A stretch of 64,000 bases of DNA. Source: Pseudomonadaceae bacterium. GTDB lineage: Bacteria; Pseudomonadota; Gammaproteobacteria; Pseudomonadales; Azotimanducaceae. Under the pieces are notes generated by a model. The model ran no database searches. It saw nothing but the letters and a program-made list of their open reading frames with translations, and was not told the DNA's origin. Location of the stretch: assembly GCA_024743435.1 (NCBI GenBank), contig JANSWO010000007.1, positions 1-64,000 of the forward strand, in the 5' to 3' direction. A program made the translations under genes and the position numbers. Every line of letters begins with the position of its first letter. Position 1 is the first letter of the stretch. Below are positions 1 through 64,000 of the stretch, piece by piece.

Positions 1-430
1 GAGCGCCCACCTACTAAATCTCTCCCACACCTGAAAAGATTGCCGCAGTCGCTACGTTCCTTCGCAATGACAAACATCGATCGCCATGCGATCGATGCGC
101 GCTGAACCACGAGAGAGCGACAGACGAATAACAGCGATCGCTATGCGATCGATGCGCGCTGAACCCCGAGAGAGCGGCAGACGAATTTCTCAGGCGCGCA
201 GCGCCAAGAAAATCTGTCGAGAGCGCTCACCTACTACACTTCCCCAGCACCTGACAAAGATTGCCGCAGTCACTACGTTCCTTCGCAATGACGAACATCG
301 ATCGCTATGCGATCGATGCGCGTCGAACCACGAGAGCGCCCACCTACTACACTTCTCCAGCACCTACTAAACCTCTCCAACACCTGACAAAGCTTGCAGC
401 ATCACGTGCTCTCGGCAGCCCCCAGACTCA
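1..430. repeat. Cluster of intergenic palindromic repeats, no gene
   Basis: The stretch holds two diverged copies (about 1-80 and 219-300) of a unit that includes TTGCCGCAGTC and CTACGTTCCTTCGCAATGAC. It also holds three copies of the hairpin CGATCGC-nAT-GCGATCG, at 78-94, 135-151 and 299-315, each followed by ATGCGCG and a GAACC-CGAGAG block. A third, partial GAGCGCCCACCTACTA copy begins near 331. Short open frames cross the area but consist only of repeat sequence, so I call no gene. It lies downstream of the VWA gene and could form transcript 3' structure. The left edge may be cut by the window. Confidence 0.75.
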
Positions 431-450
431 AACCCTGAGAGACGACTTCC

Positions 451-2463
451 TCAACGCCGCGCCAGCTTCCGCCGCTTGTTTTCAACGTAGTCCACCAGAA
501 TGTACTCGCCCAATCGATCCGGATCGGTGTAGAACACCCGGCCGCCATTGATCTGCGCAATCTTGTCCATGAAAGCTCGCAGGAAGGGGCTTTCCTCGAG
601 CATGAAGGTGTTGATCGAAATGCCGCGTTGCGTACAGCGTTTTACGGCGCGCAAGGTCGATCGAAGTGTCATGGGCGTCGGCGGATAAGCGAACATGGCT
701 TCGCCATCTTCCAGGTGTGCGGTTGGCTCGCCATCGGAGATCATGATGATCTGCTTGCTGCCACCGCTGTGCTTAGCGAGCAGTTTCTCTGCAAGCAGCA
801 GAGCGTGCTGCATATTCGTCCCCAGCAAGTCTTCGTCCCATTGCATGAACGGAAGATCTTTGGGCTTGAGCTCCCGTGCGTAGGCGGCAAACCCCACGAT
901 GTAGAAGCTGTCCTTGGGGTACTGGCTGGTGATTAGCTGATGCAATGCCATCGCCACCCGTTTCGCTGCCTGAAAAGAGCCGCGCAATGCCATCGACCAC
1001 GACAAATCCACCAATAGCGCCGTTGCGGTGCTAGTGATTCGCTCGCTGCGATATATCTCAAAATCGTCTGGCTGTAGCTGCACCGATCCAGATGCGCTGC
1101 TGCCTTGGCGAAGGATTGCGTTGCGCAGCGTTTGTGGCATGTGCACATCGAACGGCTCACCGAATTCGAAGGGCTTGGTTTGCTCAAGCCGCTCGCCGAA
1201 GCGGCCTTCTTCCGGCAATGCATGATTGCCCATGCTCTGGCGCTTCAGGCGGGCGTAGATCTCGCCCAGCGCTCGTTGTCCGATCATCCGCGAGCCGCGC
1301 GGCGTCAGCTCGGGTTCGCCATGTTCGCCGGGGCGAATGTAGCCGGCTTCCTCGAGAGCCTTCATCAACTTATCGAGCTGATTCATGTTTTCGCTGGCGT
1401 CGTCGCCCAGCAGAGACTTCAGAAGGTCACGATCCACGTCTGAGATATCGCCGCTGCGCTCAGCCTCACGAAGCTGATCTGTTAGGTCGTCCAGTTCACC
1501 GAGTTCCTTCATTAGCTGCTGAGCGGCGTCGAGATCGAGCTTTTCATCACCGGAAAACTGGTAACTGGAACCATCAGGGTTAAGGAAGTCCAGCTCACTC
1601 GTGAGATTGGCGAGTTCCTGTTGCAGATCGGCATCGCCGAGCTGCTGGCTCATCAACTCCATCAGCTCAGCGCGCTGCTCCGGCGACAGAGAGTTCATCA
1701 TGGCTTGGGTGGCTTCCATCTGCTTGCGCATCTGCTCGAGAAGCTCATCGAGATTGGCTGGTGGTGGCTCGCCAAACATGTCGCCAAATTCGGCCATAAA
1801 CCGCGAGAAGTCAGTGTCGGTATTCTGACCACTGATTTTCTTGACGATCATTGCATTGAGCGCCCGCAACATGGCTTTCATGCGCTCCATGTCGCCGTCG
1901 GAGAGGTTTTTCAACATGTTCTGGACATCGTTGAAGAACGAACCCGCCATGCCTTTTCGCAACTCGTTCAGCAGCTCAAGAAACTTTCTCTGGGCATCGG
2001 GAGAGAGAAATTCATATTTCTCGAGCACGTTCATCTTCTGGGCGAGGCTCGACGGCAACTCGTCGAGTTGCTGCTTGTTATTGCGCGCAATGTCTTTGAG
2101 CACCGCGTCAGAAAAGTCGACGCTGTCGTTGCTGAGCCATTCGTTGATGCAGTCGCGTTCTAGCTGCACGATGGCTGCGAGCTTCTCCGCCAGGTCGTCC
2201 AGTACGGAGCCAAGGTCGAATCGTTCCAGCTGCTCGCGCTTGCGCTCTCGAAGCTCTTTGAGCATCTCGCGCAATCCTTGCATCGCGCCTCCAGCCGGCA
2301 TCTTCATGCCTTTCGACATGAGGTTGCGCATCGCCCAACGCAGATCGCCGTAGTCCATCAGATCGTCGGCGATCGCCGACAAAATCTGGTCCGCATCCAG
2401 CGGCGGCTGTTGGCTGCCATCCCACTGGCTGAACCTGCTTCGTCGACCAGGTCGGTATGTCAT
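451..2463 (-). CDS. VWA-domain protein, partner of a ChlI/MoxR-type ATPase
   Basis: A 670-residue protein. The C-terminal von Willebrand A domain (about residues 478-650) has a complete metal-ion-dependent adhesion site: DLSWS at 486-490, T549 and D577 in the ISDGEPT loop. The first ~400 residues are helical, charged and rich in Met, Leu and Glu, with no enzyme motif I recognise. The architecture resembles the ChlD/CobT-like partners of magnesium-chelatase-type AAA+ ATPases. The ATPase gene lies 29 bp upstream on the same strand, so the two are probably an operon and a complex. These pairs usually remodel or insert cofactors into a client protein. No chelatase large subunit is nearby, so a porphyrin role is not supported and the client is unknown. 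It is cytoplasmic, with no signal peptide. The ATG at 2463 is the first in the frame. Confidence 0.88.
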   Translation of the reverse strand: MTYRPGRRSRFSQWDGSQQPPLDADQILSAIADDLMDYGDLRWAMRNLMSKGMKMPAGGAMQGLREMLKELRERKREQLERFDLGSVLDDLAEKLAAIVQLERDCINEWLSNDSVDFSDAVLKDIARNNKQQLDELPSSLAQKMNVLEKYEFLSPDAQRKFLELLNELRKGMAGSFFNDVQNMLKNLSDGDMERMKAMLRALNAMIVKKISGQNTDTDFSRFMAEFGDMFGEPPPANLDELLEQMRKQMEATQAMMNSLSPEQRAELMELMSQQLGDADLQQELANLTSELDFLNPDGSSYQFSGDEKLDLDAAQQLMKELGELDDLTDQLREAERSGDISDVDRDLLKSLLGDDASENMNQLDKLMKALEEAGYIRPGEHGEPELTPRGSRMIGQRALGEIYARLKRQSMGNHALPEEGRFGERLEQTKPFEFGEPFDVHMPQTLRNAILRQGSSASGSVQLQPDDFEIYRSERITSTATALLVDLSWSMALRGSFQAAKRVAMALHQLITSQYPKDSFYIVGFAAYARELKPKDLPFMQWDEDLLGTNMQHALLLAEKLLAKHSGGSKQIIMISDGEPTAHLEDGEAMFAYPPTPMTLRSTLRAVKRCTQRGISINTFMLEESPFLRAFMDKIAQINGGRVFYTDPDRLGEYILVDYVENKRRKLARR

Positions 2464-2492
2464 GCTTGCGCCTCGCGGATTTGGCTCAACGG

Positions 2493-3914
2493 TTATGCGG
2501 TGAAGGTGCTGGCGCCGCCAACCGATAGCTTGTTGAGCAGGTGATTCATATGCAGCCCTTCGAAGACAAACTCGATGGCGGCGGCGAGTTCTGCAGGACT
2601 GCCTGGCGCGAGAGGCTCAATAGCCGATCGGAGACCGTCGATACTGTCGAGTAGCTGTGAGTAATCCTCGACCGACATGTCCTCAGCGACATCAACACTG
2701 ATCCCGTCAGCAAAAGCGAGCGCCACCGGCTCCACGATGTGCGGATCCATCACCCGGTCAAACACTCGCTTCACAGCCGCCCCGAGCATCCTTTCGACGA
2801 TTTGCTCTTCCTTGCCATCATCCATCGCCTCGAATTCCACTTTCCCCATCAGTGATCCGATGACAAATGGCAGGTCGCTGATGCGAGGAACAACTTCGGT
2901 TTCGCCTAGCCGAAGTGCGCGTCGAAGCGCATTGGCGACGACCACCTCGTAGTTGGCGATAGATGCTCGCACCGACACGCCGGAGCGCTGATTGACGTCA
3001 GGCGAACGGCGGGCGATATGGGTAAGTTCAGCGAGGATATCCTCGATGTATTCCGGTACCGATACACTCATGCCTTCCACTTCAGGTACCGATGCTTCGG
3101 CGCGCATGATTGCGGTTTCGAGCTCGATGGCCTCTGGATAGTGCGTGCGGATCTGAGCGCCGTAGCGATCCTTCAGCGGCGTGATTATGCGGCCGCGATT
3201 TGTGTAGTCCTCCGGATTGGCCGTGGCCACGAGTAACACGTCCAGGGGCAGCCGAACCTTGTGTCCGCGAATCTGAACGTCCCGTTCCTCGAGCACATTC
3301 AACAGGCCCACCTGAATTCGCTCGGCAAGGTCTGGCAATTCGTTGATCGCGAAGATGCCACGGTTCAGCCTGGGTACCAGGCCGTAGTGGAGTGTCAGTT
3401 CGTCGGAAAGATAGCGGCCTTCCGCAATTTTGATTGGATCTACCTCGCCAATCAGGTCGGCGATGGTGATGTCCGGTGTGGCCAGTTTTTCACCGTACCG
3501 CTCGCTGCGATGCTGCCAGGTCACTGGCGTATCGTTGCCCAGCTCTGCAACGACCTGTTTGCCAGCGGCGCTGATTGGTGCGAAGGGGTCTTCCGGTATC
3601 TCGCTGCCCTGAAGAATGGGAGACCACTCGTCCAGCAGGCTGGTCAGCGAACGGATGAGCCGTGTTTTTGCCTGTCCGCGCTCACCCAGCAGAATGATGT
3701 CCTGGCCTGACAGCAGGGCGTTTACCAGCTGCGGTTCAACGGACTGATCGTAGCCGACGACGCCCGGAAACAACGTTCTGCCCTCGCGCAGGGCGCGAAT
3801 CAGGTTGCGCTGAATCTCCTGCCGTACGGTTGTGCTGACGTAGTGACTGTCTCGCAGCTCGCCGAGCGTTTTCGGAAGATTTTCCGGGGGCTGATTGGCG
3901 TTAGCGGTCGACAT
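2493..3914 (-). CDS. AAA+ ATPase of the magnesium-chelatase ChlI/MoxR type
   Basis: A 473-residue AAA+ ATPase. Walker A is GERGQAKT at residues 77-84. A Walker-B-like segment GIFAINELPDL is followed by the ChlI-type helix LLNVLEERDVQIRG, and the sensor-1 region is VATANPEDYTNRGRI. These features place it with BchI/ChlI-like and MoxR-like ATPases, which work as hexameric rings with a VWA-domain partner. The VWA gene follows 29 bp downstream, in the usual ATPase-VWA order. Family knowledge suggests an ATP-driven chaperone or metal-insertion function. The substrate is not evident because no chelatase H subunit, cobalamin or methanol-dehydrogenase gene lies nearby. The C-terminal third (residues 300-473) is helical and ends close to the stop without a lid extension. 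Confidence 0.9.
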   Translation of the reverse strand: MSTANANQPPENLPKTLGELRDSHYVSTTVRQEIQRNLIRALREGRTLFPGVVGYDQSVEPQLVNALLSGQDIILLGERGQAKTRLIRSLTSLLDEWSPILQGSEIPEDPFAPISAAGKQVVAELGNDTPVTWQHRSERYGEKLATPDITIADLIGEVDPIKIAEGRYLSDELTLHYGLVPRLNRGIFAINELPDLAERIQVGLLNVLEERDVQIRGHKVRLPLDVLLVATANPEDYTNRGRIITPLKDRYGAQIRTHYPEAIELETAIMRAEASVPEVEGMSVSVPEYIEDILAELTHIARRSPDVNQRSGVSVRASIANYEVVVANALRRALRLGETEVVPRISDLPFVIGSLMGKVEFEAMDDGKEEQIVERMLGAAVKRVFDRVMDPHIVEPVALAFADGISVDVAEDMSVEDYSQLLDSIDGLRSAIEPLAPGSPAELAAAIEFVFEGLHMNHLLNKLSVGGASTFTA

Positions 3915-4048
3915 GCAGTTCTCCAGCGTTAGGCGGCACGGTACGATAGTCGCCGCGCGAAGTTTTTCGCTCAGCGGCTTGGCGCGGCAATGTAGCTATA
4001 GTTGCCCGAGCCCAACTCTAAGACAAGCCCGCAGGACTCAGTCACCTC

Positions 4049-4909
4049 ATGACGTCGGACACCTCCATTTCGACCGCCTATTGCAGCCAGGTTGCGCCGA
4101 CGCTGTCGATGGCCGGTACCGCGGATCCGGTTGATATCTTCGTGATGCTGGAATATCGCGGCCCGTGGTCTGAAAAAGTTGTGGCGAATGCGCCGTTCAA
4201 CGACGCGATGTGGGCCTGGCTTGCAGAGCTCACCGATTTTTTTGCCGCTCGCGAGCAGCGCGCCAAGGTTCTGTTCATCAAGCGCAGCGGCCTGCATAGC
4301 GCCGGCCCTCTCAACTTCATGATCTGTGGCCGGGGCGTGATGGCTGAGAGAAACGCAGGCCGTTTGCTAGTGAGTGAACACGACGAGTTGCGACGCATTC
4401 CCGTTCAGCAACTTGCCAGCCATCTCGAACCGCTCCTCGAGCCGCAGTATTTCGTGTGCACCAATGGTCGCCGGGATGTGTGTTGCGCCCGCTTTGGTCT
4501 GCCGGTATATCGCGCTCTGCGCGATCGCGTTGGTGATCGTGCCTGGCAGGTAAGTCATGTTGGTGGACACCGGTTCGCGCCCAACGTGCTGGTGTTACCG
4601 GATGCAGCCCTTTATGGGCGTGTGCATCTTGTTGATGTGCCGCGCTGGCTCGAGCATGTGGAGGCGGGAGAATTGGCGATGCCCTGGCTGCGAGGGCGGC
4701 CTGAGTTGCCGAAACCCGCACAAGCCGCCGAAGTGCATCTGGCTGTCGGTGCGCAGCAGCTCAAAGGCGTCAGCCGGGATGGAGATGCCAGTGTCGTCGA
4801 ATTTGAGAGTGCGATAGTTGAGGTGCGTGCTGGTGAGCCAGTATTGACGCTGCCGAGCTGTGGCAAGGCGGAGGAGGCGATAACACCTCTAGTGTGTCGA
4901 ACGCTCTAA
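4049..4909 (+). CDS. Sucrase/ferredoxin-like (Apd1-type) thioredoxin-fold protein
   Basis: A 286-residue protein of the Suc_Fer-like family (thioredoxin-like ferredoxins related to yeast Apd1). The visible signature is FVCTNGRRDVCCARFG (C137, C145, C146) followed by SHVGGHRFAPNVLVLPD (H170, H174), the pattern in which Cys and His residues bind a [2Fe-2S] cluster in Apd1 relatives. A Cys-containing MICGRG segment lies near residue 92. It is cytosolic, with no signal peptide. The likely role is redox or stress related, and the partner is unknown. The ATG at 4049 leaves about 135 bp to the divergent ATPase start. Its stop overlaps the stop of the convergent acyltransferase gene by 3 bp. Confidence 0.85.
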   Translation: MTSDTSISTAYCSQVAPTLSMAGTADPVDIFVMLEYRGPWSEKVVANAPFNDAMWAWLAELTDFFAAREQRAKVLFIKRSGLHSAGPLNFMICGRGVMAERNAGRLLVSEHDELRRIPVQQLASHLEPLLEPQYFVCTNGRRDVCCARFGLPVYRALRDRVGDRAWQVSHVGGHRFAPNVLVLPDAALYGRVHLVDVPRWLEHVEAGELAMPWLRGRPELPKPAQAAEVHLAVGAQQLKGVSRDGDASVVEFESAIVEVRAGEPVLTLPSCGKAEEAITPLVCRTL

Positions 4910-5841
4910 CTCTGGCTGGGCAGAGCCTCGGTGTCAGGCTCTTCGAAGTGAAACGTGGTTTTGCCCTGGCTGAGGTCGTCTTCGACGAAGCTCTGCAGCG
5001 CGCGATTGATCTGAGCTGCATCCCCGTCAGGCACAAAAGCTTCGCCCGTGGTCAATTTGTAGTGGTAACCGGCTTTCTCCAGAAGCTCACGAAACAGCGT
5101 CATGTCCTTGAGCTCGGTGTTGATGAAATGCAGGGCATAGAACAGCAGCGAGCTGCGTGCGTTGATATGCATCGGCACGATGGGCGCGCGATACTTGAGC
5201 GCCAGTGAGACACCTGAATCAAACCAGGGTTGTTCACGCAGGCCTCCCATGGTGAGCCTGGACATGCGACCAGCAGGAAAAATGACCACCAGCTTCTCCT
5301 GGTGAAAAGCGGAGGCCATCGCTCGCACAGTCTCACGGTTGCGAGCGATATCGCGCTGATCGGTTCGCCATTCCACCGGAATGATGATGTCCGAAAGCCC
5401 AGGCGCGACGCGTATGCAGTCGCGGTTCGCAAAGAACACAACATCCTCGCGTACTCGCCGCACAGCGTCATATACCGCAACGCCGTCGGCCATACCGGCG
5501 GGATGGTTCGGCATCATGAACGCCAATCCCTTCTTTGGAATGTTTTCCACGCCGGGGCTATCCACGTGCAAAGCGAGGGTCTCGGATAGCCAGTCGAATA
5601 TCTCGTAGCCGCCCATGCCATGAACACTGTCTACGGCGTCGATTGCTTTCTCATACCCCAGCAACGGGTAACCCCAGCGCTTAATTCCGCGCCACAGGCG
5701 AGGGTGCTGCATCAGATGCTGCGCGCGTTCTTCGATCAGCTCATCAACGATGTGCCGCGGCTCGGCTTGCACTTCAATCTCCAAGACTCTTTGAGGCTTG
5801 TGAGCCTCCTCGGCGGCCGCGACAATGGCGCCCGCATTCAT
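4906..5841 (-). CDS. PlsC-like lysophospholipid/glycerol acyltransferase
   Basis: A predicted acyltransferase of the LPLAT/PlsC superfamily. The catalytic motif appears as NHPAGMADG, the NHPxGxADG variant of the usual NHX4D. It is followed by VVFFANRDC, and by the block VVIFPAGRMSR that corresponds to the acceptor-binding FPEGTRS. Such enzymes acylate lysophosphatidate or related glycerolipids at the inner membrane. There is no clear transmembrane anchor. The frame stays open upstream to 5964, overlapping the divergent asparaginase gene. I chose the ATG at 5841 (MNAGAIVAAA..) because it leaves a 73-bp intergenic space and a normal N-terminus, giving 311 residues. The specific substrate cannot be read from the sequence. 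Confidence 0.82.
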   Translation of the reverse strand: MNAGAIVAAAEEAHKPQRVLEIEVQAEPRHIVDELIEERAQHLMQHPRLWRGIKRWGYPLLGYEKAIDAVDSVHGMGGYEIFDWLSETLALHVDSPGVENIPKKGLAFMMPNHPAGMADGVAVYDAVRRVREDVVFFANRDCIRVAPGLSDIIIPVEWRTDQRDIARNRETVRAMASAFHQEKLVVIFPAGRMSRLTMGGLREQPWFDSGVSLALKYRAPIVPMHINARSSLLFYALHFINTELKDMTLFRELLEKAGYHYKLTTGEAFVPDGDAAQINRALQSFVEDDLSQGKTTFHFEEPDTEALPSQS

Positions 5842-5914
5842 CCGTGATTGTGACAATAGGTGGCACAATCGGCTAATGCTGTTTGTAACTGACTGATTCG
5901 ATGGCAGAAAAAAT

Positions 5915-6421
5915 ATGACACCTGAGTCAATACTGATTGTGACGACAGGCGGCACAATCGACAAAGTTTATTTTGACGCCAAAAGTGAATTCGAAGTTGG
6001 TCAATCGGTGGTGGCTGATCTGCTGTCTCAAGCCCACGTGACCGCGCAGTTTGACGTCTGCGAAGTGATGCGCAAGGACTCTCTTGAGCTGGACGATGCT
6101 GATCGCGACCAAATCAAGGCTGCAATTGAGGCGCGCGAGCATCGCTGTGTGGTTGTTACTCACGGCACCGATACCATGGTTGAGACTGCTCAAGTGCTGT
6201 CCCAGCTTACCGATCGAACTATCGTGCTAACGGGTGCCCTGCAGCCAGCACGGTTTGCGCAAACCGATGCGCTGTTCAACGTGGGTATGGCTTTTGCCGC
6301 GGCCCAGAGCCTACAGGCGGGCGTATACATCGCTATGAACGGTCAGCTGTTTGATGCGGCGAATGTTCGCAAAGATCGCGCGGCGAACCGTTTTGTGGCT
6401 TTGGATGGCGATCAGGGGTAG
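5915..6421 (+). CDS. Short, single-domain asparaginase-like protein
   Basis: A 168-residue protein equal to the N-terminal domain of type I/II L-asparaginases. TTGGTIDK (residues 10-17) carries the first catalytic Thr, and VTHGTDTM (81-88) carries the Thr-Asp of the second site. LTGALQPARF follows. Normal asparaginases are about 330 residues and need a C-terminal domain to complete the active site. Here the gene stops cleanly after the first domain, with a tRNA promoter immediately downstream. Short stand-alone forms are known as an 'asparaginase' subfamily, so this need not be a truncation. Amidohydrolase activity is inferred. It is transcribed divergently from the acyltransferase gene. Confidence 0.82.
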   Translation: MTPESILIVTTGGTIDKVYFDAKSEFEVGQSVVADLLSQAHVTAQFDVCEVMRKDSLELDDADRDQIKAAIEAREHRCVVVTHGTDTMVETAQVLSQLTDRTIVLTGALQPARFAQTDALFNVGMAFAAAQSLQAGVYIAMNGQLFDAANVRKDRAANRFVALDGDQG

Positions 6422-6440
6422 CGCCGGTGAAGTGCGGGCG

Positions 6441-6446
6441 TATAAT
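6441..6446 (+). promoter_or_regulatory. -10 box of the tRNA-Arg promoter
   Basis: A consensus TATAAT lies 12 bp before the tRNA 5' end, directly after the asparaginase stop. The matching -35 region is weak (around 6418-6423). Confidence 0.55.
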
Positions 6447-6457
6447 CGCGGCCCTAC

Positions 6458-6534
6458 GCGCTCGTAGCTCAATTGGATAGAGCACCAGGCTTCGAACCTG
6501 GGGGTTCGGGGTTCGAGTCCCTGCGGGCGCGCCA
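6458..6534 (+). tRNA. tRNA-Arg (anticodon TCG)
   Basis: A 77-nt cloverleaf. Acceptor stem GCGCTCG pairs with CGGGCGC (one G-U pair). The anticodon stem CCAGG/CCTGG carries loop CTTCGAA, giving anticodon TCG (codon CGA). The T arm has GGTTCGAGTCC, and an encoded CCA ends at 6534. The tail of this gene is repeated twice downstream. Confidence 0.95.
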
Positions 6535-6624
6535 TTTTCCGAAGCAATCCACCCTGATTGGTTTCCACACTTTTTAGAGATTTTTGCCGCAGGGCCTCGG
6601 TCTTGCAGTAGTTGGATCGTATCT

Positions 6625-7232
6625 GCCATCCCTGGCGACGGACTACGCTCTTCTTTGACCCCTGGCCAGCCATCCGTGGCTGGCCGTCCTCGCCTGGTCG
6701 AGCGATGCTCGACCCCGGGCTACGCCCGTCGGCTCGGACCCCTGCGGGCGCGCCACTTTTCACCCTACCGCCTGCTGCGTTCATTCTCACGTTGTTGGTC
6801 CTTGGCTCAAAATCCTCGAGTACCAGCGCGTACGCTCCGGTTTTTCGCCAAGGACCGCCTAGTGAGAATTTCACTCGCGACGGCGCTAAGGCAAAAAGCT
6901 CCCCGTGGTTTGAGCTCTTCGCTCTGTTGGACGTTGTGGCCAGCCATGCTCGACCCCGGGCTTGAGGTTGTTGGTTGCTCGCTGCCGTCCCTGGCGACGG
7001 ACTACGCTCTTCTTTGACCCCTGGCCAGCCATCCGTGGTTGGCCGTCCTCGCCTGGTCGAGCGATGCTCGACCCCGGGCTTGAGGTTGTTGGTTGCTCGC
7101 TGCCATCCCTGGCGAAGGACTACGCATTTCTTTGACCCCTGGCCAGCCATCCGTGGCTGGCCGTCCTCGCCTGGTCGAGCGATGCTCGACCCCGGGCTAC
7201 GCCCGTCGGCTCGGACCCCTGCGGGCGCGCCA
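6625..7232 (+). repeat. Array of ~118-bp hairpin repeats carrying tRNA-Arg 3' ends
   Basis: Three near-identical units (about 6625-6755, 6961-7078 and 7079-7232) share a GACGGACTACGC/GACCCC block. Each has two perfect hairpins: GGCCAGCCA-TCCG-TGGCTGGCC and GGTCGAGC-GAT-GCTCGACC. The first and third units end in CTGCGGGCGCGCCA (6742-6755 and 7219-7232), identical to the last 14 nt of the upstream tRNA-Arg, with partial similarity further into the T arm. A partial copy (CATGCTCGACCCCGGG) precedes 6961. Open frames across the array are made of repeat sequence only. The layout resembles the tRNA-tail repeats (rtT) known downstream of E. coli tyrT. Confidence 0.8.
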
Positions 7233-7263
7233 ATTTTTTCGGTTTGGCTATTCGGTCTGAAGA

Positions 7264-7335
7264 GTTCAGTCATCGCGAGCAAGCCGTTTGTGGATTGCGC
7301 AGCAATCCACAGCGGGCTGCGCGGCGATCTCCTGT
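7264..7335. repeat. Palindromic intergenic repeat
   Basis: A perfect hairpin GTGGATTGC-GCA-GCAATCCAC at 7290-7310 is followed by GCGGGCTGCGCGGCGATC. This style of dispersed 'nuisance' intergenic repeat is common in gammaproteobacteria. No gene is present between the tRNA array and the XRE regulator stop at 7395. Confidence 0.5.
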
Positions 7336-7394
7336 AATTTGCCAGTGGTTTAGTTGCGATGTTCTCTCAGCAAGCCAGGCGGTGCAGCACGAAC

Positions 7395-8150
7395 CTATCG
7401 CGCCTTCAGCGCTGCAAAGGCCTTCGGCTCCCATTCGCGCATCGCCACTAGCAAGCACGTGCCAGCACCTTCTCCGCGAGGGCGTATCTCGTCCCGCTGG
7501 CTTAGGTGTTGGAATTTCTCGAGCAACGCCTCGATTGTGCCGCTCAGTTCGGCTGCGGATTCCTCCGAGATCATGCCAAACCTGAACTGGTACGCATCTG
7601 TTCGAGCTGAGAAGCGTCCGCCGAGAAACTGGTTTTGGTGTTCGCGGACAAAGTACTGGTGAATAGGACCAAATGGCCGCCAGCTGAAGTTTCTCGCACT
7701 ACGAAGTTTTATCCGGTTGCCGGGCAGCAATTCGATAAGCCCAAGTGCGTCCAGGCGGGTCAGCAGTCCCACTGCCTCCGGTTCGCTGAAGCCATATACG
7801 TCCTGCAAGTCCTGCATCCGCCAGCGGTTGAGCACACACACTGCGGCAAGCAACAGCGCTTCATCCGCGACGAGCGCTTGCTCCTGAGCCTCGCTGAGTT
7901 GGCTGAGCTGACCGCGCGCAGCCTCTGCCTGCCTGGCCAACTCCAACAGATCGATACCGGCGAGCGCTGCGATCTGCTCGTAACGCTCCATGGATAACCC
8001 CCCTCGTGACAACTGACGCTTCACGGAGGAGAGCGATAAGCCCAGATGCTCGGCGACGTCGCCATAGGTGATGCCCGCGGCCTTGAGCGCGACCTTGAGT
8101 GACGCCAACAAACGTGCGCTCTGGCTGCCGCCCGGACTTGAAGGTGTCAT
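7395..8150 (-). CDS. XRE-family transcriptional regulator
   Basis: A 251-residue regulator. Residues 12-70 form a Cro/C1-type helix-turn-helix (ALKAAGITYGDVAEHLGLSL then SVKRQLSRGG). The rest (residues 85-251) looks like a winged-helix and effector region: LLTRLDALGLIELLPGNRIKLR is typical of a winged helix, and FRFGMISEESAAEL continues the domain. It is transcribed away from the membrane operon at 8267. A 27-bp imperfect palindrome (8186-8212) sits between the two starts and is the natural candidate for its operator. The target operon is therefore probably 8267-11387 plus its own gene. The effector is unknown. Confidence 0.85.
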   Translation of the reverse strand: MTPSSPGGSQSARLLASLKVALKAAGITYGDVAEHLGLSLSSVKRQLSRGGLSMERYEQIAALAGIDLLELARQAEAARGQLSQLSEAQEQALVADEALLLAAVCVLNRWRMQDLQDVYGFSEPEAVGLLTRLDALGLIELLPGNRIKLRSARNFSWRPFGPIHQYFVREHQNQFLGGRFSARTDAYQFRFGMISEESAAELSGTIEALLEKFQHLSQRDEIRPRGEGAGTCLLVAMREWEPKAFAALKAR

Positions 8151-8185
8151 TTCTTAATACCTTGTAGAGGCTATATACGGAACTT

Positions 8186-8212
8186 TATCGATATTGGGTG
8201 CCAATAACGATA
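8186..8212. promoter_or_regulatory. 27-bp palindrome, candidate XRE operator
   Basis: TATCGATATTGG-GTG-CCAATAACGATA: 12-bp arms with one mismatch around a 3-bp centre. It lies in the divergent intergenic region 36 bp from the regulator start and 54 bp from the membrane-operon start. Regulator binding is inferred. Confidence 0.6.
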
Positions 8213-8266
8213 CATGGCCTCACATTGCGCTCACTGAAATCAGGCCCGCATTCAGGAGCAGACGTC

Positions 8267-8983
8267 ATGAACATACCGTTGATTGTCCTAGTCATTGCCG
8301 TCGCGATGGTCGCGGTAGAGCGTCTCGTTCCGGCACGGCGACGGGAAGTTGATGCCCGATGGTGGCTTCGGGCTGCATTGCTCAATGGTGCGCAGGCGGC
8401 GGTTGCATATATCGGTGCGATTACCTGGGATGCCTGGTTGGGTGGAGCTGGCTCGATTGTCTCGCTTGAAGCGTCGATCGGGATGGAAGTACTCGTCGGC
8501 TATCTCCTCATTACCTTTGTCTACTACTGGTGGCATCGAGCACGTCACGAGTCCGTATTTCTCTGGCGCTGGTTGCATCGCGTGCATCACAGCCCCACGC
8601 GGCTGGAGGTCATTACCAGTTTTTACAAACATCCGTTCGAACTCATCGCCAATGGCGTGCTGTCGAGCACTCTGCTGATGGTTGTGCTGGGCCTGTCGCC
8701 GACGGCGATCGCCGGCACGGTACTGATCACCGGGCTGGCCGAGCTTTTTTACCACTGGAATGTGCGCACACCGGTTTGGCTCGGCTGGTTCTTTCAACGC
8801 CCGGAGATGCATCGCGTCCATCACGAACGCGGCGTTCATACCTCAAATTTTTCAGATCTGCCGTTGTGGGATCTGTTGTTTGGAACCTACCGAAATCCGC
8901 CCATCGACGACGTTGTGTGTGGCTTTCCCGAAGAACAACGGCTCGGCGCGCTTCTGCTCGCCCGGCCTGTGCGCGAAGACTAG
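8267..8983 (+). CDS. Fatty acid hydroxylase / sterol desaturase family membrane protein
   Basis: A 238-residue integral membrane protein with the di-iron histidine clusters of the fatty-acid-hydroxylase superfamily: WHRARHE, WLHRVHHSP and MHRVHHERG, plus FYKHPFEL. Four or five hydrophobic helices surround them, and the first is close to the N-terminus (IPLIVLVIAVAMVAV). Members oxidise lipids or sterol-like substrates at the membrane. I chose the ATG at 8267, which has AGGAG upstream. A GTG at 8198 in the same frame lies inside the operator palindrome and is rejected. It is the first gene of a tight four-gene operon (next start 9 bp downstream). Confidence 0.9.
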   Translation: MNIPLIVLVIAVAMVAVERLVPARRREVDARWWLRAALLNGAQAAVAYIGAITWDAWLGGAGSIVSLEASIGMEVLVGYLLITFVYYWWHRARHESVFLWRWLHRVHHSPTRLEVITSFYKHPFELIANGVLSSTLLMVVLGLSPTAIAGTVLITGLAELFYHWNVRTPVWLGWFFQRPEMHRVHHERGVHTSNFSDLPLWDLLFGTYRNPPIDDVVCGFPEEQRLGALLLARPVRED

Positions 8984-8992
8984 GAGATAGCA

Positions 8993-9535
8993 ATGAAACT
9001 CAAACCCGCTTTAACGTGCGCCGGCCTCATTGGCATCGGCTGTCTGCAGATGATCGGTGACGTCGCCGGCTTGCCCATGGTTAAGGCCATTGGCGCGATC
9101 AGCCATGCCTCGCCGGCACCCAAGGTATTCACAGCTCAGGAAGGCTTTGAAACCTATTCGCCGCACTTCTTCGTCGCGGCTGAACAGGTTGATGGCTCCG
9201 TGACGTCTGTGCGCCTGACGCCCGCTCTCAATGCGCGCGTGCGCGGCCCCTACAACCGGCGCAATGCCTACGGCGCTGCGTTGTCGTACGGCCCGGTGCT
9301 TGTGGACAACCCTGAAACCAGGCCGATGTTCGAAGCGGCATTGCGCTACGCAGTATGCGCAGATGATGCCGTTCGCGCAGATGTCGCACTGCCTCAGGCG
9401 GCAAGTTACCAGATCAACATAGAAAGCCGGCGGCCGGCAACGCGCGCCTGGGCGAACGAGTTTCGCATTTCGTGTCAGACCGGTGAGGTCGCCATCACAG
9501 GCAGGGCGCAAGTACAAAAGGAGCAGCAATCATGA
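8993..9535 (+). CDS. Conserved-looking secreted or anchored protein of unknown function
   Basis: A 180-residue protein I do not recognise. The N-terminus is a signal-like hydrophobic stretch (LTCAGLIGIGCLQMIGDVAGL), which would place it in or across the inner membrane. The rest is soluble and contains FETYSPHFF and the segment RLTPALNARVRGPYNRRNAY. Two Cys residues late in the chain (YAVCADD and RISCQTG) could pair. It starts 9 bp after the desaturase-like gene with a GGAG-type site, and its end overlaps the start of the HTTM-DCC gene by 4 bp (ATGA). It therefore probably acts with those membrane proteins. Confidence 0.7.
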   Translation: MKLKPALTCAGLIGIGCLQMIGDVAGLPMVKAIGAISHASPAPKVFTAQEGFETYSPHFFVAAEQVDGSVTSVRLTPALNARVRGPYNRRNAYGAALSYGPVLVDNPETRPMFEAALRYAVCADDAVRADVALPQAASYQINIESRRPATRAWANEFRISCQTGEVAITGRAQVQKEQQS

Positions 9536-10725
9536 TGACACCTGGCCAGTACAGTTTGTTTAGAGCGTTGTTCGGTGCCTATCTCGCCGTGCACTTTGGC
9601 TATCTGCTTCCGTTCAGCGCGGAGTTGTTTTCATCGGCTGGCATGTTGCCTGACGCAGGGCTCAGTCCGCTGATGGCATTCGCGCCGAGTTTGTTGCATC
9701 TCAACGACTCTCCCTGGTTTGTGCAGATGCTGATGGGATCCGGTGTACTTGCCGCCGGGTTACTCGCGGTCGGCAAATGGGACAAGCCTGCGGCAGCCTG
9801 GCTGTTGCTGCTGCTGATCAGTGTTTTTGCTCGCAATCCGCTGATTGCAAACCCAGCGATGCCTTATGTCGGTTTCATGCTGCTTGTCCATTGCGCGACT
9901 CCACGAGCGCCTTATGGCTCGCTGGCGGCCCTCGGTGCGGACGATCCAGGGGGTGGCTGGAGCCTGCCGAAGTCGTTGTTTATTGCCGCGACGGTCGTAC
10001 TCGCAGTCAGCTACAGCTACAGCGGTTGGACCAAGCTCTTTTCACCTGGTTGGGTGTCTGGTGAGACGATTTCCTATGTTCTTGAGAATCCGCTGGCACG
10101 CGATTGGTGGCTACGTGATCTCGCGCTGCTCCTGCCGGCGAGCGTCTGGAAGGGCGTTACCTGGTTCATTCTCTACGTCGAGCTGTTGTTTGCGCCGTTG
10201 ATGCTTATCAAGAGAGCGCGACCATGGTTGTGGCTGGGGATGCTGGGCGTTCAGTTTGGCTTTCTGTTCTTGCTGCGCTTTCCAGATCTGACTATTGCGA
10301 TGTTGCTGTTTCATCTACTGACGTTTGATCCACGATGGCTCGCCTCGAAGAAGCTCGGGCCGTCGGTTCTGCACTACGATGGCAATTGTGGCGTCTGCCA
10401 CGCGGCGACAAGATTTGCGCTGGCGGAAGTGACTGAGCGGCAGCTGTCTTTCCGGCCGATTCAGCGTGATGGTATGGATGTTGAGGCCGATACCTGGCAG
10501 CTGACCACGCTCACGCGAACGTACGAGAGAACGGATGCGGTTATTCGGCTTCTCTTTGCTGCGGGTGGTGTCTGGGCGATGCTCGGCTGGAGCCTGAAGG
10601 CTATTCCCAGGCCGCTGCGCGATGCCGGTTACGGCGTGCTGGCCAAGGTGCGACGCCGACTCATGCCAGCCCCTGATGACCTCTGCCCAATGCTTGCGCC
10701 GGAGCTTCGGGAGCGCTTCCAATGA
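9532..10725 (+). CDS. HTTM-like membrane protein fused to a DCC (DUF393) domain
   Basis: A 397-residue protein in two parts. Residues 1-270 hold about six to eight hydrophobic helices resembling the HTTM domain of vitamin-K-dependent carboxylase relatives (YSLFRALFGAYLAVHFGYLL, then a helix with NPLIANPAMPYVGF). Residues 278-397 form a DCC / thiol-disulfide-oxidoreductase-like domain with LHYDGNCGVCHAATRF (C286-G-V-C289) and FRPIQRDG. The reduced or disulfide-cycling CxxC would face the cytosol. HTTM proteins with DCC tails occur widely, but their reaction is not established. It is the third gene of the operon, with 4-bp overlaps on both sides. Confidence 0.85.
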   Translation: MMTPGQYSLFRALFGAYLAVHFGYLLPFSAELFSSAGMLPDAGLSPLMAFAPSLLHLNDSPWFVQMLMGSGVLAAGLLAVGKWDKPAAAWLLLLLISVFARNPLIANPAMPYVGFMLLVHCATPRAPYGSLAALGADDPGGGWSLPKSLFIAATVVLAVSYSYSGWTKLFSPGWVSGETISYVLENPLARDWWLRDLALLLPASVWKGVTWFILYVELLFAPLMLIKRARPWLWLGMLGVQFGFLFLLRFPDLTIAMLLFHLLTFDPRWLASKKLGPSVLHYDGNCGVCHAATRFALAEVTERQLSFRPIQRDGMDVEADTWQLTTLTRTYERTDAVIRLLFAAGGVWAMLGWSLKAIPRPLRDAGYGVLAKVRRRLMPAPDDLCPMLAPELRERFQ

Positions 10726-11387
10726 TCCGTGCACTGTTGCTGCTGATACTGATGGCGCTACCCGTTGCGGCGGAACCGACCGCGTGGATCGCGCGTGAGG
10801 GTAAACATGTGAATCTGATTTTTCGGACCCAGGATGCAGCCACCGCTCTACCCCTGGTGCACCTGGCCGAAAGCGACGAGCCGTTTGTCATGCTGAGCTG
10901 GGGAGATGCCGACTACTACACGACAGCAGACAAATCCGTGGGGCTTGCGCTGCGCGCGCTACTCAAGCCGACCCAGGCATCCATCAACATTCGCCTCATG
11001 AATTCGCTCGCGGATGCCCCACAAACCAAGGCAACAGCCAAACTCTACGCACTCGACGTAGCGGATGAACACGTGGAGGCCATGCTGGCTGTTGTCCGAG
11101 ACGCGCTTGTCGATGATGACGGCGAGGTGAGATTGCTTCTGAGCGACAGTAGCTGGGTGGGGGGTGACTTCTACGCGGCGCACGATCGCCGCTACTGGCT
11201 CGCTTATACCTGCAACAACTGGGTGGCCAAGGTATTGAAGGCTGGCGAATTACCGTTCTCGACGCTGGGTAGTCAGTTGGCTCCAGGATTGATGGCCCAA
11301 CACCGCGTGGGTTGGTTTACGTCCAAGCGCTATCGGCAAATCGCTGGCTTGAAGTCGGAAACGGTTACTCGCGGCGATTCGCCCTAG
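10722..11387 (+). CDS. DUF2459-like exported protein
   Basis: A 221-residue protein with an N-terminal signal peptide (IRALLLLILMALPVAA-EP). The DUF2459-type features are MLSWGDADYYTT and, near the C-terminus, YTCNNWVAKVL. The Cys, Asn and Trp of that motif and an upstream His suggest a papain-like or NlpC-like fold, but that is inference. It is probably periplasmic. The start overlaps the HTTM-DCC stop (ATGA), so it is the last gene of the operon that starts at 8267. About 157 bp without a gene follow before the CoA-transferase. Confidence 0.75.
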   Translation: MIRALLLLILMALPVAAEPTAWIAREGKHVNLIFRTQDAATALPLVHLAESDEPFVMLSWGDADYYTTADKSVGLALRALLKPTQASINIRLMNSLADAPQTKATAKLYALDVADEHVEAMLAVVRDALVDDDGEVRLLLSDSSWVGGDFYAAHDRRYWLAYTCNNWVAKVLKAGELPFSTLGSQLAPGLMAQHRVGWFTSKRYRQIAGLKSETVTRGDSP

Positions 11388-11544
11388 CGCGGTCAGCGTT
11401 CAACTCGATGTCTCACGCCTGTGTAGTCGCAGCCACGAGGCGTCAGTCCGTGTTACAAAAGCTTCCTGGGATTAGGGGGAGAGGCGAGGCGATGCTCGCA
11501 ACGCGAAATCGGACAGACGCTGATGCGCTGGCAGGGGTCACTCG

Positions 11545-12726
11545 GTGAAGGGCCCGCTTAGCAATCTGGTGGTGCTTGATTTAACTCATGCTCGCGCAGG
11601 ACCGACGGCGGTGCGCCTGCTCTCGGACTGGGGCGCCGATGTCATCAAGATTGAGCAACCGAGCTCAGCGGGCGAAGGCATTACCGGTGCTCGGCGTGGT
11701 CCAGATGAGCAAAACCTTCATCGCAACAAGCGTTCAATCACGCTGGACCTTAAGAATTCGGCGGGTTTCGAGACGTTTCTGGCCCTGGTTGATCGGGCGG
11801 ATATCCTTGTCGAGAACTTTCGCGCGCCGGTAAAACACAGCCTGGGCGTGGATTTCGACGCGCTGCATGAGCGCAACCCGAGGTTGATCGTGGCGAGCAT
11901 TTCGGGCTTTGGCCAGAGTGGGCCGTATAGCGAGCGCGCGGGTGTTGATCAGATTGTTCAGGGCATGAGTGGTTTGATGTCGATAACAGGGCAGCCGGAT
12001 GATCCGCCCACTCGAGTAGGCATTGCGATCAGCGATACCTCAGCAGGCATGTTTCTGGGGCAGGGGATATTGCTTGCACTGCTCGATCGAGAGCGCTCCG
12101 GCTTGGGCCAATGGGTGCATACCTCACTCCTCGAAGCGATGTTGAACAAGTTAGATTTTCAGGGCGCGCGGGTGACGATGAACGGTGACGTGCCGTCGGC
12201 CCAGGGCAACTTTCATCCCACTCAGGTCGCCATGGGTACGTTCCCTGCGAGCGACGGGTTCGTCAATCTTGCGGCGCCCAGCCAGCGTTTGTGGGAGCGG
12301 TTCTGCACGGCACTGGGCGCGGATTCGCTGATGGCGCGGGACGACTTCGCAAGCGTTGGCTCGCGCGTGCGACGGCGGGATGAGGTGAACGCCGTGGTGG
12401 CCGAGGTGACGTGCAAGTTCTCGCGCACAGAGCTGACCGATCTGCTCAACGCGGCTAGCGTGCCTTGCGGCCCGATCTTAGATGTCGGTCAGGCATTTTC
12501 GGATGCCCAGGTGGAGCACCTTGGCATGGCCGTGCCGGCGCCTCATGACGAGTTGGGTGATCTCAGGCTTCTGCGCTCGCCGATCAACCTATCGAGCCAT
12601 CCGCACCCGAGCGAATTTGATCGCGCGGCACCGGACCCCGGCGCTGATCGCGACGACGTGCTCGCCAGCCTGGGCTTAAGTCACGAGCAAATCACGGCCG
12701 CGGCAGACAAGGGAGCATTTGGATGA
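11545..12726 (+). CDS. Family III CoA-transferase (CaiB/BaiF type)
   Basis: A 393-residue class III CoA-transferase that moves CoA between carboxylic acids. It has the N-terminal LSDWGADVIKIEQP motif, the ILVENFRAP and SGFGQSGPYSERAG blocks, and GIAISDTSAGMFL containing the catalytic Asp. The C-terminal segment VPCGPILDVGQAFSD is also typical. The start is a GTG at 11545, as no in-frame ATG precedes it. Its stop overlaps the start of the next gene (ATGA), coupling it to a sugar-type symporter. Together they suggest uptake and activation of an organic acid. The substrate is not visible. Confidence 0.92.
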   Translation: MKGPLSNLVVLDLTHARAGPTAVRLLSDWGADVIKIEQPSSAGEGITGARRGPDEQNLHRNKRSITLDLKNSAGFETFLALVDRADILVENFRAPVKHSLGVDFDALHERNPRLIVASISGFGQSGPYSERAGVDQIVQGMSGLMSITGQPDDPPTRVGIAISDTSAGMFLGQGILLALLDRERSGLGQWVHTSLLEAMLNKLDFQGARVTMNGDVPSAQGNFHPTQVAMGTFPASDGFVNLAAPSQRLWERFCTALGADSLMARDDFASVGSRVRRRDEVNAVVAEVTCKFSRTELTDLLNAASVPCGPILDVGQAFSDAQVEHLGMAVPAPHDELGDLRLLRSPINLSSHPHPSEFDRAAPDPGADRDDVLASLGLSHEQITAAADKGAFG

Positions 12727-14060
12727 GCGCGCTTACCGGCACAGAGCGCGTGGCCTATGGCGCCGCTGATTTCGGCGTCAATCTCTACTTCATCTCCGTC
12801 ATGTCGTATTTGTCCTTCTTCTATACCGACGTGTTCGGCCTGACGCCGGCGGATGCCGCGCTCGTAGTGCTCGTTGCGCGGTGGGTGGATGCGGTAACGG
12901 ACCCTCTCATGGGCGCTATCGCAGAACGTACCCGGTCGCGCTGGGGTCGAATGCGGCCCTATCTATTATTCGGTGCGCCCGCTTTTGGCCTTACCGCTAT
13001 CGCCATGTTCAGTACGCCGGAGCTCAGCTACGGCGGAAAACTCGCCTGGGCCTACGTCACTTACACGCTGTTTGGGCTGCTCTATACCGTCGTCACCGTA
13101 CCCTATGCATCGCTTACGGCCTCACTCACCAACAACTCCCATGAGCGTACGGTGTTGTCTACGGTGCGCATGGCGTTTGCGTTCACCGGTGGGTTGTTGG
13201 TCAGCGTGTTCATGCTGCCGCTGGTGGCTCTGGCGGATACGCCTGCTGACGGTTTCCGCAATACGATGGCCGGATTTGCGTTGCTTGCCACGGTTCTCAT
13301 GTGGTGGACGTTTGCGGGTACTCGAGAACGCGTGGAGCCGGCCTCGGCAACACGGCTTGGAGTCTCCGGCAGCTTTCGCGCGGTGTTTTCGAACCCACCG
13401 CTCGCCATTGTCATCGGCATCTTCGTACTCAGCATGCTGGCGTTTACGCTGCGTCAATCAATGGGCCCCTACTTCTTTCTCTACAACGTTGGCCGGCCAG
13501 ATCTCATTCCCTGGTACTTCGGCATCACCATTGGGGTGATGATCCCGACGCTTGCGCTGGTGCCGCCTCTGTCGGCTCGCTTCGGCAAAGCTGGCGCCGT
13601 GATGGTGGGCGCGCTTGTTTCCCTGATCGGATCAGCCGGTCTTTACCTGACCTCAACCGATCAGATTGTCGCGCTGTTCCTGTTCGCGTCGGTCATGGCG
13701 ATTGGCGCGACGCCCGTTGCGGTGCTTGGCTGGGCAATGATTCCGGACACCGTCGACTACGCGGAATGGCGCACGGGCGTGCGTGCAGACGGTTCGGTAT
13801 TCGCCACAGCCAGCTTCTGTCAGAAGCTGGGAAAGATGATTGCCGGCGCCGGTCTTCTCGGCATTCTCGCGGCCGTTGGCTATGTGGCGGGCGCGGAGCA
13901 GTCGGAGGCGACCGAGCAGGCTATTGCGCAACTCATATCGCTCGGCCCGGGTGCGTGCATGCTCGGCTTGATCTTCTTTGCCTGGCTTTACCCGCTGAGC
14001 GCCGAGCGCCACGGACAGATCATCAGCGAGTTGACTACCAGCAATCCGTCAGCGCCCTGA
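12723..14060 (+). CDS. GPH-family (MFS) cation symporter
   Basis: A 445-residue membrane protein with about 12 helices. The N-terminus reads ERVAYGAADFGVNLYF, followed by the loop WVDAVTDPLMGAIAERTRSR-WGRMRPYLLFGA, the hallmark of glycoside-pentoside-hexuronide:cation symporters within MFS. The mid-protein PDTVDYAEWRTG motif is also characteristic of GPH transporters. It is translationally coupled to the CoA-transferase upstream. GPH members in catabolic clusters are not always sugar carriers, so the substrate is open. It ends 10 bp before the convergent hydrolase. Confidence 0.9.
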   Translation: MSALTGTERVAYGAADFGVNLYFISVMSYLSFFYTDVFGLTPADAALVVLVARWVDAVTDPLMGAIAERTRSRWGRMRPYLLFGAPAFGLTAIAMFSTPELSYGGKLAWAYVTYTLFGLLYTVVTVPYASLTASLTNNSHERTVLSTVRMAFAFTGGLLVSVFMLPLVALADTPADGFRNTMAGFALLATVLMWWTFAGTRERVEPASATRLGVSGSFRAVFSNPPLAIVIGIFVLSMLAFTLRQSMGPYFFLYNVGRPDLIPWYFGITIGVMIPTLALVPPLSARFGKAGAVMVGALVSLIGSAGLYLTSTDQIVALFLFASVMAIGATPVAVLGWAMIPDTVDYAEWRTGVRADGSVFATASFCQKLGKMIAGAGLLGILAAVGYVAGAEQSEATEQAIAQLISLGPGACMLGLIFFAWLYPLSAERHGQIISELTTSNPSAP

Positions 14061-14070
14061 TTGCCAACCG

Positions 14071-15000
14071 TTACGGGATCGACTTCGCTGCCAGGGCAAG
14101 TGCAGCCTTGAGTTCGTCTGCATGGCGCTCAGCGTGCCAGGCCAGGAGAATGCCCTTGATGGTCATCGCAAACGCGAGTGGGTATTCGAACATGTAGTGG
14201 TGGTGCGCGTTTGGAATCGTGAAGATCGGCAGGTATCCGCCGGTCATTGCGCGCATGTGTTCTCCGTAGAACGCTGCTTCGTCTTCGCTTTTCTCTCCCA
14301 GGATCACCGCAGAGCGGCATTCAAGCCCTGCGAACTTGGCTTCCTGTTCCGGACCCATCTCCAGGTAGTCGTACATGCCCGGGTCGAAGCGCCAGGTCCA
14401 GCCGCCGTCGACTTCGCGCAAGCCGGCGGTGCCGACGTGGGTGAGCATGCGTTCGTCCTCGACAGGCTGTTCCGGCACGAAGCGAAAGCGCCCAAGTGCC
14501 TCCTCGAATGTCTGGTATACACGAGTTTCTCGGGCCGGTTCGCCATGGCGTTCGACGTGCAGGCCCCATTCTTCGTATTCACTGGTTTTAGCAACGGAGA
14601 AATCGCCAAAGATCACGCCGCCGAGTTCGGCGCCGTAGTGATGCGCAGCTTCGAGTGTGACAAAGCCGCCGAACGAGTGGCCGACGATGTAGGGTTTCTC
14701 GCCAAGCTCCGCTGCCTTGGCAACAGCCATCACCTCTTCTGCGAAGGTTTCGCGATCGTAACGCTCCCGCCAGTCGGACAGCCCGTTGCCCGAGAGATCG
14801 AGCGCCGCGATTCGAAACTGGTCCGCAAGGAATGGCGCGGTGAAGCGAAACCACTCAAGGTGCGCGCGCGAACCATGGACAAACAGCAGGCCGGGCTTGC
14901 CGACATCACCCCAGGTTACATAGTGGATACGAGCACCCTTGACGGTGACGTTGCCCGTCTCGGACGGGGTGTTGATGCAGAAGTCGAACCACTCAGACAC
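14071..15000 (-). CDS. Alpha/beta hydrolase
   Basis: A 309-residue alpha/beta-hydrolase. The oxyanion-side motif is LLFVHGSRAHLEW, the strand-4 motif is DLSGNGLSDW, and the nucleophile elbow is VGHSFGGFVTLEA (Ser). A late HHHYMFEYP supplies the catalytic His. The frame is open to 15159, but that extension runs into a REP repeat. I place the start at the GTG at 15000, which has AAGGAGA seven bases upstream. The substrate is unknown. It is convergent with the symporter gene. Confidence 0.87.
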   Translation of the reverse strand: MSEWFDFCINTPSETGNVTVKGARIHYVTWGDVGKPGLLFVHGSRAHLEWFRFTAPFLADQFRIAALDLSGNGLSDWRERYDRETFAEEVMAVAKAAELGEKPYIVGHSFGGFVTLEAAHHYGAELGGVIFGDFSVAKTSEYEEWGLHVERHGEPARETRVYQTFEEALGRFRFVPEQPVEDERMLTHVGTAGLREVDGGWTWRFDPGMYDYLEMGPEQEAKFAGLECRSAVILGEKSEDEAAFYGEHMRAMTGGYLPIFTIPNAHHHYMFEYPLAFAMTIKGILLAWHAERHADELKAALALAAKSIP

Positions 15001-15103
15001 GAATCTCTCCTTGGCACTGGCTGGCCTGTGAATCGGCCGAGCGAAAATCGGCGGGCATCGTAGCGCGCTCGAACCCCGATTGCCCAGCTTGGGGGGCAGC
15101 GTA

Positions 15104-15205
15104 GGGGACAGGACCAAGTGCCAGGACCAACTGGACCTGACAATTCGAGCTGGCCCCATGGTTAAGTCTCAAGTCCAGTTGGTCCTGGCACTTGGTCCTG
15201 TCCCC
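15104..15205. repeat. REP pair (BIME-like) with perfect 33-bp arms
   Basis: Left arm 15104-15136 starts GGGGACAGGACCAAGTGCC. Right arm 15173-15205 is its exact reverse complement, and 36 bp separate them. The unit belongs to the same family as the single copies at 21.65, 23.51, 31.99, 32.58, 51.60 and 52.47 kb. The core GGGG.CAG.....AGTGCCAG matches the ends of the RAYT element at 20.1-20.9 kb. Confidence 0.88.
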
Positions 15206-15317
15206 ATTGCTTCCCGGTATTCGTAAGCGCCTTTTGTGGTGAATGTAACTGTGGGCAGCCGTCACACTTTTGGATAACGCCAGATCGCTAAGGTGGCTTC
15301 ATTACAAGGAGTCACAC

Positions 15318-15638
15318 ATGACCGTCTTTGCAGAGCTTCGCCATGATGGCGAGCTGATTATCACCCTGGACGGGCACTACACGGTTGAGGAGTTCTGCGA
15401 CACCCTTAGGGAGGGGGTGGCGTTAGGGCCCGCACAGGAGCTTTGTGTCGATCTGTCGAATAGCGAGCAACGCCACAGCACGGCTGAGTTGGAGACGATG
15501 GCGGGCTGCATCAGCGAGTTTTTCGCTCGAGCTGAGGTGATTGTCAGCGACCTGTTGAGGTTCGGACTTGCGCGCGCAATGGCGGCTCACGCTCAGGGCA
15601 GGGACACAGACATCACTGTGCGATTCGAGGATCTATAG
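15318..15638 (+). CDS. Small STAS-like or unknown protein
   Basis: A 106-residue soluble protein. The N-terminal part (FAELRHDGELIITLDGHYTV) and later ELCVDLSNSEQRHST look like the strand-turn pattern of STAS/SpoIIAA-type folds, but I cannot assign a family with certainty. I chose the ATG at 15318 because AAGGAG lies seven bases upstream. The longer frame from 15270 has no such site. A REP pair lies upstream and a small secreted-protein gene follows. Confidence 0.6.
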   Translation: MTVFAELRHDGELIITLDGHYTVEEFCDTLREGVALGPAQELCVDLSNSEQRHSTAELETMAGCISEFFARAEVIVSDLLRFGLARAMAAHAQGRDTDITVRFEDL

Positions 15639-15787
15639 AGCCTAGGTTTGTGGGGGAGCGGAAGATCGGGCTGCCTGCTCTGTTGGTCTTGGGGGCAGGG
15701 CAGGCAGTTCCCGGTCATTGCCGACTTGTCGCTCGGCTCGTACGGGCAGACAATGTCGACCGCTCACTTATCCATGCAGGTGACCCC

Positions 15788-16177
15788 ATGGTTCGCTCAT
15801 TAGCGGTGCTCAGCGCATGCGCAGTCTCGATGTTTGTCGGCGTTTCGGCCACGGCTTGCGATGCGGATGCTCGCGACAGAGCAGCTTCTGCAATCCTTGC
15901 GCTGCCCGGCGGTTCGTCATTGGATATGGCCCAGCTTCAGATGGCGCTCGATGAGCTCTGTAACGCCCGTACAACCGCGGCCGTCAACGCGGAGAAGGCA
16001 GATCAACTCCAATGGCGTCCCGTCGCCGGCTCCCCCTCGGAAGCACCCTTGGATCAGGCGGAAGAGGGTGGTGATGACGAAGATGGCGATGCGGAGACCA
16101 CCACCATTCTAGGCATGGAGTTTCGCAAGGCCGATTCCGATTCCGAAGGCCGCCGGCGGCTCATGAAAAAGCGCTAG
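15788..16177 (+). CDS. Small exported protein with acidic C-terminal segment
   Basis: A 129-residue product from the ATG at 15788. It has a signal-like N-terminus (MVRSLAVLSACAVSMFVGVSATAC), a helical middle (DMAQLQMALDELCNARTTAAV), and an acidic stretch EEGGDDEDGDAET before a basic tail. The Cys at the end of the hydrophobic segment could be a lipobox, though it is not a classic one. Function unknown. A longer frame from 15650 has no ribosome-binding site and no coding-like sequence. Confidence 0.55.
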   Translation: MVRSLAVLSACAVSMFVGVSATACDADARDRAASAILALPGGSSLDMAQLQMALDELCNARTTAAVNAEKADQLQWRPVAGSPSEAPLDQAEEGGDDEDGDAETTTILGMEFRKADSDSEGRRRLMKKR

Positions 16178-16195
16178 CGCAGTCGCTTCCATGCG

Positions 16196-16223
16196 TTGAC
16201 TCTGGCGCTGTCACGAGTAACAT
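16196..16223 (+). promoter_or_regulatory. Promoter of the tRNA-Val/tRNA-Asp unit
   Basis: TTGACT (16196-16201), a 16-bp spacer and TAACAT (16218-16223) lie 20 bp before tRNA-Val. No other promoter-like pair is evident between the two tRNAs, so they may be co-transcribed. Confidence 0.55.
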
Positions 16224-16242
16224 ACGCGGCCTTGCTTAACCC

Positions 16243-16318
16243 GGGTGTTTAGCTCAGTTGGTAGAGCGGCGCCCTTACAAGGCGTAGGTCGCAGGTTCGA
16301 CCCCTGCAACACCCACCA
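16243..16318 (+). tRNA. tRNA-Val (anticodon TAC)
   Basis: A 76-nt cloverleaf. Acceptor stem GGGTGTT/AACACCC, D arm TAGCTCAGTTGGTAGAGC, anticodon loop CTTACAA (TAC), T arm GCAGGTTCGACCCCTGC, encoded CCA. About 180 bp without a gene separates it from tRNA-Asp; that spacer contains several short hairpins. Confidence 0.95.
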
Positions 16319-16497
16319 ACAACTTCGCAGTGCGGGAAGATCGCATAGCGAGGATGTAGGCTCAGACAGATGACTCGCCTAGCGAGACCTCAGAAAGGGC
16401 CGATCGATCCGCTGGAGTCCAGCGATCAAAGCTCGACGCACCAGCTGAAGGTGCGAAGAGTTGCCTCCTCAGCCAAGCCATTGGCCGAGGTCACTTC

Positions 16498-16574
16498 GGA
16501 GCGGTAGTTCAGCTGGTTAGAATACCGGCCTGTCACGCCGGGGGTCGCGGGTTCGAGTCCCGTCCGCTCCGCCA
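16498..16574 (+). tRNA. tRNA-Asp (anticodon GTC)
   Basis: A 77-nt cloverleaf. Acceptor stem GGAGCGG/CCGCTCC, anticodon loop CTGTCAC (GTC), T arm CGGGTTCGAGTCCCG, encoded CCA ending at 16574. It borders an accessory island (16.7-20.9 kb). I found no duplicate of its 3' end at the other side. Confidence 0.95.
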
Positions 16575-16671
16575 TTCAAGCCTTATTTATCAATGCGTTA
16601 CGCTAGATACTGCTGAAAGATTTGGCGGATTTTTCCGTTGCGGCAGCCATAACGGCAGCAAATGCATACGG

Positions 16672-17136
16672 CTAATCCGATCGCGTGATCCCATTTGTTA
16701 GTTCTACCGCTGCCTCGTCCGTTGTCATGGGCGGTTTGCAGCGTGTGATCCATCCCGCCTGGGCTTTCGACCAACTGCCGTACTTCTGCACGAAGTCAAC
16801 GGGGAACTGCCAGATCTCCTGCAGACCGTAGTCCTCGCCGAGGATTATGGCTACAAGATAACCAAAGTCGAAGCTGCGGATAACGCCCAGCTGCCGGCTG
16901 GGGTTGCGTGAGGTGATGTGACGAGTCTTTACCTGATATCTGGTTCCGTTTGCTGCCGTGCAGTCGTAGCTTTTCTGCGCTTGGCTATCTGCCATCGTCC
17001 ACCCGAAACGTTCGCAGACGATCCACTCGCCGTAGTCACCAACGATATTGGAAGATCGCACCACACCCCGGCGGCGAAGCTCTTCGTCTAGCTCCGCCCG
17101 GAGTGCCAGCAATTTATCGGTTGATGTGTTTCGCAT
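16672..17136 (-). CDS. Putative PD-(D/E)XK nuclease-like protein
   Basis: About 154 residues. Residues 35-75 read GDYGEWIVCERFGW then SYDCTAANGTRYQVKTRH, matching the E...D...(Q/E)xK layout of a restriction-endonuclease-like fold: E in GDYGEW, D in SYDC, QVK as Q-x-K. A short helical N-terminus (LLALRAELDEELRRRGV) precedes it. The frame allows a GTG at 17154. I prefer the ATG at 17136, but neither start has a strong ribosome site. It is transcribed toward the tRNA-Asp gene and away from the DUF5343 gene. An anti-phage or restriction role is inference from the fold and from the neighbouring accessory genes. Confidence 0.6.
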   Translation of the reverse strand: MRNTSTDKLLALRAELDEELRRRGVVRSSNIVGDYGEWIVCERFGWTMADSQAQKSYDCTAANGTRYQVKTRHITSRNPSRQLGVIRSFDFGYLVAIILGEDYGLQEIWQFPVDFVQKYGSWSKAQAGWITRCKPPMTTDEAAVELTNGITRSD

Positions 17137-17266
17137 ATAGGTGTCGTAGTGCACATGCGTATGAATGCTCTACCGGTCGTTCCAAGTTCACACACGCATC
17201 CCCTTTCAAGTGCCTGATTTATCTGTAATCTTATATGTGGAGTGATTCGAACCAAGGACTACGAGC

Positions 17267-17929
17267 ATGGCCGAGAATAACAAACAGACCTTCCCCAGGC
17301 TGCCCGTTAGCTCCTGGTGGAAACTGCGGGAGAACTTCAAGCGAAGTATTCCAGGGACAGTGACGGCTAGCTACATTGCCACGGTTTTCGACACAAAAGA
17401 GTCGTCAGCGCGTGCGAACGTCCTCCCGTTCTTATCAAAACTAGGCATCATTGATGAGGATGGTAAAACTGGAGATCGAGCCCGTCGCTGGCGCGACGAT
17501 GTTGAGTATGCAGAGTTGTGCAAAGAGATCTTGGAGGATGTTTATCCCGTTGAGCTTAGGGAGGCAGTACCCGATCCCGACGAAAATAGGGCAGCTGCTG
17601 AGCGGTGGTTCGCGAATAAAACGGGTGCTGGTGAGACAGCAGTTCGTCAAATGGCTGCACTATACACAGTGATAGCGAAAGGGGACCCGGCCGATGCAGC
17701 GGCAACACAAAAGGCTGTCCCTAAGAAGAAAGCGAAGCATAAGCTACAGCAGAAAGCCAAACAGGAACCCAAGGCGCCAGAACTGCCGAAAACGCCACAC
17801 GTCAATCAGCCTCCACCCCCTCCCGGCATCAATATAAATCTTGAGGTCCACATCTCGTCTGACGCGACTCCAGATCAGATTGATCAGATATTCGAGAGCA
17901 TGGCGAAACACATTTACCAGAAGAAGTAA
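17267..17929 (+). CDS. DUF5343-like protein
   Basis: A 220-residue protein. Residues 10-130 match my picture of DUF5343: SSWWKLRENFKRSIPGTVTA, then YIATVFDTKESSARANVLPFLSKLGIIDEDG as a winged-helix-like unit. A Lys-rich linker (KKKAKHKLQQKAKQ), a Pro-rich stretch (NQPPPPPGI) and a short C-terminal segment INLEVHISSDATPDQIDQIF follow. That tail is common in accessory-island proteins that oligomerise. The start ATG has AAGGA upstream. The DUF4145-like gene begins 6 bp after its stop, so the two form a pair. Function not established. Confidence 0.75.
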   Translation: MAENNKQTFPRLPVSSWWKLRENFKRSIPGTVTASYIATVFDTKESSARANVLPFLSKLGIIDEDGKTGDRARRWRDDVEYAELCKEILEDVYPVELREAVPDPDENRAAAERWFANKTGAGETAVRQMAALYTVIAKGDPADAAATQKAVPKKKAKHKLQQKAKQEPKAPELPKTPHVNQPPPPPGININLEVHISSDATPDQIDQIFESMAKHIYQKK

Positions 17930-17935
17930 TAACTG

Positions 17936-18454
17936 GTGGGTGAGTTCGATCCTCGCAAAGCGCTCGAATTAGCGCGGAACCTTCAGAAAGCCGCACCTCG
18001 GACCTTTGTTCCGCCTTCAGAAGCCACGCGCCCAAAGAACGAATATGTTGTGCCTCATTCGCTCGTGAGCGGAACGCGGGGCTACATAGAGCACGTCGTG
18101 TATCAGATCAACGGTTGTTACGAAAACGGGTGGTTTGACGCCTGTGCTGTGATGATGCGGCGATTGCTCGAAACGCTGATCATCGAGTGCTATGAAGCGC
18201 ACAATATCGACCACCAGGTCAAAAACAAGGATGGGGATTTCCTCATGCTAGGTGGCCTGATTGACGACATGCTGCAGAATGCCAACTGGAATCTCGGGCG
18301 TACCGCGAAGAAATCACTCCGCAAGTTGAAGGAAATAGGCGATAAGTCTGCTCACAGTCGCCGATACAACGCCCATCGTCCTGATATTGATCGCCTTCAG
18401 GGCGATTTCCGAGATGTTTGTCAGGAACTTCTGTACTTGTCGAAATTGAAGTAA
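17936..18454 (+). CDS. DUF4145-like helical protein, partner of the DUF5343 gene
   Basis: A 172-residue protein from a GTG start at 17936. The core is GYIEHVVYQINGCYENGWFD then ACAVMMRRLLETLIIECYEA, and later LKEIGDKSAHSRRYNAHRPD. This combination (paired helices with RRLLE and a conserved GDKSAH/N segment) is typical of DUF4145 and related HEPN-like helical domains. The Arg and His of the later motif could be HEPN-type catalytic residues, but the canonical RX4-6H spacing is not clear. It is co-directional with the DUF5343 gene and convergent with the DUF3489-like gene 12 bp downstream. Confidence 0.65.
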   Translation: MGEFDPRKALELARNLQKAAPRTFVPPSEATRPKNEYVVPHSLVSGTRGYIEHVVYQINGCYENGWFDACAVMMRRLLETLIIECYEAHNIDHQVKNKDGDFLMLGGLIDDMLQNANWNLGRTAKKSLRKLKEIGDKSAHSRRYNAHRPDIDRLQGDFRDVCQELLYLSKLK

Positions 18455-18466
18455 GGGTAGGGCTCT

Positions 18467-18952
18467 CTAGGCACTGGTTTTTGTGTTGAACGAGATCAGC
18501 CCCGTTCTTGTGTCCGTTTGAACGCCGAACCCGTCCTTCACGTGAGCTAGTCGGATGGCATCAGCGAGATCGACCGGCTTCCACCCAAATGCTTGCTCCG
18601 TCGCCCAGGCGAACAGCTCGTTGAAGGTCGCGCCGTTCTCACGCTGCAACATGTGTTGCTCCAACCGCTCTCGCTTGCAGCCTTCACGGGCAAACTTCCA
18701 CTCCGCGCGGGCGGGGAAGTTGAAGGCCCGGACGCCGGCTCGACGGACGTTGTGGGTATCTCCTACCGCTACGTCGCCCTCCTGCTCGGCATTCTGACAG
18801 AAGTCTGTCAGTCCTCCCGACCGGGCGTCTGACAAAGCGCGGACGCGGTTTATCGCGGTAGTCTTGTCCCGGAACTTCTTGATGGGCTTTTCCGGATTCA
18901 TCCCGTTGTGCAGCTCGACCAGTTCGGTGATCGTTTTGTCAATCAGTTTCAT
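18467..18952 (-). CDS. DUF3489-like small protein
   Basis: A 161-residue protein with a perfect AAGGAG site seven bases before its ATG. The N-terminus (ITELVELHNGMNPEKPIKKF then RDKTTAINRVRAL) and the C-terminal KRERLEQHMLQRENGATFNELFAWA resemble DUF3489 proteins of mobile regions, which end in a winged-helix-like domain. The spacer between them is Arg-rich and poorly conserved-looking. A nucleic-acid-binding role is plausible. The gene points back toward the DUF5343/DUF4145 pair. Confidence 0.55.
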   Translation of the reverse strand: MKLIDKTITELVELHNGMNPEKPIKKFRDKTTAINRVRALSDARSGGLTDFCQNAEQEGDVAVGDTHNVRRAGVRAFNFPARAEWKFAREGCKRERLEQHMLQRENGATFNELFAWATEQAFGWKPVDLADAIRLAHVKDGFGVQTDTRTGLISFNTKTSA

Positions 18953-19113
18953 AGTAATGCTCCTTTTCTGATGGATAGTGGGCCGCTGGTGGCGACGGTG
19001 CGATAAATCATTCCGCAGCCGGTGCAGAAGACAACAAATGCAGGTCGGTTAAAATGGCGGGGCGGTAAGTGGAATAATCGTCGTCTGCGACCAAATGTAG
19101 GGAGCTTCAGGGA

Positions 19114-19878
19114 ATGAAACACGAGGGCACTTTGGATGATCTAGAGACAATTATTCGTGGTTGCGGATTTTCCGTTAGCAATGTCCGGGATCAAGAACAC
19201 GGTCATCAGATACGCACTGCGGAAGGCCCGGTCGTTAACTGGTATACGTCGACCCGGACGGTAAACATTCAAGGGAAAAAGGCTGCCAAAGAGCAGCTCA
19301 TACGGGCATGGAATGAATACACGGGATCATCCTCGCAAGAGAGCTCGGCAGAACCCGCTACGCCGGCAGACCCAGAAGCACCAAGCAACCCCGTTGCTGC
19401 CAACAAGAAGGTCTTTGTTGTGCATGGTCACGACACTACTGCCAGAGAACAACTTGAACTGGTGCTGCACAAACTCGACCTAGACCCATTTGTATTAGCT
19501 AACACGGGTGGCGGCGGTCTCACAATAATTGAAGCGCTTGAGTCGGAGATCGGCCCCAGCTCAAATCAAGCACGATTCGGGATTGTATTAATGACGCCCG
19601 ACGACATGGGCTATGCGAAATCCGAAGGACCCGATAACACGCAACCACGAGCACGCCAGAACGTCGTTTTGGAGATGGGGATGCTCATCTCCGCCGTGGG
19701 TCGTGGCAACGTCGCGATTCTAAGAAAGGGTCACGTTGAAGGACCTTCCGACGCTCAGGGGATTCTGTATATCCCCTTCAACGACCATGTGAAAGAAACG
19801 GTCCCTAAACTCGCAGACAGGTTACGCTCCGCTGGTTTCGTGCTGAACCCGGCGAACATAACGAACGCCTCAAGCTGA
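19114..19878 (+). CDS. TIR-like (PF10137) nucleotide-binding/NADase-type effector
   Basis: A 254-residue protein in two parts. Residues 1-70 form a small domain (GHQIRTAEGPVVNWYTSTRT then VNIQGKKAAKEQL) resembling the beta-rich sensor modules seen in front of such TIR domains. After a Pro/Ser linker, residues 100-235 are the CAP12-type TIR-like domain of PF10137: VFVVHGHDTTAREQL, GGLTIIEALES, FGIVLMTPDDMGY, RARQNVVLEMGML and EGPSDAQGILYIPF. The Glu in QNVVLEMG is my candidate catalytic residue for NAD+ cleavage (inference). PF10137 domains serve as effectors in CBASS and related defence. No cyclase, STING or ThsA-like partner is visible here. The only partner is the small nuclease gene 8 bp downstream. 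Confidence 0.85.
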   Translation: MKHEGTLDDLETIIRGCGFSVSNVRDQEHGHQIRTAEGPVVNWYTSTRTVNIQGKKAAKEQLIRAWNEYTGSSSQESSAEPATPADPEAPSNPVAANKKVFVVHGHDTTAREQLELVLHKLDLDPFVLANTGGGGLTIIEALESEIGPSSNQARFGIVLMTPDDMGYAKSEGPDNTQPRARQNVVLEMGMLISAVGRGNVAILRKGHVEGPSDAQGILYIPFNDHVKETVPKLADRLRSAGFVLNPANITNASS

Positions 19879-19886
19879 CCGATCGA

Positions 19887-20147
19887 GTGGCAACCGAATC
19901 AGAGGAGCTGTTTGAACAGTTCTGTAAATCCCGAGGATTGAGATGCAGGCGGCTTGCGGAGCGAAGCGACCAAGAATTGCAAACGCCGGACTACCTACTG
20001 TTTCCCGGCTCGGAAACGCCAGTCATCGCAGAGATCAAGCAGCTTGATCCAAATGACGATGACGCGAAGGAAATGGAGGCGCTAGCGGACGGACAACCTG
20101 TAGTTACGAAGGATGGGGTCAGAGTAGAGTGCCAGAGTAAAAGCTAG
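19887..20147 (+). pseudogene. Truncated PD-(D/E)XK nuclease-like gene, 3' end replaced by a RAYT element
   Basis: A GTG-started frame 8 bp after the TIR-like gene. The first 76 residues look like the start of a nuclease-fold protein (ELFEQFCKSRGLRCRRLAER, then TPDYLLFPG and PVIAEIKQLDPNDDDAKEME, fitting D...ExK). At 20115 the sequence enters the terminal repeat of the RAYT element, and the last nine codons plus stop are transposon-derived. No continuation is seen on the far side of the element (20900 on), where the TetR stop begins at once. The gene has therefore lost its 3' half. Homologue length is my impression rather than a measured value. Confidence 0.7.
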
Positions 20148-20899
20148 CCACTGAGTGCGGCAACCTGCTCTCGAAACCGGTCACTCCCCAACACCAGGCC
20201 AGTGTTCAAGCATTGACGGATCTTTGTTGTAACCTCTTGTGATACGGCTTCTGATACCAACGTTTGGTAGCGCGACTGACGCTCAGCTTCGGTCTGCCCG
20301 AGCGTCAGATACTCTTCGTGAGGTGTCCACATAGTTGGCCTTGTACCGAATGCGTGGGCTCGATAGCTCGACCATTTGTAGTCGCCTGGGTCTTTAACCA
20401 TTCCCGCCCGAACAGGATTAAGCTCGATGTAGCGTAGGCAGTTGAGCAGGTACTCTTGTTGTTGAACCACGCTAGACTTGAAGCGCCCTTCGAACAGAGT
20501 TCCGGTTCGCTGATATGCGTAATTGAAGTGCCTCACATAGAGCCTTCCCAACGTTTGTATCATCTGGGACACAGCCGATTCGCTTTGCGGGGTCACCAAA
20601 AGATGTACATGGTTGGTCATCAGCACCCAACCGTGAACATCAACGTTGAACTTGTCGGCGGACTCCGCAAGCCAGTTAGCGTAAGCCGCAAGATCGCCTT
20701 CTTTTGCAAAGCACACTTGTCGATTGTTGCCTCGCTGTACAACGTGAACCGGCAGGCCAGCGGGACAAAAGCGAGGGCGGCGAGGCATGGGCACTCCTAC
20801 GATCTGGGTAGCCTTTGATCTTACTCGCGCAACCCGTGTGTCTCTGTGAGACTTCTCTTCTCGTGAAGCCAGCTTACTCTGGCACTTTACTCTGACCCC
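20115..20899. mobile_element. RAYT element with 26-bp terminal inverted repeats
   Basis: A 785-bp unit. The left end (20115-20140) begins GGGGTCAGAGTAGAGTGCCA. The right end (20874-20899) is its reverse complement with 25 of 26 positions equal. It encloses one transposase gene on the minus strand. The ends share GGGG.CAG.....AGTGCCAG with the dispersed REP copies of this window, as expected for a REP-associated tyrosine transposase and its repeats. It cuts the nuclease gene at 20115. Confidence 0.85.
20144..20788 (-). CDS. REP-associated tyrosine transposase (RAYT, Y1_Tnp)
   Basis: A 214-residue HUH single-strand transposase. The metal-binding motif is TNHVHLLV (His60, His62), and the catalytic Tyr is Tyr120 in NCLRYIELNPVRAGM. 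The RAYT-typical start LPVHVVQRGNNRQVCF and the block RRTGTLFEGRFKSS-type (here YQRTGTLFEGRF) are present. I chose the ATG at 20788, with AGGAG six bases upstream. A GTG at 20794 overlaps that site. RAYTs are usually single-copy domesticated enzymes that mobilise REP palindromes, and several REPs of this family are scattered in the window. Its stop overlaps that of the truncated nuclease gene. Confidence 0.92.
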   Translation of the reverse strand: MPRRPRFCPAGLPVHVVQRGNNRQVCFAKEGDLAAYANWLAESADKFNVDVHGWVLMTNHVHLLVTPQSESAVSQMIQTLGRLYVRHFNYAYQRTGTLFEGRFKSSVVQQQEYLLNCLRYIELNPVRAGMVKDPGDYKWSSYRAHAFGTRPTMWTPHEEYLTLGQTEAERQSRYQTLVSEAVSQEVTTKIRQCLNTGLVLGSDRFREQVAALSG

Positions 20900-20903
20900 A
20901 GAA

Positions 20904-21536
20904 CTAGCCGCGGTCGAATAGATCTAAAACCATGTCGACATGACGGTCGACCACGTCGCTTGAGAACGAGTTTTCGCCCGCTAGTAGTTTGTAGACGTTC
21001 GCCCACGTGAAGATGGACGTTGCTGCGCCAATGAAGAGAAGGCGCATGTACTGAGGATCTCCCGGTCCGAGCAACTCATTCGATTGCGCTTCTTCGATGA
21101 CCCCAATTTCGTTTTCAGAGCCTGGCCCGATGTGCGTCGCGACTAACCACTCAAGGCGCTCACCACCAGCCTGGCTTGCTTGTGTCATGAACTGATTGAA
21201 CTCAGGAACATCCGCCGTAAAGAGAATGAACTCGCGAAGCAGGAGTCGGTGCAGAGTTTTAGCGTCTACACCGTCCAGGTCATTGCGTCGACGATTGATG
21301 CGATCGGCGTAGAGGCCGAATACGTGGCTTGCAGTGGCCTTCCACAGGTCTTCTTTACTACCGAAATGGTGCGTGATGATCGTGTGGTTCACGTCAGCTA
21401 TGGCGGCAATCCCACGGGTTGTCGCGCCATCGAATCCTTTGGCGCCAAACTCAGCCAACGCTGCATTAAGGACGGCAGTCTTAGTCTCTGTAGCGCGTTG
21501 TTGTTCTTTGCGAGGCTTCGGCTTTTGCGCGTTCAT
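20904..21536 (-). CDS. TetR-family regulator
   Basis: A 210-residue repressor. The N-terminal HTH is clear: AVLNAALAEFGAKGFDGATT, RGIAAIADVNHTIITHHFGSKEDLWKATASHVF. The ligand domain (residues 75-210) is variable. Its stop lies 5 bp from the RAYT element. The gene it controls is not obvious: upstream lie a REP copy and then the HxlR/MATE operon on the same strand. The N-terminus is basic (KPKPRKEQQRATETK). Confidence 0.9.
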   Translation of the reverse strand: MNAQKPKPRKEQQRATETKTAVLNAALAEFGAKGFDGATTRGIAAIADVNHTIITHHFGSKEDLWKATASHVFGLYADRINRRRNDLDGVDAKTLHRLLLREFILFTADVPEFNQFMTQASQAGGERLEWLVATHIGPGSENEIGVIEEAQSNELLGPGDPQYMRLLFIGAATSIFTWANVYKLLAGENSFSSDVVDRHVDMVLDLFDRG

Positions 21537-21647
21537 CTGAAGAATTGAACCTACTGCTGGTTGCGGACTGCTTCATGAGTACGTTGCGAGTGACTGGGTG
21601 GTTGGATTGTATCCGATGCGCTTGTATCCAGTGCTCAGTAAAGAGTT

Positions 21648-21674
21648 GGGACAGGACCAGGTGCCAGGTCCGGT
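21648..21674. repeat. Single REP copy
   Basis: GGGACAGGACCAGGTGCCAG then GTCCGGT, one half of the REP family of 15104-15205, in the 157-bp gap between the TetR and HxlR genes. Confidence 0.7.
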
Positions 21675-21693
21675 GAGGTCTGATTCCGGCTTC

Positions 21694-22062
21694 CTAGCGA
21701 GGTGCCTTGCCGCCCAGATTGTCCTCACCAAATGCTTTCATAGCCCTAAGCACAGGCTTAAGCGCACGACCAAGCTCGGTCGGCAGGTACTCATAACGAG
21801 GCGGCCGTTCCTGATAGAGCGCTTTGCTGAGTAAGCCCTGTGCGACCAGCTTCTGTAGCCGATTGGACAGCAGGTTCGTCGGGATGCGCTCCTTACTGGC
21901 CGAGAAATCTGCGAACGTCTTGCAGTTAAAGAACAGCGCATCGCGCATGACCAGTAGCGTCCAGCGATCACCCATCAGATCCAATGTGCGTGCAACCGGA
22001 CAGGTAGATCGATGCTCGATGGAATGAGCAGCGTCCTGTTTGCTGGTTTTAGCGGTTGCCAT
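21694..22062 (-). CDS. HxlR-family transcriptional regulator
   Basis: A 122-residue winged-helix regulator. HxlR signature: CPVARTLDLMGDRWTLLVMR then LFFNCKTFADFSASKERIPT-NLLSNRLQKLVAQGLLSK, and YEYLPTELGRALKPVL. The Cys of RSTCPVAR is the conserved redox- or ligand-sensing position in many members. I chose the ATG at 22062: AGGAGG lies nine bases upstream, and the start overlaps the MATE stop (TGATCATGG). It is the second gene of a MATE-HxlR operon and likely controls it. Confidence 0.92.
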   Translation of the reverse strand: MATAKTSKQDAAHSIEHRSTCPVARTLDLMGDRWTLLVMRDALFFNCKTFADFSASKERIPTNLLSNRLQKLVAQGLLSKALYQERPPRYEYLPTELGRALKPVLRAMKAFGEDNLGGKAPR

Positions 22063-22064
22063 GA

Positions 22065-23420
22065 TCAGTGGCCTCCTTTGCGTCGCCACGCGCCCAGTTT
22101 AAGCGCACTCAGCATAACGAATGCATATATCACCATGCCGGCCCCGGCGGCGTAGTACACGCCCTGCAGTCCGAGCTCAGTTGCATGGGTCAGCACCAGC
22201 GCGCCCCCGACCGCGAGAATCACGCGCAGAAACAGAGCGAGTACCGGCCACAACATGGCGCCCGCGCCTTGGGAAGCGAAGTACAGAGATAACCCGATTC
22301 CCTGAAACGCAAAGCAAGGACCGACGATCTGGCTGTATTGTTTCGCCGCGTCGAAAACCACCGGGTCGTTGGTAAATACCGGTATCCAAATATCCGGGAA
22401 CAGTGCGAGCACTAAGCCGATGACGCCAGCGAGCAGGGCCGCGCCTGCGCTGCCCAACCAGCCTATCTTCTCGGCGCGCTCGATGTTGCCGGCCCCGACG
22501 GCCATTCCGACCAACGACGTCATCGACGCGCCGATTCCGAAGACGAGAGGGATGATCAGGAACTCGATACGTGAGCCGATTCCGTAGCCAGCGAGTGCCT
22601 GTTCGCCAAAGCCGCCGATGATCGCGGTCAGGCTTATGATGGTAGTGACGGTCAACAGGGGTGAGAACGAGGCGGGCAGGGCGACGCCAAGGATGTCCCG
22701 GAAGTGTGTTCGCTCGAAGGTAAGCGTTCCCCGACGCAGCTTGATTGGCGTGCTGCCAAATGCGAGGCGGGCGAGCATGGCGACACTTAGCAGCATCGCG
22801 GACACCACCGCTGAAATCGCAGCGCCGACGACGCCGAGCCGGGGCGCGCCGGCGACTCCAAGAATGAGCACGCCAGACAATGGCACCTGGATAAAGGCGC
22901 TTGCGATCATCATGCCCGCAGGAAACTTCATATCGCCCATGCCGCGATATACCGCGCTCAGTACCCCCATGAACCAGAGGAACACGCCGCCAGCTAACAA
23001 TACAACGCTGTAGGTGAGCGCTGCCTGCAGGATGTCACCACGTCCACCCAGGAAGCGAAGAAACGGCTCGCCGAACAATAGAAATAAGCCAAGAAGAATC
23101 AATGCACCTGCAACGGCGAGTGCGAGTGCGTGCCACACCAGGCGCTCTGCGCGATCGACGTCTCCGGCGCCCATTGCCCGAGCAATTGCGGACGCCACAG
23201 CGCCACCCATCGCACCCCCGGACATGGTTTGAGTGAGCATCAGCAAAGGAAACACCAGAGCGATGGCGGCGAGTGAGGCACTACCGAGCTGACCGATGAA
23301 CCAGACCTCCGTCAGGCTGACGCCGGCGCTGATCAGAAAGGCGATGCTGTTAGGGGCCGACATCTTGGCCAATAGGGGTATTGGCGGTGCGGTCAACATT
23401 AGGCGAGTTCGATCGTCCAC
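22065..23420 (-). CDS. MATE-family multidrug/metabolite exporter
   Basis: A 451-residue membrane protein with about 12 helices in two homologous halves. The N-half has LISAGVSLTEVWFIGQLGSA then MSGGAMGGAVASAIARAMGAGD, and the C-half repeats the pattern with VFGIGASMTSLVGMAVGAGN. This is the MATE fold that exports drugs with Na+ or H+. It forms an operon with the HxlR regulator downstream. A long inverted repeat (23438-23475) lies just upstream as a candidate HxlR operator. Confidence 0.92.
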   Translation of the reverse strand: MDDRTRLMLTAPPIPLLAKMSAPNSIAFLISAGVSLTEVWFIGQLGSASLAAIALVFPLLMLTQTMSGGAMGGAVASAIARAMGAGDVDRAERLVWHALALAVAGALILLGLFLLFGEPFLRFLGGRGDILQAALTYSVVLLAGGVFLWFMGVLSAVYRGMGDMKFPAGMMIASAFIQVPLSGVLILGVAGAPRLGVVGAAISAVVSAMLLSVAMLARLAFGSTPIKLRRGTLTFERTHFRDILGVALPASFSPLLTVTTIISLTAIIGGFGEQALAGYGIGSRIEFLIIPLVFGIGASMTSLVGMAVGAGNIERAEKIGWLGSAGAALLAGVIGLVLALFPDIWIPVFTNDPVVFDAAKQYSQIVGPCFAFQGIGLSLYFASQGAGAMLWPVLALFLRVILAVGGALVLTHATELGLQGVYYAAGAGMVIYAFVMLSALKLGAWRRKGGH

Positions 23421-23437
23421 GTCTCTTCAGCTCAGTG

Positions 23438-23475
23438 ACTTGTAATGTGAAAGCATAGACTTTTATATTGCAAGT
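23438..23475. promoter_or_regulatory. Inverted repeat, candidate HxlR operator
   Basis: ACTTGTAAT (23438-23446) and ATTGCAAGT (23467-23475) are reverse complements at eight of nine positions, 20 bp apart, and start 18 bp before the MATE ATG. ACTTG/CAAGT half-sites are usual for HxlR regulators. Confidence 0.5.
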
Positions 23476-23509
23476 TACTAAGTTGTTTTTCGGAATAATC
23501 TGAATCATC

Positions 23510-23550
23510 GGGGACAGGACCAAGTGCCAGGTCCAATTGGACCTGTCCCC
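23510..23550. repeat. REP hairpin
   Basis: A 41-bp palindrome: outer stem GGGGACAGG/CCTGTCCCC, inner hairpin GGTCC-AATT-GGACC and the family core AAGTGCCAG. It sits between the MFS stop and the MATE promoter, where it may also stop transcription. Confidence 0.8.
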
Positions 23551-23563
23551 TAGTTCGTGTCCC

Positions 23564-24817
23564 CTAGCTTCCCTGCTGTCGCGCGAGGTGTTTGCCGCAA
23601 AGCCAGAAGTGCACGGAGCCCCATAGACCCACCAGCACGAAGTAGGCGAGCGCGACGCTCAGAGCGTCGTCACCGTAGTGCGGGTTCAACCCATCGCTCA
23701 ACAGTCCAACGAGCAGCGGTCCGAGCCCCATACCGATGAGGTTGAGGCAGAGCATCTTGATCGCAGACGACACGGCGCGCATATGCACCGGCGACAGGGT
23801 CTGGATCATGGCGATGGTGGGTCCGAGAAAGCAGTTGCCAATCAATCCAGGGATCAAAAACAGCCCAATCGCGGTGCTGAGACTGTCAGCGAAGAGCCCT
23901 GCGATGAAGAATGGAATTGAGATGAATGGAGCGATGGCCAGCATTCTCATTCCGCGCTGGTAGCCACCAATCGAGAGCCGATCGAATAGCTTGCCAGCGA
24001 TCAGCGCGCCGATTGAGCCCAGGATCCCGAACACGCCGGCCATCATCAACCCGGTTTGGGATTGGCTTAGATCATGTGCCCGCATAAAGAAGGTTGGTAG
24101 CCATTGGGTTAGGCCGTAGGACATCAATCCGGCGACGACCGAGCCCGCTACTAGGTGCCGCATTGCTGGGTTCGCCCACATGCACGCGGCAGTGGCGAGT
24201 ATCGGCGGTGGTGCCGCGGGCGCTTGCTCGTCGAACGTGCCTCTGGCCGGTTCCCGCAGCAACTTGATCATCACAACGGCCAATAGCAGACCGGGAAGGC
24301 CGACGGCGATCAGAGCGATGCGCCAGTTGCAGGCTTCGGCGATATACCCGCCGCCCACGAAGCCGAACATCATGCCCAAGCTGGCGCCGAGCATGAGGGT
24401 GGCCATGGCGAAAGCGCGGCGTTTCGGGGGATAGTAGTCCGCGAGGATTGAGTGGCTGGCTGGGTTGACGCCGGCCTCTCCAATGCCGACGCCGATACGA
24501 AACAGCAGCAGGCTGACAAACCCTGCAGCCCAGCCGCTTAGCGTGGTCATGAGCGAGAAGATCACCAGGCTTGTGATGATGATGCGCTTGCGGTTGGTCT
24601 GATCGGACAGGCGCGCAATGGGCAGGCCCATGGTGGCGTAGAAGAGCGCAAACGAGAGCCCGCCGAGCAACCCGAGTTGGGTGTCGCTCAAGCCAAACTC
24701 GGCTTGGATATCCGGGAACAAGATCGACAGGATCATGCGATCGCTGATCGAGAGGGTGTATGCCAGAACGAGCAGGGTAAGCGTCGTGCGGTGGCCCTGT
24801 AGCGGTTGAGGCGTCAT
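23564..24817 (-). CDS. MFS transporter (spinster-like)
   Basis: A 417-residue, 12-helix MFS carrier from the ATG at 24817. Signature segments: YTLSISDRMILSILFPDIQA, then LGLLGGLSFALFYATMGLPIARLSDQTNRKRII, and RIGVGIGEAGVNPASHSILADYYPPKRRA, as in spinster-type carriers near catabolic genes. The frame opens at 24928, but the extra 37 residues (MSAAESRHRG..) are not transporter-like. Neither start has a strong ribosome site. The dienoyl-CoA-isomerase-like gene lies upstream on the same strand, about 200 bp away. The substrate is probably an organic acid or steroid-like compound (inference). Confidence 0.88.
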   Translation of the reverse strand: MTPQPLQGHRTTLTLLVLAYTLSISDRMILSILFPDIQAEFGLSDTQLGLLGGLSFALFYATMGLPIARLSDQTNRKRIIITSLVIFSLMTTLSGWAAGFVSLLLFRIGVGIGEAGVNPASHSILADYYPPKRRAFAMATLMLGASLGMMFGFVGGGYIAEACNWRIALIAVGLPGLLLAVVMIKLLREPARGTFDEQAPAAPPPILATAACMWANPAMRHLVAGSVVAGLMSYGLTQWLPTFFMRAHDLSQSQTGLMMAGVFGILGSIGALIAGKLFDRLSIGGYQRGMRMLAIAPFISIPFFIAGLFADSLSTAIGLFLIPGLIGNCFLGPTIAMIQTLSPVHMRAVSSAIKMLCLNLIGMGLGPLLVGLLSDGLNPHYGDDALSVALAYFVLVGLWGSVHFWLCGKHLARQQGS

Positions 24818-24993
24818 CGATTGATTCGCGTTGCTGTTGTTTGCCGCGGCTGTTCCAAGGGTGCGCGCCGGTAGGACCCCGGTACCGCAATAGTCGCTAC
24901 CTCGGTGGCGCGATTCGGCAGCCGACATGCCCAGCCAGAATGATCCGATCGCTCCTCGCCCCGGTCGATCTTCCGTGCGTAACCCTCGACTTG

Positions 24994-25032
24994 CTTACGA
25001 GCCACTCTTACGAGCCACTCTTACGAGCCACT
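24994..25032. repeat. Three perfect 13-bp tandem repeats
   Basis: CTTACGAGCCACT occurs three times without a gap (24994-25006, 25007-25019, 25020-25032). The last copy contains the stop codon and final codons (SGS) of the crotonase gene. The others lie just after it, so the coding end is preserved after slippage-type duplication. Confidence 0.9.
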
Positions 25033-25845
25033 AAAGACGGGTGGCCGCTTCTGGGTAAACGCCAGCATCGCCTCTTTGAGGTCGTTGGAGTTCAGTGATG
25101 TCGTCATGGTCCACAGAGCGTTGAGCAAGAGGCTTTGCTCGGTTGTCAGTTCCTCGCTCTGCTGCAGTACGAACTTGGTACCTCGCACGGCCAAGGGCGC
25201 GTTGCCGGCGATTTCTCCAGCGATTTGCTGAGCAGCCGCAACCGTGTCCTCGGCAGAGTCGTACACATCGTTTACCAAGCCGATCTTTTCGGCGCGAACG
25301 GCATCAATATCTTTGCCGGTGTACGCCAGCTCAGCCACCTGCCCGCGATTCACAACGCCCGGCAAGCGCTGCAGGGTGCCAACATCCGCGACGATACCGA
25401 TCTTCGTTTCCCGAACGCTGAAGACCGCATCTCGGGCGGTGATGCGGATATCGCATGCAGTAATCAGATCCAGGCCAGCGCCGATGCAGTGAGAATGTAT
25501 CGCCGCGATGACGGGCACGGGGCAGTCTGCCACCGATGTTATCGCTGCCTGAAAGGCTCGCGTGACATCCAGTTGCTTTAGGCTCGCAATGGCCTCGGAA
25601 GCTGGTTTGGTTGGTGCGTCATCGCTCTTGTTTAGGTCGGCCAGGTCCAGACCCACGCAAAAGCTCTTACCGCGACCGGCGATGACAACCGCGCGAATGG
25701 TGTCGTCTTCGGCGATCGATGACATGGCGCGTTGCAGATCACCCCAAAGCTCGCGCGACATCGCGTTGCGCTTGTCTGGGCGATCAAGCCACAGCGTCGC
25801 CACGTGGTTATCGAGTTCAAGAGACAGTACTGATGATAAGAACAT
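25021..25845 (-). CDS. Enoyl-CoA hydratase/isomerase, dienoyl-CoA-isomerase-like
   Basis: A 274-residue crotonase. The oxyanion-hole motifs are GKSFCVGLDLADL and HSHCIGAGLDLITACDIRI. The segment RETKIGIVADVGTLQRLPGV carries a conserved Glu and Asp in the ADVGTLQRLP pattern typical of delta3,5-delta2,4-dienoyl-CoA isomerases (ECH1). The predicted role is isomerising unsaturated acyl-CoA in beta-oxidation. It is the fourth gene of a leftward run (hypothetical, acyl-CoA dehydrogenase, dehalogenase-like hydrolase, this gene), with short gaps. The C-terminus ends within a 13-bp tandem repeat. Confidence 0.9.
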   Translation of the reverse strand: MFLSSVLSLELDNHVATLWLDRPDKRNAMSRELWGDLQRAMSSIAEDDTIRAVVIAGRGKSFCVGLDLADLNKSDDAPTKPASEAIASLKQLDVTRAFQAAITSVADCPVPVIAAIHSHCIGAGLDLITACDIRITARDAVFSVRETKIGIVADVGTLQRLPGVVNRGQVAELAYTGKDIDAVRAEKIGLVNDVYDSAEDTVAAAQQIAGEIAGNAPLAVRGTKFVLQQSEELTTEQSLLLNALWTMTTSLNSNDLKEAMLAFTQKRPPVFSGS

Positions 25846-25896
25846 AACGCGTGCTTCCTTGTTTGACGAGGGTAGGGGCAGGCCCCCGGCTTAGTG

Positions 25897-26919
25897 CTAA
25901 CCAGGCGCTTTTGCTTTAGCGACCACTCGCATGACCGCGGCAGCGATCTCTTCCGGAACCTCTTCCTGCAGAAAGTGCCCAGCGTCAGTTTCCAGCACGG
26001 GTGCGCCTGGGAAGTTTGCACGCATGTTCGGCAGGCTCTTTCCGAGAATCGGGTCCTTCATTCCCCATACGAGCTCCACGGGGATCGCCAAACTCGTCAC
26101 GTAGGACTCGATCCGTTGCATGGCCAGAGCGCTCGGATGATCGGGCCCGTCCGTCACCATCCGCATCATCGTAAGCGGCGCCTTGTCGTTGCCGCTGTCG
26201 ATGAGTGGGCGTTCATATAGGGCGATGACGTCGTCTGGCATGGAGGCGGGATCTCCCTGCGCGCCGCTCAGACGACTAGTGATCGGGAAGAGCACCTCCA
26301 ATAACAGCTCACCGGTGATGGGTGCCTTCGCCGTGGCGTGTGCTGTGGAGAGATCCATGGGTTCGGTGGGTGCATTGAGGCCGGTGTTCATGATGACCGC
26401 GCCTTTCAGCAAGCGAGGAGACTCAGCGAGGGCTCCCATGCCAATCGGACCGCCCCAGTCCTGCCCGACGAACACCAACTCCTCGAGATCAAGCGAACCC
26501 AGCGCCGCGTTGATCCAGCGTATGTGGTTGTCCACCGTGTGCTCGAAAACCGGCACCTTGGTTGAAAACCCGAGGCCTACCAGCGTCGGCATGATGACGC
26601 GGACCTGATCGATCGGCAGGGCCTCCACCACGCGCCGATACAGCAGCCCCGACGTGGGGTTGCCGTGCTGCATGAACACTGGATAGCCCGAGCCAACTTC
26701 CAGCATATGCACTTTGATGCCGGGCTCTACTTCGATGAAGTAGCTCTTGTAGCCCGAGGTGACCTTGTTAGCTACGTAGTCGGGCAGCGGGAACGCTTCG
26801 AACTCACGGCCGTCAATGCTCATTGAGCCTTGACCGATTGGGGTCACGAGCTCGCCGGGCCGCGTAATGGCGAAGGCCGTGATGCCGAGCGCCAGCGTGA
26901 TGATCACGACCGCTATCAA
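25897..26919 (-). CDS. Membrane-anchored haloalkane-dehalogenase-like hydrolase
   Basis: A 340-residue alpha/beta hydrolase. An N-terminal hydrophobic helix (residues 2-18) suggests export or anchoring. Dehalogenase signature: QHGNPTSGLLYRR (oxyanion, Asn and Thr after HG), then VFVGQDWGGPIGM with nucleophile Asp154 followed by Trp, and GHFLQEE with His315. A Ser at the nucleophile position would mean an esterase; the Asp fits haloalkane dehalogenase or epoxide hydrolase. The indicated start (TTG at 26919) is uncertain. Substrate unknown. Neighbouring acyl-CoA genes point to catabolism. Confidence 0.8.
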   Translation of the reverse strand: MIAVVIITLALGITAFAITRPGELVTPIGQGSMSIDGREFEAFPLPDYVANKVTSGYKSYFIEVEPGIKVHMLEVGSGYPVFMQHGNPTSGLLYRRVVEALPIDQVRVIMPTLVGLGFSTKVPVFEHTVDNHIRWINAALGSLDLEELVFVGQDWGGPIGMGALAESPRLLKGAVIMNTGLNAPTEPMDLSTAHATAKAPITGELLLEVLFPITSRLSGAQGDPASMPDDVIALYERPLIDSGNDKAPLTMMRMVTDGPDHPSALAMQRIESYVTSLAIPVELVWGMKDPILGKSLPNMRANFPGAPVLETDAGHFLQEEVPEEIAAAVMRVVAKAKAPG

Positions 26920-26992
26920 AAGCTTAATATCTATTCTCCAGAACGATCATGGGGCAGCAGATCACGGGTCCCGTCCCCGGGATGTGAGCAAT

Positions 26993-28210
26993 TTAAGCGT
27001 CGGTGAGCGCCCTTACGGTTTGCTTGCCCAGCTGAGACATATGCACCTCGTCTGGACCATCGGCGATCCGGCAGAACCTTGCGCGAGTGAACACGGTAGG
27101 GATGAGGGTGTCCTGGCAGACGCCTGCACCGCCAAACACCTGCATCGCGCGGTCCGCCACGTTCTGAGCCATCTGCGGTGCGACGATCTTGACCATCGAG
27201 ATGTAAGGCCGCGCAGCATCGAAGCCTTCGCTGTCCATCACATCCGCCGCCTGCAACGTCAGCAGGCGGCACTGTTCGATCTCGCAGCGACTGCGCGCGA
27301 TCTCGTGCTGCACACTGGTTTTCTTACTGAGCTTCTCGCCAAACGCCACTCGCTCTTCGGCACGCTCGCACATCAGTTCCAGGCAACGCTGGGCCAGGCC
27401 GACGAAGCCCATCGCGTACTGAAAGCGGCCCGGTCCTAGCCGGCCCTGAGCGATTTCAAACCCGCAACCCTCACCTTTGATCATGTTGGTGGCCGGCACC
27501 CGTACGTCCTTGAATAGCAGCTCGGCTTCGCCGCCGGGTGAGTGCAGGCTGTCGAATACGCGCAGAGGGCGAACGAGCTCGACACCCGGCGCATCCCTGG
27601 GCACTAGGATCGTTGAGTGCTGTTGATGTCTTGCAGCGTTGGGGTCGGTTTGTCCCATCACCAGCATCACTTTGCATCGGGGCCCCACGGCGCCGGTCGT
27701 CCACCACTTGCGGCCGTTCAACACATACTCGTCGCCGTCGCGAACAATCTTCAACTCCATGTTGGTCGCATCGCTGGAGGCAACCTGTGGTTCGGTCATG
27801 GCGTAGGCGGATCGTATCTCGCCAGCCAGCAGCGGGTTCAGCCAAGCTTCCTGTTGCTCGGGTGTACCGTACTTGGCCAGTACCTCCATGTTGCCGCGGT
27901 CTGGTGCGCTGCAGTTGAACACGGACTGCGCCCAGGTCACCTTGCTCATGGTCTCGAAGATCGTGGCGATCTCCAGGTTGGTCAGGCCTGGGCTCCAGGG
28001 CTTGTACTCCTCCGGTAGGAACAGGTTCCACAGCCCGGCTGCTTTGGCCCTCGCTCGAAGTTCGTCGTACCAGGGCGGTTGTTGCCATAGGTTCGCCGGG
28101 TCGAGCGTGAAGGCCTCGTAGTCGTGCTCGCGGGGGTAGATGTACTCGCGCATGAAGGCTTCGAGCTGGGCGTTCAGTGCAGTGACGCGTTCTGATTTGT
28201 TGAATCCCAC
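26993..28210 (-). CDS. Acyl-CoA dehydrogenase (ACAD10/11-like)
   Basis: A 405-residue flavoprotein. Signature: YAMTEPQVASSDATNMELKI, then YVLNGRKWWTTGAVGPRCKV, and near the C-terminus RAMQVFGGAGVCQDT then RIADGPDEVH. The last motif marks the ACAD10/11-type group and replaces the usual EGTSQI. It oxidises an acyl-CoA at the alpha-beta bond with FAD, passing electrons to ETF. I place the start at the GTG at 28210 (VGFNKSERV..), with GGAG eight bases upstream. The frame continues to 28387 without coding features. It lies in the leftward operon with the crotonase and the hydrolase. Confidence 0.92.
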   Translation of the reverse strand: MGFNKSERVTALNAQLEAFMREYIYPREHDYEAFTLDPANLWQQPPWYDELRARAKAAGLWNLFLPEEYKPWSPGLTNLEIATIFETMSKVTWAQSVFNCSAPDRGNMEVLAKYGTPEQQEAWLNPLLAGEIRSAYAMTEPQVASSDATNMELKIVRDGDEYVLNGRKWWTTGAVGPRCKVMLVMGQTDPNAARHQQHSTILVPRDAPGVELVRPLRVFDSLHSPGGEAELLFKDVRVPATNMIKGEGCGFEIAQGRLGPGRFQYAMGFVGLAQRCLELMCERAEERVAFGEKLSKKTSVQHEIARSRCEIEQCRLLTLQAADVMDSEGFDAARPYISMVKIVAPQMAQNVADRAMQVFGGAGVCQDTLIPTVFTRARFCRIADGPDEVHMSQLGKQTVRALTDA

Positions 28211-28266
28211 GGTTGATGCTCCGCTTGGTTGGTTGTTTATTCGGTCAGATCTTGGCGATTCTTTGG

Positions 28267-28929
28267 TTAGGCTAATCCTGTGACCGGCCCCTGAAAGCTG
28301 GCACCGTTGTCGAAGAACCACGCCTCGGTCGGATTGGGTAGCTCGATGACGGTGCGCTCCGCCGCGTGCTCGACGCGAAGCTGCCATCCTCGGGGCAGTT
28401 GCAACGCGTCCTCTTGTGCGGGTTGCTGTTGCAGCAGCCCGCCGCCTTGCGGTGATGCGCTGATGACTTGAATGAGGTCGCTGCCGCCTTCGGTACGGAT
28501 AAGCGTCATGTCGCTGCCGGCGTCGAAGATAAGGGTGTGGTGCTTGTCGACAACCAGCCGAAGAGGGCCGTCCCCAGGGGGTCTGTCTGCCCCTGCCGCC
28601 GGTGGGTTTGCGCAGTGAATGAATCGTCGGCCGTCGATGAATCGATCCGTGACGGGGCCTGGCGCATCCGCGCCGGGAGACTGTCGAAAGTAGTGGGCAT
28701 CCATAACGCCGCAGCCGAGGCCGACCCTTGCGATGCCCTCCGGTAGCGCCAACGCCTGAAAACTGTCTTCTGAGATCGGTTCAACGCTCTGCCAAACCGT
28801 TCGCGTGGCGATCTCTATGACTTCCGCATGGGGCTGTTGGCAGTCGATGAGAACATTCTGTTGGGGTACTTCAGCCAAGATGGGTTCCTTCGAGACTAGG
28901 AGGGGGGTTGCCCTCTGCTTGGTTGACAT
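28267..28929 (-). CDS. Unrecognised protein, first gene of the acyl-CoA operon
   Basis: A 220-residue protein from the ATG at 28929. I do not recognise it. It has no signal peptide and is rich in beta-type segments (HAEVIEIATRTVWQSVEPIS, DMTLIRTEGGSDLIQVISAS, WQLRVEHAAERTVIELPNP) with a compact domain around HYFRQSP. The N-terminal region carries a Cys in NVLIDCQQP. Its start lies directly beside the operator palindrome 28934-28948. It opens the leftward run that includes the acyl-CoA dehydrogenase 56 bp downstream. The gene-order link suggests a role in the same pathway. Confidence 0.6.
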   Translation of the reverse strand: MSTKQRATPLLVSKEPILAEVPQQNVLIDCQQPHAEVIEIATRTVWQSVEPISEDSFQALALPEGIARVGLGCGVMDAHYFRQSPGADAPGPVTDRFIDGRRFIHCANPPAAGADRPPGDGPLRLVVDKHHTLIFDAGSDMTLIRTEGGSDLIQVISASPQGGGLLQQQPAQEDALQLPRGWQLRVEHAAERTVIELPNPTEAWFFDNGASFQGPVTGLA

Positions 28930-28933
28930 AATG

Positions 28934-28948
28934 TAATGTAGCACATTA
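28934..28948. promoter_or_regulatory. Operator copy 1, TAATG-TAGCA-CATTA
   Basis: A perfect 15-bp palindrome (TAATGTAGCACATTA; TAATG and CATTA are complements). It lies 4 bp upstream of the ATG at 28929 and between the divergent acyl-CoA operon and the dehalogenase gene at 29270. The same TAATG-N5-CATTA occurs at 35383, 37588, 45195 and 50603. Confidence 0.72.
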
Positions 28949-29269
28949 AATGGCGGCATTGTCCGCCAAGTCGTTCGTAGCTTGCGAGATTCTGGATTGC
29001 TTTTTCAACCGTTTCAGCAATGAGTCATGCATATCTGCTCTCGCCATACACAGCGTCCAGGTATCGCTCTTTGTCCGAGAGCTTTTCACTCGGAAGTTGG
29101 ATGCCGACCTCGGAAGAACGGAGGCGGCCCGTGAAGTCAGCAAGATCGCTTGCTTGCTGGGGCTTGCTGGACGCACTGCTGCAATGGGACAGCACGTCGG
29201 GTTAATCGATAGTCTGGCAGCCAGCCTGAGCCTGCTGAGCTGGATTGTTCCGAACAAGGGGGTTTTGTC
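28949..29269. other. Intergenic 320 bp, possible gene relic
   Basis: Divergent region between the operator and the dehalogenase start. Frames on both strands (for example 28950-29273 plus) are open but overlap each other and match no family I recognise. Two of the plus frames look partly protein-like, which could mean a frameshifted relic, but I cannot support a gene. Confidence 0.3.
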
Positions 29270-30307
29270 ATGAGCGTCACGATCCACACGACATCACGCG
29301 GCGTTGAGTTTGTGCGCACGCCGGACGCGTGTTTCGCAGGCCTGCCAGACTTCCCGTATGAGCCGCACTATGTCGACCTTGACGGGCTACGCATGCACTA
29401 CGTCGACGAAGGTCCGCGAACGGGCCAGGTGATCGTGCTTCTACACGGTCAACCTGACTGGTCGTATCTCTATCGAAAGATGATTCCGGTGTTAGTTAAC
29501 GCTGGGTATCGCGTAATCGCGCCAGACATGATCGGCATGGGGCGCTCAGACAAGCCAACAAATATTCACACGCACACGGTAAATGCACACGCGGCCTGGT
29601 GGAGCCTCATGATCGAGGCGCTTGAGCTGCGAGATATCACGTTGTTCGCTCAGGACTGGGGCGGCTTTACGGGTCTGACCGTCGTGGCGCGACGGCCCGA
29701 GCGCTTCCGGCGGGTCATGATCTCGAACAGTGCTTTGTGGCTCATGCCGGAACCGATCCTTGATGTACCTCAGGGCATCAAGCGCGAGGACCATCCGGTC
29801 GATCCTGATGCCAAGATCAGGACCTTTGATCACTTCGCTGCCGACTGCAACGCGAAAGGCTTGATGAAGGAAGACATGTCGGAGTTCTTCCACGCTTGGA
29901 TGCTCTATGCGCTTACCGGCCCTGAGCTCAAACCCAGTGGCAACCTGCGCCGCGATTTCGGGGGGCTCACGCTGACTGACCATGAAGCCCGCGCCTACGA
30001 TGCGCCGTTCCCGAGTGAGATCTACATGACCGGTGTGCGCACGCTACCCAGCATGGGCTCGCTCATCGATGAGCGTCAAAACCTGCAAGACTGGGGGGCG
30101 CTTAAGCAGTTTGAGAAACCGTTTTTAACCGTGTTCGGCGATTTCGACAATCTCGTCGGTACTGAGAAAACCCAGAAAACGCTCATTGAGAATATTCCCG
30201 GAGCGGCTGGAATGCCGCACGATCGGCTACCCGCTGGCCACTTCATCCAGGAAACTCAAGGCCCGGAATTGGCGAAGCGGCTGGCCGATTTTATGGTGGC
30301 CACGTAA
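29270..30307 (+). CDS. Haloalkane-dehalogenase-like alpha/beta hydrolase
   Basis: A 345-residue DhlA/DhmA-type hydrolase. It has the N-terminal RTPDACFAGLPDFPYEPHYV, the oxyanion segment LLHGQPDWSYLYRK, the nucleophile motif LFAQDWGGFTG with Asp129-Trp130, and a late catalytic acid (Asp293 in FGDFDNLVG) and His324 in PAGHFIQE. The Gln-Pro after HG and the Trp after the nucleophile fit haloalkane dehalogenases. The halide-binding second Trp or Asn is not resolved here. The ATG at 29270 is the first good start. It forms a pair with the crotonase 13 bp downstream. An operator copy lies 320 bp upstream. Confidence 0.88.
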   Translation: MSVTIHTTSRGVEFVRTPDACFAGLPDFPYEPHYVDLDGLRMHYVDEGPRTGQVIVLLHGQPDWSYLYRKMIPVLVNAGYRVIAPDMIGMGRSDKPTNIHTHTVNAHAAWWSLMIEALELRDITLFAQDWGGFTGLTVVARRPERFRRVMISNSALWLMPEPILDVPQGIKREDHPVDPDAKIRTFDHFAADCNAKGLMKEDMSEFFHAWMLYALTGPELKPSGNLRRDFGGLTLTDHEARAYDAPFPSEIYMTGVRTLPSMGSLIDERQNLQDWGALKQFEKPFLTVFGDFDNLVGTEKTQKTLIENIPGAAGMPHDRLPAGHFIQETQGPELAKRLADFMVAT

Positions 30308-30320
30308 TGGACCTCGGCTC

Positions 30321-31148
30321 ATGAGTCGGTTCGACACGTTAACGCTCGAGATCGACGGGCGAATTGCCTGGGTGACGTTCGATCATCCGCCGATCAATCT
30401 GCTGGACATGCAGATGATCAAAGAGATCGATCAGTTATCGGAAGATCTCTACGCGAATGAGTCACTTCACGCGGTTGTCTTCCAAAGTGCAGATCCCGAC
30501 TTCTTCATCGCGCACGCAGACGTTGGGCTGATCCGGTCAATGCCCACCGACATCACGGAACGACCCACCGAGCTCAACCTGTACGTTGCCGCGTTGGAAC
30601 GGCTTAGAAAGCTTCCTTTTGCGACCATCGGCAAAGTTGCTGGCATTGCCCGCGGCGGCGGCGCAGAGTTTCTATGGTCACTCGATATGCGGTTTGCGGC
30701 GGTCGGGCGTACAACGCTCAGTCAACCCGAAGTCGCCCTCGGGATCTTACCGAGCGGCAGTGGCTCAGCGCGCTTGCCGCATCTTGTAGGCCGGGGCCGC
30801 TCGCTGGAGATTGCGCTGGCGTGTGAGGATTTCTCCGCTGAGCTCGCACAGGACTATGGCTTGGTGAATCGGGCAGTACCGCAAAACGAACTGGATGGTT
30901 TGGTGGAACGCATCGCAACCAGGCTCGCGTCCTTTCCGCGATCCGCCATCGAATCGACGAAGCTCAGCATCGACGCATCCTTGCAGGACCCGACCCATGC
31001 ATTGCTGGAGGAAGCGCACCAGTTCAACTGGTTGCGTGGCACGCGTGACGCACAGCAGCGCATGGCTGCGTTTGTGGAGAGCAGCGCGCAAACCCGCGAA
31101 GGCGAGCTGAAACTGGATTCCATCCTCTTAGGCTTAAGTGACCTGTGA
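30321..31148 (+). CDS. Enoyl-CoA hydratase/isomerase family protein
   Basis: A 275-residue crotonase from the ATG at 30321. The frame itself begins earlier, inside the upstream gene. It has AWVTFDHPPINLLDMQ, an oxyanion-hole region FQSADPDFFIAHADV and AGIARGGGAEFLWSLDMRFA, plus LSQPEVALGILPSGSGSARL. The canonical E...G dehydration residues are not all visible, so it may be an isomerase or decarboxylase-type relative. It starts 13 bp after the dehalogenase-like gene. The broken GST gene begins by overlapping its stop (GTGA). Confidence 0.87.
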   Translation: MSRFDTLTLEIDGRIAWVTFDHPPINLLDMQMIKEIDQLSEDLYANESLHAVVFQSADPDFFIAHADVGLIRSMPTDITERPTELNLYVAALERLRKLPFATIGKVAGIARGGGAEFLWSLDMRFAAVGRTTLSQPEVALGILPSGSGSARLPHLVGRGRSLEIALACEDFSAELAQDYGLVNRAVPQNELDGLVERIATRLASFPRSAIESTKLSIDASLQDPTHALLEEAHQFNWLRGTRDAQQRMAAFVESSAQTREGELKLDSILLGLSDL

Positions 31149-31966
31149 ACGTTAAAGTTTACGGCGGCGATCATTCTCCCTGGGTTAACGCAGTGTTGTT
31201 GGCGCTGTATGACAAAGGCATCGAGCACAGCTCGAGCCAGATACCACCGATCACGGTATTTAGAAAATGAGGAATTCTGATGCCAGCGGTCTCTATCGAC
31301 GGGGAAAATTGGGAGATCGAGTCTTCCCAGATTCTCGCGAAGTTGGGGTATGAGCCCATATCGCGTGGAGATCTCAAAGCCGTTCAAGGCGCGTGGCAGG
31401 GCGTGCTGCACCGTGCTGATAACCCGCTTCACTTTCTCTCAAGCTTCGCGCGTGTCGGAGACAAGTCGACGTCGCTTGTCAGGCGATCGGTGCGCAACTT
31501 TCTGCGCAGCTTTGTTGCACTGTACATGCTCACGCTGATCAATCTTGCCAAGCGGACGCGAAAAGCCGTCGATCCGGACAATTTCGGTGATCAATTCTTA
31601 GTTTGGGAAAAGGCGCTGGACACGTCTTCCGGGCGTTTCATCGACGGCGAATCGCCCGGGATTCGTGATTTTTTGCTGTTCGGGGTGGTTCAGTGTCATG
31701 CGAGTATCCCGACCCCGCCGCTTAAAGCACTGCAACACGATGTACGGCTAACAGACATGCGTCAGTGGATAGGCCGCATGCAGGAGCGGTTTCGTGGTTG
31801 TTCACACCTTTATTCCGGACGCTATTTTGAACCTAGCCTTCCTCAGCCAACGCCGGCCGACGCTTTTCAGCGCGTCATTTTCTATCTTGGGTTCACAGCG
31901 ATGTGTGGGCTGTTTCCGCTTACGCTACCGTTGGTGTTCGTGCTGATGCGAAAGGTGCCCAGATAG
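31145..31966 (+). pseudogene. GST-like gene interrupted by an in-frame TGA
   Basis: A GTG at 31145 (overlapping the crotonase stop) opens a frame encoding KVYGGDHSPWVNAVLLALYD, a GST/thioredoxin-like N-terminus. At 31268-31270 the frame meets TGA, then continues unbroken as GILMPAVSIDGENWEIESSQ, the normal next block of this GST family, through to 31966 (274 codons in all). A Trp (TGG) at this site is my expectation, so TGG-to-TGA is the simplest explanation. The part from the ATG at 31280 has a GAGGA site and could be translated alone, without the glutathione-binding half. The C-terminus has a hydrophobic helix (LGFTAMCGLFPLTLPLVFVLM). Confidence 0.8.
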
Positions 31967-31987
31967 ATGTATAGGGATAGATGTTCA

Positions 31988-32030
31988 GGGGTCAGAACCA
32001 AGTGCCAGGTCCGATCGGTTCTGGCAATGA
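31988..32030. repeat. REP copy, intermediate form
   Basis: GGGGTCAGAACCAAGTGCCA followed by GGTCCGATCGGTTCTGGCA. It has the GGGGTCAG start of the RAYT ends and the ACCAAGTGCCAGGTCC body of the other REPs, linking the two types. Confidence 0.75.
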
Positions 32031-32097
32031 GCCATGCCCCCTCGCTCGCTGAGCTATGGGTTCGCGCTGCGTCGAAGTGCAGTCGTGGATATCTCGA

Positions 32098-32565
32098 ATG
32101 ATCGATAGATTGTTCCCAACGTGCGTTGACAACAACTACCAGGGCCATCGTGTTGCCCTGTGGTTGTTCGTTCCGGTCACGCTTATCACTTTCGGTCGTA
32201 GTCTCGTTCACATCTTTCTGGGTGACGGTGGCGCCCAATCGATTGCGACGATCCCGCTGGACACCTACCCGCCGGATGCGGCGGATGCGGTGATTCGCGG
32301 TTTCGCGCTTTGGGGTCTGTCTCAGCTGCTGCTGGCCTTTCTTTACATCGGGGTACTGTGGCGCTGGCGCACTCTGGTGCCGCTTATGTACCTGCTACTG
32401 GTGGTGGAGTATGTCGGGCGCTTTGCGATTGGTTTGGTGAAGCCGACCGCCACTTTAGAGACACCGCCGGGTGCGATTGCGAACTTTGTTTTTGTTGGGG
32501 TGGGTTTGGTGATGCTTGTGCTGTCACTCCGAGGGCGCGACAAAACCGAGATTCCGAGCCGCTAG
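32098..32565 (+). CDS. Small four-helix membrane protein
   Basis: A 155-residue inner-membrane protein of unknown function from the ATG at 32098 (a longer start at 32056 is possible). About four hydrophobic helices: GHRVALWLFVPVTLITFG, ALWGLSQLLLAFLYIGVLW, LVPLMYLLLVVEYVGRFAIG and IANFVFVGVGLVMLVLSL. The N-terminus (MIDRLFPTCVDNNYQGHR) is typical of a family of small uncharacterised membrane proteins. It lies between two REP copies. Confidence 0.7.
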   Translation: MIDRLFPTCVDNNYQGHRVALWLFVPVTLITFGRSLVHIFLGDGGAQSIATIPLDTYPPDAADAVIRGFALWGLSQLLLAFLYIGVLWRWRTLVPLMYLLLVVEYVGRFAIGLVKPTATLETPPGAIANFVFVGVGLVMLVLSLRGRDKTEIPSR

Positions 32566-32575
32566 CTGGAGTCGT

Positions 32576-32612
32576 TCTAGCACTTGGATCTGGCACTCGG
32601 ACCTGCCCGCCG
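32576..32612. repeat. REP copy
   Basis: TCTAGCACTTGGATCTGGCA then CTCGGACCTGCCCGCC, a degraded reverse-oriented copy between convergent genes, where it may also serve as a termination structure. Confidence 0.55.
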
Positions 32613-32618
32613 GTGCTG

Positions 32619-33239
32619 TCAGGTTAAGCGCGAGACCGCGTAGCGCAGCACCTTCTTTGCCCTAGCAATCGACAGCTGCTGATCGACGCGCAGGGTGATC
32701 CAGTACTCTATGCTGAGCGTTGCGTCGAGTGATTCGAGCAACAACGCGTCCGACGCCATCGCGCTTGGCAGGATCTCGCGCAGCCGCTGTCGTCGGCGGT
32801 GCACGTCCTTCCGCCGGGTGTTAGGGCTGCTTGTCGAGCGGAAGCGTTGGTACACCACCGAGATAAAGAGCGGCAGGAGGTACTCGTACAATCGAGCGCG
32901 GCGGCCGATCACCTCATCAAGCAGCAGTGGCCAGGCGTCGCCCCCATCAGATGGCTGCTGTGATGGTTGGCAGGCGGTTGGGAAGGGCTCATCCATCACA
33001 GCCCGCGCGTAGTCTTGGGCGTCCAGGATGATCGCAGTGTGTAGCGTCTCCCGATCAGGGAAGTGTCGAAACAGGGTTCGCCGCGTGATATCGGCCTGTG
33101 TGGCGATCGCCGCGACCGTTGGGTCAAAGTCACCCGCCAGTATCAGCTCGCGCGCAGCGTCTAAGATGCACCGGCGCGTGGATTGGGTGCGTTGATGGCG
33201 ACCATCGGCGCTGGCTGTTGTGCCCGCGTCAGCTCGCAC
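32619..33239 (-). CDS. TetR-family regulator
   Basis: A 206-residue regulator with a GTG start. The HTH is RCILDAARELILAGDFDPTV, AAIATQADITRRTLFRHFPDRETLHTAII. The ligand domain is rich in Arg. Its start overlaps the TauD-like stop by 11 bp, making it the third gene of the selenoprotein-TauD-TetR operon. By position it is a candidate for binding TAATG-N5-CATTA (copy at 35383 upstream of its own operon). Confidence 0.9.
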   Translation of the reverse strand: MRADAGTTASADGRHQRTQSTRRCILDAARELILAGDFDPTVAAIATQADITRRTLFRHFPDRETLHTAIILDAQDYARAVMDEPFPTACQPSQQPSDGGDAWPLLLDEVIGRRARLYEYLLPLFISVVYQRFRSTSSPNTRRKDVHRRRQRLREILPSAMASDALLLESLDATLSIEYWITLRVDQQLSIARAKKVLRYAVSRLT

Positions 33240-34083
33240 TGGCGTGTTTGCTCAGCACTTGGCAGCGCTTCATCAAGCGCCTGGCGTTCTCATTGAAGTC
33301 ATCGCGCCGGTGCAGCACCCGCCGGTTGTCCCAAATGATCAAGTCGTTTGGTTGCCAAACCTGACACCAGACGTTGTCGGGTGGGGCCGCGTAGCACCAC
33401 AGCTCGTCAAGTAATGCTTCGCTGTCCGCGAGCTCAAGCCCGGGTATGTACGCCCAGTCTCGTCGTCCGAGGTAAAGCATGTCGCGGCCGGTCTCCTCAT
33501 GAGTCCTGATGATCGGATGGCTAGCGCCGGGTGCATCACGCGGATCTTCGAAGGCCTCGAAGCCGGGCCGAAGTTTACCGACGCTGGTGTGAGCTGCGTC
33601 GTGCTTGATCGTGAGCTTGCTGGCCTGTTGTTTGAGATGCAGGGGCAGGGCTTCCAATGCTGCGCCTTGATCGGCGAAGTAGGTGTTTCCTCCCGCTGCT
33701 GGGATCTCGATGCCAAGCAGGACGCTGGCCGGCGGGGGCACCTCGGCGTAGGTCATATCAGAGTGCCAGGCCGCCTCGGAGTTGCCCAGGCCGCCAATCG
33801 GTTTGCCATCTTCGATGATGTTGGAGAGCTGAGTGACATAGCGGTTCTTGATCTTCTTGCGCGCCGCTTCGGGCAGGCGACCCATGGGGATCTCCTCGAG
33901 CGGGCCGAATCGAGCGCTGAATGTTTGTAGTTCGTCCTCGTTGAGCGGCTGATCGCGCAGGCGTAGAACGCCGTAGTCGAGCCACGCTTGATAAAGCTCG
34001 TTGAACTGATCGGTCGTCACCGTGCGGACATCAATGTCGCCAACCTCGGCAACAAAGTTGTTCCCCAGCGCTGTGATTTTCAT
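33229..34083 (-). CDS. TauD/TfdA-family Fe(II)/2-oxoglutarate dioxygenase
   Basis: A 284-residue dioxygenase. The facial triad is visible as HSD (His107, Asp109 in EAAWHSDMTYAEVPPPAS) and the distal His258 in NRRVLHRRDDF. The 2-oxoglutarate-binding Arg follows in ENARRLMKR. Substrates of the family include taurine and chlorophenoxyacetates; here it is unknown. The start codon overlaps the selenoprotein stop (ATGA), so the two are tightly coupled, with TetR downstream. It sits in the middle of the operon. Confidence 0.92.
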   Translation of the reverse strand: MKITALGNNFVAEVGDIDVRTVTTDQFNELYQAWLDYGVLRLRDQPLNEDELQTFSARFGPLEEIPMGRLPEAARKKIKNRYVTQLSNIIEDGKPIGGLGNSEAAWHSDMTYAEVPPPASVLLGIEIPAAGGNTYFADQGAALEALPLHLKQQASKLTIKHDAAHTSVGKLRPGFEAFEDPRDAPGASHPIIRTHEETGRDMLYLGRRDWAYIPGLELADSEALLDELWCYAAPPDNVWCQVWQPNDLIIWDNRRVLHRRDDFNENARRLMKRCQVLSKHASAS

Positions 34084-35276
34084 GGTGGCGTTTCCGTTGT
34101 TTGTTTGTCGTCGAGGGCATCACGGGGCAGCACGATCTGAGCGAAGGCCGACAGCTTTGGGTCTGCCTCGAACTGCTCGTAGAACACGCGCAGCGCGGCG
34201 CCCAGCTCAGTGGTGTACCACAGCGTTAAGTATGTCTGTCGGTGGTCGTACTCACCGGGCTGTGCGGTCAGCGCCTCGACGTAGAACGCCTTCGCATCCT
34301 CAATCGCAGCTTTGAACGCTGGCAGGTCAGCGGGGAGGCGAGCTGCATCCAAGTCTGCCGCTAGCCCGCTGATGATGTCCCGGATCGACGAAGTGGAAAC
34401 GCCCACGAGCGTTCTGCCATCTCGGCGTTGTCGCCCGATTTGGTACCAGGGTTCTAGGCTTGCGAGCTCTGCGTTCAGCCGGCCTTGCCAGGTAGTGTGG
34501 TCGGTTCGAAATGAAACCGGGCAGGCGGGGCTGTTGTCGAGCGGAACGCCTGGCGCGTCTTCGGGGTAGTCCGCGAGCACGGGACCGTCGGTTCGGTTCA
34601 GCAGATCCAAAGCTGACTCGATCACTCGATGTTGAAAAGCCGGATCGTTCGGCACGCCTAGGGGGCGTCCCAGCGGAAAGCTCACCCACAGTGATCGGGG
34701 TGGCTGCAGGCTGGCCGCGTTCTCGCGCACCAGGCTGATGCCGGTGGTCATGATGTCGGCACGCTCGAGGAAGTAACCGAGCGCGCTCACGGCGCGCGTG
34801 CAGTTGGGTCAGACAGGTGTCAAGAAGACTGCATCGACTCGATCTTTCTTAAGCAAGCCCGCTACCTGCCCGGCGGACGCTTCGTAGGCTTGGGGCAACA
34901 AGCCTGCGCCCATAAAACTGTAGTGAATGGATGCCAGCGAGCCGATCGAGCCGGCGCTCTCCAACTCCCGAAACCGATCGATCGGGAACACCAGGTTGAC
35001 GTCTTCGGCCAGGCCAGATCGATCAAAGTTTGCTGAGCTATGTGAAGTGATTAGGCCATCGGCGTTTGCTTCGTTTGGGATGGGCCGGAAACTCGAGTCG
35101 GTGAACCCAAAACCGGTGTCGTCTCGGACGTGAAGGCCGGCCGTGGTGATGAGTGCGATCCGCATCTCGGCGAGAGGTTTCGCTTGCGGCGTCCAGGCTG
35201 GAGGTCCCAGCGGCGGTAGCTCTTTGCTGAGCAGGTGTGCCCGTTCGTGCTCGGGTAAGTCGCTCAGTCGAACCAT
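34080..35276 (-). CDS. GrdB/PrdB-like reductase, probable selenoprotein (in-frame UGA)
   Basis: A 398-residue protein of the glycine/sarcosine/betaine (D-proline) reductase B family, if the UGA at 34811-34809 is read as selenocysteine. Upstream part: MVRLSDLPEHERAHLLSKEL, IALITTAGLHVRDDTGFGF, SHSSANFDRSGLAEDVNLVF, HYSFMGAGLLP and VDAVFLTPV. The UGA comes next, then PNCTRAVSALGYFLERADIM, the same frame with no shift. The redox motif is U-P-N-C; family relatives carry Sec or Cys there. The downstream part has LWVSFPLGRPLGVPNDPAFQ. A SECIS-like hairpin directly follows (34781-34797). The start ATG at 35276 gives the usual N-terminus; a GTG at 35321 is also possible. The stop overlaps the TauD-like start. 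No selA, selB or selC is in the window. A normal pipeline would call two broken genes here. Confidence 0.87.
34781..34797 (-). promoter_or_regulatory. SECIS-like hairpin after the UGA codon
   Basis: On the mRNA, 11 nt after UGA, a 6-bp stem GCGCGC/GCGCGC encloses a 5-nt loop CGUGA with GU at loop positions 2 and 3. The loop begins 17 nt after the UGA. Both the distance and the loop GU fit the bacterial SECIS pattern (as I know it from fdhF and related genes). The stem is coding (TRAVSAL), as usual in bacteria. Confidence 0.75.
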
Positions 35277-35382
35277 GCTGTGCAATCCACTACTGCGTTT
35301 CACTCGTGGAAGTAATGACACCTATAGTGCCAATAGATCAGTGTAGTTTCCAGCTCGAGAGCGTGCCGCGGCCGAGCTTGGT

Positions 35383-35397
35383 TAATGCATGACATTA
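35383..35397. promoter_or_regulatory. Operator copy 2, TAATG-CATGA-CATTA
   Basis: A perfect TAATG-N5-CATTA in the divergent region between the selenoprotein operon (start 35276) and the DUF2147-like gene (start 35437). It can control either direction. Confidence 0.72.
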
Positions 35398-35436
35398 TCA
35401 TGGTAGGCTTTGTCGATGCTCAATCTAGGAGTCGCC

Positions 35437-35832
35437 ATGAATCGACTAGCTTGGATCGCGACAGCCGTGTTGGCTTTGCTGTCTACCCACGCTGCAAGTG
35501 CTAGCGGCATAGAGGGGCTATGGGACAATGAGGCCAATCCGGTCTCGATGGTGATCTTGGTTTCTGATGACGGTGTTGCTACCGGTAAAGTCGCGCAGAA
35601 CGAACAGAACCCGGAATCTGTGGGCCGGTTGATCTTGAAGTCAGTCGTTGCCGACCCGGGCGACAATAAGCTTTGGCGTGGCCAGGTGTTTGCAGCACGC
35701 CTCGGCGAGTTTCGAGATGCCGAGGTTCGCCTGGTCGATGACGAGCGGCTGGAGATCTCGGTTAAAGTTGGTTTCCTGTCCAGAACAGTGGGTTGGACCC
35801 GCCAAGCAACACAAGCGAGCGAACATGACTGA
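35437..35832 (+). CDS. DUF2147-like periplasmic protein
   Basis: A 131-residue exported protein. Signal peptide MNRLAWIATAVLALLSTHAASAS, then a small beta-domain with GIEGLWDNEANPVSMVILVS and NKLWRGQVFAARLGEFRDAE, which resembles the DUF2147 lipocalin-like fold. I chose the ATG at 35437 (AGGAG six bases upstream). Its end overlaps the start of the TauD-like gene by 8 bp. Operator copy 2 lies 40 bp upstream. Confidence 0.72.
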   Translation: MNRLAWIATAVLALLSTHAASASGIEGLWDNEANPVSMVILVSDDGVATGKVAQNEQNPESVGRLILKSVVADPGDNKLWRGQVFAARLGEFRDAEVRLVDDERLEISVKVGFLSRTVGWTRQATQASEHD

Positions 35833-36856
35833 CACCTGCGGTAAACCCATTTCAGATCGACGAGCTTGGTGTAGTGCTGAGCTAGCCCGCAATTCGGATT
35901 GGGTGACTGAACTCTCCCCAAATCAAATCGACTCCTTGAACGCGCTGGCAGAAACGTTGCCCCAGGACAGTGCCGATTGGTTGGAGGGTGATGCCCGTGA
36001 TCGGTTCAGCGAACCCGCCGCTGAGTTGATCGAGCAAGCCAGTGCCGAGCTCGGTTCAGGCAGAGGCTTCGTGCTGTTTCGAGGCCTTGATGCGAGTGAT
36101 CCCGAGCGTCTGCGCCGGGTGTTCTGGAGCATCGGCACGGCGCTGGGTCAACCCGTGATGCAGAACGCACGAGGCGAGGTCTTGAGTATCGTCTCCGATC
36201 GTTTTGGCGGCGCCGAGCGTGGGGTGGATACACGCGGCTACGAGAGCAACGATGAGCTGCGATTTCACTGCGACGGCGGCGACTGCATTGGCATGAGCTG
36301 CGTACGTCAGGCGGCCGAGGGTGGGGAAAACGGTCTCGTTAGCTTGTTTTCGATCTACAACGAGGTGCTCGCCAGCTTCCCAGAGCATCTCGATGCGCTG
36401 CTTAACGGCTATCCGCTCTACGCGCGCAAAGAGCGCGGTGATGCGCAGTCGACCAAGAACCTCGGAAAGGTGAATGCCGCGCGTTTGCCGGTGTTCGCCT
36501 GGGAAGGCGCGCGCATGAGTGCCTGGCTTAACATTCAGCTTGCCGAGCTTGCAGCCGAAGTCTCCGGGCAGGCGTTTAGTGAGGAGGAGCGAGCCGCGCT
36601 CACGTGTGTTGAGGAGATCGCGAACCGACCGGAGATGCAGCTCACTTTTTTGCAACAGCCGGGTGATGTGCTGTTCATCAACAATTTGGCGGTGATGCAT
36701 CGCAGGCAGCGCTACATCGACGCCGAAGGCGACGAGGCTAAGCGGATGCTTTACCGCATGTGGATCAACCTGCACGAGTCTCAAGGCCTCGTCGCCACCC
36801 ACGCGGTGCTGCGACAAGGCATACGAGGGCCGAAGCCGGTGATCGTTGCGGCGTAA
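35825..36856 (+). CDS. TauD/TfdA-like dioxygenase (second copy)
   Basis: A 343-residue dioxygenase-like protein from the ATG at 35825. The triad reads HCD (His148, Asp150 in ELRFHCDGGDCIGM) with a distal His in LAVMHRRQRYIDAEG, and a following Arg in RMLYRMWINLHE for 2-oxoglutarate. It shares the fold with the copy at 33229 but differs strongly in sequence. It overlaps the DUF2147-like gene by 8 bp, so it is probably translated with it. The TetR pseudogene follows 9 bp later. Confidence 0.88.
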   Translation: MTDTCGKPISDRRAWCSAELARNSDWVTELSPNQIDSLNALAETLPQDSADWLEGDARDRFSEPAAELIEQASAELGSGRGFVLFRGLDASDPERLRRVFWSIGTALGQPVMQNARGEVLSIVSDRFGGAERGVDTRGYESNDELRFHCDGGDCIGMSCVRQAAEGGENGLVSLFSIYNEVLASFPEHLDALLNGYPLYARKERGDAQSTKNLGKVNAARLPVFAWEGARMSAWLNIQLAELAAEVSGQAFSEEERAALTCVEEIANRPEMQLTFLQQPGDVLFINNLAVMHRRQRYIDAEGDEAKRMLYRMWINLHESQGLVATHAVLRQGIRGPKPVIVAA

Positions 36857-36864
36857 CACCCAGT

Positions 36865-37518
36865 ATGGCTGCCTCAAACACAACCAACCTTCGGCCTGCG
36901 CTCCAGGAGCGCAGCCGAAACAAGCGCGACCGGCTGATCCAGGCTGGGTTAAGTTAGTTCGGCCGGCGCGGTTTTGAGCAGACCCGCATGGCGGATGTTG
37001 CCCGCGCAGCGGGCGTAACGGTCGGTGTGTTGTATCAGCGCTTCAAGGACAAGCGCGGCTTCTTCGAAGTGCTCGTCGACACCCTCGCTAAGCTGCTTAT
37101 CAGTGAGGTCGACGACTTCTTCGAAGTAGCCGAGGCTGCAGACCCTAAGTGGCCGTTACCGATGCTCCTTGAACGGATTGTCATCTCCCTCGTACGGGTG
37201 ATGGAACGTGACATTGGCTTTCTCGTTGCGCTGATCACCGTCGGCGATCAGGTACCTGACGCGCTAGATCGGATTGCCGCGGCCGATCAACACCGGGCAC
37301 GGCGGCTGTACGCATTTGCCTCGTCGCGAGGTTTGATCGCCCCGTCAGTAGTGGACGAAAGTCATGTGTATCTCGGCTTGGCAACGGCAATTCGCATGTT
37401 GCTCGTCACCGCCACCGTGGACCGCAAGCCCGTGCAGCTTGGCGATGCCGGCACGATCGAAGGCCTGACCGTCATGCTGACGGCGTATCTAAAGCAGCCC
37501 TCCCCGCAGTACTCCTAA
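36865..37518 (+). pseudogene. TetR-family regulator disrupted by an amber codon
   Basis: The frame from the ATG at 36865 reads LRPALQERSRNKRDRLIQAGLS, then TAG at 36955-36957, then continues in the same frame as FGRRGFEQTRMADVARAAGV, TVGVLYQRFKDKRGFFEVLVD and the full ligand domain to 37518. The TAG sits inside helix 1 of the HTH, where a Leu (TTG) would be normal, so one base change accounts for it. An internal ATG at 36988 could give a protein without helix 1, unlikely to bind DNA. It lies between TauD copy 2 and the TonB gene. Confidence 0.83.
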
Positions 37519-37587
37519 AACGCCGCCTCGTAAAACGTGAATTCAGGTTTACATTCTGAAGTCCTGCACCTATATTCGCGCGCACGA

Positions 37588-37618
37588 TAATGATCAACAT
37601 TAATAATGTATGGCATTG
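37588..37618. promoter_or_regulatory. Double operator: copy 3 plus an adjacent variant
   Basis: TAATG-ATCAA-CATTA at 37588-37602 (perfect palindrome) is followed 1 bp later by TAATG-TATGG-CATTG (37604-37618, one mismatch). Both lie 45-75 bp before the TonB receptor start. They overlap the likely promoter and would give cooperative control. Confidence 0.72.
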
Positions 37619-37662
37619 TGAGAGCGCATTGGGTTGGCCAAGGCGTGTCACAGGAGGTTCCT

Positions 37663-39966
37663 ATGCGAGTTTTCTTACTACTGCTGGCGTTGATCTTGAC
37701 GATCTCGTCGGCGTCCGTCCTAGCAGCGATCGAAGAGGTCGTTGTGACAGCTCAGAAGCGGGTCGAAAGCGTTCAGGATGTGCCGATCTCGATCACCGCA
37801 CTTAGCGGTGACGATCTGGCGCGGCGAGGTTTGAACGATCTGCAGGAAGTGGCGCGGTACGTGCCGAACTTTGACATGCCGTCGTCCAACAACCTGCGCA
37901 ACGTGCGGGTGCGGATTCGGGGTATTGGCTCTTCAGGTACGAACCCAGGCATCGAATCCAGTGTCGGTACGTTCCTGGACGGTTTGTACATGCCAACCGG
38001 TGGCATGAACTTCGGTGAGTTGGCGGACATTGCCTCGGTTGAAGTGCTGCGCGGGCCGCAAGGTACATTGTACGGCCGGAATACACCGATTGGGGCGCTC
38101 AACGTCACCACTCGCAAGCCGAGCGATGAGTTTGAGAGTCTGATCAAGCTCGGCGTTGGCGAGTACGATGAAACTACGGTCAGCGGCTATGTCGGTGGTG
38201 GTCTATCAGACACGACTGCCGGGCGACTGTCGTTTTGGTACCGAGATCGCGAGGGCTATGAGACGAACGCCTTCACGGGTGACGATGTGAACGACAACGA
38301 AGAGTGGGGCCTGCGTGGCAAGCTCGTGTTCACACCTTCCGATTCTGTTGAGATCAACACCTCGCTCTACTACAGCGAGATTGAACGTCGCTGCTGCATG
38401 GCTGAGCAGATTCAGCCCAACGATCCGAACTGGGGGATTGCGACGCCTGGGTTCCTGGCAACACAAGCGGCAGCCGGCTATACATTCACCAACTTCGACG
38501 ATAGTGACCATCGTGTCGATGGCGATGACGAGGGTGACGATTCGTCCGAGTCCTTCGGCGCCTCTGTTCAGGTGGATTGGGATCTCGGCAACGAGTTTCT
38601 GCTCACGTCCATCACTGGCTACCAGGACTGGGAGAACTCGGTGGTGATCTCAGCGGATTCACTGAAGAACCCCACGATCACCGCGCCGCAGACTCAAAGC
38701 AACGAGGTGTTTAGCCAGGAGCTCCGGTTGACCTCGCCATCGGGTGAGTCGGTTGAGTACCTGGCGGGCTTGTACTTCTACCACCAAGACACACGCTTTG
38801 ACTCGGATCTGACGGTGGGTCCGGGATCGAATCGCGTGTTTCCTTTTCCGGCTGCGTTGTGTCCGGCGCCGTGTACAGCGGGCGTCGGTGACTTTGTGAG
38901 CACCGATTTTGAGCAAGAGACCCAAAGCATCGCGGGCTACGCCAACCTCACCTGGCATCTCAGCGACGTGTGGGACGTCACCGGTGGCCTGCGCTGGAGC
39001 CGCGACGAAAAGGATGTCGATATCGCGCATACCAACCTGTCAACGAACAGCATTCCGATCAACGTCGCGATCTTCCCGCCGAATATCGTGGGCAAACGCG
39101 ACCGCTCGGAAAGCAAGGTCACCTGGTCGTTCAACACTCGCTACAACGTCACCGACGACGTCATGCTGTTTTTCACCAGCTCGACCGGGTTCAAGTCCGG
39201 TGGCTTCAACTCTCGACGCCTGCCGGCAGGTGCTGAGGTCGAGTTTGAGGAAGAGAACTCGCTGACCTTCGAAGGTGGCGTCAAGTCGATGTTCTTCGAC
39301 CGCCAGCTGATGTTGAACCTGACGCTGTTCCAAACCACGGTCGAGGACTTTCAAGAGTCGACCCTGGCGCCTACTGGTACTGGCTTCATCGTTGGCAACG
39401 CCGGTGAACAGGAAGTCAGTGGCCTCGAAGGCGATTTGACCTGGGCGCCGAATGACAACTTCCTGCTGAACGCGTCGTTTGCGTACCTCGACTCGGAATA
39501 CACCGACTTTGACAACGCCCAGTGCGCCGCGGGTCAGACACCCACGAATCCGAATGGCACCTGTGACCGAACCGGTGAGCGTCCGAACTTTGCGCCAGAG
39601 TATCAGTACACCATTGGCGCCCAGTGGACTCAGCCGATTGGCGATGGGCTCGAATGGTTCACTCGCGCCGACTACTCCTGGCGCGATGATCAAGTGCTCG
39701 AGCGCGTAGCGAACTCGAGCATCGGTGAGCAGGCTGCTTATGGTTTGCTGGATCTGCGGGTTGGGCTTGGCGCCGTCAGCGGACAGTGGGAAGTCGAAGC
39801 GTTTGCTCGCAACGTTACCGACGAAGCGTACTACGCCGTTGCGGCCGCACAGCCATTGGGCGGGCTGGTGTCTGGTGGCGGTCCCGCTGGTGCGCGTGGC
39901 TTTGTGGGTTGGTACGGTCCTCCAAGCGTTTGGGGTGTGCAGTTCAGCTGGCGGGGAGGCAACTAG
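37663..39966 (+). CDS. TonB-dependent outer-membrane receptor
   Basis: A 767-residue receptor. Signal peptide MRVFLLLLALILTISSASVLAA, TonB box IEEVVVTAQKR, a plug domain (SVQDVPISITALSGDDLARR then NDLQEVARYVPNF, GTFLDGLYMP, VEVLRGPQGTLYGRNTPIGA) and a beta-barrel to the C-terminus ending FSWRGGN. This kind is typical of uptake of large or hydrophobic compounds. Start: ATG at 37663 with AGGAGG upstream. It is preceded by the double operator and leads the GST/sulfatase gene run. The substrate may be a sulfated compound (inference from neighbours). Confidence 0.95.
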   Translation: MRVFLLLLALILTISSASVLAAIEEVVVTAQKRVESVQDVPISITALSGDDLARRGLNDLQEVARYVPNFDMPSSNNLRNVRVRIRGIGSSGTNPGIESSVGTFLDGLYMPTGGMNFGELADIASVEVLRGPQGTLYGRNTPIGALNVTTRKPSDEFESLIKLGVGEYDETTVSGYVGGGLSDTTAGRLSFWYRDREGYETNAFTGDDVNDNEEWGLRGKLVFTPSDSVEINTSLYYSEIERRCCMAEQIQPNDPNWGIATPGFLATQAAAGYTFTNFDDSDHRVDGDDEGDDSSESFGASVQVDWDLGNEFLLTSITGYQDWENSVVISADSLKNPTITAPQTQSNEVFSQELRLTSPSGESVEYLAGLYFYHQDTRFDSDLTVGPGSNRVFPFPAALCPAPCTAGVGDFVSTDFEQETQSIAGYANLTWHLSDVWDVTGGLRWSRDEKDVDIAHTNLSTNSIPINVAIFPPNIVGKRDRSESKVTWSFNTRYNVTDDVMLFFTSSTGFKSGGFNSRRLPAGAEVEFEEENSLTFEGGVKSMFFDRQLMLNLTLFQTTVEDFQESTLAPTGTGFIVGNAGEQEVSGLEGDLTWAPNDNFLLNASFAYLDSEYTDFDNAQCAAGQTPTNPNGTCDRTGERPNFAPEYQYTIGAQWTQPIGDGLEWFTRADYSWRDDQVLERVANSSIGEQAAYGLLDLRVGLGAVSGQWEVEAFARNVTDEAYYAVAAAQPLGGLVSGGGPAGARGFVGWYGPPSVWGVQFSWRGGN

Positions 39967-40033
39967 TTATTTGCCTGATTCACCGCCCGGATCGTAGATT
40001 TGATTCGGGATTCAACAGAGCAAGGTTTGGATC

Positions 40034-40456
40034 ATGAATGTTGAGAATGCGATAACCCCGAATCCGACGCAAATGGCGGGTTTTTCAGACGGGGCCGACC
40101 ACGGCCCCATCTATATGCTGAACCTCCTGAAATACCGGGAGCGGGCCGAGTATGCGGATGGTCGTAAAAGCGGTCTGAGTGGGCGTGAGGCTTATAGCCT
40201 ATATACCGATGGCGTGAGCGAGCTGCTCAAAGAGTTTGGCGGCTCGCTGACTTTCAAAGCATCTGTCGAGCGCATGACCATCGGGGAAGTCGAGGAGCTG
40301 TGGGACGATGTTGCGATCGCGATGTACCCCTCCCGTGCGGCGATGATGCAGATGATGCAGTCCGAGACGATGCGGGACATCGGCGCTCACCGCGCAGCAG
40401 GCTTGGCTGGGCAGCTCAACATCGAATGCGTCGGGGCATTGGGAAGCTGGCTTTGA
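40034..40456 (+). CDS. DUF1330-like protein
   Basis: A 140-residue ferredoxin-like-fold protein. Motif HGPIYMLNLLKYRERAEYAD then GRKSGLSGREAYSLYTDGVS, typical of DUF1330; later DVAIAMYPSRAAMMQMMQS. The family has unclear biochemistry and often sits near dioxygenases and hydrolases. Its stop overlaps the TTG start of the next gene by 4 bp. Confidence 0.83.
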   Translation: MNVENAITPNPTQMAGFSDGADHGPIYMLNLLKYRERAEYADGRKSGLSGREAYSLYTDGVSELLKEFGGSLTFKASVERMTIGEVEELWDDVAIAMYPSRAAMMQMMQSETMRDIGAHRAAGLAGQLNIECVGALGSWL

Positions 40457-41112
40457 ATCGACGGGTTCTACTCTGGGCGGTACCGATCCTGGTCTGGTCG
40501 GTTTTCACGTTGTGGTACACGGATTTTGGCGGACCGCTGAGCGATGAGGAGATCGAGCGGGCTCTGAGCGCTTTGGAGAAGCGAGGCATGGAAGCGGAAC
40601 GCTTCGCACTCTTTGCAAAATTTCTACGCGAGGATACTGGTCGACAGTTCCTCATGGTCAACAACATTGATATGAGCGACAACCCACCGTCCATGGCGGG
40701 GTTTGGACCGGCCGCGACCGCCGAGGACTACAACGACCACTACATGGAACACATGTATCCGCAGTTGCTGTCACGCGCGTGCCATCCGATTTTCTTTGGC
40801 ACCGGTCTCGGTGTGGGCATCGACATTACCGGTATCGACGGAGCGCATGGCTGGGACCTGGCTGCGCTGTTTCGCTACAAGAGTCGCCGGGCATTTATTG
40901 AGGTGGTCACCCACCCGGACATGGGGAGTCGGCATGCCTTCAAGCATGCCGCCATGGACAAGACCATCGCTTATCCGGTGGAGCCCGGACTCTATGTCAG
41001 CGATCTGCGCATTCAGCTGTTGTTGGTGCTTGGTTTGCTAACGGCCTTGCTCGATGGGTTGTTTTTCAGACGCTCAGCCAGCACAACGCTCGCTGGCAAA
41101 ACAGGAAGCTAG
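40453..41112 (+). CDS. Unknown membrane-associated protein with alpha-beta-barrel-like core
   Basis: A 219-residue product from a TTG start at 40453 (coupled to the DUF1330-like gene). An N-terminal helix (NRRVLLWAVPILVWSVFTLW) and a C-terminal helix (RIQLLLVLGLLTALLDGLFF) flank a soluble core with FLMVNNIDMSD, EDYNDHYMEHMYPQLLSRAC and RYKSRRAFIEVVTHPD, which resembles the dimeric alpha-beta barrel of small oxygenase-like proteins. Both ends would lie in or on the inner membrane. It could be a partner of the DUF1330-like protein. Function unknown. Confidence 0.6.
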   Translation: MNRRVLLWAVPILVWSVFTLWYTDFGGPLSDEEIERALSALEKRGMEAERFALFAKFLREDTGRQFLMVNNIDMSDNPPSMAGFGPAATAEDYNDHYMEHMYPQLLSRACHPIFFGTGLGVGIDITGIDGAHGWDLAALFRYKSRRAFIEVVTHPDMGSRHAFKHAAMDKTIAYPVEPGLYVSDLRIQLLLVLGLLTALLDGLFFRRSASTTLAGKTGS

Positions 41113-41114
41113 CG

Positions 41115-42167
41115 ATGTTCGATGGCCGCTACGTGTTGTGGGGTGGTGAGCACAGCCTGTTCACCCGAAAACTCCAGGCGATGCTCAATTACTTGGGTGT
41201 GGACTACGAGTTCAAACTCAAGTCGGGCGATGCGGGTGAGCGCATGGAGGCTCGGCTGGGAACCCATTTCATACCCGGGCTTGAGACCCCTGAGGGCTGG
41301 TTTGTACACGACACCACACCGATCGGGCTAATGTTGAGCGCAAAGTACCCGGAGCGCTCGGTTGTGCCATCGGCGCCGGTACAGCGCATCGCATCACATC
41401 TGTTGGAAGATTGGGCCGATGAGTGGTTCGGTCGTTACGCCATCAGCAGTCGCTGGTGTTATCCGCATAACATCGATCACGTTGCCATCGGGTTCTACGC
41501 CAACTTCATCGGCAAGTATGAGCGCCAGGGTCTCACCCCGGAGGAGCTCGTCGAGGCGCGTAAGCGAATCGAGATCGTGCGTGATCAGTTTGGTCTCAAT
41601 GCCTGTACTAACCGGGGCTGCGGACCGGATCAGGCCGTGCATGTCCGCCGGGACTTCGAGCAGCTCATGGTCCATGTCGAGCGTCATTACACCGAGCATC
41701 CGTTTCTGCTGGGTGATCGGGCGAGTCTTGGCGACTTCACGTTTGCGGGGTTGTTCAAAGCGCACATCGCTTCAGACCCGGAGCCGCGAAGCTGGATTCT
41801 CGGTTGTGCGCCGAAGATGCTCGAGCTTATGGATCAGGTGTTTGAAGCGCGCGCTGGTGAAGCCCAATACCTGCCAGACGATGCGCTGCCGCCAACGCTG
41901 ATGCCTTTCTTTGAGCATATGCGCGATAGCTATCATGCTTTTTTGCGCGTATCCCGCGACGCGCTGGCGGCGGGAGAGAAGTGGTGCGAGGTAGATCTCG
42001 GTGAGGGGCCGGTTCGCATGCGCTCCCTCAAGTACAGTGAGATCAGCCGGTGCCACATCAAAGGTGAGATTGAGAGTCTGTCACCGGCAGATCGCGCCGC
42101 CGTCGATTCAGCCCTGGGATCGCTAGGCGTGCTCGACGCCTATCTATTGCCCGCCGTATTGCCATAG
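41115..42167 (+). CDS. Long GST-like protein
   Basis: A 350-residue protein with a thioredoxin/GST N-terminus (YVLWGGEHSLFTRKLQAMLN, then a GLETPEGWFVHDT loop) and a helical GST C-terminal region (FEQLMVHVERHYTEHPFLLGDRASLGDFTFAGL). The length exceeds normal GSTs (~220) by a C-terminal extension of about 110 residues. Related to the gene at 43974. It starts 2 bp after the previous gene and is followed by a sulfatase 9 bp downstream. Confidence 0.8.
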   Translation: MFDGRYVLWGGEHSLFTRKLQAMLNYLGVDYEFKLKSGDAGERMEARLGTHFIPGLETPEGWFVHDTTPIGLMLSAKYPERSVVPSAPVQRIASHLLEDWADEWFGRYAISSRWCYPHNIDHVAIGFYANFIGKYERQGLTPEELVEARKRIEIVRDQFGLNACTNRGCGPDQAVHVRRDFEQLMVHVERHYTEHPFLLGDRASLGDFTFAGLFKAHIASDPEPRSWILGCAPKMLELMDQVFEARAGEAQYLPDDALPPTLMPFFEHMRDSYHAFLRVSRDALAAGEKWCEVDLGEGPVRMRSLKYSEISRCHIKGEIESLSPADRAAVDSALGSLGVLDAYLLPAVLP

Positions 42168-42176
42168 AGGCCTGGA

Positions 42177-43835
42177 ATGAAGAAGAGTCTGATTGCCTTG
42201 TTGAGTGTCGCCGTCGTGCTGGCGATCGTCGCTTACCAGTACCGAACCGACCTGCTGCTGTTCTACGTCTCTCAGCAGGCGCAGCCCGAGATTGGGCCCA
42301 ACCAGGAGATCCATTGGCAGCAAGGCCCGGTAAGTGCCGAACAGCCGCCGAGCGAGCGCCCGCCAAACATCGTTTTCATCCTCGCGGACGATCTGGGCAT
42401 CAATGACTTAACGGCCTTTGGCGGTGGTGTTGCCGGGGGCGCGGTACCGACGCCGAGCATTGATGGCATCGCTCGCGACGGGGTCATGTTCAACACCAGC
42501 TATGCGGGGCACGGCACCTGCGCACCGTCTCGCGCCATGCTCATGACCGGACGCTATCCAACCCGAACCGGTTTTGAGTTCACCCCGACACCGCCGGGCT
42601 TCAGCCGCATGGTCACCTTGATGGGCAACGAGATGGACGACGGCCTTCCGCCCGGCGACTACAACCGCGAGCTCGACGAGAGCCAGCCCGACTACTGGAC
42701 CAAAGGGCTTCCTGCTGAGGAGACGACCATCGCCGAAGTACTGCAAGCGGGTGGCTACCACACCGTCCATATCGGAAAGTGGCATCTGGGTAATCGCAAC
42801 GGCATGGCGCCTAACGATCAAGGTTTCGAAGAAAGTCTGCTGATGGACAGCCAGCTGTTCGCCGAAGAGGACGATCCCAATGTTGTGAACGCCAAACTCG
42901 ACTTCGATCCTATTGACAAGTTTCTGTGGGCGAGAGGGCGCTTTTCTGCGCGGTTCAACGGCGGTGATGCCTTCACGCCCGGCGGTTATCTCACCGACTA
43001 TTGGACGGACGAGTCGCTGAAAGTCATCGAAGCGAACCAGCATCGGCCGTTCTTTCTATACCTCGCACACTGGGGCGTGCACACACCGCTGCAGGCGACG
43101 AAGGAAGACTACGATGCGGTCGGTGACCTCAAGCCTCACCGGTTGCGAGTGTACGCGGGGATGGTTCGCTCGCTGGATCGCAGCGTTCGACGCATCGAAG
43201 AGAAACTGGAGGCGCTCGGGCTCGTGGACAACACTATGATCGTGTTTTCCAGCGACAACGGCGGGGCGGGCTACATCGGTTTGCCTGAGGTGAACGCGCC
43301 TTATCGGGGTTGGAAGATCACCTTCTTTGAGGGCGGCATTCGAGCGCCGATCTTTGTGAAGTGGCCGGCGCAGATACCGGCGAACAGTACGGTGGATGAA
43401 CCCGTCGCGCACATCGACCTGATGCCAACGATGGCTGCGGCAGCGGGCGCGAAGTTGCCTAACGATGTGGAGGTTGACGGCCAGAACCTGCTGCCTGTGA
43501 TCCTCGGTACCGGGGAGCTACGGCGTCCAAACGACGCGTTGTATTGGCAATCCGGAGGAACGCGGGTTGTTCGTGCGGGTGACTGGAAGCTTCACGTCGA
43601 AGGTCGTCGCGACGAGAAATGGCTGTTCGATCTGGCCAACGATCCGACCGAGCAAACCAATCTGGCCGACAGCAGGCCGGACAAGCTCGGCGAGCTTCAA
43701 GCGCTGCTTGACCTGCACCAGGCCGAGTCTAGAGCTTTGCTGTGGCAACCCGCGACGGAGCGACCGATCGCGATCGATAAGACTCGCGCAGAGCGGGTTG
43801 AGCCAGGTGACGAAGTTGTTTACTGGCCGAATTGA
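42177..43835 (+). CDS. Type I sulfatase (arylsulfatase-like), membrane-anchored or exported
   Basis: A 552-residue sulfatase. An N-terminal hydrophobic helix (KKSLIALLSVAVVLAIVAY) serves as signal or anchor. The metal-binding strand is NIVFILADDLGINDL (Asp71, Asp72), and the sulfatase signature is GTCAPSRAMLMTGR, with Cys115 of C-x-P-S-R to become formylglycine. A later FSSDNGGAGYIGLP and HIGKWHLGNR supply metal and His residues. No FGE or anSME gene is in the window, so the maturase must lie elsewhere. It is paralogous to the gene at 47878. Confidence 0.93.
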   Translation: MKKSLIALLSVAVVLAIVAYQYRTDLLLFYVSQQAQPEIGPNQEIHWQQGPVSAEQPPSERPPNIVFILADDLGINDLTAFGGGVAGGAVPTPSIDGIARDGVMFNTSYAGHGTCAPSRAMLMTGRYPTRTGFEFTPTPPGFSRMVTLMGNEMDDGLPPGDYNRELDESQPDYWTKGLPAEETTIAEVLQAGGYHTVHIGKWHLGNRNGMAPNDQGFEESLLMDSQLFAEEDDPNVVNAKLDFDPIDKFLWARGRFSARFNGGDAFTPGGYLTDYWTDESLKVIEANQHRPFFLYLAHWGVHTPLQATKEDYDAVGDLKPHRLRVYAGMVRSLDRSVRRIEEKLEALGLVDNTMIVFSSDNGGAGYIGLPEVNAPYRGWKITFFEGGIRAPIFVKWPAQIPANSTVDEPVAHIDLMPTMAAAAGAKLPNDVEVDGQNLLPVILGTGELRRPNDALYWQSGGTRVVRAGDWKLHVEGRRDEKWLFDLANDPTEQTNLADSRPDKLGELQALLDLHQAESRALLWQPATERPIAIDKTRAERVEPGDEVVYWPN

Positions 43836-43973
43836 GCAAGGAAGTGCTCAGTTGAGTTTCAGTGGGCAGCATATGCGGTGCGCGGCGACCGATATCGCGC
43901 GGCGACCCGGCCCAACGGCAGGCTTCGAACGCGCCTGTCAGCTTTGTTCTCATAGGAATGCAAGGGGCCAGGC

Positions 43974-45110
43974 ATGAACCGACGGCAGGAGACGTACCGG
44001 CTCTACGCGATGCCTCATTCGCTCTATTCGGGACGGGCCCGCAGCTATCTGATAAAGCACAAGGTTCCGTTTCAGGAACTGTCTACAGGGCATGAGAGCT
44101 TCAAAGCGGACGTCCTCCCGAAAGCCAAGCTGTCGACCATTCCCGCTCTGGTGACGCCTGCAGGTCAAGTGATTCGCGATGGCGGGGCGATCATTGAGTA
44201 CTTTGAGGCTGGCAGTGGCCGGCCCGCGCAACCCGCTGGGGTGCGCCAGCAGATCATCAGCGCGTTGTTTGATGTGATTGGCACCGATGGTCTGCTCAGG
44301 CCAGCCATGCACTACCGATGGAACTTTCCGAAAGCGAACCTCGGGTTTGTCCGATATCACTTCCTGGGTTCGCAGAGAGATACGCCTGCGCGAGGGGAGA
44401 AAACCGACGCCATGATGGATCGCATGCGTCATGCGGCGATGATCTTTGGCGTAACCGATGCAAGCCGAGAGCTCGTCGAGGCGTTGTACCTGGAGTACCT
44501 GGATGCGCTCAATGCCCACTTCGAGCACTACCCCTACCTCCTGGGTTGGCGGCCGTGCATTGGCGATTTTGGCTTGCTGGGACCGATGTATGCACACCTT
44601 GGCCGTGATCCGTACCCGGCGCGACTGATGCAACAGCAAGCCCCACGGGTCTACAGGTGGACTGAGCGTATGAATCGCTTCGACCAGGACGCCCCGGAGT
44701 ACTTCCATGCCGGGACGGACCTTCTGCCGCGCGACGAGATCCCCGAAAGTCTGGTAGCCGTCTTGCGGGTACTGGCGCAGGACTTCGTGCCGGAGACTGA
44801 AGCGGCGGCGGAGTTCATCAACGCCTGGTTGGCGAGCAATCGCCCCGAACCAGGATCGGTAGCCGTGGGGCGCCTGGCCCAGGGCATGGGTACGGTCCGC
44901 TTTTCAGTGCGCGGCGAAACCATTGATGCTCTGGCGCAGCCTCATCGTTTCTATCTGCTTCAGCGTGTACAGGACAGTTATGCGGCGCTGCCGGCTGAAC
45001 AAAAGCTCGCAGTGGATGAGTTGTTGGCCGAGAGCGGCATGACCACCGTGATCACGACAACGCTTAACCGGCGCATCGTCCGTGCTGACAATCTAGATGT
45101 TTGGGATTGA
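43974..45110 (+). CDS. Long GST-like protein (second copy)
   Basis: A 378-residue GST-like protein. The N-terminus is YRLYAMPHSLYSGRARSYLI, then a cis-Pro loop KLSTIPALVTPAG and RDGGAIIEYFEAG. The helical region has YLEYLDALNAHFEHYPYLLG and RPCIGDFGLLGPMYAHLGRD. The extended C-terminus (about 120 residues) matches the style of the gene at 41115. Sequence identity between the copies is low. The gap of 138 bp from the sulfatase contains no recognisable gene. Confidence 0.8.
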   Translation: MNRRQETYRLYAMPHSLYSGRARSYLIKHKVPFQELSTGHESFKADVLPKAKLSTIPALVTPAGQVIRDGGAIIEYFEAGSGRPAQPAGVRQQIISALFDVIGTDGLLRPAMHYRWNFPKANLGFVRYHFLGSQRDTPARGEKTDAMMDRMRHAAMIFGVTDASRELVEALYLEYLDALNAHFEHYPYLLGWRPCIGDFGLLGPMYAHLGRDPYPARLMQQQAPRVYRWTERMNRFDQDAPEYFHAGTDLLPRDEIPESLVAVLRVLAQDFVPETEAAAEFINAWLASNRPEPGSVAVGRLAQGMGTVRFSVRGETIDALAQPHRFYLLQRVQDSYAALPAEQKLAVDELLAESGMTTVITTTLNRRIVRADNLDVWD

Positions 45111-45194
45111 ACCGACCGTCCTGATCGGAAATGTCCGTGGCTTGCCGTGCGGGGTGGGTAGCGACTTCTGTTAAGGTCAGCGCCCATTCTGACA

Positions 45195-45209
45195 TAATGC
45201 GATGCATTA
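45195..45209. promoter_or_regulatory. Operator copy 4, TAATG-CGATG-CATTA
   Basis: A perfect palindrome in the gap before the DUF4345-like gene, 28 bp upstream of its GTG start at 45238. An ATG at 45202 lies inside the palindrome and is therefore unlikely to be the start. Confidence 0.7.
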
Positions 45210-45237
45210 CTTCAGATTGCTAAGGGTGAAGAGTCAA

Positions 45238-45621
45238 GTGAAAGCCGTCTTGAAAGTTGCCGTATTGCTACCGGCCGTGCTGTTTATCGTAATGGGGATT
45301 CGGTGGCTGGTGGATCCGGCGGGCAGTGCTGACGATCTCGGTCTGGTGCTGGCGCACGGTCTTGGCCGCAGCTCGATGATCGGCGACTTCGCCGCATTCT
45401 TTCTTACCGCTGGGTTGTGCGCGCTTGTTGGCGTTGTCACGGCTAAGCGTTTTTGGTTCTACCCGCCCGCGATGTTGTTGCTCTTAGCTGCTACCGGCCG
45501 AGTCCTCGCGTGGGCGCTGCACGATGCTGCCTTTGCCAGTGGTCCGATTCTGTTCGAGATCGTGGTAGGTGCTGTGCTGTTGGCTGCGACACGGTGGGTG
45601 GCGGAGCCTTCGGCATCGTGA
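45238..45621 (+). CDS. DUF4345-like small membrane protein
   Basis: A 127-residue protein of about four hydrophobic helices (VAVLLPAVLFIVMGIRWLV, DFAAFFLTAGLCALVGVVT, FWFYPPAMLLLLAATGRVLA, ILFEIVVGAVLLAATRWVA), with the DUF4345 feature of a Gly/Arg pair before helix 2 (GLGRSSMIGD). Start: GTG at 45238, since the in-frame ATG at 45202 falls inside operator copy 4. Its stop overlaps the GTG start of the sulfatase by 4 bp. Confidence 0.68.
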   Translation: MKAVLKVAVLLPAVLFIVMGIRWLVDPAGSADDLGLVLAHGLGRSSMIGDFAAFFLTAGLCALVGVVTAKRFWFYPPAMLLLLAATGRVLAWALHDAAFASGPILFEIVVGAVLLAATRWVAEPSAS

Positions 45622-47453
45622 GGAAACGTTTCAGAGTGTCGCCAGGGGCCTCTGATCAGCCTTTTGCTCGGAGTGCCGGTCTGGGCGTATTGAAACATTT
45701 GCTCCTACTCCCACTTATGTTCGCTAGCGCTATCGCGCTGGCAACGCCAGATGGCGGCCGTCCGAACATCGTGTTTCTGCTGGCTGACGATCTGGGCTAC
45801 ACCGATATCGCCCCCTATGGTGCAGAGGTGAACACGCCGTCGTTGTCCGCGCTGGCCGAGCGAGGGATTCGCTTTACGAACTACCACACGGCGGCTAACT
45901 GTGCACCGGCGCGAGCGATGCTGCTGACGGGTGTGAATAACCACCTCGCGGGCGTCCCGAACATTCCCGAGATGTTGGCGCCCGAGCAACGTCGCCACCC
46001 GAACTACCAAGGAGTTCTGGGTAGCAACGTCGTCACTGTTGCCACGCTACTGGAAAGCGCCGGCTACAACACATACATGGCTGGCAAGTGGCATCTAGGA
46101 TCAGCACCCGACAAGCGTCCCAGCCGTCGTGGCTTCAAGCGCACATTCGCGTTGATGGACTCAGGCGCGGACAACTGGGAACAGCGTCCCTATCTGCCCA
46201 TCTATCGAGCAGCCAACTGGTTCGCAGATGGGGAACGCACTTCGTTGCCTGAAGACTTCTACTCGTCGGAGTTTCTCGTCAATAGGGCTATCGAGTTCAT
46301 TGACAGCAACTTGAGCGACGGCAAACCCTTCTTTGCTTACTTGCCGTTTCAGGCGGTGCACATTCCGGTACAGGCGCCTCAGGATTTTATCGATCGCTAT
46401 ATGGGCGTCTACGATGAAGGCTGGGATGCGCTGCGAGAGAGTCGGCGACAGCGCGCTATTGAGATTGGCTTGGTGCCGGCCAGCGCGGGCATGAAGCGCA
46501 TGGCAAGCACACAGGATTGGGCGTCCCTCACGGCCGAGCGCAAACGCTACGAGGCCAAACGCATGGCCGTTTACGCCGGTATGATCGAAGCGATGGACTA
46601 TCACATTGGGCGTTTGATCGAGTATCTCAAGACTCAGGGTGTTTACGACAACACGGTCTTCATCTTCACCTCGGACAACGGCGCCGAGGCCAGTGGGCCG
46701 ATTGATCCGTTGAGTTTCGCGAGTCGACGGGCGTCCAGCAACTTGGGTTACCACTCAGACATCGAGCGGCTAGGTCTCAAAGGGAGTTACAACAGTATCA
46801 GCCCGAGTTTTGCCAGTGCCGCCGCCAGCCCGTTGTCGTACTACAAGTTCTATGCCGGTGAGGGCGGGCTACGGGTGCCCTTGATTGTCTCGGGTTTGCC
46901 TATAGTTGCTAGCCCCGCGCTCACGAATGCGTTTGTCTGGGCCACAGATATCACCCCCACCATCCTCTCGATTGCTGGTGTTGAGCGGCCTGGGTCGAGG
47001 TTTGGCGGCAGGCCCGTGTTGCCGATGAGCGGCCGTGACCTGTCACCCCTCATTCGCGGGGAAGCCGATCACGTGTACAGCGACGAAGACGCCGTAGGCT
47101 ACGAGCTGACCGGGCACGTCGCGTTCTTTCAGGGCGAATACAAGCTGGTTAGAAACCGGCCGCCCGGGGGGGATGGCGAATGGCATGTGTACAACATCGC
47201 ATCAGACCCTGGAGAGGTAATCGATCTAAAGGATAGCGAGCCCGCACGGTTCCAACAGATGGTATCGGGCTATGAGCAGTTTGCCCGGGACAACGGAGTG
47301 ATGCCTCTCCCGCAGGGTTACACACAGTCTGGTCAGATCCTGTCGAACTTCCTCGCCGCGAGCCTGCGTCTGGATATCGTCGTTATGCTGCTGACGTTGC
47401 TCGTGCTGTTGCCCTTCGTGGTGGCTCACCGGCTCAAGAAAAGCTCCGACTAA
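45618..47453 (+). CDS. Type I sulfatase with C-terminal helix
   Basis: A 611-residue sulfatase from a GTG at 45618 overlapping the DUF4345 stop (a TTG at 45690 is an alternative closer to the signal peptide). Signal-like stretch LKHLLLLPLMFASAIALA, then RPNIVFLLADDLGYTDIAPY and the motif NCAPARAMLLTG with Cys95 of C-x-P-x-R, AGKWHLGSAPD and FTSDNGAEASGP. A C-terminal hydrophobic helix (LDIVVMLLTLLVLLPFVVA) suggests membrane anchoring. It differs clearly from the two sulfatases at 42177 and 47878. Confidence 0.92.
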   Translation: MRKRFRVSPGASDQPFARSAGLGVLKHLLLLPLMFASAIALATPDGGRPNIVFLLADDLGYTDIAPYGAEVNTPSLSALAERGIRFTNYHTAANCAPARAMLLTGVNNHLAGVPNIPEMLAPEQRRHPNYQGVLGSNVVTVATLLESAGYNTYMAGKWHLGSAPDKRPSRRGFKRTFALMDSGADNWEQRPYLPIYRAANWFADGERTSLPEDFYSSEFLVNRAIEFIDSNLSDGKPFFAYLPFQAVHIPVQAPQDFIDRYMGVYDEGWDALRESRRQRAIEIGLVPASAGMKRMASTQDWASLTAERKRYEAKRMAVYAGMIEAMDYHIGRLIEYLKTQGVYDNTVFIFTSDNGAEASGPIDPLSFASRRASSNLGYHSDIERLGLKGSYNSISPSFASAAASPLSYYKFYAGEGGLRVPLIVSGLPIVASPALTNAFVWATDITPTILSIAGVERPGSRFGGRPVLPMSGRDLSPLIRGEADHVYSDEDAVGYELTGHVAFFQGEYKLVRNRPPGGDGEWHVYNIASDPGEVIDLKDSEPARFQQMVSGYEQFARDNGVMPLPQGYTQSGQILSNFLAASLRLDIVVMLLTLLVLLPFVVAHRLKKSSD

Positions 47454-47516
47454 GGCTCCATCATGGCTCGGCGCTTTTTACTCAGTTTTCAGAGCAAATT
47501 GCTGAAAAGGGCTAAC

Positions 47517-47863
47517 GTGCAGTTTGATCATCTACTACTTGGCGCCGGAGTATTCGAGGTTACAAGCCTTATCCTGCACTTAAATCGCTGATCAAGGAGG
47601 TGTTGGCGAGCGCGATGCAAACGCGGTCCTCGTTGAACACCCCGCCTTGATTGTGGTGCGTTCACCACAGTGTTGCTCAACTACGCTTGGTCGCTTGGGT
47701 TCGGTGCTGTGGCCAACAGCCAAGGCATCATGCAATCGCCCATGGTGGGCTCGATGCGAGATTTCCAGCTTGTGCGTTAGTCTCGGAGCCCGAAAACATG
47801 GGTGAAACGGCTCGGTTTCTAGGCTTTGACGAGTTATTCGAAACCATTGCGCTCGGCTCATGA
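47517..47863 (+). pseudogene. Nitroreductase relic with internal deletion and frameshifts
   Basis: GTGCAGTTTGATCATCTACT at 47517 encodes VQFDHLLLG, the start of the nitroreductase at 51664-52341 (MQFDDVLLGRR). A shifted frame then resembles SIRGYKPYPALKSLIKEVLA-type residues. Most of the middle is missing. The 3' half is recognisable as LNYAWSLGFGAVANSQGIMQ then SPMV and ENMGETARFLGFDEL, matching VNAAWSRGLGAVINSQGIMQ and SVEDAARFLGFDD of the intact copy. The gap from 47454 holds no other gene. Confidence 0.82.
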
Positions 47864-47877
47864 GTGTTGCTGGTGGG

Positions 47878-49491
47878 TCAGTTGGTCCAGAGAATGGTTT
47901 CGTGGTCAGTCTCCGGAAGCGTGTCGATTGTGTGGTCGATCGATATGGGCGTTTCCACCAGCGCGGGCCACAGCGGTTCTACCATCTGTTCGTCGAGTCT
48001 GTAGAGAAGCGCTTTCAATTTCGCCAGCCGATCAGGGTTAGTTTCGCTTAAGTTGATTGTTTCTGTCGGATCAACGTTTAAGTTAAATAGCCAGGTTTTG
48101 CCATTCTGTTCTTGCAGTTGTAGCTTCCAGCCATCCTGCTGGACCACCTTGTAACCACCCGTGCGCCAGAAAAGCGGCCGTCGAAGCGGACGTGGATTGG
48201 TAATGGCATAGTCGAGCACGTCGACCCCGTCGATAGTGCGATCATCCGGCACGGGTAGACCGGCCGCCGCCAGCGCCGTAGCAAATATGTCGATGTGCGC
48301 GACGGCGGGATCGTATTGGCTGCCAGCCGGGATCCGTTCGGGCCAGCGAAAGAAATAGGGCGCACGGATGCCGCCTTCGAAGAAGGTGATCTTCCAGCCG
48401 CGATAGGGTTTGTTCAGGTCTGGCAGGCCGACATAGCCGGCGCCGCCGTTGTCGCTGGTGAAGATCACCATGGTGTTATCGGCTATGCCGTTGTCATCCA
48501 GGGCCTTCAGTACCTGACCGATTCCCCGGTCCAGGCCTCTCAACATTCCAGCATACGTACGCTCGGTATGGCCGGTAATGTGTGCCAGCGCATCGTAGTC
48601 GGCTTTCTCTGCCTGTAGCGGAGTGTGCGGAGCGTTGTAGGCGAGGTATAGGAAGAACGGCCGGTTGCGGTTAGCTTCGATGACCTTCACTGCATGACGG
48701 CTGAAGTAATCGGTCATGTGTGAGTTTGGGTGAAAACGCCCGCTGTTGTTGTGCCGAACTGCGTAACTCAAGTTAGGCCACAAGAATCGGTCGATTGGGT
48801 CGAAGTCCTGTTTTGAGTTGACGGCGTTAGCATCGTCCTCTGGCAGAAACATAGCGGCGCCGGGTAAGAAACCAAGGAACTCATTAAAACCCTGGTCCAG
48901 GGGGCGATAGCCCTCGGCTTCGCCTAGATGCCACTTGCCCAATGCGACGGAATGGTAGCCCCGCTGCGCGAGAAGCTCCGCCAGCGTTAGTTCACTGCCG
49001 GGCAGGCCGAGCGTGTCACTGGGCGGATAGTTTTCAGCATTGTCGGCGATGTATCCATCGCCGGCTGTCAATCGCGCGAACTCCGGGCGGGCTGGGGTGA
49101 ACTCAAAACCCGAGCGCGTGGCGAATCGTCCGGTCAGCAATGCAGCTCGGGAAGGCGCACAAGTGCCGTTACCGGCATAGCCGTTGGTGAAGTGAATGCC
49201 TTGCTCGGCAATCGCGTCGATGTTCGGCGTGGGAACGGTACCATCTGCGATCCCCCCACCGTAAAAGGTGATGTCGTTGAAGCCGAGATCGTCTGCAACG
49301 ATCAGAATAATATTCGGTGGCTGCTCGCCACCCGCAGGTTCGGTGGGACCGCTCTGCCAGACGACTTGCCGGTGCTCGCCCACAGGGTCGACGATGCCGG
49401 AGATGATGCCGGGCAGGTAGTACCAGTATTGAGAGAACGCCCAGATACCGGCTGCGATCAGTGCTAGGACGATGACCAGGAATCTCTTCAT
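47878..49491 (-). CDS. Type I sulfatase (arylsulfatase-like), paralog of the 42-kb gene
   Basis: A 537-residue sulfatase. An N-terminal helix (RFLVIVLALIAAGIWAFS) works as signal or anchor. The strand NIILIVADDLGFNDIT carries the metal Asp residues, and the signature GTCAPSRAALLTGR has Cys111 of C-x-P-S-R. Also visible: SVALGKWHLGEAEGY and FTSDNGGAGYVGLP. It is closely related to the sulfatase at 42177, but on the opposite strand. The dehalogenase gene lies 23 bp upstream in the same direction, so both may be under operator copy 5. Confidence 0.93.
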   Translation of the reverse strand: MKRFLVIVLALIAAGIWAFSQYWYYLPGIISGIVDPVGEHRQVVWQSGPTEPAGGEQPPNIILIVADDLGFNDITFYGGGIADGTVPTPNIDAIAEQGIHFTNGYAGNGTCAPSRAALLTGRFATRSGFEFTPARPEFARLTAGDGYIADNAENYPPSDTLGLPGSELTLAELLAQRGYHSVALGKWHLGEAEGYRPLDQGFNEFLGFLPGAAMFLPEDDANAVNSKQDFDPIDRFLWPNLSYAVRHNNSGRFHPNSHMTDYFSRHAVKVIEANRNRPFFLYLAYNAPHTPLQAEKADYDALAHITGHTERTYAGMLRGLDRGIGQVLKALDDNGIADNTMVIFTSDNGGAGYVGLPDLNKPYRGWKITFFEGGIRAPYFFRWPERIPAGSQYDPAVAHIDIFATALAAAGLPVPDDRTIDGVDVLDYAITNPRPLRRPLFWRTGGYKVVQQDGWKLQLQEQNGKTWLFNLNVDPTETINLSETNPDRLAKLKALLYRLDEQMVEPLWPALVETPISIDHTIDTLPETDHETILWTN

Positions 49492-49514
49492 GTTGCCGCG
49501 CTCCCCAGAGTAGG

Positions 49515-50582
49515 TCAGGTCGATTGAATGAGGTTGATGATGACATGTGCCACTTGTTCGGGAGCGTTCTCCTGAACGAAGTGCCCGCCACCTTCTATAG
49601 TGGTATGCGGTAGGCCCTGGGTGCCTGGAACTTTCTTCCTGAATTGTGTCTCACCACCGCGTGTGACGGGATCGTCATCGGCAAAGGCGCACAAAAAGGG
49701 TTTGTTAAAAGACTCGAAGAACTCCCAAGCTTTACGCTGTTCTTCCAAGGAAGGTGAGGTGGGTAGGGTCGGTACTTGGCTCGGCATCGCGCGCGGCCCC
49801 ATCTTGTAGCTCGGGTCGGGAAAAGGCGCATCGTAAGCCCTCGCCAACGGTGTCGGCAGGGGGGAAGTGACGCCAACTTTGTTCAGCAAGAATTTGATCG
49901 CCTGCACTGGCTTCGCAGGTGGTTGCAGCATCATCGACATGAAGAAACCAATCGGAAGGTTCTCGGTTTCCCAGCACCATTTCTGCCAATAGGCGAATGT
50001 GCGTGCGGGGTGGTCTCCGTCGCCCATGCTTGCGAGCGCCTTCTGCAATTCGATCAGGCTGGGTGTGGGTTTGTTGGTCCGGAAATCTTCGATCTCCTTC
50101 ACGATAGCTTCCGGTACATCGGGGTTGTACGGCAGGCCGGTATTTGAGATGACCACCCGGTCAAAGCGCTCCGCGTGATTGACCACGAGGCGCAGACCGA
50201 TAAGGCCACCCCAGTCTTGACCAAAGAAAGTGATGCCGGACAAGTCATTCGCCTCGAGCCATTTCCCCATCCACTCGACCTGACGCTCGTAACTGTAATC
50301 TTCCCGCGCGGCCGGTTTGTCTGATTTGCCGTAGCCCACCAGGTCAGGCGCGATAACGCGCATACCTGCGCGAGTCAGGTGGGGAATCACGTGCCGATAC
50401 AGGTAGCTCCACACAGGCTGGCCGTGCATGCACAGTACCAACTGACCATCTGTTGGGCCTTCATCGAGGTGGTGTATGCGGAGCTCGCTGCCCTCGTCGG
50501 TCTGAATCGTCGTGTAATGGGGTGCGAAAGGGTAGTCCGCCAGTCCTTCGAAGCGATCGTCGGGGGTTCTCAGAATTTTCAT
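49515..50582 (-). CDS. Haloalkane-dehalogenase-like alpha/beta hydrolase
   Basis: A 355-residue hydrolase of the DhlA/DhmA type. LRTPDDRFEGLADYPFAPHY at the N-terminus, MHGQPVWSYLYR as oxyanion region, FFGQDWGGLIGL with nucleophile Asp123-Trp124, and GGGHFVQENAP with catalytic His334. The gene shows the same N-terminal RTPD..F..L..YPF.PHY block as the one at 29270. It is transcribed toward the sulfatase, as the promoter-proximal gene of that pair, with TATAAT at 50614-50619 (minus strand). Confidence 0.9.
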   Translation of the reverse strand: MKILRTPDDRFEGLADYPFAPHYTTIQTDEGSELRIHHLDEGPTDGQLVLCMHGQPVWSYLYRHVIPHLTRAGMRVIAPDLVGYGKSDKPAAREDYSYERQVEWMGKWLEANDLSGITFFGQDWGGLIGLRLVVNHAERFDRVVISNTGLPYNPDVPEAIVKEIEDFRTNKPTPSLIELQKALASMGDGDHPARTFAYWQKWCWETENLPIGFFMSMMLQPPAKPVQAIKFLLNKVGVTSPLPTPLARAYDAPFPDPSYKMGPRAMPSQVPTLPTSPSLEEQRKAWEFFESFNKPFLCAFADDDPVTRGGETQFRKKVPGTQGLPHTTIEGGGHFVQENAPEQVAHVIINLIQST

Positions 50583-50602
50583 TGGCGTCAGATCTGCCTA
50601 GT

Positions 50603-50617
50603 TAATGAGAGTCATTA
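50603..50617. promoter_or_regulatory. Operator copy 5, TAATG-AGAGT-CATTA, over a -10 box
   Basis: A perfect palindrome upstream of the dehalogenase gene (start 50582). It overlaps the minus-strand TATAAT at 50614-50619, so a bound protein would block the promoter directly. Confidence 0.75.
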
Positions 50618-50888
50618 TAAGATAATTCTCGAGTCGCCAGGTAGCAGCACCGATCGCTTTGCAGTCAGCACCTCGCGAGAAAAGCTCGTCTCCGAACTGA
50701 GCGCGACCCGATCTTCCTCGCTCGTTCAAATCTTGCATGCGCGGGGGGATCGCCATCGAGGTATCGGATTTCGGCGAAGCTGGGGTCAAGCGATGGGAAA
50801 GACGTGAACCAAAGACAGGGTCACCGGATTGTTCGGCATTCGACACTCGAGCCGCTGGGTGTGCAGAGGAGGCACAGGCAGCTCGTTC
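50618..50888. other. Intergenic 271 bp, nothing recognised
   Basis: The rest of the gap between the dehalogenase promoter and the TetR stop. Frames such as 50598-50846 minus are open but not protein-like. I see no repeat or RNA. Confidence 0.4.
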
Positions 50889-51584
50889 TTAGGGCTTGTT
50901 CTTCAGAGCTTGAGTTTCGGGAGAGATGGGTGCGCTCAACAGACCGACTAAGGCGTCGATCAGGTTGTGCAGGAAAAAATCTGATTGGTACCCGCGAAAG
51001 GCGTTTGCTTGCCTAGCCTGGTGGTACATGGAGGCAGAGCACAGCATGACGGCTGCGTCCATACGCCGCCGGTAGAGTCCTTCGTTCAGGTGCGGCAGGG
51101 CCTTTCTGAGTAAGGCGCCAATCTGTTGTCCGCTTGTGCCGCCTCCACCCGCCCTGGACACGGATTTTAGAGGCGAGGAATCGGAGATTGCCAGTTCGTG
51201 CCCGAAAGCTTTTATGTAGCGGCGAAACTCGATGTCTGACCGCGCGAGCTGAAACGTAGGTTCAACCATGAGCGTGCAGAGCTGGCGTAGCGATGGCTCC
51301 GACGACTTCTGGAGCACTGTGGCCAATGATTCCGCTCGCTTCGCCTGAACCTGCTCGGCTCGCTCCTTATGAATAGCGTCCAGTAGGCCGGACAAATTTC
51401 TGAAGTGATACTGCAGCGCGGATTCGTTTTTCTGGCCGGCAGCGGTAACGATCTCTTTGATCGAGATGTTCTCCATACCACCTTCGGCGATCAGCTTTTC
51501 TGCCGCGCGCATGATTGAGTTTTTCGTTGCTTCGCTGCGGGCACGGCGACTGTCGGTTGATTGTCTTGCTGCGGAATCTGGCAC
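50889..51584 (-). CDS. TetR-family regulator
   Basis: A 231-residue regulator. HTH: SIMRAAEKLIAEGGMENISI then KEIVTAAGQKNESALQYHFRNLSGLLDAI, with a C-terminal effector domain. Start: GTG at 51584, because GGAGG lies five bases upstream; a TTG at 51596 overlaps that site. It is nearest to operator copy 5 (50603) and oriented in the same direction as the dehalogenase/sulfatase pair. It and the gene at 32619 are the main candidates for reading TAATG-N5-CATTA. Confidence 0.9.
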   Translation of the reverse strand: MPDSAARQSTDSRRARSEATKNSIMRAAEKLIAEGGMENISIKEIVTAAGQKNESALQYHFRNLSGLLDAIHKERAEQVQAKRAESLATVLQKSSEPSLRQLCTLMVEPTFQLARSDIEFRRYIKAFGHELAISDSSPLKSVSRAGGGGTSGQQIGALLRKALPHLNEGLYRRRMDAAVMLCSASMYHQARQANAFRGYQSDFFLHNLIDALVGLLSAPISPETQALKNKP

Positions 51585-51601
51585 TTGAGCCTCCAATCAT
51601 C

Positions 51602-51656
51602 GGGGACAGGGTCACGTGCCAGTTCCAGTTAGTTCTGGTACTTGGTCCTGACTCCT
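51602..51656. repeat. REP pair
   Basis: GGGGACAGGGTCACGTGCCA then a spacer and TGGTACTTGGTCCTGACTCC, a degraded inverted pair of the REP family. It sits between the TetR start and the nitroreductase stop. Confidence 0.72.
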
Positions 51657-51663
51657 GGCTTAC

Positions 51664-52341
51664 TCAGTCATCAAAGCCTAAAAAGCGTGCAGCGTCTTCA
51701 ACGCTCTTGCGCTCTGATACCACCGCGTTGGCCGGAAAATCTTCGTCCGGCCAACCCAGCGCAACGGCCTTCATGATCACCTGATCGTCCTCGATATTGG
51801 CATGCTCGCGCACCACCGGCGACTGCATGATCCCCTGGCTGTTTATCACGGCACCCAGGCCACGCGACCAGGCGGCGTTGACCAGCGCTGTTGTCACGGC
51901 GCCGCAGTCAAAAGCGGTGTCATCGCTGTCTGCCAGCACGCGGTCATAGGTGATAATCACGCAAACCGGCGCGTCAAACTGGCGGAAGCCGCGTAGCACC
52001 CAATCCTGGCGACCTTCTTTGTCCTCCCTCGCGATACCCATCGCGGCGAACAATTGCTTGGCGACGCCCACTTGACGATCGCGATGGTCTCCGGCGAAGG
52101 CCTGTCCGATGCGAAACTCGCGCGAGTGCGGTACTCCCGCGAGATTCCGTTCGGTATTGCCGGCGCGAATACGGTCCAGCGGTTCGCCGGAGACGACGGT
52201 GAAGTTCCACGGTTGCGTGTTCATCGATGACGGCGAACGCATGGCCAGTGCCAGAACTTCTTTAATCAGTGCTTTCGGCACCGGGTCGGGTTTGTATCCG
52301 CGAATGCTGCGGCGCCCAAGGAGTACATCATCAAACTGCAC
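51664..52341 (-). CDS. Nitroreductase-family protein
   Basis: A 225-residue flavin-dependent NAD(P)H nitroreductase-like protein. FMN-binding motif RRSIRGYKPDPV then MRSPSSMNTQPWNFTVVSGE, then the later VNAAWSRGLGAVINSQGIMQ and ALGWPDEDFPANAVVSERKS. A deleted copy lies at 47517-47863. It probably acts as a dimer reducing nitro or enone groups. A REP copy lies on each side. Confidence 0.92.
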   Translation of the reverse strand: MQFDDVLLGRRSIRGYKPDPVPKALIKEVLALAMRSPSSMNTQPWNFTVVSGEPLDRIRAGNTERNLAGVPHSREFRIGQAFAGDHRDRQVGVAKQLFAAMGIAREDKEGRQDWVLRGFRQFDAPVCVIITYDRVLADSDDTAFDCGAVTTALVNAAWSRGLGAVINSQGIMQSPVVREHANIEDDQVIMKAVALGWPDEDFPANAVVSERKSVEDAARFLGFDD

Positions 52342-52469
52342 GTTGACTCTCTTTATTTCGGTAGAGGGTTAGTTTACGGGAATAGTCGTGTTCAGACAGG
52401 CGTTTCATGCTCGCGTCAGGCGACTCAATCAGGAATCCTAGGGCGCAGGATCCCGGTTCACGTTCATTT

Positions 52470-52493
52470 GGACCTGGCACTTGGTCCTGACCC
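52470..52493. repeat. REP copy
   Basis: GGACCTGGCACTTGGTCCTG then ACCC, one reverse-oriented arm of the family, between the nitroreductase start and a small open frame. Confidence 0.65.
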
Positions 52494-52537
52494 TTGGCTT
52501 CCTCACCAAGGCAGGGCGAGCCTTGGGGCTCACTTTG

Positions 52538-52693
52538 ATGGCAATGACCGAATGGGGGGAGCGATACGTGACCGCCAAACCTGCTCCCGTGGAATTTGTA
52601 CATCGCGAAAGTGGCGAGCGGTTACGTGTGCAATTGGTGGATGAACAAGGTGCGCTGGTCGAACCCGCTCAGGCTGTAATCTCGTTACGGTGA
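52538..52693 (+). CDS. Small protein of unknown function
   Basis: A 51-residue frame from the ATG at 52538, PVEFVHRESGERLRVQLVDE then QGALVEPAQAVISLR. Codon use looks coding, and the residue pattern is not random, but I recognise no family. A longer start at 52481 lies in REP sequence and is not credible. It could also be a remnant. Confidence 0.35.
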   Translation: MAMTEWGERYVTAKPAPVEFVHRESGERLRVQLVDEQGALVEPAQAVISLR

Positions 52694-52791
52694 GAATCCG
52701 AAGACCTGCAACACAGGTTTAGGGTTTTGTCAGAGTAGGTCGATACCGAAATGACCAATCGATAGGCAGATTCCAGTTGTTTGGCCAATCG

Positions 52792-54096
52792 TCAGACCCT
52801 GCAAGTTAATCCCGTTTCCTTGATTGTTAGCACGGGCGCAAGTCCACCACCCGCGGTACGTAAATTCGTGGTTTGACCCTGGTAGACGCGCGCGGCGTAC
52901 AACATGGGAGCACCGTCATAGGTGTAAACGCGAACGTCGAATTTTAGCTCTGCTCGTTCGAGCTGCCCCGGTGCCTCGCCAACGTTGCGGCTTATCGCTC
53001 GCACAGGTGGAGCGATGAATTCCTGAGCGACGTAGTTTTCAGCAGCGATGTGGCGCCAGACTTTTGATGTCAGCTTAGCCCCGCGATACGCCGCCCGGCT
53101 GCCGAATCCGTCGTTTGGTTTGAAGAACAGTGAACGTCGTTTGCTCCACAACGCATCGATATTGTCGCCGCTTACTTCAACGCTTAGGGGCAGGTCAGCG
53201 AGCGTATCGATAATGTCCTCGCTGACTCCCCAGGATCGTAGAGTTGCCGGGTTAGATAGCGTTGCCAGATTGCGCTTATCAGCATAGTGACTGTGGTGCT
53301 CGGGGGTTGGCGTAACGACGGCGCTCCCATCGATGATGGCGTTACGGATTATGGCATTGCGGGGGTCAGTCAACGCGAAGTCAGTCAGGCGGTTGTACAC
53401 GATATCGACCGGCTGCCCTCCCGCCAGCAGTACGCCGCTTTTGCTCTGCAGCTCACTCGGGTCAACAACAACAGTCTGCAGACCGAAGCTGCGCAATGAT
53501 TCGGCGGCCAGAAGCATGTCCGGGTAGTGAAATTGGCTGGCTGGCTGTTCATCCACGATGGCGATTGAGCGGGGTAACCCATCACGCCCACTTTTGCGCC
53601 ACTCGGCAACAAACATCTTGTAGATGCTTTCTCTGGTGTCTGCTCCAACCAGCGTATCGCTTGTCGTAAGCTCGCTGCCATTGATACCGAGCGCTCGTTC
53701 TAGAGCGTCGACGATGTAGGCCCCGCCGGCGTTCGTATTCACTTCAATCAGTTTTGGGCCATCGGCGGTTAAGTGAAAGTCGTAACCCATAAACGCGCCA
53801 GCGGTTGCGGCTGGAGGGAAGCGTTGCGATGCGGGATCTCGCTCGCGATTAGCTAACTGAAAGGGCTGCAATTTTGCGACCGTTTCGATCGCGTTGATTT
53901 GTCCCTGTATTCGCTCGATTTCTGACCGCGTTACGAATACGCCAGTGTTCGCAAAGTAGTTTTGCCGGCTGGCAAGGAGGTCGGCCATCGCAGGGTCGCT
54001 ACTGTTATCGATGATATGACGGCTCACTTGGGAGGCATCGATCGGCCAGCAGTAACACTCGCGGTTCAGGTCTAACAGTTGCTGCTCCGTGGACAT
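52792..54096 (-). CDS. ATP-grasp-like enzyme coupled to ArsR
   Basis: A 434-residue protein I take as ATP-grasp-like. Residues around LTADGPKLIEVNTNAGGAYI, RSLFFKPNDGFGSRAAYRGA and KFDVRVYTYDGAPMLYAARV supply the Lys, Glu and Asn/Asp features of such ligases, but the family is not certain. It probably joins an amine or amino acid to a carboxylate with ATP. The start is placed at the ATG at 54096, sharing one base with the ArsR stop (TGATG), which means coupled translation. The frame also permits 54123. Substrate unknown. Confidence 0.65.
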   Translation of the reverse strand: MSTEQQLLDLNRECYCWPIDASQVSRHIIDNSSDPAMADLLASRQNYFANTGVFVTRSEIERIQGQINAIETVAKLQPFQLANRERDPASQRFPPAATAGAFMGYDFHLTADGPKLIEVNTNAGGAYIVDALERALGINGSELTTSDTLVGADTRESIYKMFVAEWRKSGRDGLPRSIAIVDEQPASQFHYPDMLLAAESLRSFGLQTVVVDPSELQSKSGVLLAGGQPVDIVYNRLTDFALTDPRNAIIRNAIIDGSAVVTPTPEHHSHYADKRNLATLSNPATLRSWGVSEDIIDTLADLPLSVEVSGDNIDALWSKRRSLFFKPNDGFGSRAAYRGAKLTSKVWRHIAAENYVAQEFIAPPVRAISRNVGEAPGQLERAELKFDVRVYTYDGAPMLYAARVYQGQTTNLRTAGGGLAPVLTIKETGLTCRV

Positions 54097-54416
54097 CACA
54101 TGCATTCCAACAGGTTTGCGCATACGTCTTTGTGCCCTTGGCAGCAGTCGCGTAGCAAAAAGGCCATGAGCTGGTTGAGATGGGTGTAGTTCGCGTAGTA
54201 CGTGACTGCGCGGCCCTGGCGGGTGGAGGTCACCAGGTCTGCGTGGGAAAGCGCTGCGAGCTGCGCGGACGCTGTCGTCGTCGGCACTCCCGCTTTAACC
54301 GAAAGGTCTCCGGCACCAACGCCTTTCTCTCCCGCGACGATCAATACGCGCAACAGGGTCAACCGGCCGTCGTGGGCCATCGCGGACAACGATTTGATAG
54401 CTTCAATTTGTTCCAT
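54096..54416 (-). CDS. ArsR-family repressor
   Basis: A 106-residue winged-helix repressor: EAIKSLSAMAHDGRLTLLRV, LIVAGEKGVGAGDLSVKAGV, PTTTASAQLAALSHADLVTS then TRQGRAVTYYANY. No Cys-x-Cys metal site is obvious in the recognition helix, but the tail has CCQGHKDVCANLLEC, a Cys cluster that could bind metal or arsenic. The start is the ATG at 54416 because the longer frame runs over the operator palindrome. It is the first gene of an operon with the ATP-grasp-like gene. Confidence 0.88.
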   Translation of the reverse strand: MEQIEAIKSLSAMAHDGRLTLLRVLIVAGEKGVGAGDLSVKAGVPTTTASAQLAALSHADLVTSTRQGRAVTYYANYTHLNQLMAFLLRDCCQGHKDVCANLLECM

Positions 54417-54437
54417 ATTCCATGGATACATGGAATA
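54416..54437. promoter_or_regulatory. 22-bp palindrome, candidate ArsR operator
   Basis: TATTCCATG-GATA-CATGGAATA, two perfect 9-bp arms with a 4-bp centre, starting at the ArsR start codon. A site this close to the start suggests autorepression. Confidence 0.7.
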
Positions 54438-54443
54438 ACGTAG

Positions 54444-54458
54444 CAATGTCAAGCATTG
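54444..54458. promoter_or_regulatory. CAATG-TCAAG-CATTG palindrome (variant of the operator motif)
   Basis: A perfect 15-bp palindrome 7 bp beyond the ArsR-type site, with the same 5-5-5 layout as TAATG-N5-CATTA but outer C/G instead of T/A. It lies in the gap before the hydrolase at 54611. Confidence 0.45.
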
Positions 54459-54610
54459 ATGGCCGTATTTGCTAGGCCGCAGCAGCTGTTGGCAGCCGGA
54501 TTCCCCTGTCCTCAGCCGTGCCTTTCGTGCCTTTGTAGTAGTGTATGAAGCTCAGTTAGACCTTGCGCTACCGAGTGTTGAGCGGTCAGAGATTCCGATT
54601 TGGAGAGTCA

Positions 54611-55576
54611 GTGAAAGTCACCAAAGACATGATCGACAGCGAGCTGCGTCCGTTTTGGTCGCAGCTCAAGGCCATGACGTTTTTGCTCGAGCGGAAATGG
54701 GGCATGCGGTTGTTACTGTGGCTCGGCAAGCTGACGAACGGCAAAGCGATCGAAGGGCTGCAATGTAATGAGCACCTCGTGCCGAGTACAAGTGGCGGCC
54801 CGCCGATTCGCGTCAGGGTCTTTGCGCCAGCCGGTCATACGGAACCGCTGCCCGTACTGCTGTATGTGCACGGCGGTGGCTATGTCATCGGCAATCCGGA
54901 AATGTCCTTGGATCTTATCGAACGGTTCATCGAGACACGGCCCTGTGTGGTTGTCGCGCCAGACTATCGAAAAGCTCTGCACGATCCGTTTCCTGCTGGA
55001 TTCGATGATTGTTACGACACCTTGCTTTGGGCAAAGGCCAATGCCCAGAAGTTAGTAGCTCGGGACGACAAATTCATCATCGCGGGTCATAGCGCCGGGG
55101 GAGGACTCACGGCTGCACTAACTCTGAAAGCTCGGGACACGAAAGAGATCGATGTAGCTTTTCAGATGCCGATCTACCCGATGATTGATGATCGGCAGAC
55201 GAGCGAATCGGCCAGAGATATCGACTCTCCGGTTTGGAACACTAAGACCAATGAGCTCGCATGGGATTTGTACTTGAGTGGGCTGAAGGAGAGTGGCAGC
55301 AGCGTGCCTGCTTACGCCGCTGCCGCGAGGAACAACGACTATTCGGGCTTCCCTCCCACGATCACGTTTGTGGGCGACCTCGAGCCCTTTCGTGATGAGA
55401 CTGTCGCGTATGTCAAAGTGCTGAGGGAGCAGGGCGTTGAGGTTGCGTTCAAACTCTTCGAAGGAGGCATCCATGGCTTCGATGTGTTGGCAATGAAAAC
55501 GGCGAAGATCTCGAAAGACGCCATCGAGTTCAGCTTTCAATCCTATGCACAGTTCTACGATGCCTACGTGAGCTAG
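54611..55576 (+). CDS. HSL-type alpha/beta hydrolase (esterase/lipase)
   Basis: A 321-residue hydrolase of the hormone-sensitive-lipase group. HGGGYVIGNPEM forms the oxyanion hole, IAGHSAGGGLTAAL the nucleophile Ser, and a late EGGIHGFDVL the His. The acid Asp is probably in FVGDLEPFRDE. Start: GTG at 54611, with GGAG six bases upstream. The frame opens at 54563. Substrate: short esters (inference). It is followed by an RND efflux pair. Confidence 0.88.
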   Translation: MKVTKDMIDSELRPFWSQLKAMTFLLERKWGMRLLLWLGKLTNGKAIEGLQCNEHLVPSTSGGPPIRVRVFAPAGHTEPLPVLLYVHGGGYVIGNPEMSLDLIERFIETRPCVVVAPDYRKALHDPFPAGFDDCYDTLLWAKANAQKLVARDDKFIIAGHSAGGGLTAALTLKARDTKEIDVAFQMPIYPMIDDRQTSESARDIDSPVWNTKTNELAWDLYLSGLKESGSSVPAYAAAARNNDYSGFPPTITFVGDLEPFRDETVAYVKVLREQGVEVAFKLFEGGIHGFDVLAMKTAKISKDAIEFSFQSYAQFYDAYVS

Positions 55577-55646
55577 TACGGGTTCGAACGACGTCGCGCG
55601 CTGGTCAACCGGTCGCTAGCGGACGTTTGGTTCGGTCGCCGGCAGT

Positions 55647-56795
55647 ATGCGTCTATGGGATACTTTGCGGTTCCCCTCATCGTGCGCCGAGCCCGTGATT
55701 CTCAGATTAAGTCTCGCCATCTTGTTCTTCAGCCTCGTAGCAGGCGGTGTATATGTGATCAAGCAACGCCAGGGTGAAGCTCTGGCTCAGCGGATGGCTG
55801 GAGGCCCGCCTCCTGCAACGGTCACGGCAACTTCAGTGGCGCTCTTGCCTTGGGCCCAGCGCATTGAAGCGGTTGGCGATCTCAAGGCGATTCAGGATGT
55901 TGCCATCGCCTCGGAAGTGCCAGGTAAGGTGGTCGGCATTCGCTTCGAATCGGGCGCGGCTGTGGGTTCGGCCGACGTGCTGGTGGAACTCGATGCGGGA
56001 GATGACCGTGCCCAACTGGCTTCTTTGAAAGCCGAACTCGAACTCGCCCAGCAGGAGCATCGACGCGTCCGCAGGCTCCAGGGCTCTGCGGCGTTCTCCC
56101 AGTCTCAGCTCGATCGTACTCAATCCCAGATGGCCAGCCTTCAGGCCCAGGTAGAACGAGCATCGGTATTGCTTGATCGCAAGGTTGTGCGAGCGCCGTT
56201 CGATGGCGTGCTAGGAATTCGCGAGGTCAGTCTCGGTACGTTCGTTACTGCCGGCGAACCCATTGTGCAACTGCACAGCCTGTCGCCGATCTATGTTGAC
56301 TTCACCGTGCCCGAGAGACACCGAGCCGCGCTGGAAGTCGGGCAGCGCTTAGAGCTTGAAGTCGCCGCGTGGCCTGATCATGCCTTTGTGGGCGCGTTGA
56401 CGGTGGTCAGCCCGGCGGTAGACGTACGGACCCGTACGCTCAGATTGCGAGGCGAGCTTGAAAACGCAGATGGGCGTCTGCAGCCGGGAATGTTCGCCAC
56501 CGTGCACCTGGTACTCAGTGATGATCAGCCGGTGCTTACATTGCCCAGGACGGCAATCAGCTTCTTCGCCTACGGCGAATCGGTGTTCACGATCACTGAG
56601 CAGGCTGACGGACGTTTAGCGGTGGCGCGGCAACCGATCACGGTGGGGCGGACCAGAGGCAATCGCGTCGAAGTGTTGTCAGGTCTCATGGATAACCAGC
56701 GTGTCGTGCATACCGGGCATACGAAGCTGCGCGACGGACAAGAGGTTGTTGTCGACGACGGCATTCCGCTACCTCTGGACGTTTCCGAAGGATGA
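55647..56795 (+). CDS. RND efflux membrane-fusion protein (HlyD/AcrA family)
   Basis: A 382-residue periplasmic adaptor. An N-terminal anchor (LRLSLAILFFSLVAGGVYVI), the lipoyl-like VGDLKAIQDVAIASEVPGKV, a coiled-coil hairpin (AELELAQQEHRRVRRLQGSA then QLDRTQSQMASLQAQVERAS) and the beta-barrel with VVRAPFDGVLGIREVSLGTF. The start at 55647 is uncertain (a GTG at 55695 also possible). It links an inner-membrane RND pump to an outer-membrane channel. The pump gene follows with overlap (ATGA). No TolC-like gene is in the window. Confidence 0.92.
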   Translation: MRLWDTLRFPSSCAEPVILRLSLAILFFSLVAGGVYVIKQRQGEALAQRMAGGPPPATVTATSVALLPWAQRIEAVGDLKAIQDVAIASEVPGKVVGIRFESGAAVGSADVLVELDAGDDRAQLASLKAELELAQQEHRRVRRLQGSAAFSQSQLDRTQSQMASLQAQVERASVLLDRKVVRAPFDGVLGIREVSLGTFVTAGEPIVQLHSLSPIYVDFTVPERHRAALEVGQRLELEVAAWPDHAFVGALTVVSPAVDVRTRTLRLRGELENADGRLQPGMFATVHLVLSDDQPVLTLPRTAISFFAYGESVFTITEQADGRLAVARQPITVGRTRGNRVEVLSGLMDNQRVVHTGHTKLRDGQEVVVDDGIPLPLDVSEG

Positions 56796-59700
56796 TGTTC
56801 ACGGACGTCTTCGTGCGCCGGCCGGTCCTCGCCTCGGTGATCAGCCTGCTGATTCTACTGTTGGGTATCCGGTCCGTGTTGTCCTTGGAGCTTCGCGAAT
56901 ACCCCAAGACCGAACAGGCGCTGGTGACGGTGACAACAACGTTTCCTGGGGCAGATGCTGATCTAGTGCAGTCGTTTATCACAACGCCCCTGCAGCGCGC
57001 CGCATCGGAAGCGGAGGGGATTGATTATGTGACCTCAAGTTCCCGTCAGGGCGTCTCCATCATTCAGGCTTACATGGGGCTGAACTACGATCCCTACGAC
57101 GCCCTGGCAGAGATTCAGGGCAAGATTGCCAGCGAGCGCAACAACCTGCCCGGCGAGTCCGAGGATCCCGTCATTACGCTCTCGACCAGCGAAGGCTGGG
57201 CGCTGATCTATCTGGCGTTGGTCAGTGAAACGATGAATACCGCGCAGATGACCGATTACACGCTGCGCAGCATTGTTCCCCGGCTGCAGGCGCTTCCCGG
57301 TATAGCCCAGGCGTCCATCAATGGCGATCAGACCATGGCGCTGCGGGTGTGGCTCGATCCCGCACGGCTGACCGCGCTGGATATGACCGCTTCCGAAGTT
57401 CGAGCTGCCCTGCGCAAGGAGAATGTGCAGGCTGCGGTGGGGCAAACCAAGGGCGACAGCGTCAAGATCAATCTCACCGCCACTACGAACCTGACCACGG
57501 TAGAAGACTTCGAAAATCTAGTGCTGCGAACCGATGGCGCGGTGGTAACTCGCCTCAAGGACGTCGCCGAGGTAGAGCTATCGACCAGCAATCCCGATCA
57601 GGAAAGCTGGTTCAGCGGTGAGCCGTGCGTGCTGCTGGCCATTACGCCGACGCCAGGCGCCAATCCGCTAACGCTGTCGGCCGAAGTCAGCGAGCTATTG
57701 CCTGACATTCGCGACCAATTGCTACCAGGCATGACCTTGAATCTGGTCTATGACGGCAGCCTGTACATTCGCTCATCGATTGATGAGGTGTACACCACGC
57801 TGCTCGAAGCCGTTGGCATCGTGCTCCTGGTGATCTTTCTGTCATTGGGTACCTGGCGCGCGGCCGTGATACCGGCGCTGGCTGTACCGCTGTCGTTGGT
57901 CGGTGGCGCGTTTCTGATGCTGTTGCTGGGCTTCTCGATCAATCTGCTCACGCTGCTGGCGATGCTGCTCGCAATCGGCCTGGTTGTGGACGATGCGATT
58001 GTGGTGGTCGAGAACGTGCACCGGCACATCATGGAAGGCAAGACGCCGTTTGAGGCGGCGCTTGCGGGCGCTCGCGAACTCGTCATGCCTATTGTTTCCA
58101 TGACGACTACGCTGATCGCGGTTTACGCTCCGATCGGTTTCATGGGTGGGCTGGCGGGCTCGTTGTTTACAGAGTTTGCCTATTCCCTGGCAGCGGCTGT
58201 GCTTATTTCCGGGATCATCGCGCTGACGCTTGCGCCGATGCTCGCCGCACGGTTGCTGCCGGAGCGCAATCACACCAATGCATTGGAGCGGCTGGTGGAG
58301 TGGTTTTTCGCGCGGCAGGTGAATCTTTATCAGCGCGTCCTCAAAGGCGCGCTGCGGTTTGTGTCGGTACCTCTGTTTGTCGCCGTTGCCGTTACGGTTT
58401 CAATATATTTCCTCTATCAGGGCAGTACGCAGGAGCTCGCGCCTACCGAGGATCGCGAGGTACTGAACGTGCAAATCTCGGCGCCCGATACCGCCACTTT
58501 AGAATACTCGGCGGCCCATGCTGCGGAAGTCGTGAAGGCGTTTGAAACCTTCCCCGAGTATCTGCGTAGCTTCCTGCTGATTGGTGGGGGTGGCACGCCA
58601 GCCACCAGTTTCGGTGGCTTCCGGTTTGTCCCGGTTGCAGAGCGCGAGCGTTCCCAGATGGAACTCCAGCCTCTGGCCCAGGCGTTGGTCAATAAGATCG
58701 CCGGCGTGCAGGTGGCTATCTTTACGTTCCCGTCGCTACCGGGCGCGGCTCGAGGCACGCCGTTGCAGTTTGTGTTGACCGGTGACGTGCCCTACGAGCA
58801 ACTCGTGGAGTTGGCTGACCAGGTGATTGGCGCAGGCTATGGCAGCGGCAACTTCCTGTTCCTGCGCAAGTCCACCGAGATTGCGCTGCCGCTTACGCGC
58901 CTGGAGATTGACCGGGACCGGGCGGGTGATCTGGGCGTGGACATGGACGAGGTCGGGGCGACGTTATCGACGCTGTTAGGTGGCGGCTACGTCAGCCGCT
59001 TTAATCAGGCCGGGCGCAGCTACGAAGTGATTCCCCAGGCTTCTCGGCGCCTCCGCCTCGATCACTCGCTGCTCGACAACTACCACGTGCGTGGCGGCGA
59101 CGGCTCGTTGATTCCGCTGGGAAGCTTTGTATCACTGACGCATGTCATTGAGCCTACGGAGCGGGCGCAGTTTCAGCAGCTCAACAGCGTGACCATCAGC
59201 GGCATCATGGCGCCTGGCGTCTCACTGGGCGATGCCGTGGCGTACCTGGAACAAACGGCGCAGCAGACATTCCCCCGTAGCATCGGCTACGACTACATCG
59301 GTGAATCGCGCCAGCTCAAGCAACAGGGCAACGCTCTGCTGTATACGTTCTTCCTGTCGCTGCTGGTGATTTACCTGGTGCTTGCAGCGCAATACGAAAG
59401 CTGGCGCGACCCGCTGATCATTTTGGTTTCCGTGCCCATGTCGATTGCCGGGGCGATGTTGTTCGTCTACCTGGGCTTCGCATCGATCAACCTGTACACG
59501 CAAATCGGCTTGATTACGCTAATCGGATTGATCGCGAAGAACGGCATTCTGATCGTCGACTTTGCCAATCGCTTGCAGGAACAGAAGGGGGTCGACAAGC
59601 GAGCCGCTGTGATCGAAGCGGCGGCCATTCGGTATCGACCGATTCTAATGACTACCGTTGCCATGTTGATGGCGATGGTGCCGTTGTTGCTTGCTACTGG

Positions 59701-59839
59701 TCCCGGTTCGGTCAGTCGCTTTCAGATGGGGTTGGTCATCTTTACGGGCCTTGGTATCGGCACAGTGTTTACGCTGTTTGTCGTGCCGGCTGTCTATGTG
59801 ATGCTGGCTCGGGATCGAAGTGTTGCAGCGTCGCAATAG
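56792..59839 (+). CDS. RND efflux transporter, HAE1/AcrB type
   Basis: A 1015-residue 12-helix pump. The N-helix (RRPVLASVISLLILLLGIRS) and the first large periplasmic loop are followed by TM4 with GLVVDDAIVVVENVHRHIME, carrying the proton-relay Asp-Asp pair. The second half repeats the pattern with GLITLIGLIAKNGILIVDFA. Together with the adaptor it should export hydrophobic or drug-like molecules. It ends 6 bp before the convergent methyltransferase-like gene. Confidence 0.95.
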   Translation: MMFTDVFVRRPVLASVISLLILLLGIRSVLSLELREYPKTEQALVTVTTTFPGADADLVQSFITTPLQRAASEAEGIDYVTSSSRQGVSIIQAYMGLNYDPYDALAEIQGKIASERNNLPGESEDPVITLSTSEGWALIYLALVSETMNTAQMTDYTLRSIVPRLQALPGIAQASINGDQTMALRVWLDPARLTALDMTASEVRAALRKENVQAAVGQTKGDSVKINLTATTNLTTVEDFENLVLRTDGAVVTRLKDVAEVELSTSNPDQESWFSGEPCVLLAITPTPGANPLTLSAEVSELLPDIRDQLLPGMTLNLVYDGSLYIRSSIDEVYTTLLEAVGIVLLVIFLSLGTWRAAVIPALAVPLSLVGGAFLMLLLGFSINLLTLLAMLLAIGLVVDDAIVVVENVHRHIMEGKTPFEAALAGARELVMPIVSMTTTLIAVYAPIGFMGGLAGSLFTEFAYSLAAAVLISGIIALTLAPMLAARLLPERNHTNALERLVEWFFARQVNLYQRVLKGALRFVSVPLFVAVAVTVSIYFLYQGSTQELAPTEDREVLNVQISAPDTATLEYSAAHAAEVVKAFETFPEYLRSFLLIGGGGTPATSFGGFRFVPVAERERSQMELQPLAQALVNKIAGVQVAIFTFPSLPGAARGTPLQFVLTGDVPYEQLVELADQVIGAGYGSGNFLFLRKSTEIALPLTRLEIDRDRAGDLGVDMDEVGATLSTLLGGGYVSRFNQAGRSYEVIPQASRRLRLDHSLLDNYHVRGGDGSLIPLGSFVSLTHVIEPTERAQFQQLNSVTISGIMAPGVSLGDAVAYLEQTAQQTFPRSIGYDYIGESRQLKQQGNALLYTFFLSLLVIYLVLAAQYESWRDPLIILVSVPMSIAGAMLFVYLGFASINLYTQIGLITLIGLIAKNGILIVDFANRLQEQKGVDKRAAVIEAAAIRYRPILMTTVAMLMAMVPLLLATGPGSVSRFQMGLVIFTGLGIGTVFTLFVVPAVYVMLARDRSVAASQ

Positions 59840-59845
59840 CAACGA

Positions 59846-60559
59846 TTACCCATCGTGTTTAGTCAGGCGCGTTCTCAATTTGACCGGCCTCGTATGGATG
59901 ATGTCGTTAAGCTGAAAGTGCCCCAGTAGCCGCCCGAACCCTGGATCCATCACGCCCAACTTTTTGTCCAGCACGAGATTCGCACCAGCATTGGCGTTCT
60001 CGCAGATGTAAGCAGCGTAGTCATCACAGGGGTAGTGGAATCCCATGGATAGAAGCGATAGATACAGATCCACGCCCTCCTGCGGGAGTGCCTGCCTGGT
60101 TGGATTGCATGTCTCGATTGTCGGTGTGGGTGCGCAGTTCGACTGGATAAACGCTTGTGAAGCTGTCAACCGGGCATAGCCGGAAGGCGCGGAAGAGTAT
60201 CCGTGCTGATGCGTGGCGGTTTCCTCTATATCCACCAAGAGTATCTCGTCGATGTCCAGGTGTCGGCACAGGAGTGTTTCAATGAGCGCGCACCCGGGTC
60301 CGATGGATACCACCCGTCGATAGGCTCTGCCCTCCAGAACGTGGGCAAGCTCTGCAGCTTCCTGTTCCAGTTTTTCGGAAACCAGACTGAGATACTGTCG
60401 ACGGTTCGAGCCGGAGTTGAGAAACGACTGAATGTCCGAGCGATCGCCGAGGTTAAACCAGGTGGCCAGGGCAGATTTTCCACCCAACTCGATGAATGGC
60501 CCGGTGCGCTGGAGTACCAGATCGCAGATGAACTCCGGGTCGTCAGGGAAGGTGAGCAT
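59846..60559 (-). CDS. SAM-dependent methyltransferase-like protein
   Basis: A 237-residue protein. Motif I of a Rossmann methyltransferase is plausible at VVSIGPGCALIETLLCRHLD, then IDEILLVDIEET with the acidic residue at the end of strand 2. The later segments (VDLYLSLLSMGFHYPCDDYA then NLVLDKKLGV) fit strands 4 and 5. Substrate unknown. It is divergent from the ligase gene at 60661, with about 100 bp between. It could also be a catalytically altered relative. Confidence 0.65.
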   Translation of the reverse strand: MLTFPDDPEFICDLVLQRTGPFIELGGKSALATWFNLGDRSDIQSFLNSGSNRRQYLSLVSEKLEQEAAELAHVLEGRAYRRVVSIGPGCALIETLLCRHLDIDEILLVDIEETATHQHGYSSAPSGYARLTASQAFIQSNCAPTPTIETCNPTRQALPQEGVDLYLSLLSMGFHYPCDDYAAYICENANAGANLVLDKKLGVMDPGFGRLLGHFQLNDIIHTRPVKLRTRLTKHDG

Positions 60560-60660
60560 GCGTGTGTGTTTCCAGACTGTTGATGTCGAAGTGTAACCTT
60601 GCCAGCATGCCTAACGTCGGCCGTGAGTTCGGCGATCATTTCAGCGCCCGGAGCCCTAGT

Positions 60661-62190
60661 GTGAGCCACAACTCAAATTTGTATGCCCACTTTCGATCCA
60701 CATTCGAAGGCCAACTCGATACGCAGCTTCTTTGTGCTGACGACGGTCGAACGTTCACCTACCGCGATGCGGATGACGTGTCCGGACGACTAGCCAATGC
60801 CTTGCATGAACATGGTGCTCAGCCGGGTGATCGCATCACCGTACAAGTCGAGAAGTCGTCAGAAAACCTCTTTCTCTATCTCGCTTGTTTGCGATCCGGT
60901 TATGTATATCACCCCTTGAACACCGCTTACACGGCATCCGAGCTTGCCTATTTTCTCGGCGATGCCGAGCCTTCGATTGTCGTTGGCTCCGCACAGTCGC
61001 AACCGGTTCTGGAGTCTGCCCTGCCAACCGACTGCCGGGCGCAAATGCTCACGATGGAAGGGGATGGCTCGGGCTCACTGATGGATGCTGCTCGCTCAGC
61101 GAGTTCGGAAGCACCTACGGTTGCGTCGAAGGGTGAAGATCTGGCCGCATTGCTCTATTCCTCCGGCACAACCGGCCGCCCCAAGGGCATCATGCTGACT
61201 CACGATAACCTGCGCTCGAATGCGCAGACGCTAGTCTCTGCCTGGGGATTTACCGCGCAGGACCGGCTCCTCCACGCTCTACCGATCTACCATGTACACG
61301 GGCTATTCGTTGCATTGGGTTGCGTGTTCATGAGCGGTGCGAGCATGGTTTGGCACCGTCGGTTCTCTGATCATGAAGTGATTGCTGCGCTACCGGATTG
61401 CACTGTCATGATGGGTGTGCCGACTTACTACACTCGATTGTTGTCGAATCCTGAGTTCGACGCTGGGTGCTGCCAGAATATGCGATTGTTTGTGTCTGGT
61501 TCCGCTCCGCTACTCTCGGAAACGTTCATCGACTTCGAAGAACGAACCGGCCATCGCATTCTCGAGCGCTATGGCATGACGGAAACCGGTATGAATACCT
61601 CCAATCCGTTGCTGCCAGAAAGCGGTGCGCGAAAGCCGGGCACCGTCGGCCGGCCACTGCCTGGCGTATCTGCGCGGATAGTCGATGATGAGGGCCATCC
61701 CGTTGCCGATGGCGATACCGGGAACTTACAAGTCAAAGGTGAGAATGTGTTTGCTGGTTACTGGCGAATGCCCGAAAAGACAGCGGAGGATTTCTCCAGT
61801 GATGGCTTTTTCGATACCGGTGACAAGGCCTGCATCGATAGTGACGGTTATGTCGCGATCGTGGGTCGGGCGAAAGACATGATCATCACTGGCGGTCTAA
61901 ACGTCTATCCGAAAGAAGTCGAGTTGGTCATTGATGAGATGGCCGGCGTGAAAGAGTCGGCGGTGATTGGACTACCCGATTCGGACTTTGGCGAAGCCGT
62001 TGTTGCGGTTATCGTGCCGGGCGGAGAACCGCCAAGTGCAGAGGAAGTGGTGGCGGCTTGTCGGGCAACGCTTGCCAATTTTAAAGTGCCCAAACGCGTG
62101 GAAGTGCTTGCTACGCTACCCAGGAATGCAATGGGCAAAGTGCAGAAAAACGTGCTGCGCGAACAGTTTTCAGTTGGAGATCATCCTTGA
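60661..62190 (+). CDS. AMP-dependent acyl-CoA ligase, malonyl-CoA-synthetase-like
   Basis: A 509-residue ANL-family ligase from the GTG at 60661 (GGAG seven bases upstream; an ATG at 60607 is possible). ATP loop [18 protein letters not shown], the MatB-type segments [20 protein letters not shown] and [14 protein letters not shown], the A8 region [20 protein letters not shown] then [17 protein letters not shown], and A10 [12 protein letters not shown] with the adenylation Lys. The segment [20 protein letters not shown] is also MatB-like. It activates malonate or methylmalonate by family analogy, though other short dicarboxylates fit. The stop overlaps the next start (TTGA). Confidence 0.9.
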
Positions 62191-63356
62191 CTACACCTTA
62201 CTCGATGCTGGACCACGGGCTCGGCGAAGACATCAACATGCTGCGCGACGTGGTCTACAAGTTCGCGCAAGCTGAGATCGCGCCACGAGCAAGCGAGATA
62301 GACCGGGACAATAATTTCCCTGCTGATCTGTGGCGCAAGATGGGTGAGCTCGGGATTCTAGGGATCACTGTCTCGGAAGAGTACGGCGGTAGCAACATGG
62401 GTTACCTCGCCCACGTCGTCGCGATGGAAGAGGTAAGCCGGGCGTCAGCCGCGGTGGGGCTCTCCTACGGCGCGCATTCCAATCTCTGCGTGAATCAGAT
62501 TTATAAGAACGGCTCAGATGCACAGAGAGCGAAATATCTGCCGAAACTGTGTTCAGGTGAGCACGTCGGCGCGCTGGCTATGTCTGAGCCGGGTGCGGGC
62601 TCCGATGTCGTCAGCATGGCGCTGAAAGCGGAGAAGAAGGGCAGTGTCTATGTGCTGAACGGCAACAAGATGTGGATCACCAATGGCCCGGACGCTGATA
62701 CCTATGTGATCTACGCGAAAACCGACGCCGCTGCGGGTTCGAGGGGTATCACCGCGTTCCTGGTGGAACGCGGATTCGCCGGTTTTTCCCAGGCGCAGAA
62801 GTTGGACAAGCTCGGCATGCGCGGTTCCAACACGTGTGAGCTGATCTTTGAGAACTGCGAAGTTCCGGAAGAGAATATTCTCGGCAACGTCGGTGAGGGC
62901 GTTCGCGTTCTGATGTCCGGGCTCGATTTTGAACGCACCGTTTTGTCCGGTGGTCCCGTCGGTATCATGCAGGCCTGTCTGGATGTGGTTGTGCCCTATG
63001 TTCACGAGCGCAAACAGTTTGGCCAGGCGATCGGCGAGTTCCAGTTGATGCAGGGCAAGCTCGCCGACATGTACGCCGTACTCAATGCCAGCCGTGCCTA
63101 CCTGTACGCGGTTGCGAGGGCGTGTGATCGGGGTCTGGAAAGTCGGAAGGATGCTGCAGCGGTCATTCTGTATACAGCAGAACAAGCAACTCAGTGCGCG
63201 TTGCAGGCCATTCAAGCGCTTGGTGGCAACGGCTACATCAACGACTATGAAACTGGACGACTGCTTCGGGATGCCAAGCTCTATGAGATCGGCGCCGGAA
63301 CGTCCGAGGTGCGGCGGATGCTCATTGGTCGTGAACTCTTCGCGGAGACCAGTTAG
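62187..63356 (+). CDS. liuA: Isovaleryl-CoA dehydrogenase
   Basis: A 389-residue acyl-CoA dehydrogenase. N-terminus [20 protein letters not shown] as in [23 protein letters not shown] for FAD, and the diagnostic pair for isovaleryl-CoA dehydrogenase: the catalytic Glu lies at residue 249 in [14 protein letters not shown], while the classical Glu position near the end is lost ([16 protein letters not shown]). It starts with TTG at 62187, GGAG seven bases upstream, overlapping the ligase stop. It takes isovaleryl-CoA to 3-methylcrotonyl-CoA in leucine breakdown, but no MCC or other liu genes are in the window. Confidence 0.93.
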
Positions 63357-63982
63357 CTAGGTGTGCTGGCGCGGGAGTTAATTTCATCTTCTACGCGCCA
63401 GATCCGATCCTGGCCCCAGCAGGCAAAGGTTTTATCTGGTTGGTTGCCCCCCGACACTCGAAAGCTCGGCACGCCCCAGAGATTTTCGCCCAGCATGGCG
63501 TCCAGGTTATCGGCTAGCAGTGCTTCGTATTGGCTGCTATGCGAGTAGCTCTTCAGCGCACTCCAGTCGAGTCCAGCGTCGTCGGCAACCGCTTCGAGGC
63601 CTTGGTCATTGGTTATGTCAACGCCCTTATGCCAGGCAGCGGCCAGATAGGACGTTACGAATTCCATCGGTCTACCTTGTGCGATCGCGCCCGGGAAGAG
63701 CGCGAAAGCACGCCTGACCGGATCGCCAAACGGATCAACGATCTTGCCGAAAGGCACGCCGAATGTGCGCGCCTCGCGGCCTGAATCCGTTGCGATGTAC
63801 ATTTGTTTCGCACGTGGTGCCTTCACACCGCGCATCAACATGGGCATGACCGGCCGAACGTCAACTTGAACGCCAGTTCGCTCGATCATATCGAGGACGC
63901 GCTGATGGCCAATGGCGGTGTATGGGCTGCGTAGTGAAGGGAAGTACTCCAGCAATACGCTGGTTGCCGTTGAGTCGGGCAT
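63353..63982 (-). CDS. DsbA/HCCA-isomerase-like thioredoxin-fold protein
   Basis: A 209-residue protein of the DsbA / 2-hydroxychromene-2-carboxylate isomerase / kappa-GST group. The N-terminal [20 protein letters not shown] stands where HCCA isomerases have DFxSPY (no CxxC is present). The helical middle [36 protein letters not shown] and the late [12 protein letters not shown] (cis-Pro of the thioredoxin fold) complete it. Glutathione-dependent isomerisation is inferred. The stop overlaps the dehydrogenase stop. The start is 18 bp from the window end and could lie further upstream. Confidence 0.8.
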
Positions 63983-64000
63983 GGTTGCTGGAGCTGGCTG

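What the first reader, a model, noticed from the sequence alone, without database searches (positions are those of the whole stretch)
34080..35276. Selenocysteine-coding gene hidden as two broken ORFs (GrdB/PrdB family)
One continuous minus-strand frame is split only by UGA (34811-34809). It lies in U-P-N-C, where this family uses Sec or Cys, and both halves belong to the same GrdB/PrdB-like protein. A hairpin with stem GCGCGC and loop CGUGA begins 11 nt after the UGA, matching bacterial SECIS distance and loop GU. Simple nonsense mutation would not predict all three.
Basis: partly seen in the sequence, partly recalled or inferred. Interest (0 to 1): 0.88.

Follow-up and report, generated by a model that had tools for sequence, protein, structure and literature searches.

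The report
Hidden selenocysteine gene in marine bacterium
A gene that looks broken by a stop codon is really an intact gene for a selenium-containing protein of an already known marine family, but its gene neighbours and missing partners suggest it is not the D-proline reductase subunit it has been named after.

Summary
The minus-strand frame 35276-34080 (398 aa) is interrupted only by UGA 34811-34809, in U-P-N-C. Of 78 named homologues with this column readable, 75 carry TGA and 3 carry Cys. The hairpin fits the bacterial SECIS model and covaries: its apical GU is in 105/105 Sec forms and 0/3 Cys forms. The genome holds tRNA-Sec, selA, selB and selD; genomes of the three Cys forms show no selB above cut-off. 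Selenocysteine is therefore near certain, though not shown biochemically. The kind is known: Sec-containing 'PrdB' has been reported from marine metagenomes since 2005. What differs from the published label: the protein scores 126 bits against the PrdB equivalog cut-off of 300 (true PrdBs 310 and 425), carries an extra ~150-aa helical C-terminal domain, and the genome has no match to the pyruvoyl partner family (PrdA/GrdE) or GrdA, while clostridial controls ring. It overlaps by ATGA with a TauD-type 2-oxoglutarate dioxygenase, adjacent in 24 of 30 testable loci of its clade, including all three Cys forms. I infer a TetR-regulated aerobic module of a seleno-reductase and a dioxygenase; the substrate is unknown.

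The parts
34080..35276 (-). Selenoprotein CDS, PrdB/GrdB superfamily, 398 aa with Sec156; ATG start, TGA stop
   Evidence: N-terminus shared with homologues (MVRL)
34809..34811 (-). In-frame UGA read as selenocysteine
   Evidence: TGA in 75 of 78 named homologues, Cys in 3; aligned with the UGA of clostridial PrdB
34800..34811 (-). U-P-N-C redox motif; the Cys is the presumed resolving residue
   Evidence: Cys invariant in A1 and in the motif of all 78
34781..34797 (-). bSECIS hairpin: 6-bp stem GCGCGC/GCGCGC with loop CGUGA; loop starts 17 nt after the UGA
   Evidence: model constraints from PMC13188914
34593..35213 (-). PrdB-like alpha/beta domain
   Evidence: TIGR04483 match to residues 37-243 of P0001, 126 bits; AlphaFold model pLDDT 84
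34083..34529 (-). C-terminal helical domain, about 149 aa, no Pfam family
   Evidence: pLDDT 92; no Foldseek match in the PDB at E<=0.001
33229..34083 (-). TauD/TfdA-type Fe(II)/2-oxoglutarate dioxygenase, translationally coupled (ATGA overlap 34083-34080)
   Evidence: PF02668 9.1e-57; H-x-D and distal His present in the translation; adjacent in 24 of 30 testable clade loci
32619..33239 (-). TetR-family regulator, overlapping the end of the dioxygenase gene; presumed regulator of the operon
   Evidence: PF00440; a TetR homologue lies next to the pair in several relatives

Best explanation
The gene encodes one 398-aa selenoprotein. SelB with Sec-tRNA(Sec) binds the hairpin just after UGA 34811-34809 and inserts selenocysteine at residue 156 (evidence: comparative and genomic; not biochemical). 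Sec156 and Cys159 form a UxxC redox pair at the start of a helix in a PrdB-like alpha/beta domain (model). The protein is a distant homologue of D-proline reductase PrdB and works without the pyruvoyl subunit. Inferred, less certain (about 0.4): together with the co-transcribed TauD-type dioxygenase, and under TetR control, it forms a two-enzyme aerobic module in which the selenolate attacks a polar bond of a small organic substrate or intermediate, Cys159 resolves the selenium adduct, and a thioredoxin-type donor restores the pair. The substrate is unknown. The stated confidence is for the selenoprotein assignment with 'not a D-proline reductase subunit'.
For: 75 of 78 named homologues have TGA and 3 Cys at the column. 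In 132 of 151 genomes of the family a homologue was found, and nearly all listed matches have exactly one in-frame TGA. Hairpin: apical GU 105/105 Sec and 0/3 Cys; 90.6% of cells paired, 17 double-sided changes, 0/500 shuffles reach the covariation score, slid controls far lower; stem pairs 5.54 observed against 3.85 under synonymous resampling. Machinery: tRNA-Sec 77 bits, SelB 363 bits, SelD 260 bits, SelA 524 bits. Seven of eight Sec-form genomes tested have SelB over cut-off, the eighth a fragment at a contig edge; the three Cys-form genomes have none over cut-off. Not PrdB: 126 bits against cut-off 300, true PrdBs 310 and 425; PF09338 and GrdA without match while clostridial records ring. 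TauD linkage. Cys forms nest inside the Sec clade.
Against: No biochemical or expression data. The hairpin of the single window sequence is not better than dinucleotide shuffles (z -1.15). The functional half is inference: TauD is adjacent only in the gene's own clade and three Burkholderiales-type records, six testable loci of the clade lack it, and most more distant relatives have other neighbours. The genome is a draft of 19 contigs at 98.45% completeness, so absence of a PrdA/GrdE homologue is strong but not absolute.
Confidence: 0.93

Rival explanations
1. The UGA is a nonsense mutation or sequencing error, so the gene is a pseudogene split in two.
For: Standard ORF calling shows two ORFs, 34809-35321 and 34080-34790.
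Against: The same UGA is at the same column in 75 of 78 named homologues from many genera and classes, with Cys in the other three; both halves are conserved; GC3 is alike on both sides, 0.66 and 0.72, TauD 0.72.
Confidence: 0.01
2. UGA is a true stop; the two halves are separate proteins made by termination and restart at GTG 34790.
For: A GTG start lies 6 codons after the UGA.
Against: The active-site motif U-P-N-C would be cut; Cys forms are single continuous proteins (L093, L094, L103); the hairpin covaries and its GU loop is lost in the Cys forms.
Confidence: 0.01
3. It is a genuine PrdB, the selenoprotein subunit of D-proline reductase, as named in the marine metagenome papers.
For: 34% identity to Terrisporobacter PrdB over residues 30-247 with the Sec codons aligned; TIGR04483 is the best NCBIfam hit, E 1.5e-36.
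Against: 126 bits against a cut-off of 300, positive controls pass; 398 aa against about 240 aa; no PF09338 (PrdA/GrdE) in the own genome or in five other homologue-bearing genomes, controls ring; linked to an oxygen-using dioxygenase instead.
Confidence: 0.05
4. It is a general selenol/thiol oxidoreductase (repair or peroxide defence), not part of a catabolic pathway; the TauD linkage is incidental co-regulation.
For: UxxC motif; the wider family occurs with many different neighbours.
Against: TauD linkage is kept across Pseudomonadales, Rhodobiaceae and a Limnohabitans-type MAG, in Cys forms too, and occurs in the opposite gene order in three Burkholderiales-type records; one Cys-form locus continues into TctC, TPP enzyme and CoA-transferase III genes.
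Confidence: 0.25

Closest known systems
Marine metagenome 'Proline reductase PrdB' selenoprotein family (Sargasso Sea 2005, PMC1088965; GOS 2008, PMC2398784)
   Same: PF07355/PrdB relatives with UxxC, Sec in most members and Cys in some, marine; very probably the same family, but the papers' sequences were not compared here
   Different: Those papers give the D-proline reductase function by homology and, in the passages read, no operon, partner or domain analysis
Clostridial D-proline reductase PrdB (TIGR04483)
   Same: Homologous alpha/beta domain (34% identity), Sec codon at the aligned position, UxxC
   Different: About 240 aa, UGTC motif, works with pyruvoyl PrdA; here 398 aa, UPNC, extra C-terminal domain, no PrdA homologue found, TauD partner
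GrdB/GrdF/GrdH of glycine, sarcosine and betaine reductase (PF07355)
   Same: Same superfamily and Sec motif region
   Different: Far below every equivalog cut-off; no GrdE or GrdA found in the genome
FarB, the GrdB-like protein of the fluoroacetate operon in Cloacibacillus (PMC10838667)
   Same: GrdB relative in an operon of its own, proposed to attack a C-F bond by the selenolate: suggests that the superfamily reaches beyond amines
   Different: Anaerobe, has a GrdE-type partner; no dioxygenase

Membership tests
Bacterial selenoprotein | In-frame UGA at a column with Sec or Cys in homologues | tested here: met
   75 TGA and 3 Cys of 78
Bacterial selenoprotein | bSECIS: 3-9 nt loop, 4-16 bp stem, G in the first two loop positions, 16-37 nt from UGA to loop, MFE <= -7.5 | tested here: met
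   Loop 5 nt, stem 6 bp, G at position 2, spacing 17 nt, MFE -11.7 for the hairpin and -14.9 for 39-42 nt (model)
Bacterial selenoprotein | selA, selB, selC and selD in the genome | tested here: met
Bacterial selenoprotein | Selenium physically present in the protein | not testable with these tools
   Needs Se-75 labelling or mass spectrometry
GRDB superfamily PF07355 | Profile score over the gathering cut-off | tested here: met
   38.2 bits against 22
D-proline reductase PrdB (TIGR04483 equivalog) | Score over the curated cut-off of 300 bits | tested here: not met
   126 bits; controls 310 and 425
D-proline reductase PrdB (TIGR04483 equivalog) | Pyruvoyl partner PrdA (PF09338) encoded in the genome | tested here: not met
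   No match in G000 and five other genomes; two clostridial records ring
Glycine/betaine/sarcosine reductase GrdB | Equivalog score and GrdE and GrdA partners | tested here: not met

The most novel reading that the evidence does not exclude
The widespread marine 'PrdB' selenoproteins of this long UPNC type are not amino-acid reductases at all but pyruvoyl-independent seleno-reductases that work in oxygen-using bacteria together with a 2-oxoglutarate dioxygenase, an undescribed Sec-dependent catabolic route for a small organic compound.
Probability: 0.4. Interest if true: 0.68.

Novelty: new member of a known kind. Interest (0 to 1): 0.42.

Why it matters
As a gene it is one more member of a known selenoprotein family that standard annotation splits or truncates. 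What could matter is the label: one of the most abundant selenoprotein families in the surface-ocean surveys was assigned D-proline reductase, an anaerobic Stickland enzyme. For the long UPNC form that assignment does not fit the missing pyruvoyl partner, the extra domain and the dioxygenase operon. The dioxygenase gives a concrete, testable lead to what it really does.

Tried and rejected
PDB by sequence: no relative of the protein at E<=1. Whole-model Foldseek gave only photocobilins at E 7.6e-4 with TM 0.25; VIA-align best Z 8.1 (microcystinase C) amid many unrelated Rossmann-like rows, so no functional reading was taken. The C-terminal domain alone: no PDB match at E<=0.001; no Pfam family; this does not prove a new fold. 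The first PF09338 search had no ringing control and was repeated with clostridial records. Neighbours of the more distant clade are mixed, with no shared partner; TctC-type receptors recur in nine loci, but from general knowledge these are very common in Burkholderiales, so I give them little weight. One treekit run failed on overlapping labels and was replaced by FastTree. No paper in the library was found that links this family with a dioxygenase; absence there is weak evidence.

Full report
Observation. On the minus strand the frame 35276-34080 is open for 398 residues except for one UGA at 34811-34809. Standard ORF calling splits it into 34809-35321 and 34080-34790. Sec is residue 156.

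Homologues. Among 151 genomes of the same family, 132 hold a match, and nearly all listed matches carry exactly one in-frame TGA, several genomes having two or more such genes. In 80 named loci from public genomes the column could be read in 78: TGA in 75, TGC in one (L093) and TGT in two (L094, L103). No other residue occurs. The motif is U-P-x-C, mostly UPNC; Cys159 is present in all of them. In a FastTree of these sequences the Cys forms sit inside the Sec clade, next to the Sec form L090, which suggests Sec was replaced by Cys.

SECIS. The hairpin (GCGCGC, loop CGUGA, GCGCGC) starts 11 nt after the UGA; its loop starts 17 nt after. The published bSECIS constraints (loop 3-9 nt, stem 4-16 bp, early G in the loop, spacing 16-37 nt, MFE at most -7.5; PMC13188914) are met. 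The single sequence is not outstanding against shuffles (z -1.15), so the comparative tests carry the case: apical GU in 105/105 Sec forms and 0/3 Cys forms (rows there come from two overlapping genome collections, so some species count twice); in 46 distinct sequences 90.6% of cells pair, 17 cells change on both sides, no shuffle of 500 reaches the covariation score, and sliding the partner destroys it. L048, for example, has GUCCAC-UGUGA-GUGGAC. Synonymous resampling that keeps each protein gives 3.85 pairs instead of the 5.54 seen. Codon choice is also tighter in the hairpin codons +5 to +9 than around them.

Machinery. tRNA-Sec C14:124772-124860 (77 bits; ARAGORN anticodon tca), SelB C14:120394-122208 (363 bits), SelA just upstream of it (524 bits), and SelD at C14:128443-129330 as the C-terminal part of a 728-aa fusion. 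SelB is over cut-off in 121 of 151 family genomes. Genomes of the three Cys forms have no SelB over cut-off, while seven of eight Sec-form genomes have; in the eighth, a MAG, a SelB-like fragment stands at a contig edge.

What the protein is. It is a GRDB-superfamily member (PF07355) whose first ~240 residues match PrdB (34% identity to Terrisporobacter PrdB, whose own UGA aligns with this one). It scores 126 bits for the PrdB equivalog, cut-off 300; two clostridial PrdBs score 310 and 425. A further ~149 residues form a confidently predicted helical domain (pLDDT 92) without Pfam family or PDB match at E<=0.001. The pyruvoyl-subunit family PF09338 has no match in the own genome or in five other genomes that hold the gene, and rings in both clostridial control records; GrdA likewise is not found, with a ringing control. 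So it is not filed as PrdB or GrdB.

Operon. The stop overlaps the start of a TauD/TfdA-type dioxygenase (ATGA, 34083-34080), whose end overlaps a TetR regulator. Among the 80 loci, 30 of the closest clade have enough downstream DNA; 24 of them have this dioxygenase next, at 61-76% identity, including all three Cys forms; six do not. Three Burkholderiales-type records have a TauD gene just upstream instead. A TetR homologue is near the pair in several relatives. In the Cys-form locus L093 the pair is followed by TctC, a TPP enzyme and a CoA-transferase III, which looks catabolic.

Mechanism. Supported by comparison: UGA read as Sec, SECIS, UxxC, coupling to TauD. Inferred: selenolate attack on a substrate bond, resolution by Cys159, recycling by a thiol donor, and a joint pathway with the dioxygenase. 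GrdB relatives acting on non-amines have a precedent proposed for fluoroacetate (PMC10838667).

Novelty. Sec-containing 'PrdB' proteins with UxxC were listed in the Sargasso Sea (42 sequences, PMC1088965) and Global Ocean Sampling data (235, PMC2398784). This gene is a new member of that kind. The dioxygenase operon, the missing pyruvoyl partner and the extra domain were not found described in the papers searched, and they argue against the D-proline reductase label for this form.

Noticed in passing
G000:C5:136237-137328 (L070:8238-9329): A second PrdB-like gene in the same genome with one in-frame TGA, 40% identical, without a TauD neighbour among the ORFs listed around it.
   Followed up: partly
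L009:13557-15743: SelD is fused to an N-terminal pyridine-nucleotide-disulfide oxidoreductase-type domain (TIGR03169, 409 bits; SelD part 256 bits).
   Followed up: partly
window 34788-34790 (codon +7 after the UGA): The Val invariant in Sec forms supplies the GU of the SECIS loop and becomes Thr or Ala in the three Cys forms, so its conservation is probably an RNA constraint, not a protein one.
   Followed up: yes
window 35648-36856 (+): A second TauD-family gene lies upstream on the other strand; a homologue is near the locus in L056 and weakly in L066.
   Followed up: no
window 29270-30307 and 41115-42167: An alpha/beta hydrolase and a GST-like protein whose homologues recur near the PrdB-like/TauD pair in L055, L059 and L060; may be background abundance.
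   Followed up: no
L106, L139, L118: MAG records titled Bordetella parapertussis or Poribacteria hold loci that sit among environmental relatives of this family; the titles or binning look doubtful.
   Followed up: no
matches of about 300-390 aa at 30-36% identity: A shorter PrdB-like paralogue type, also with one in-frame TGA, is common across the family's genomes.
   Followed up: no
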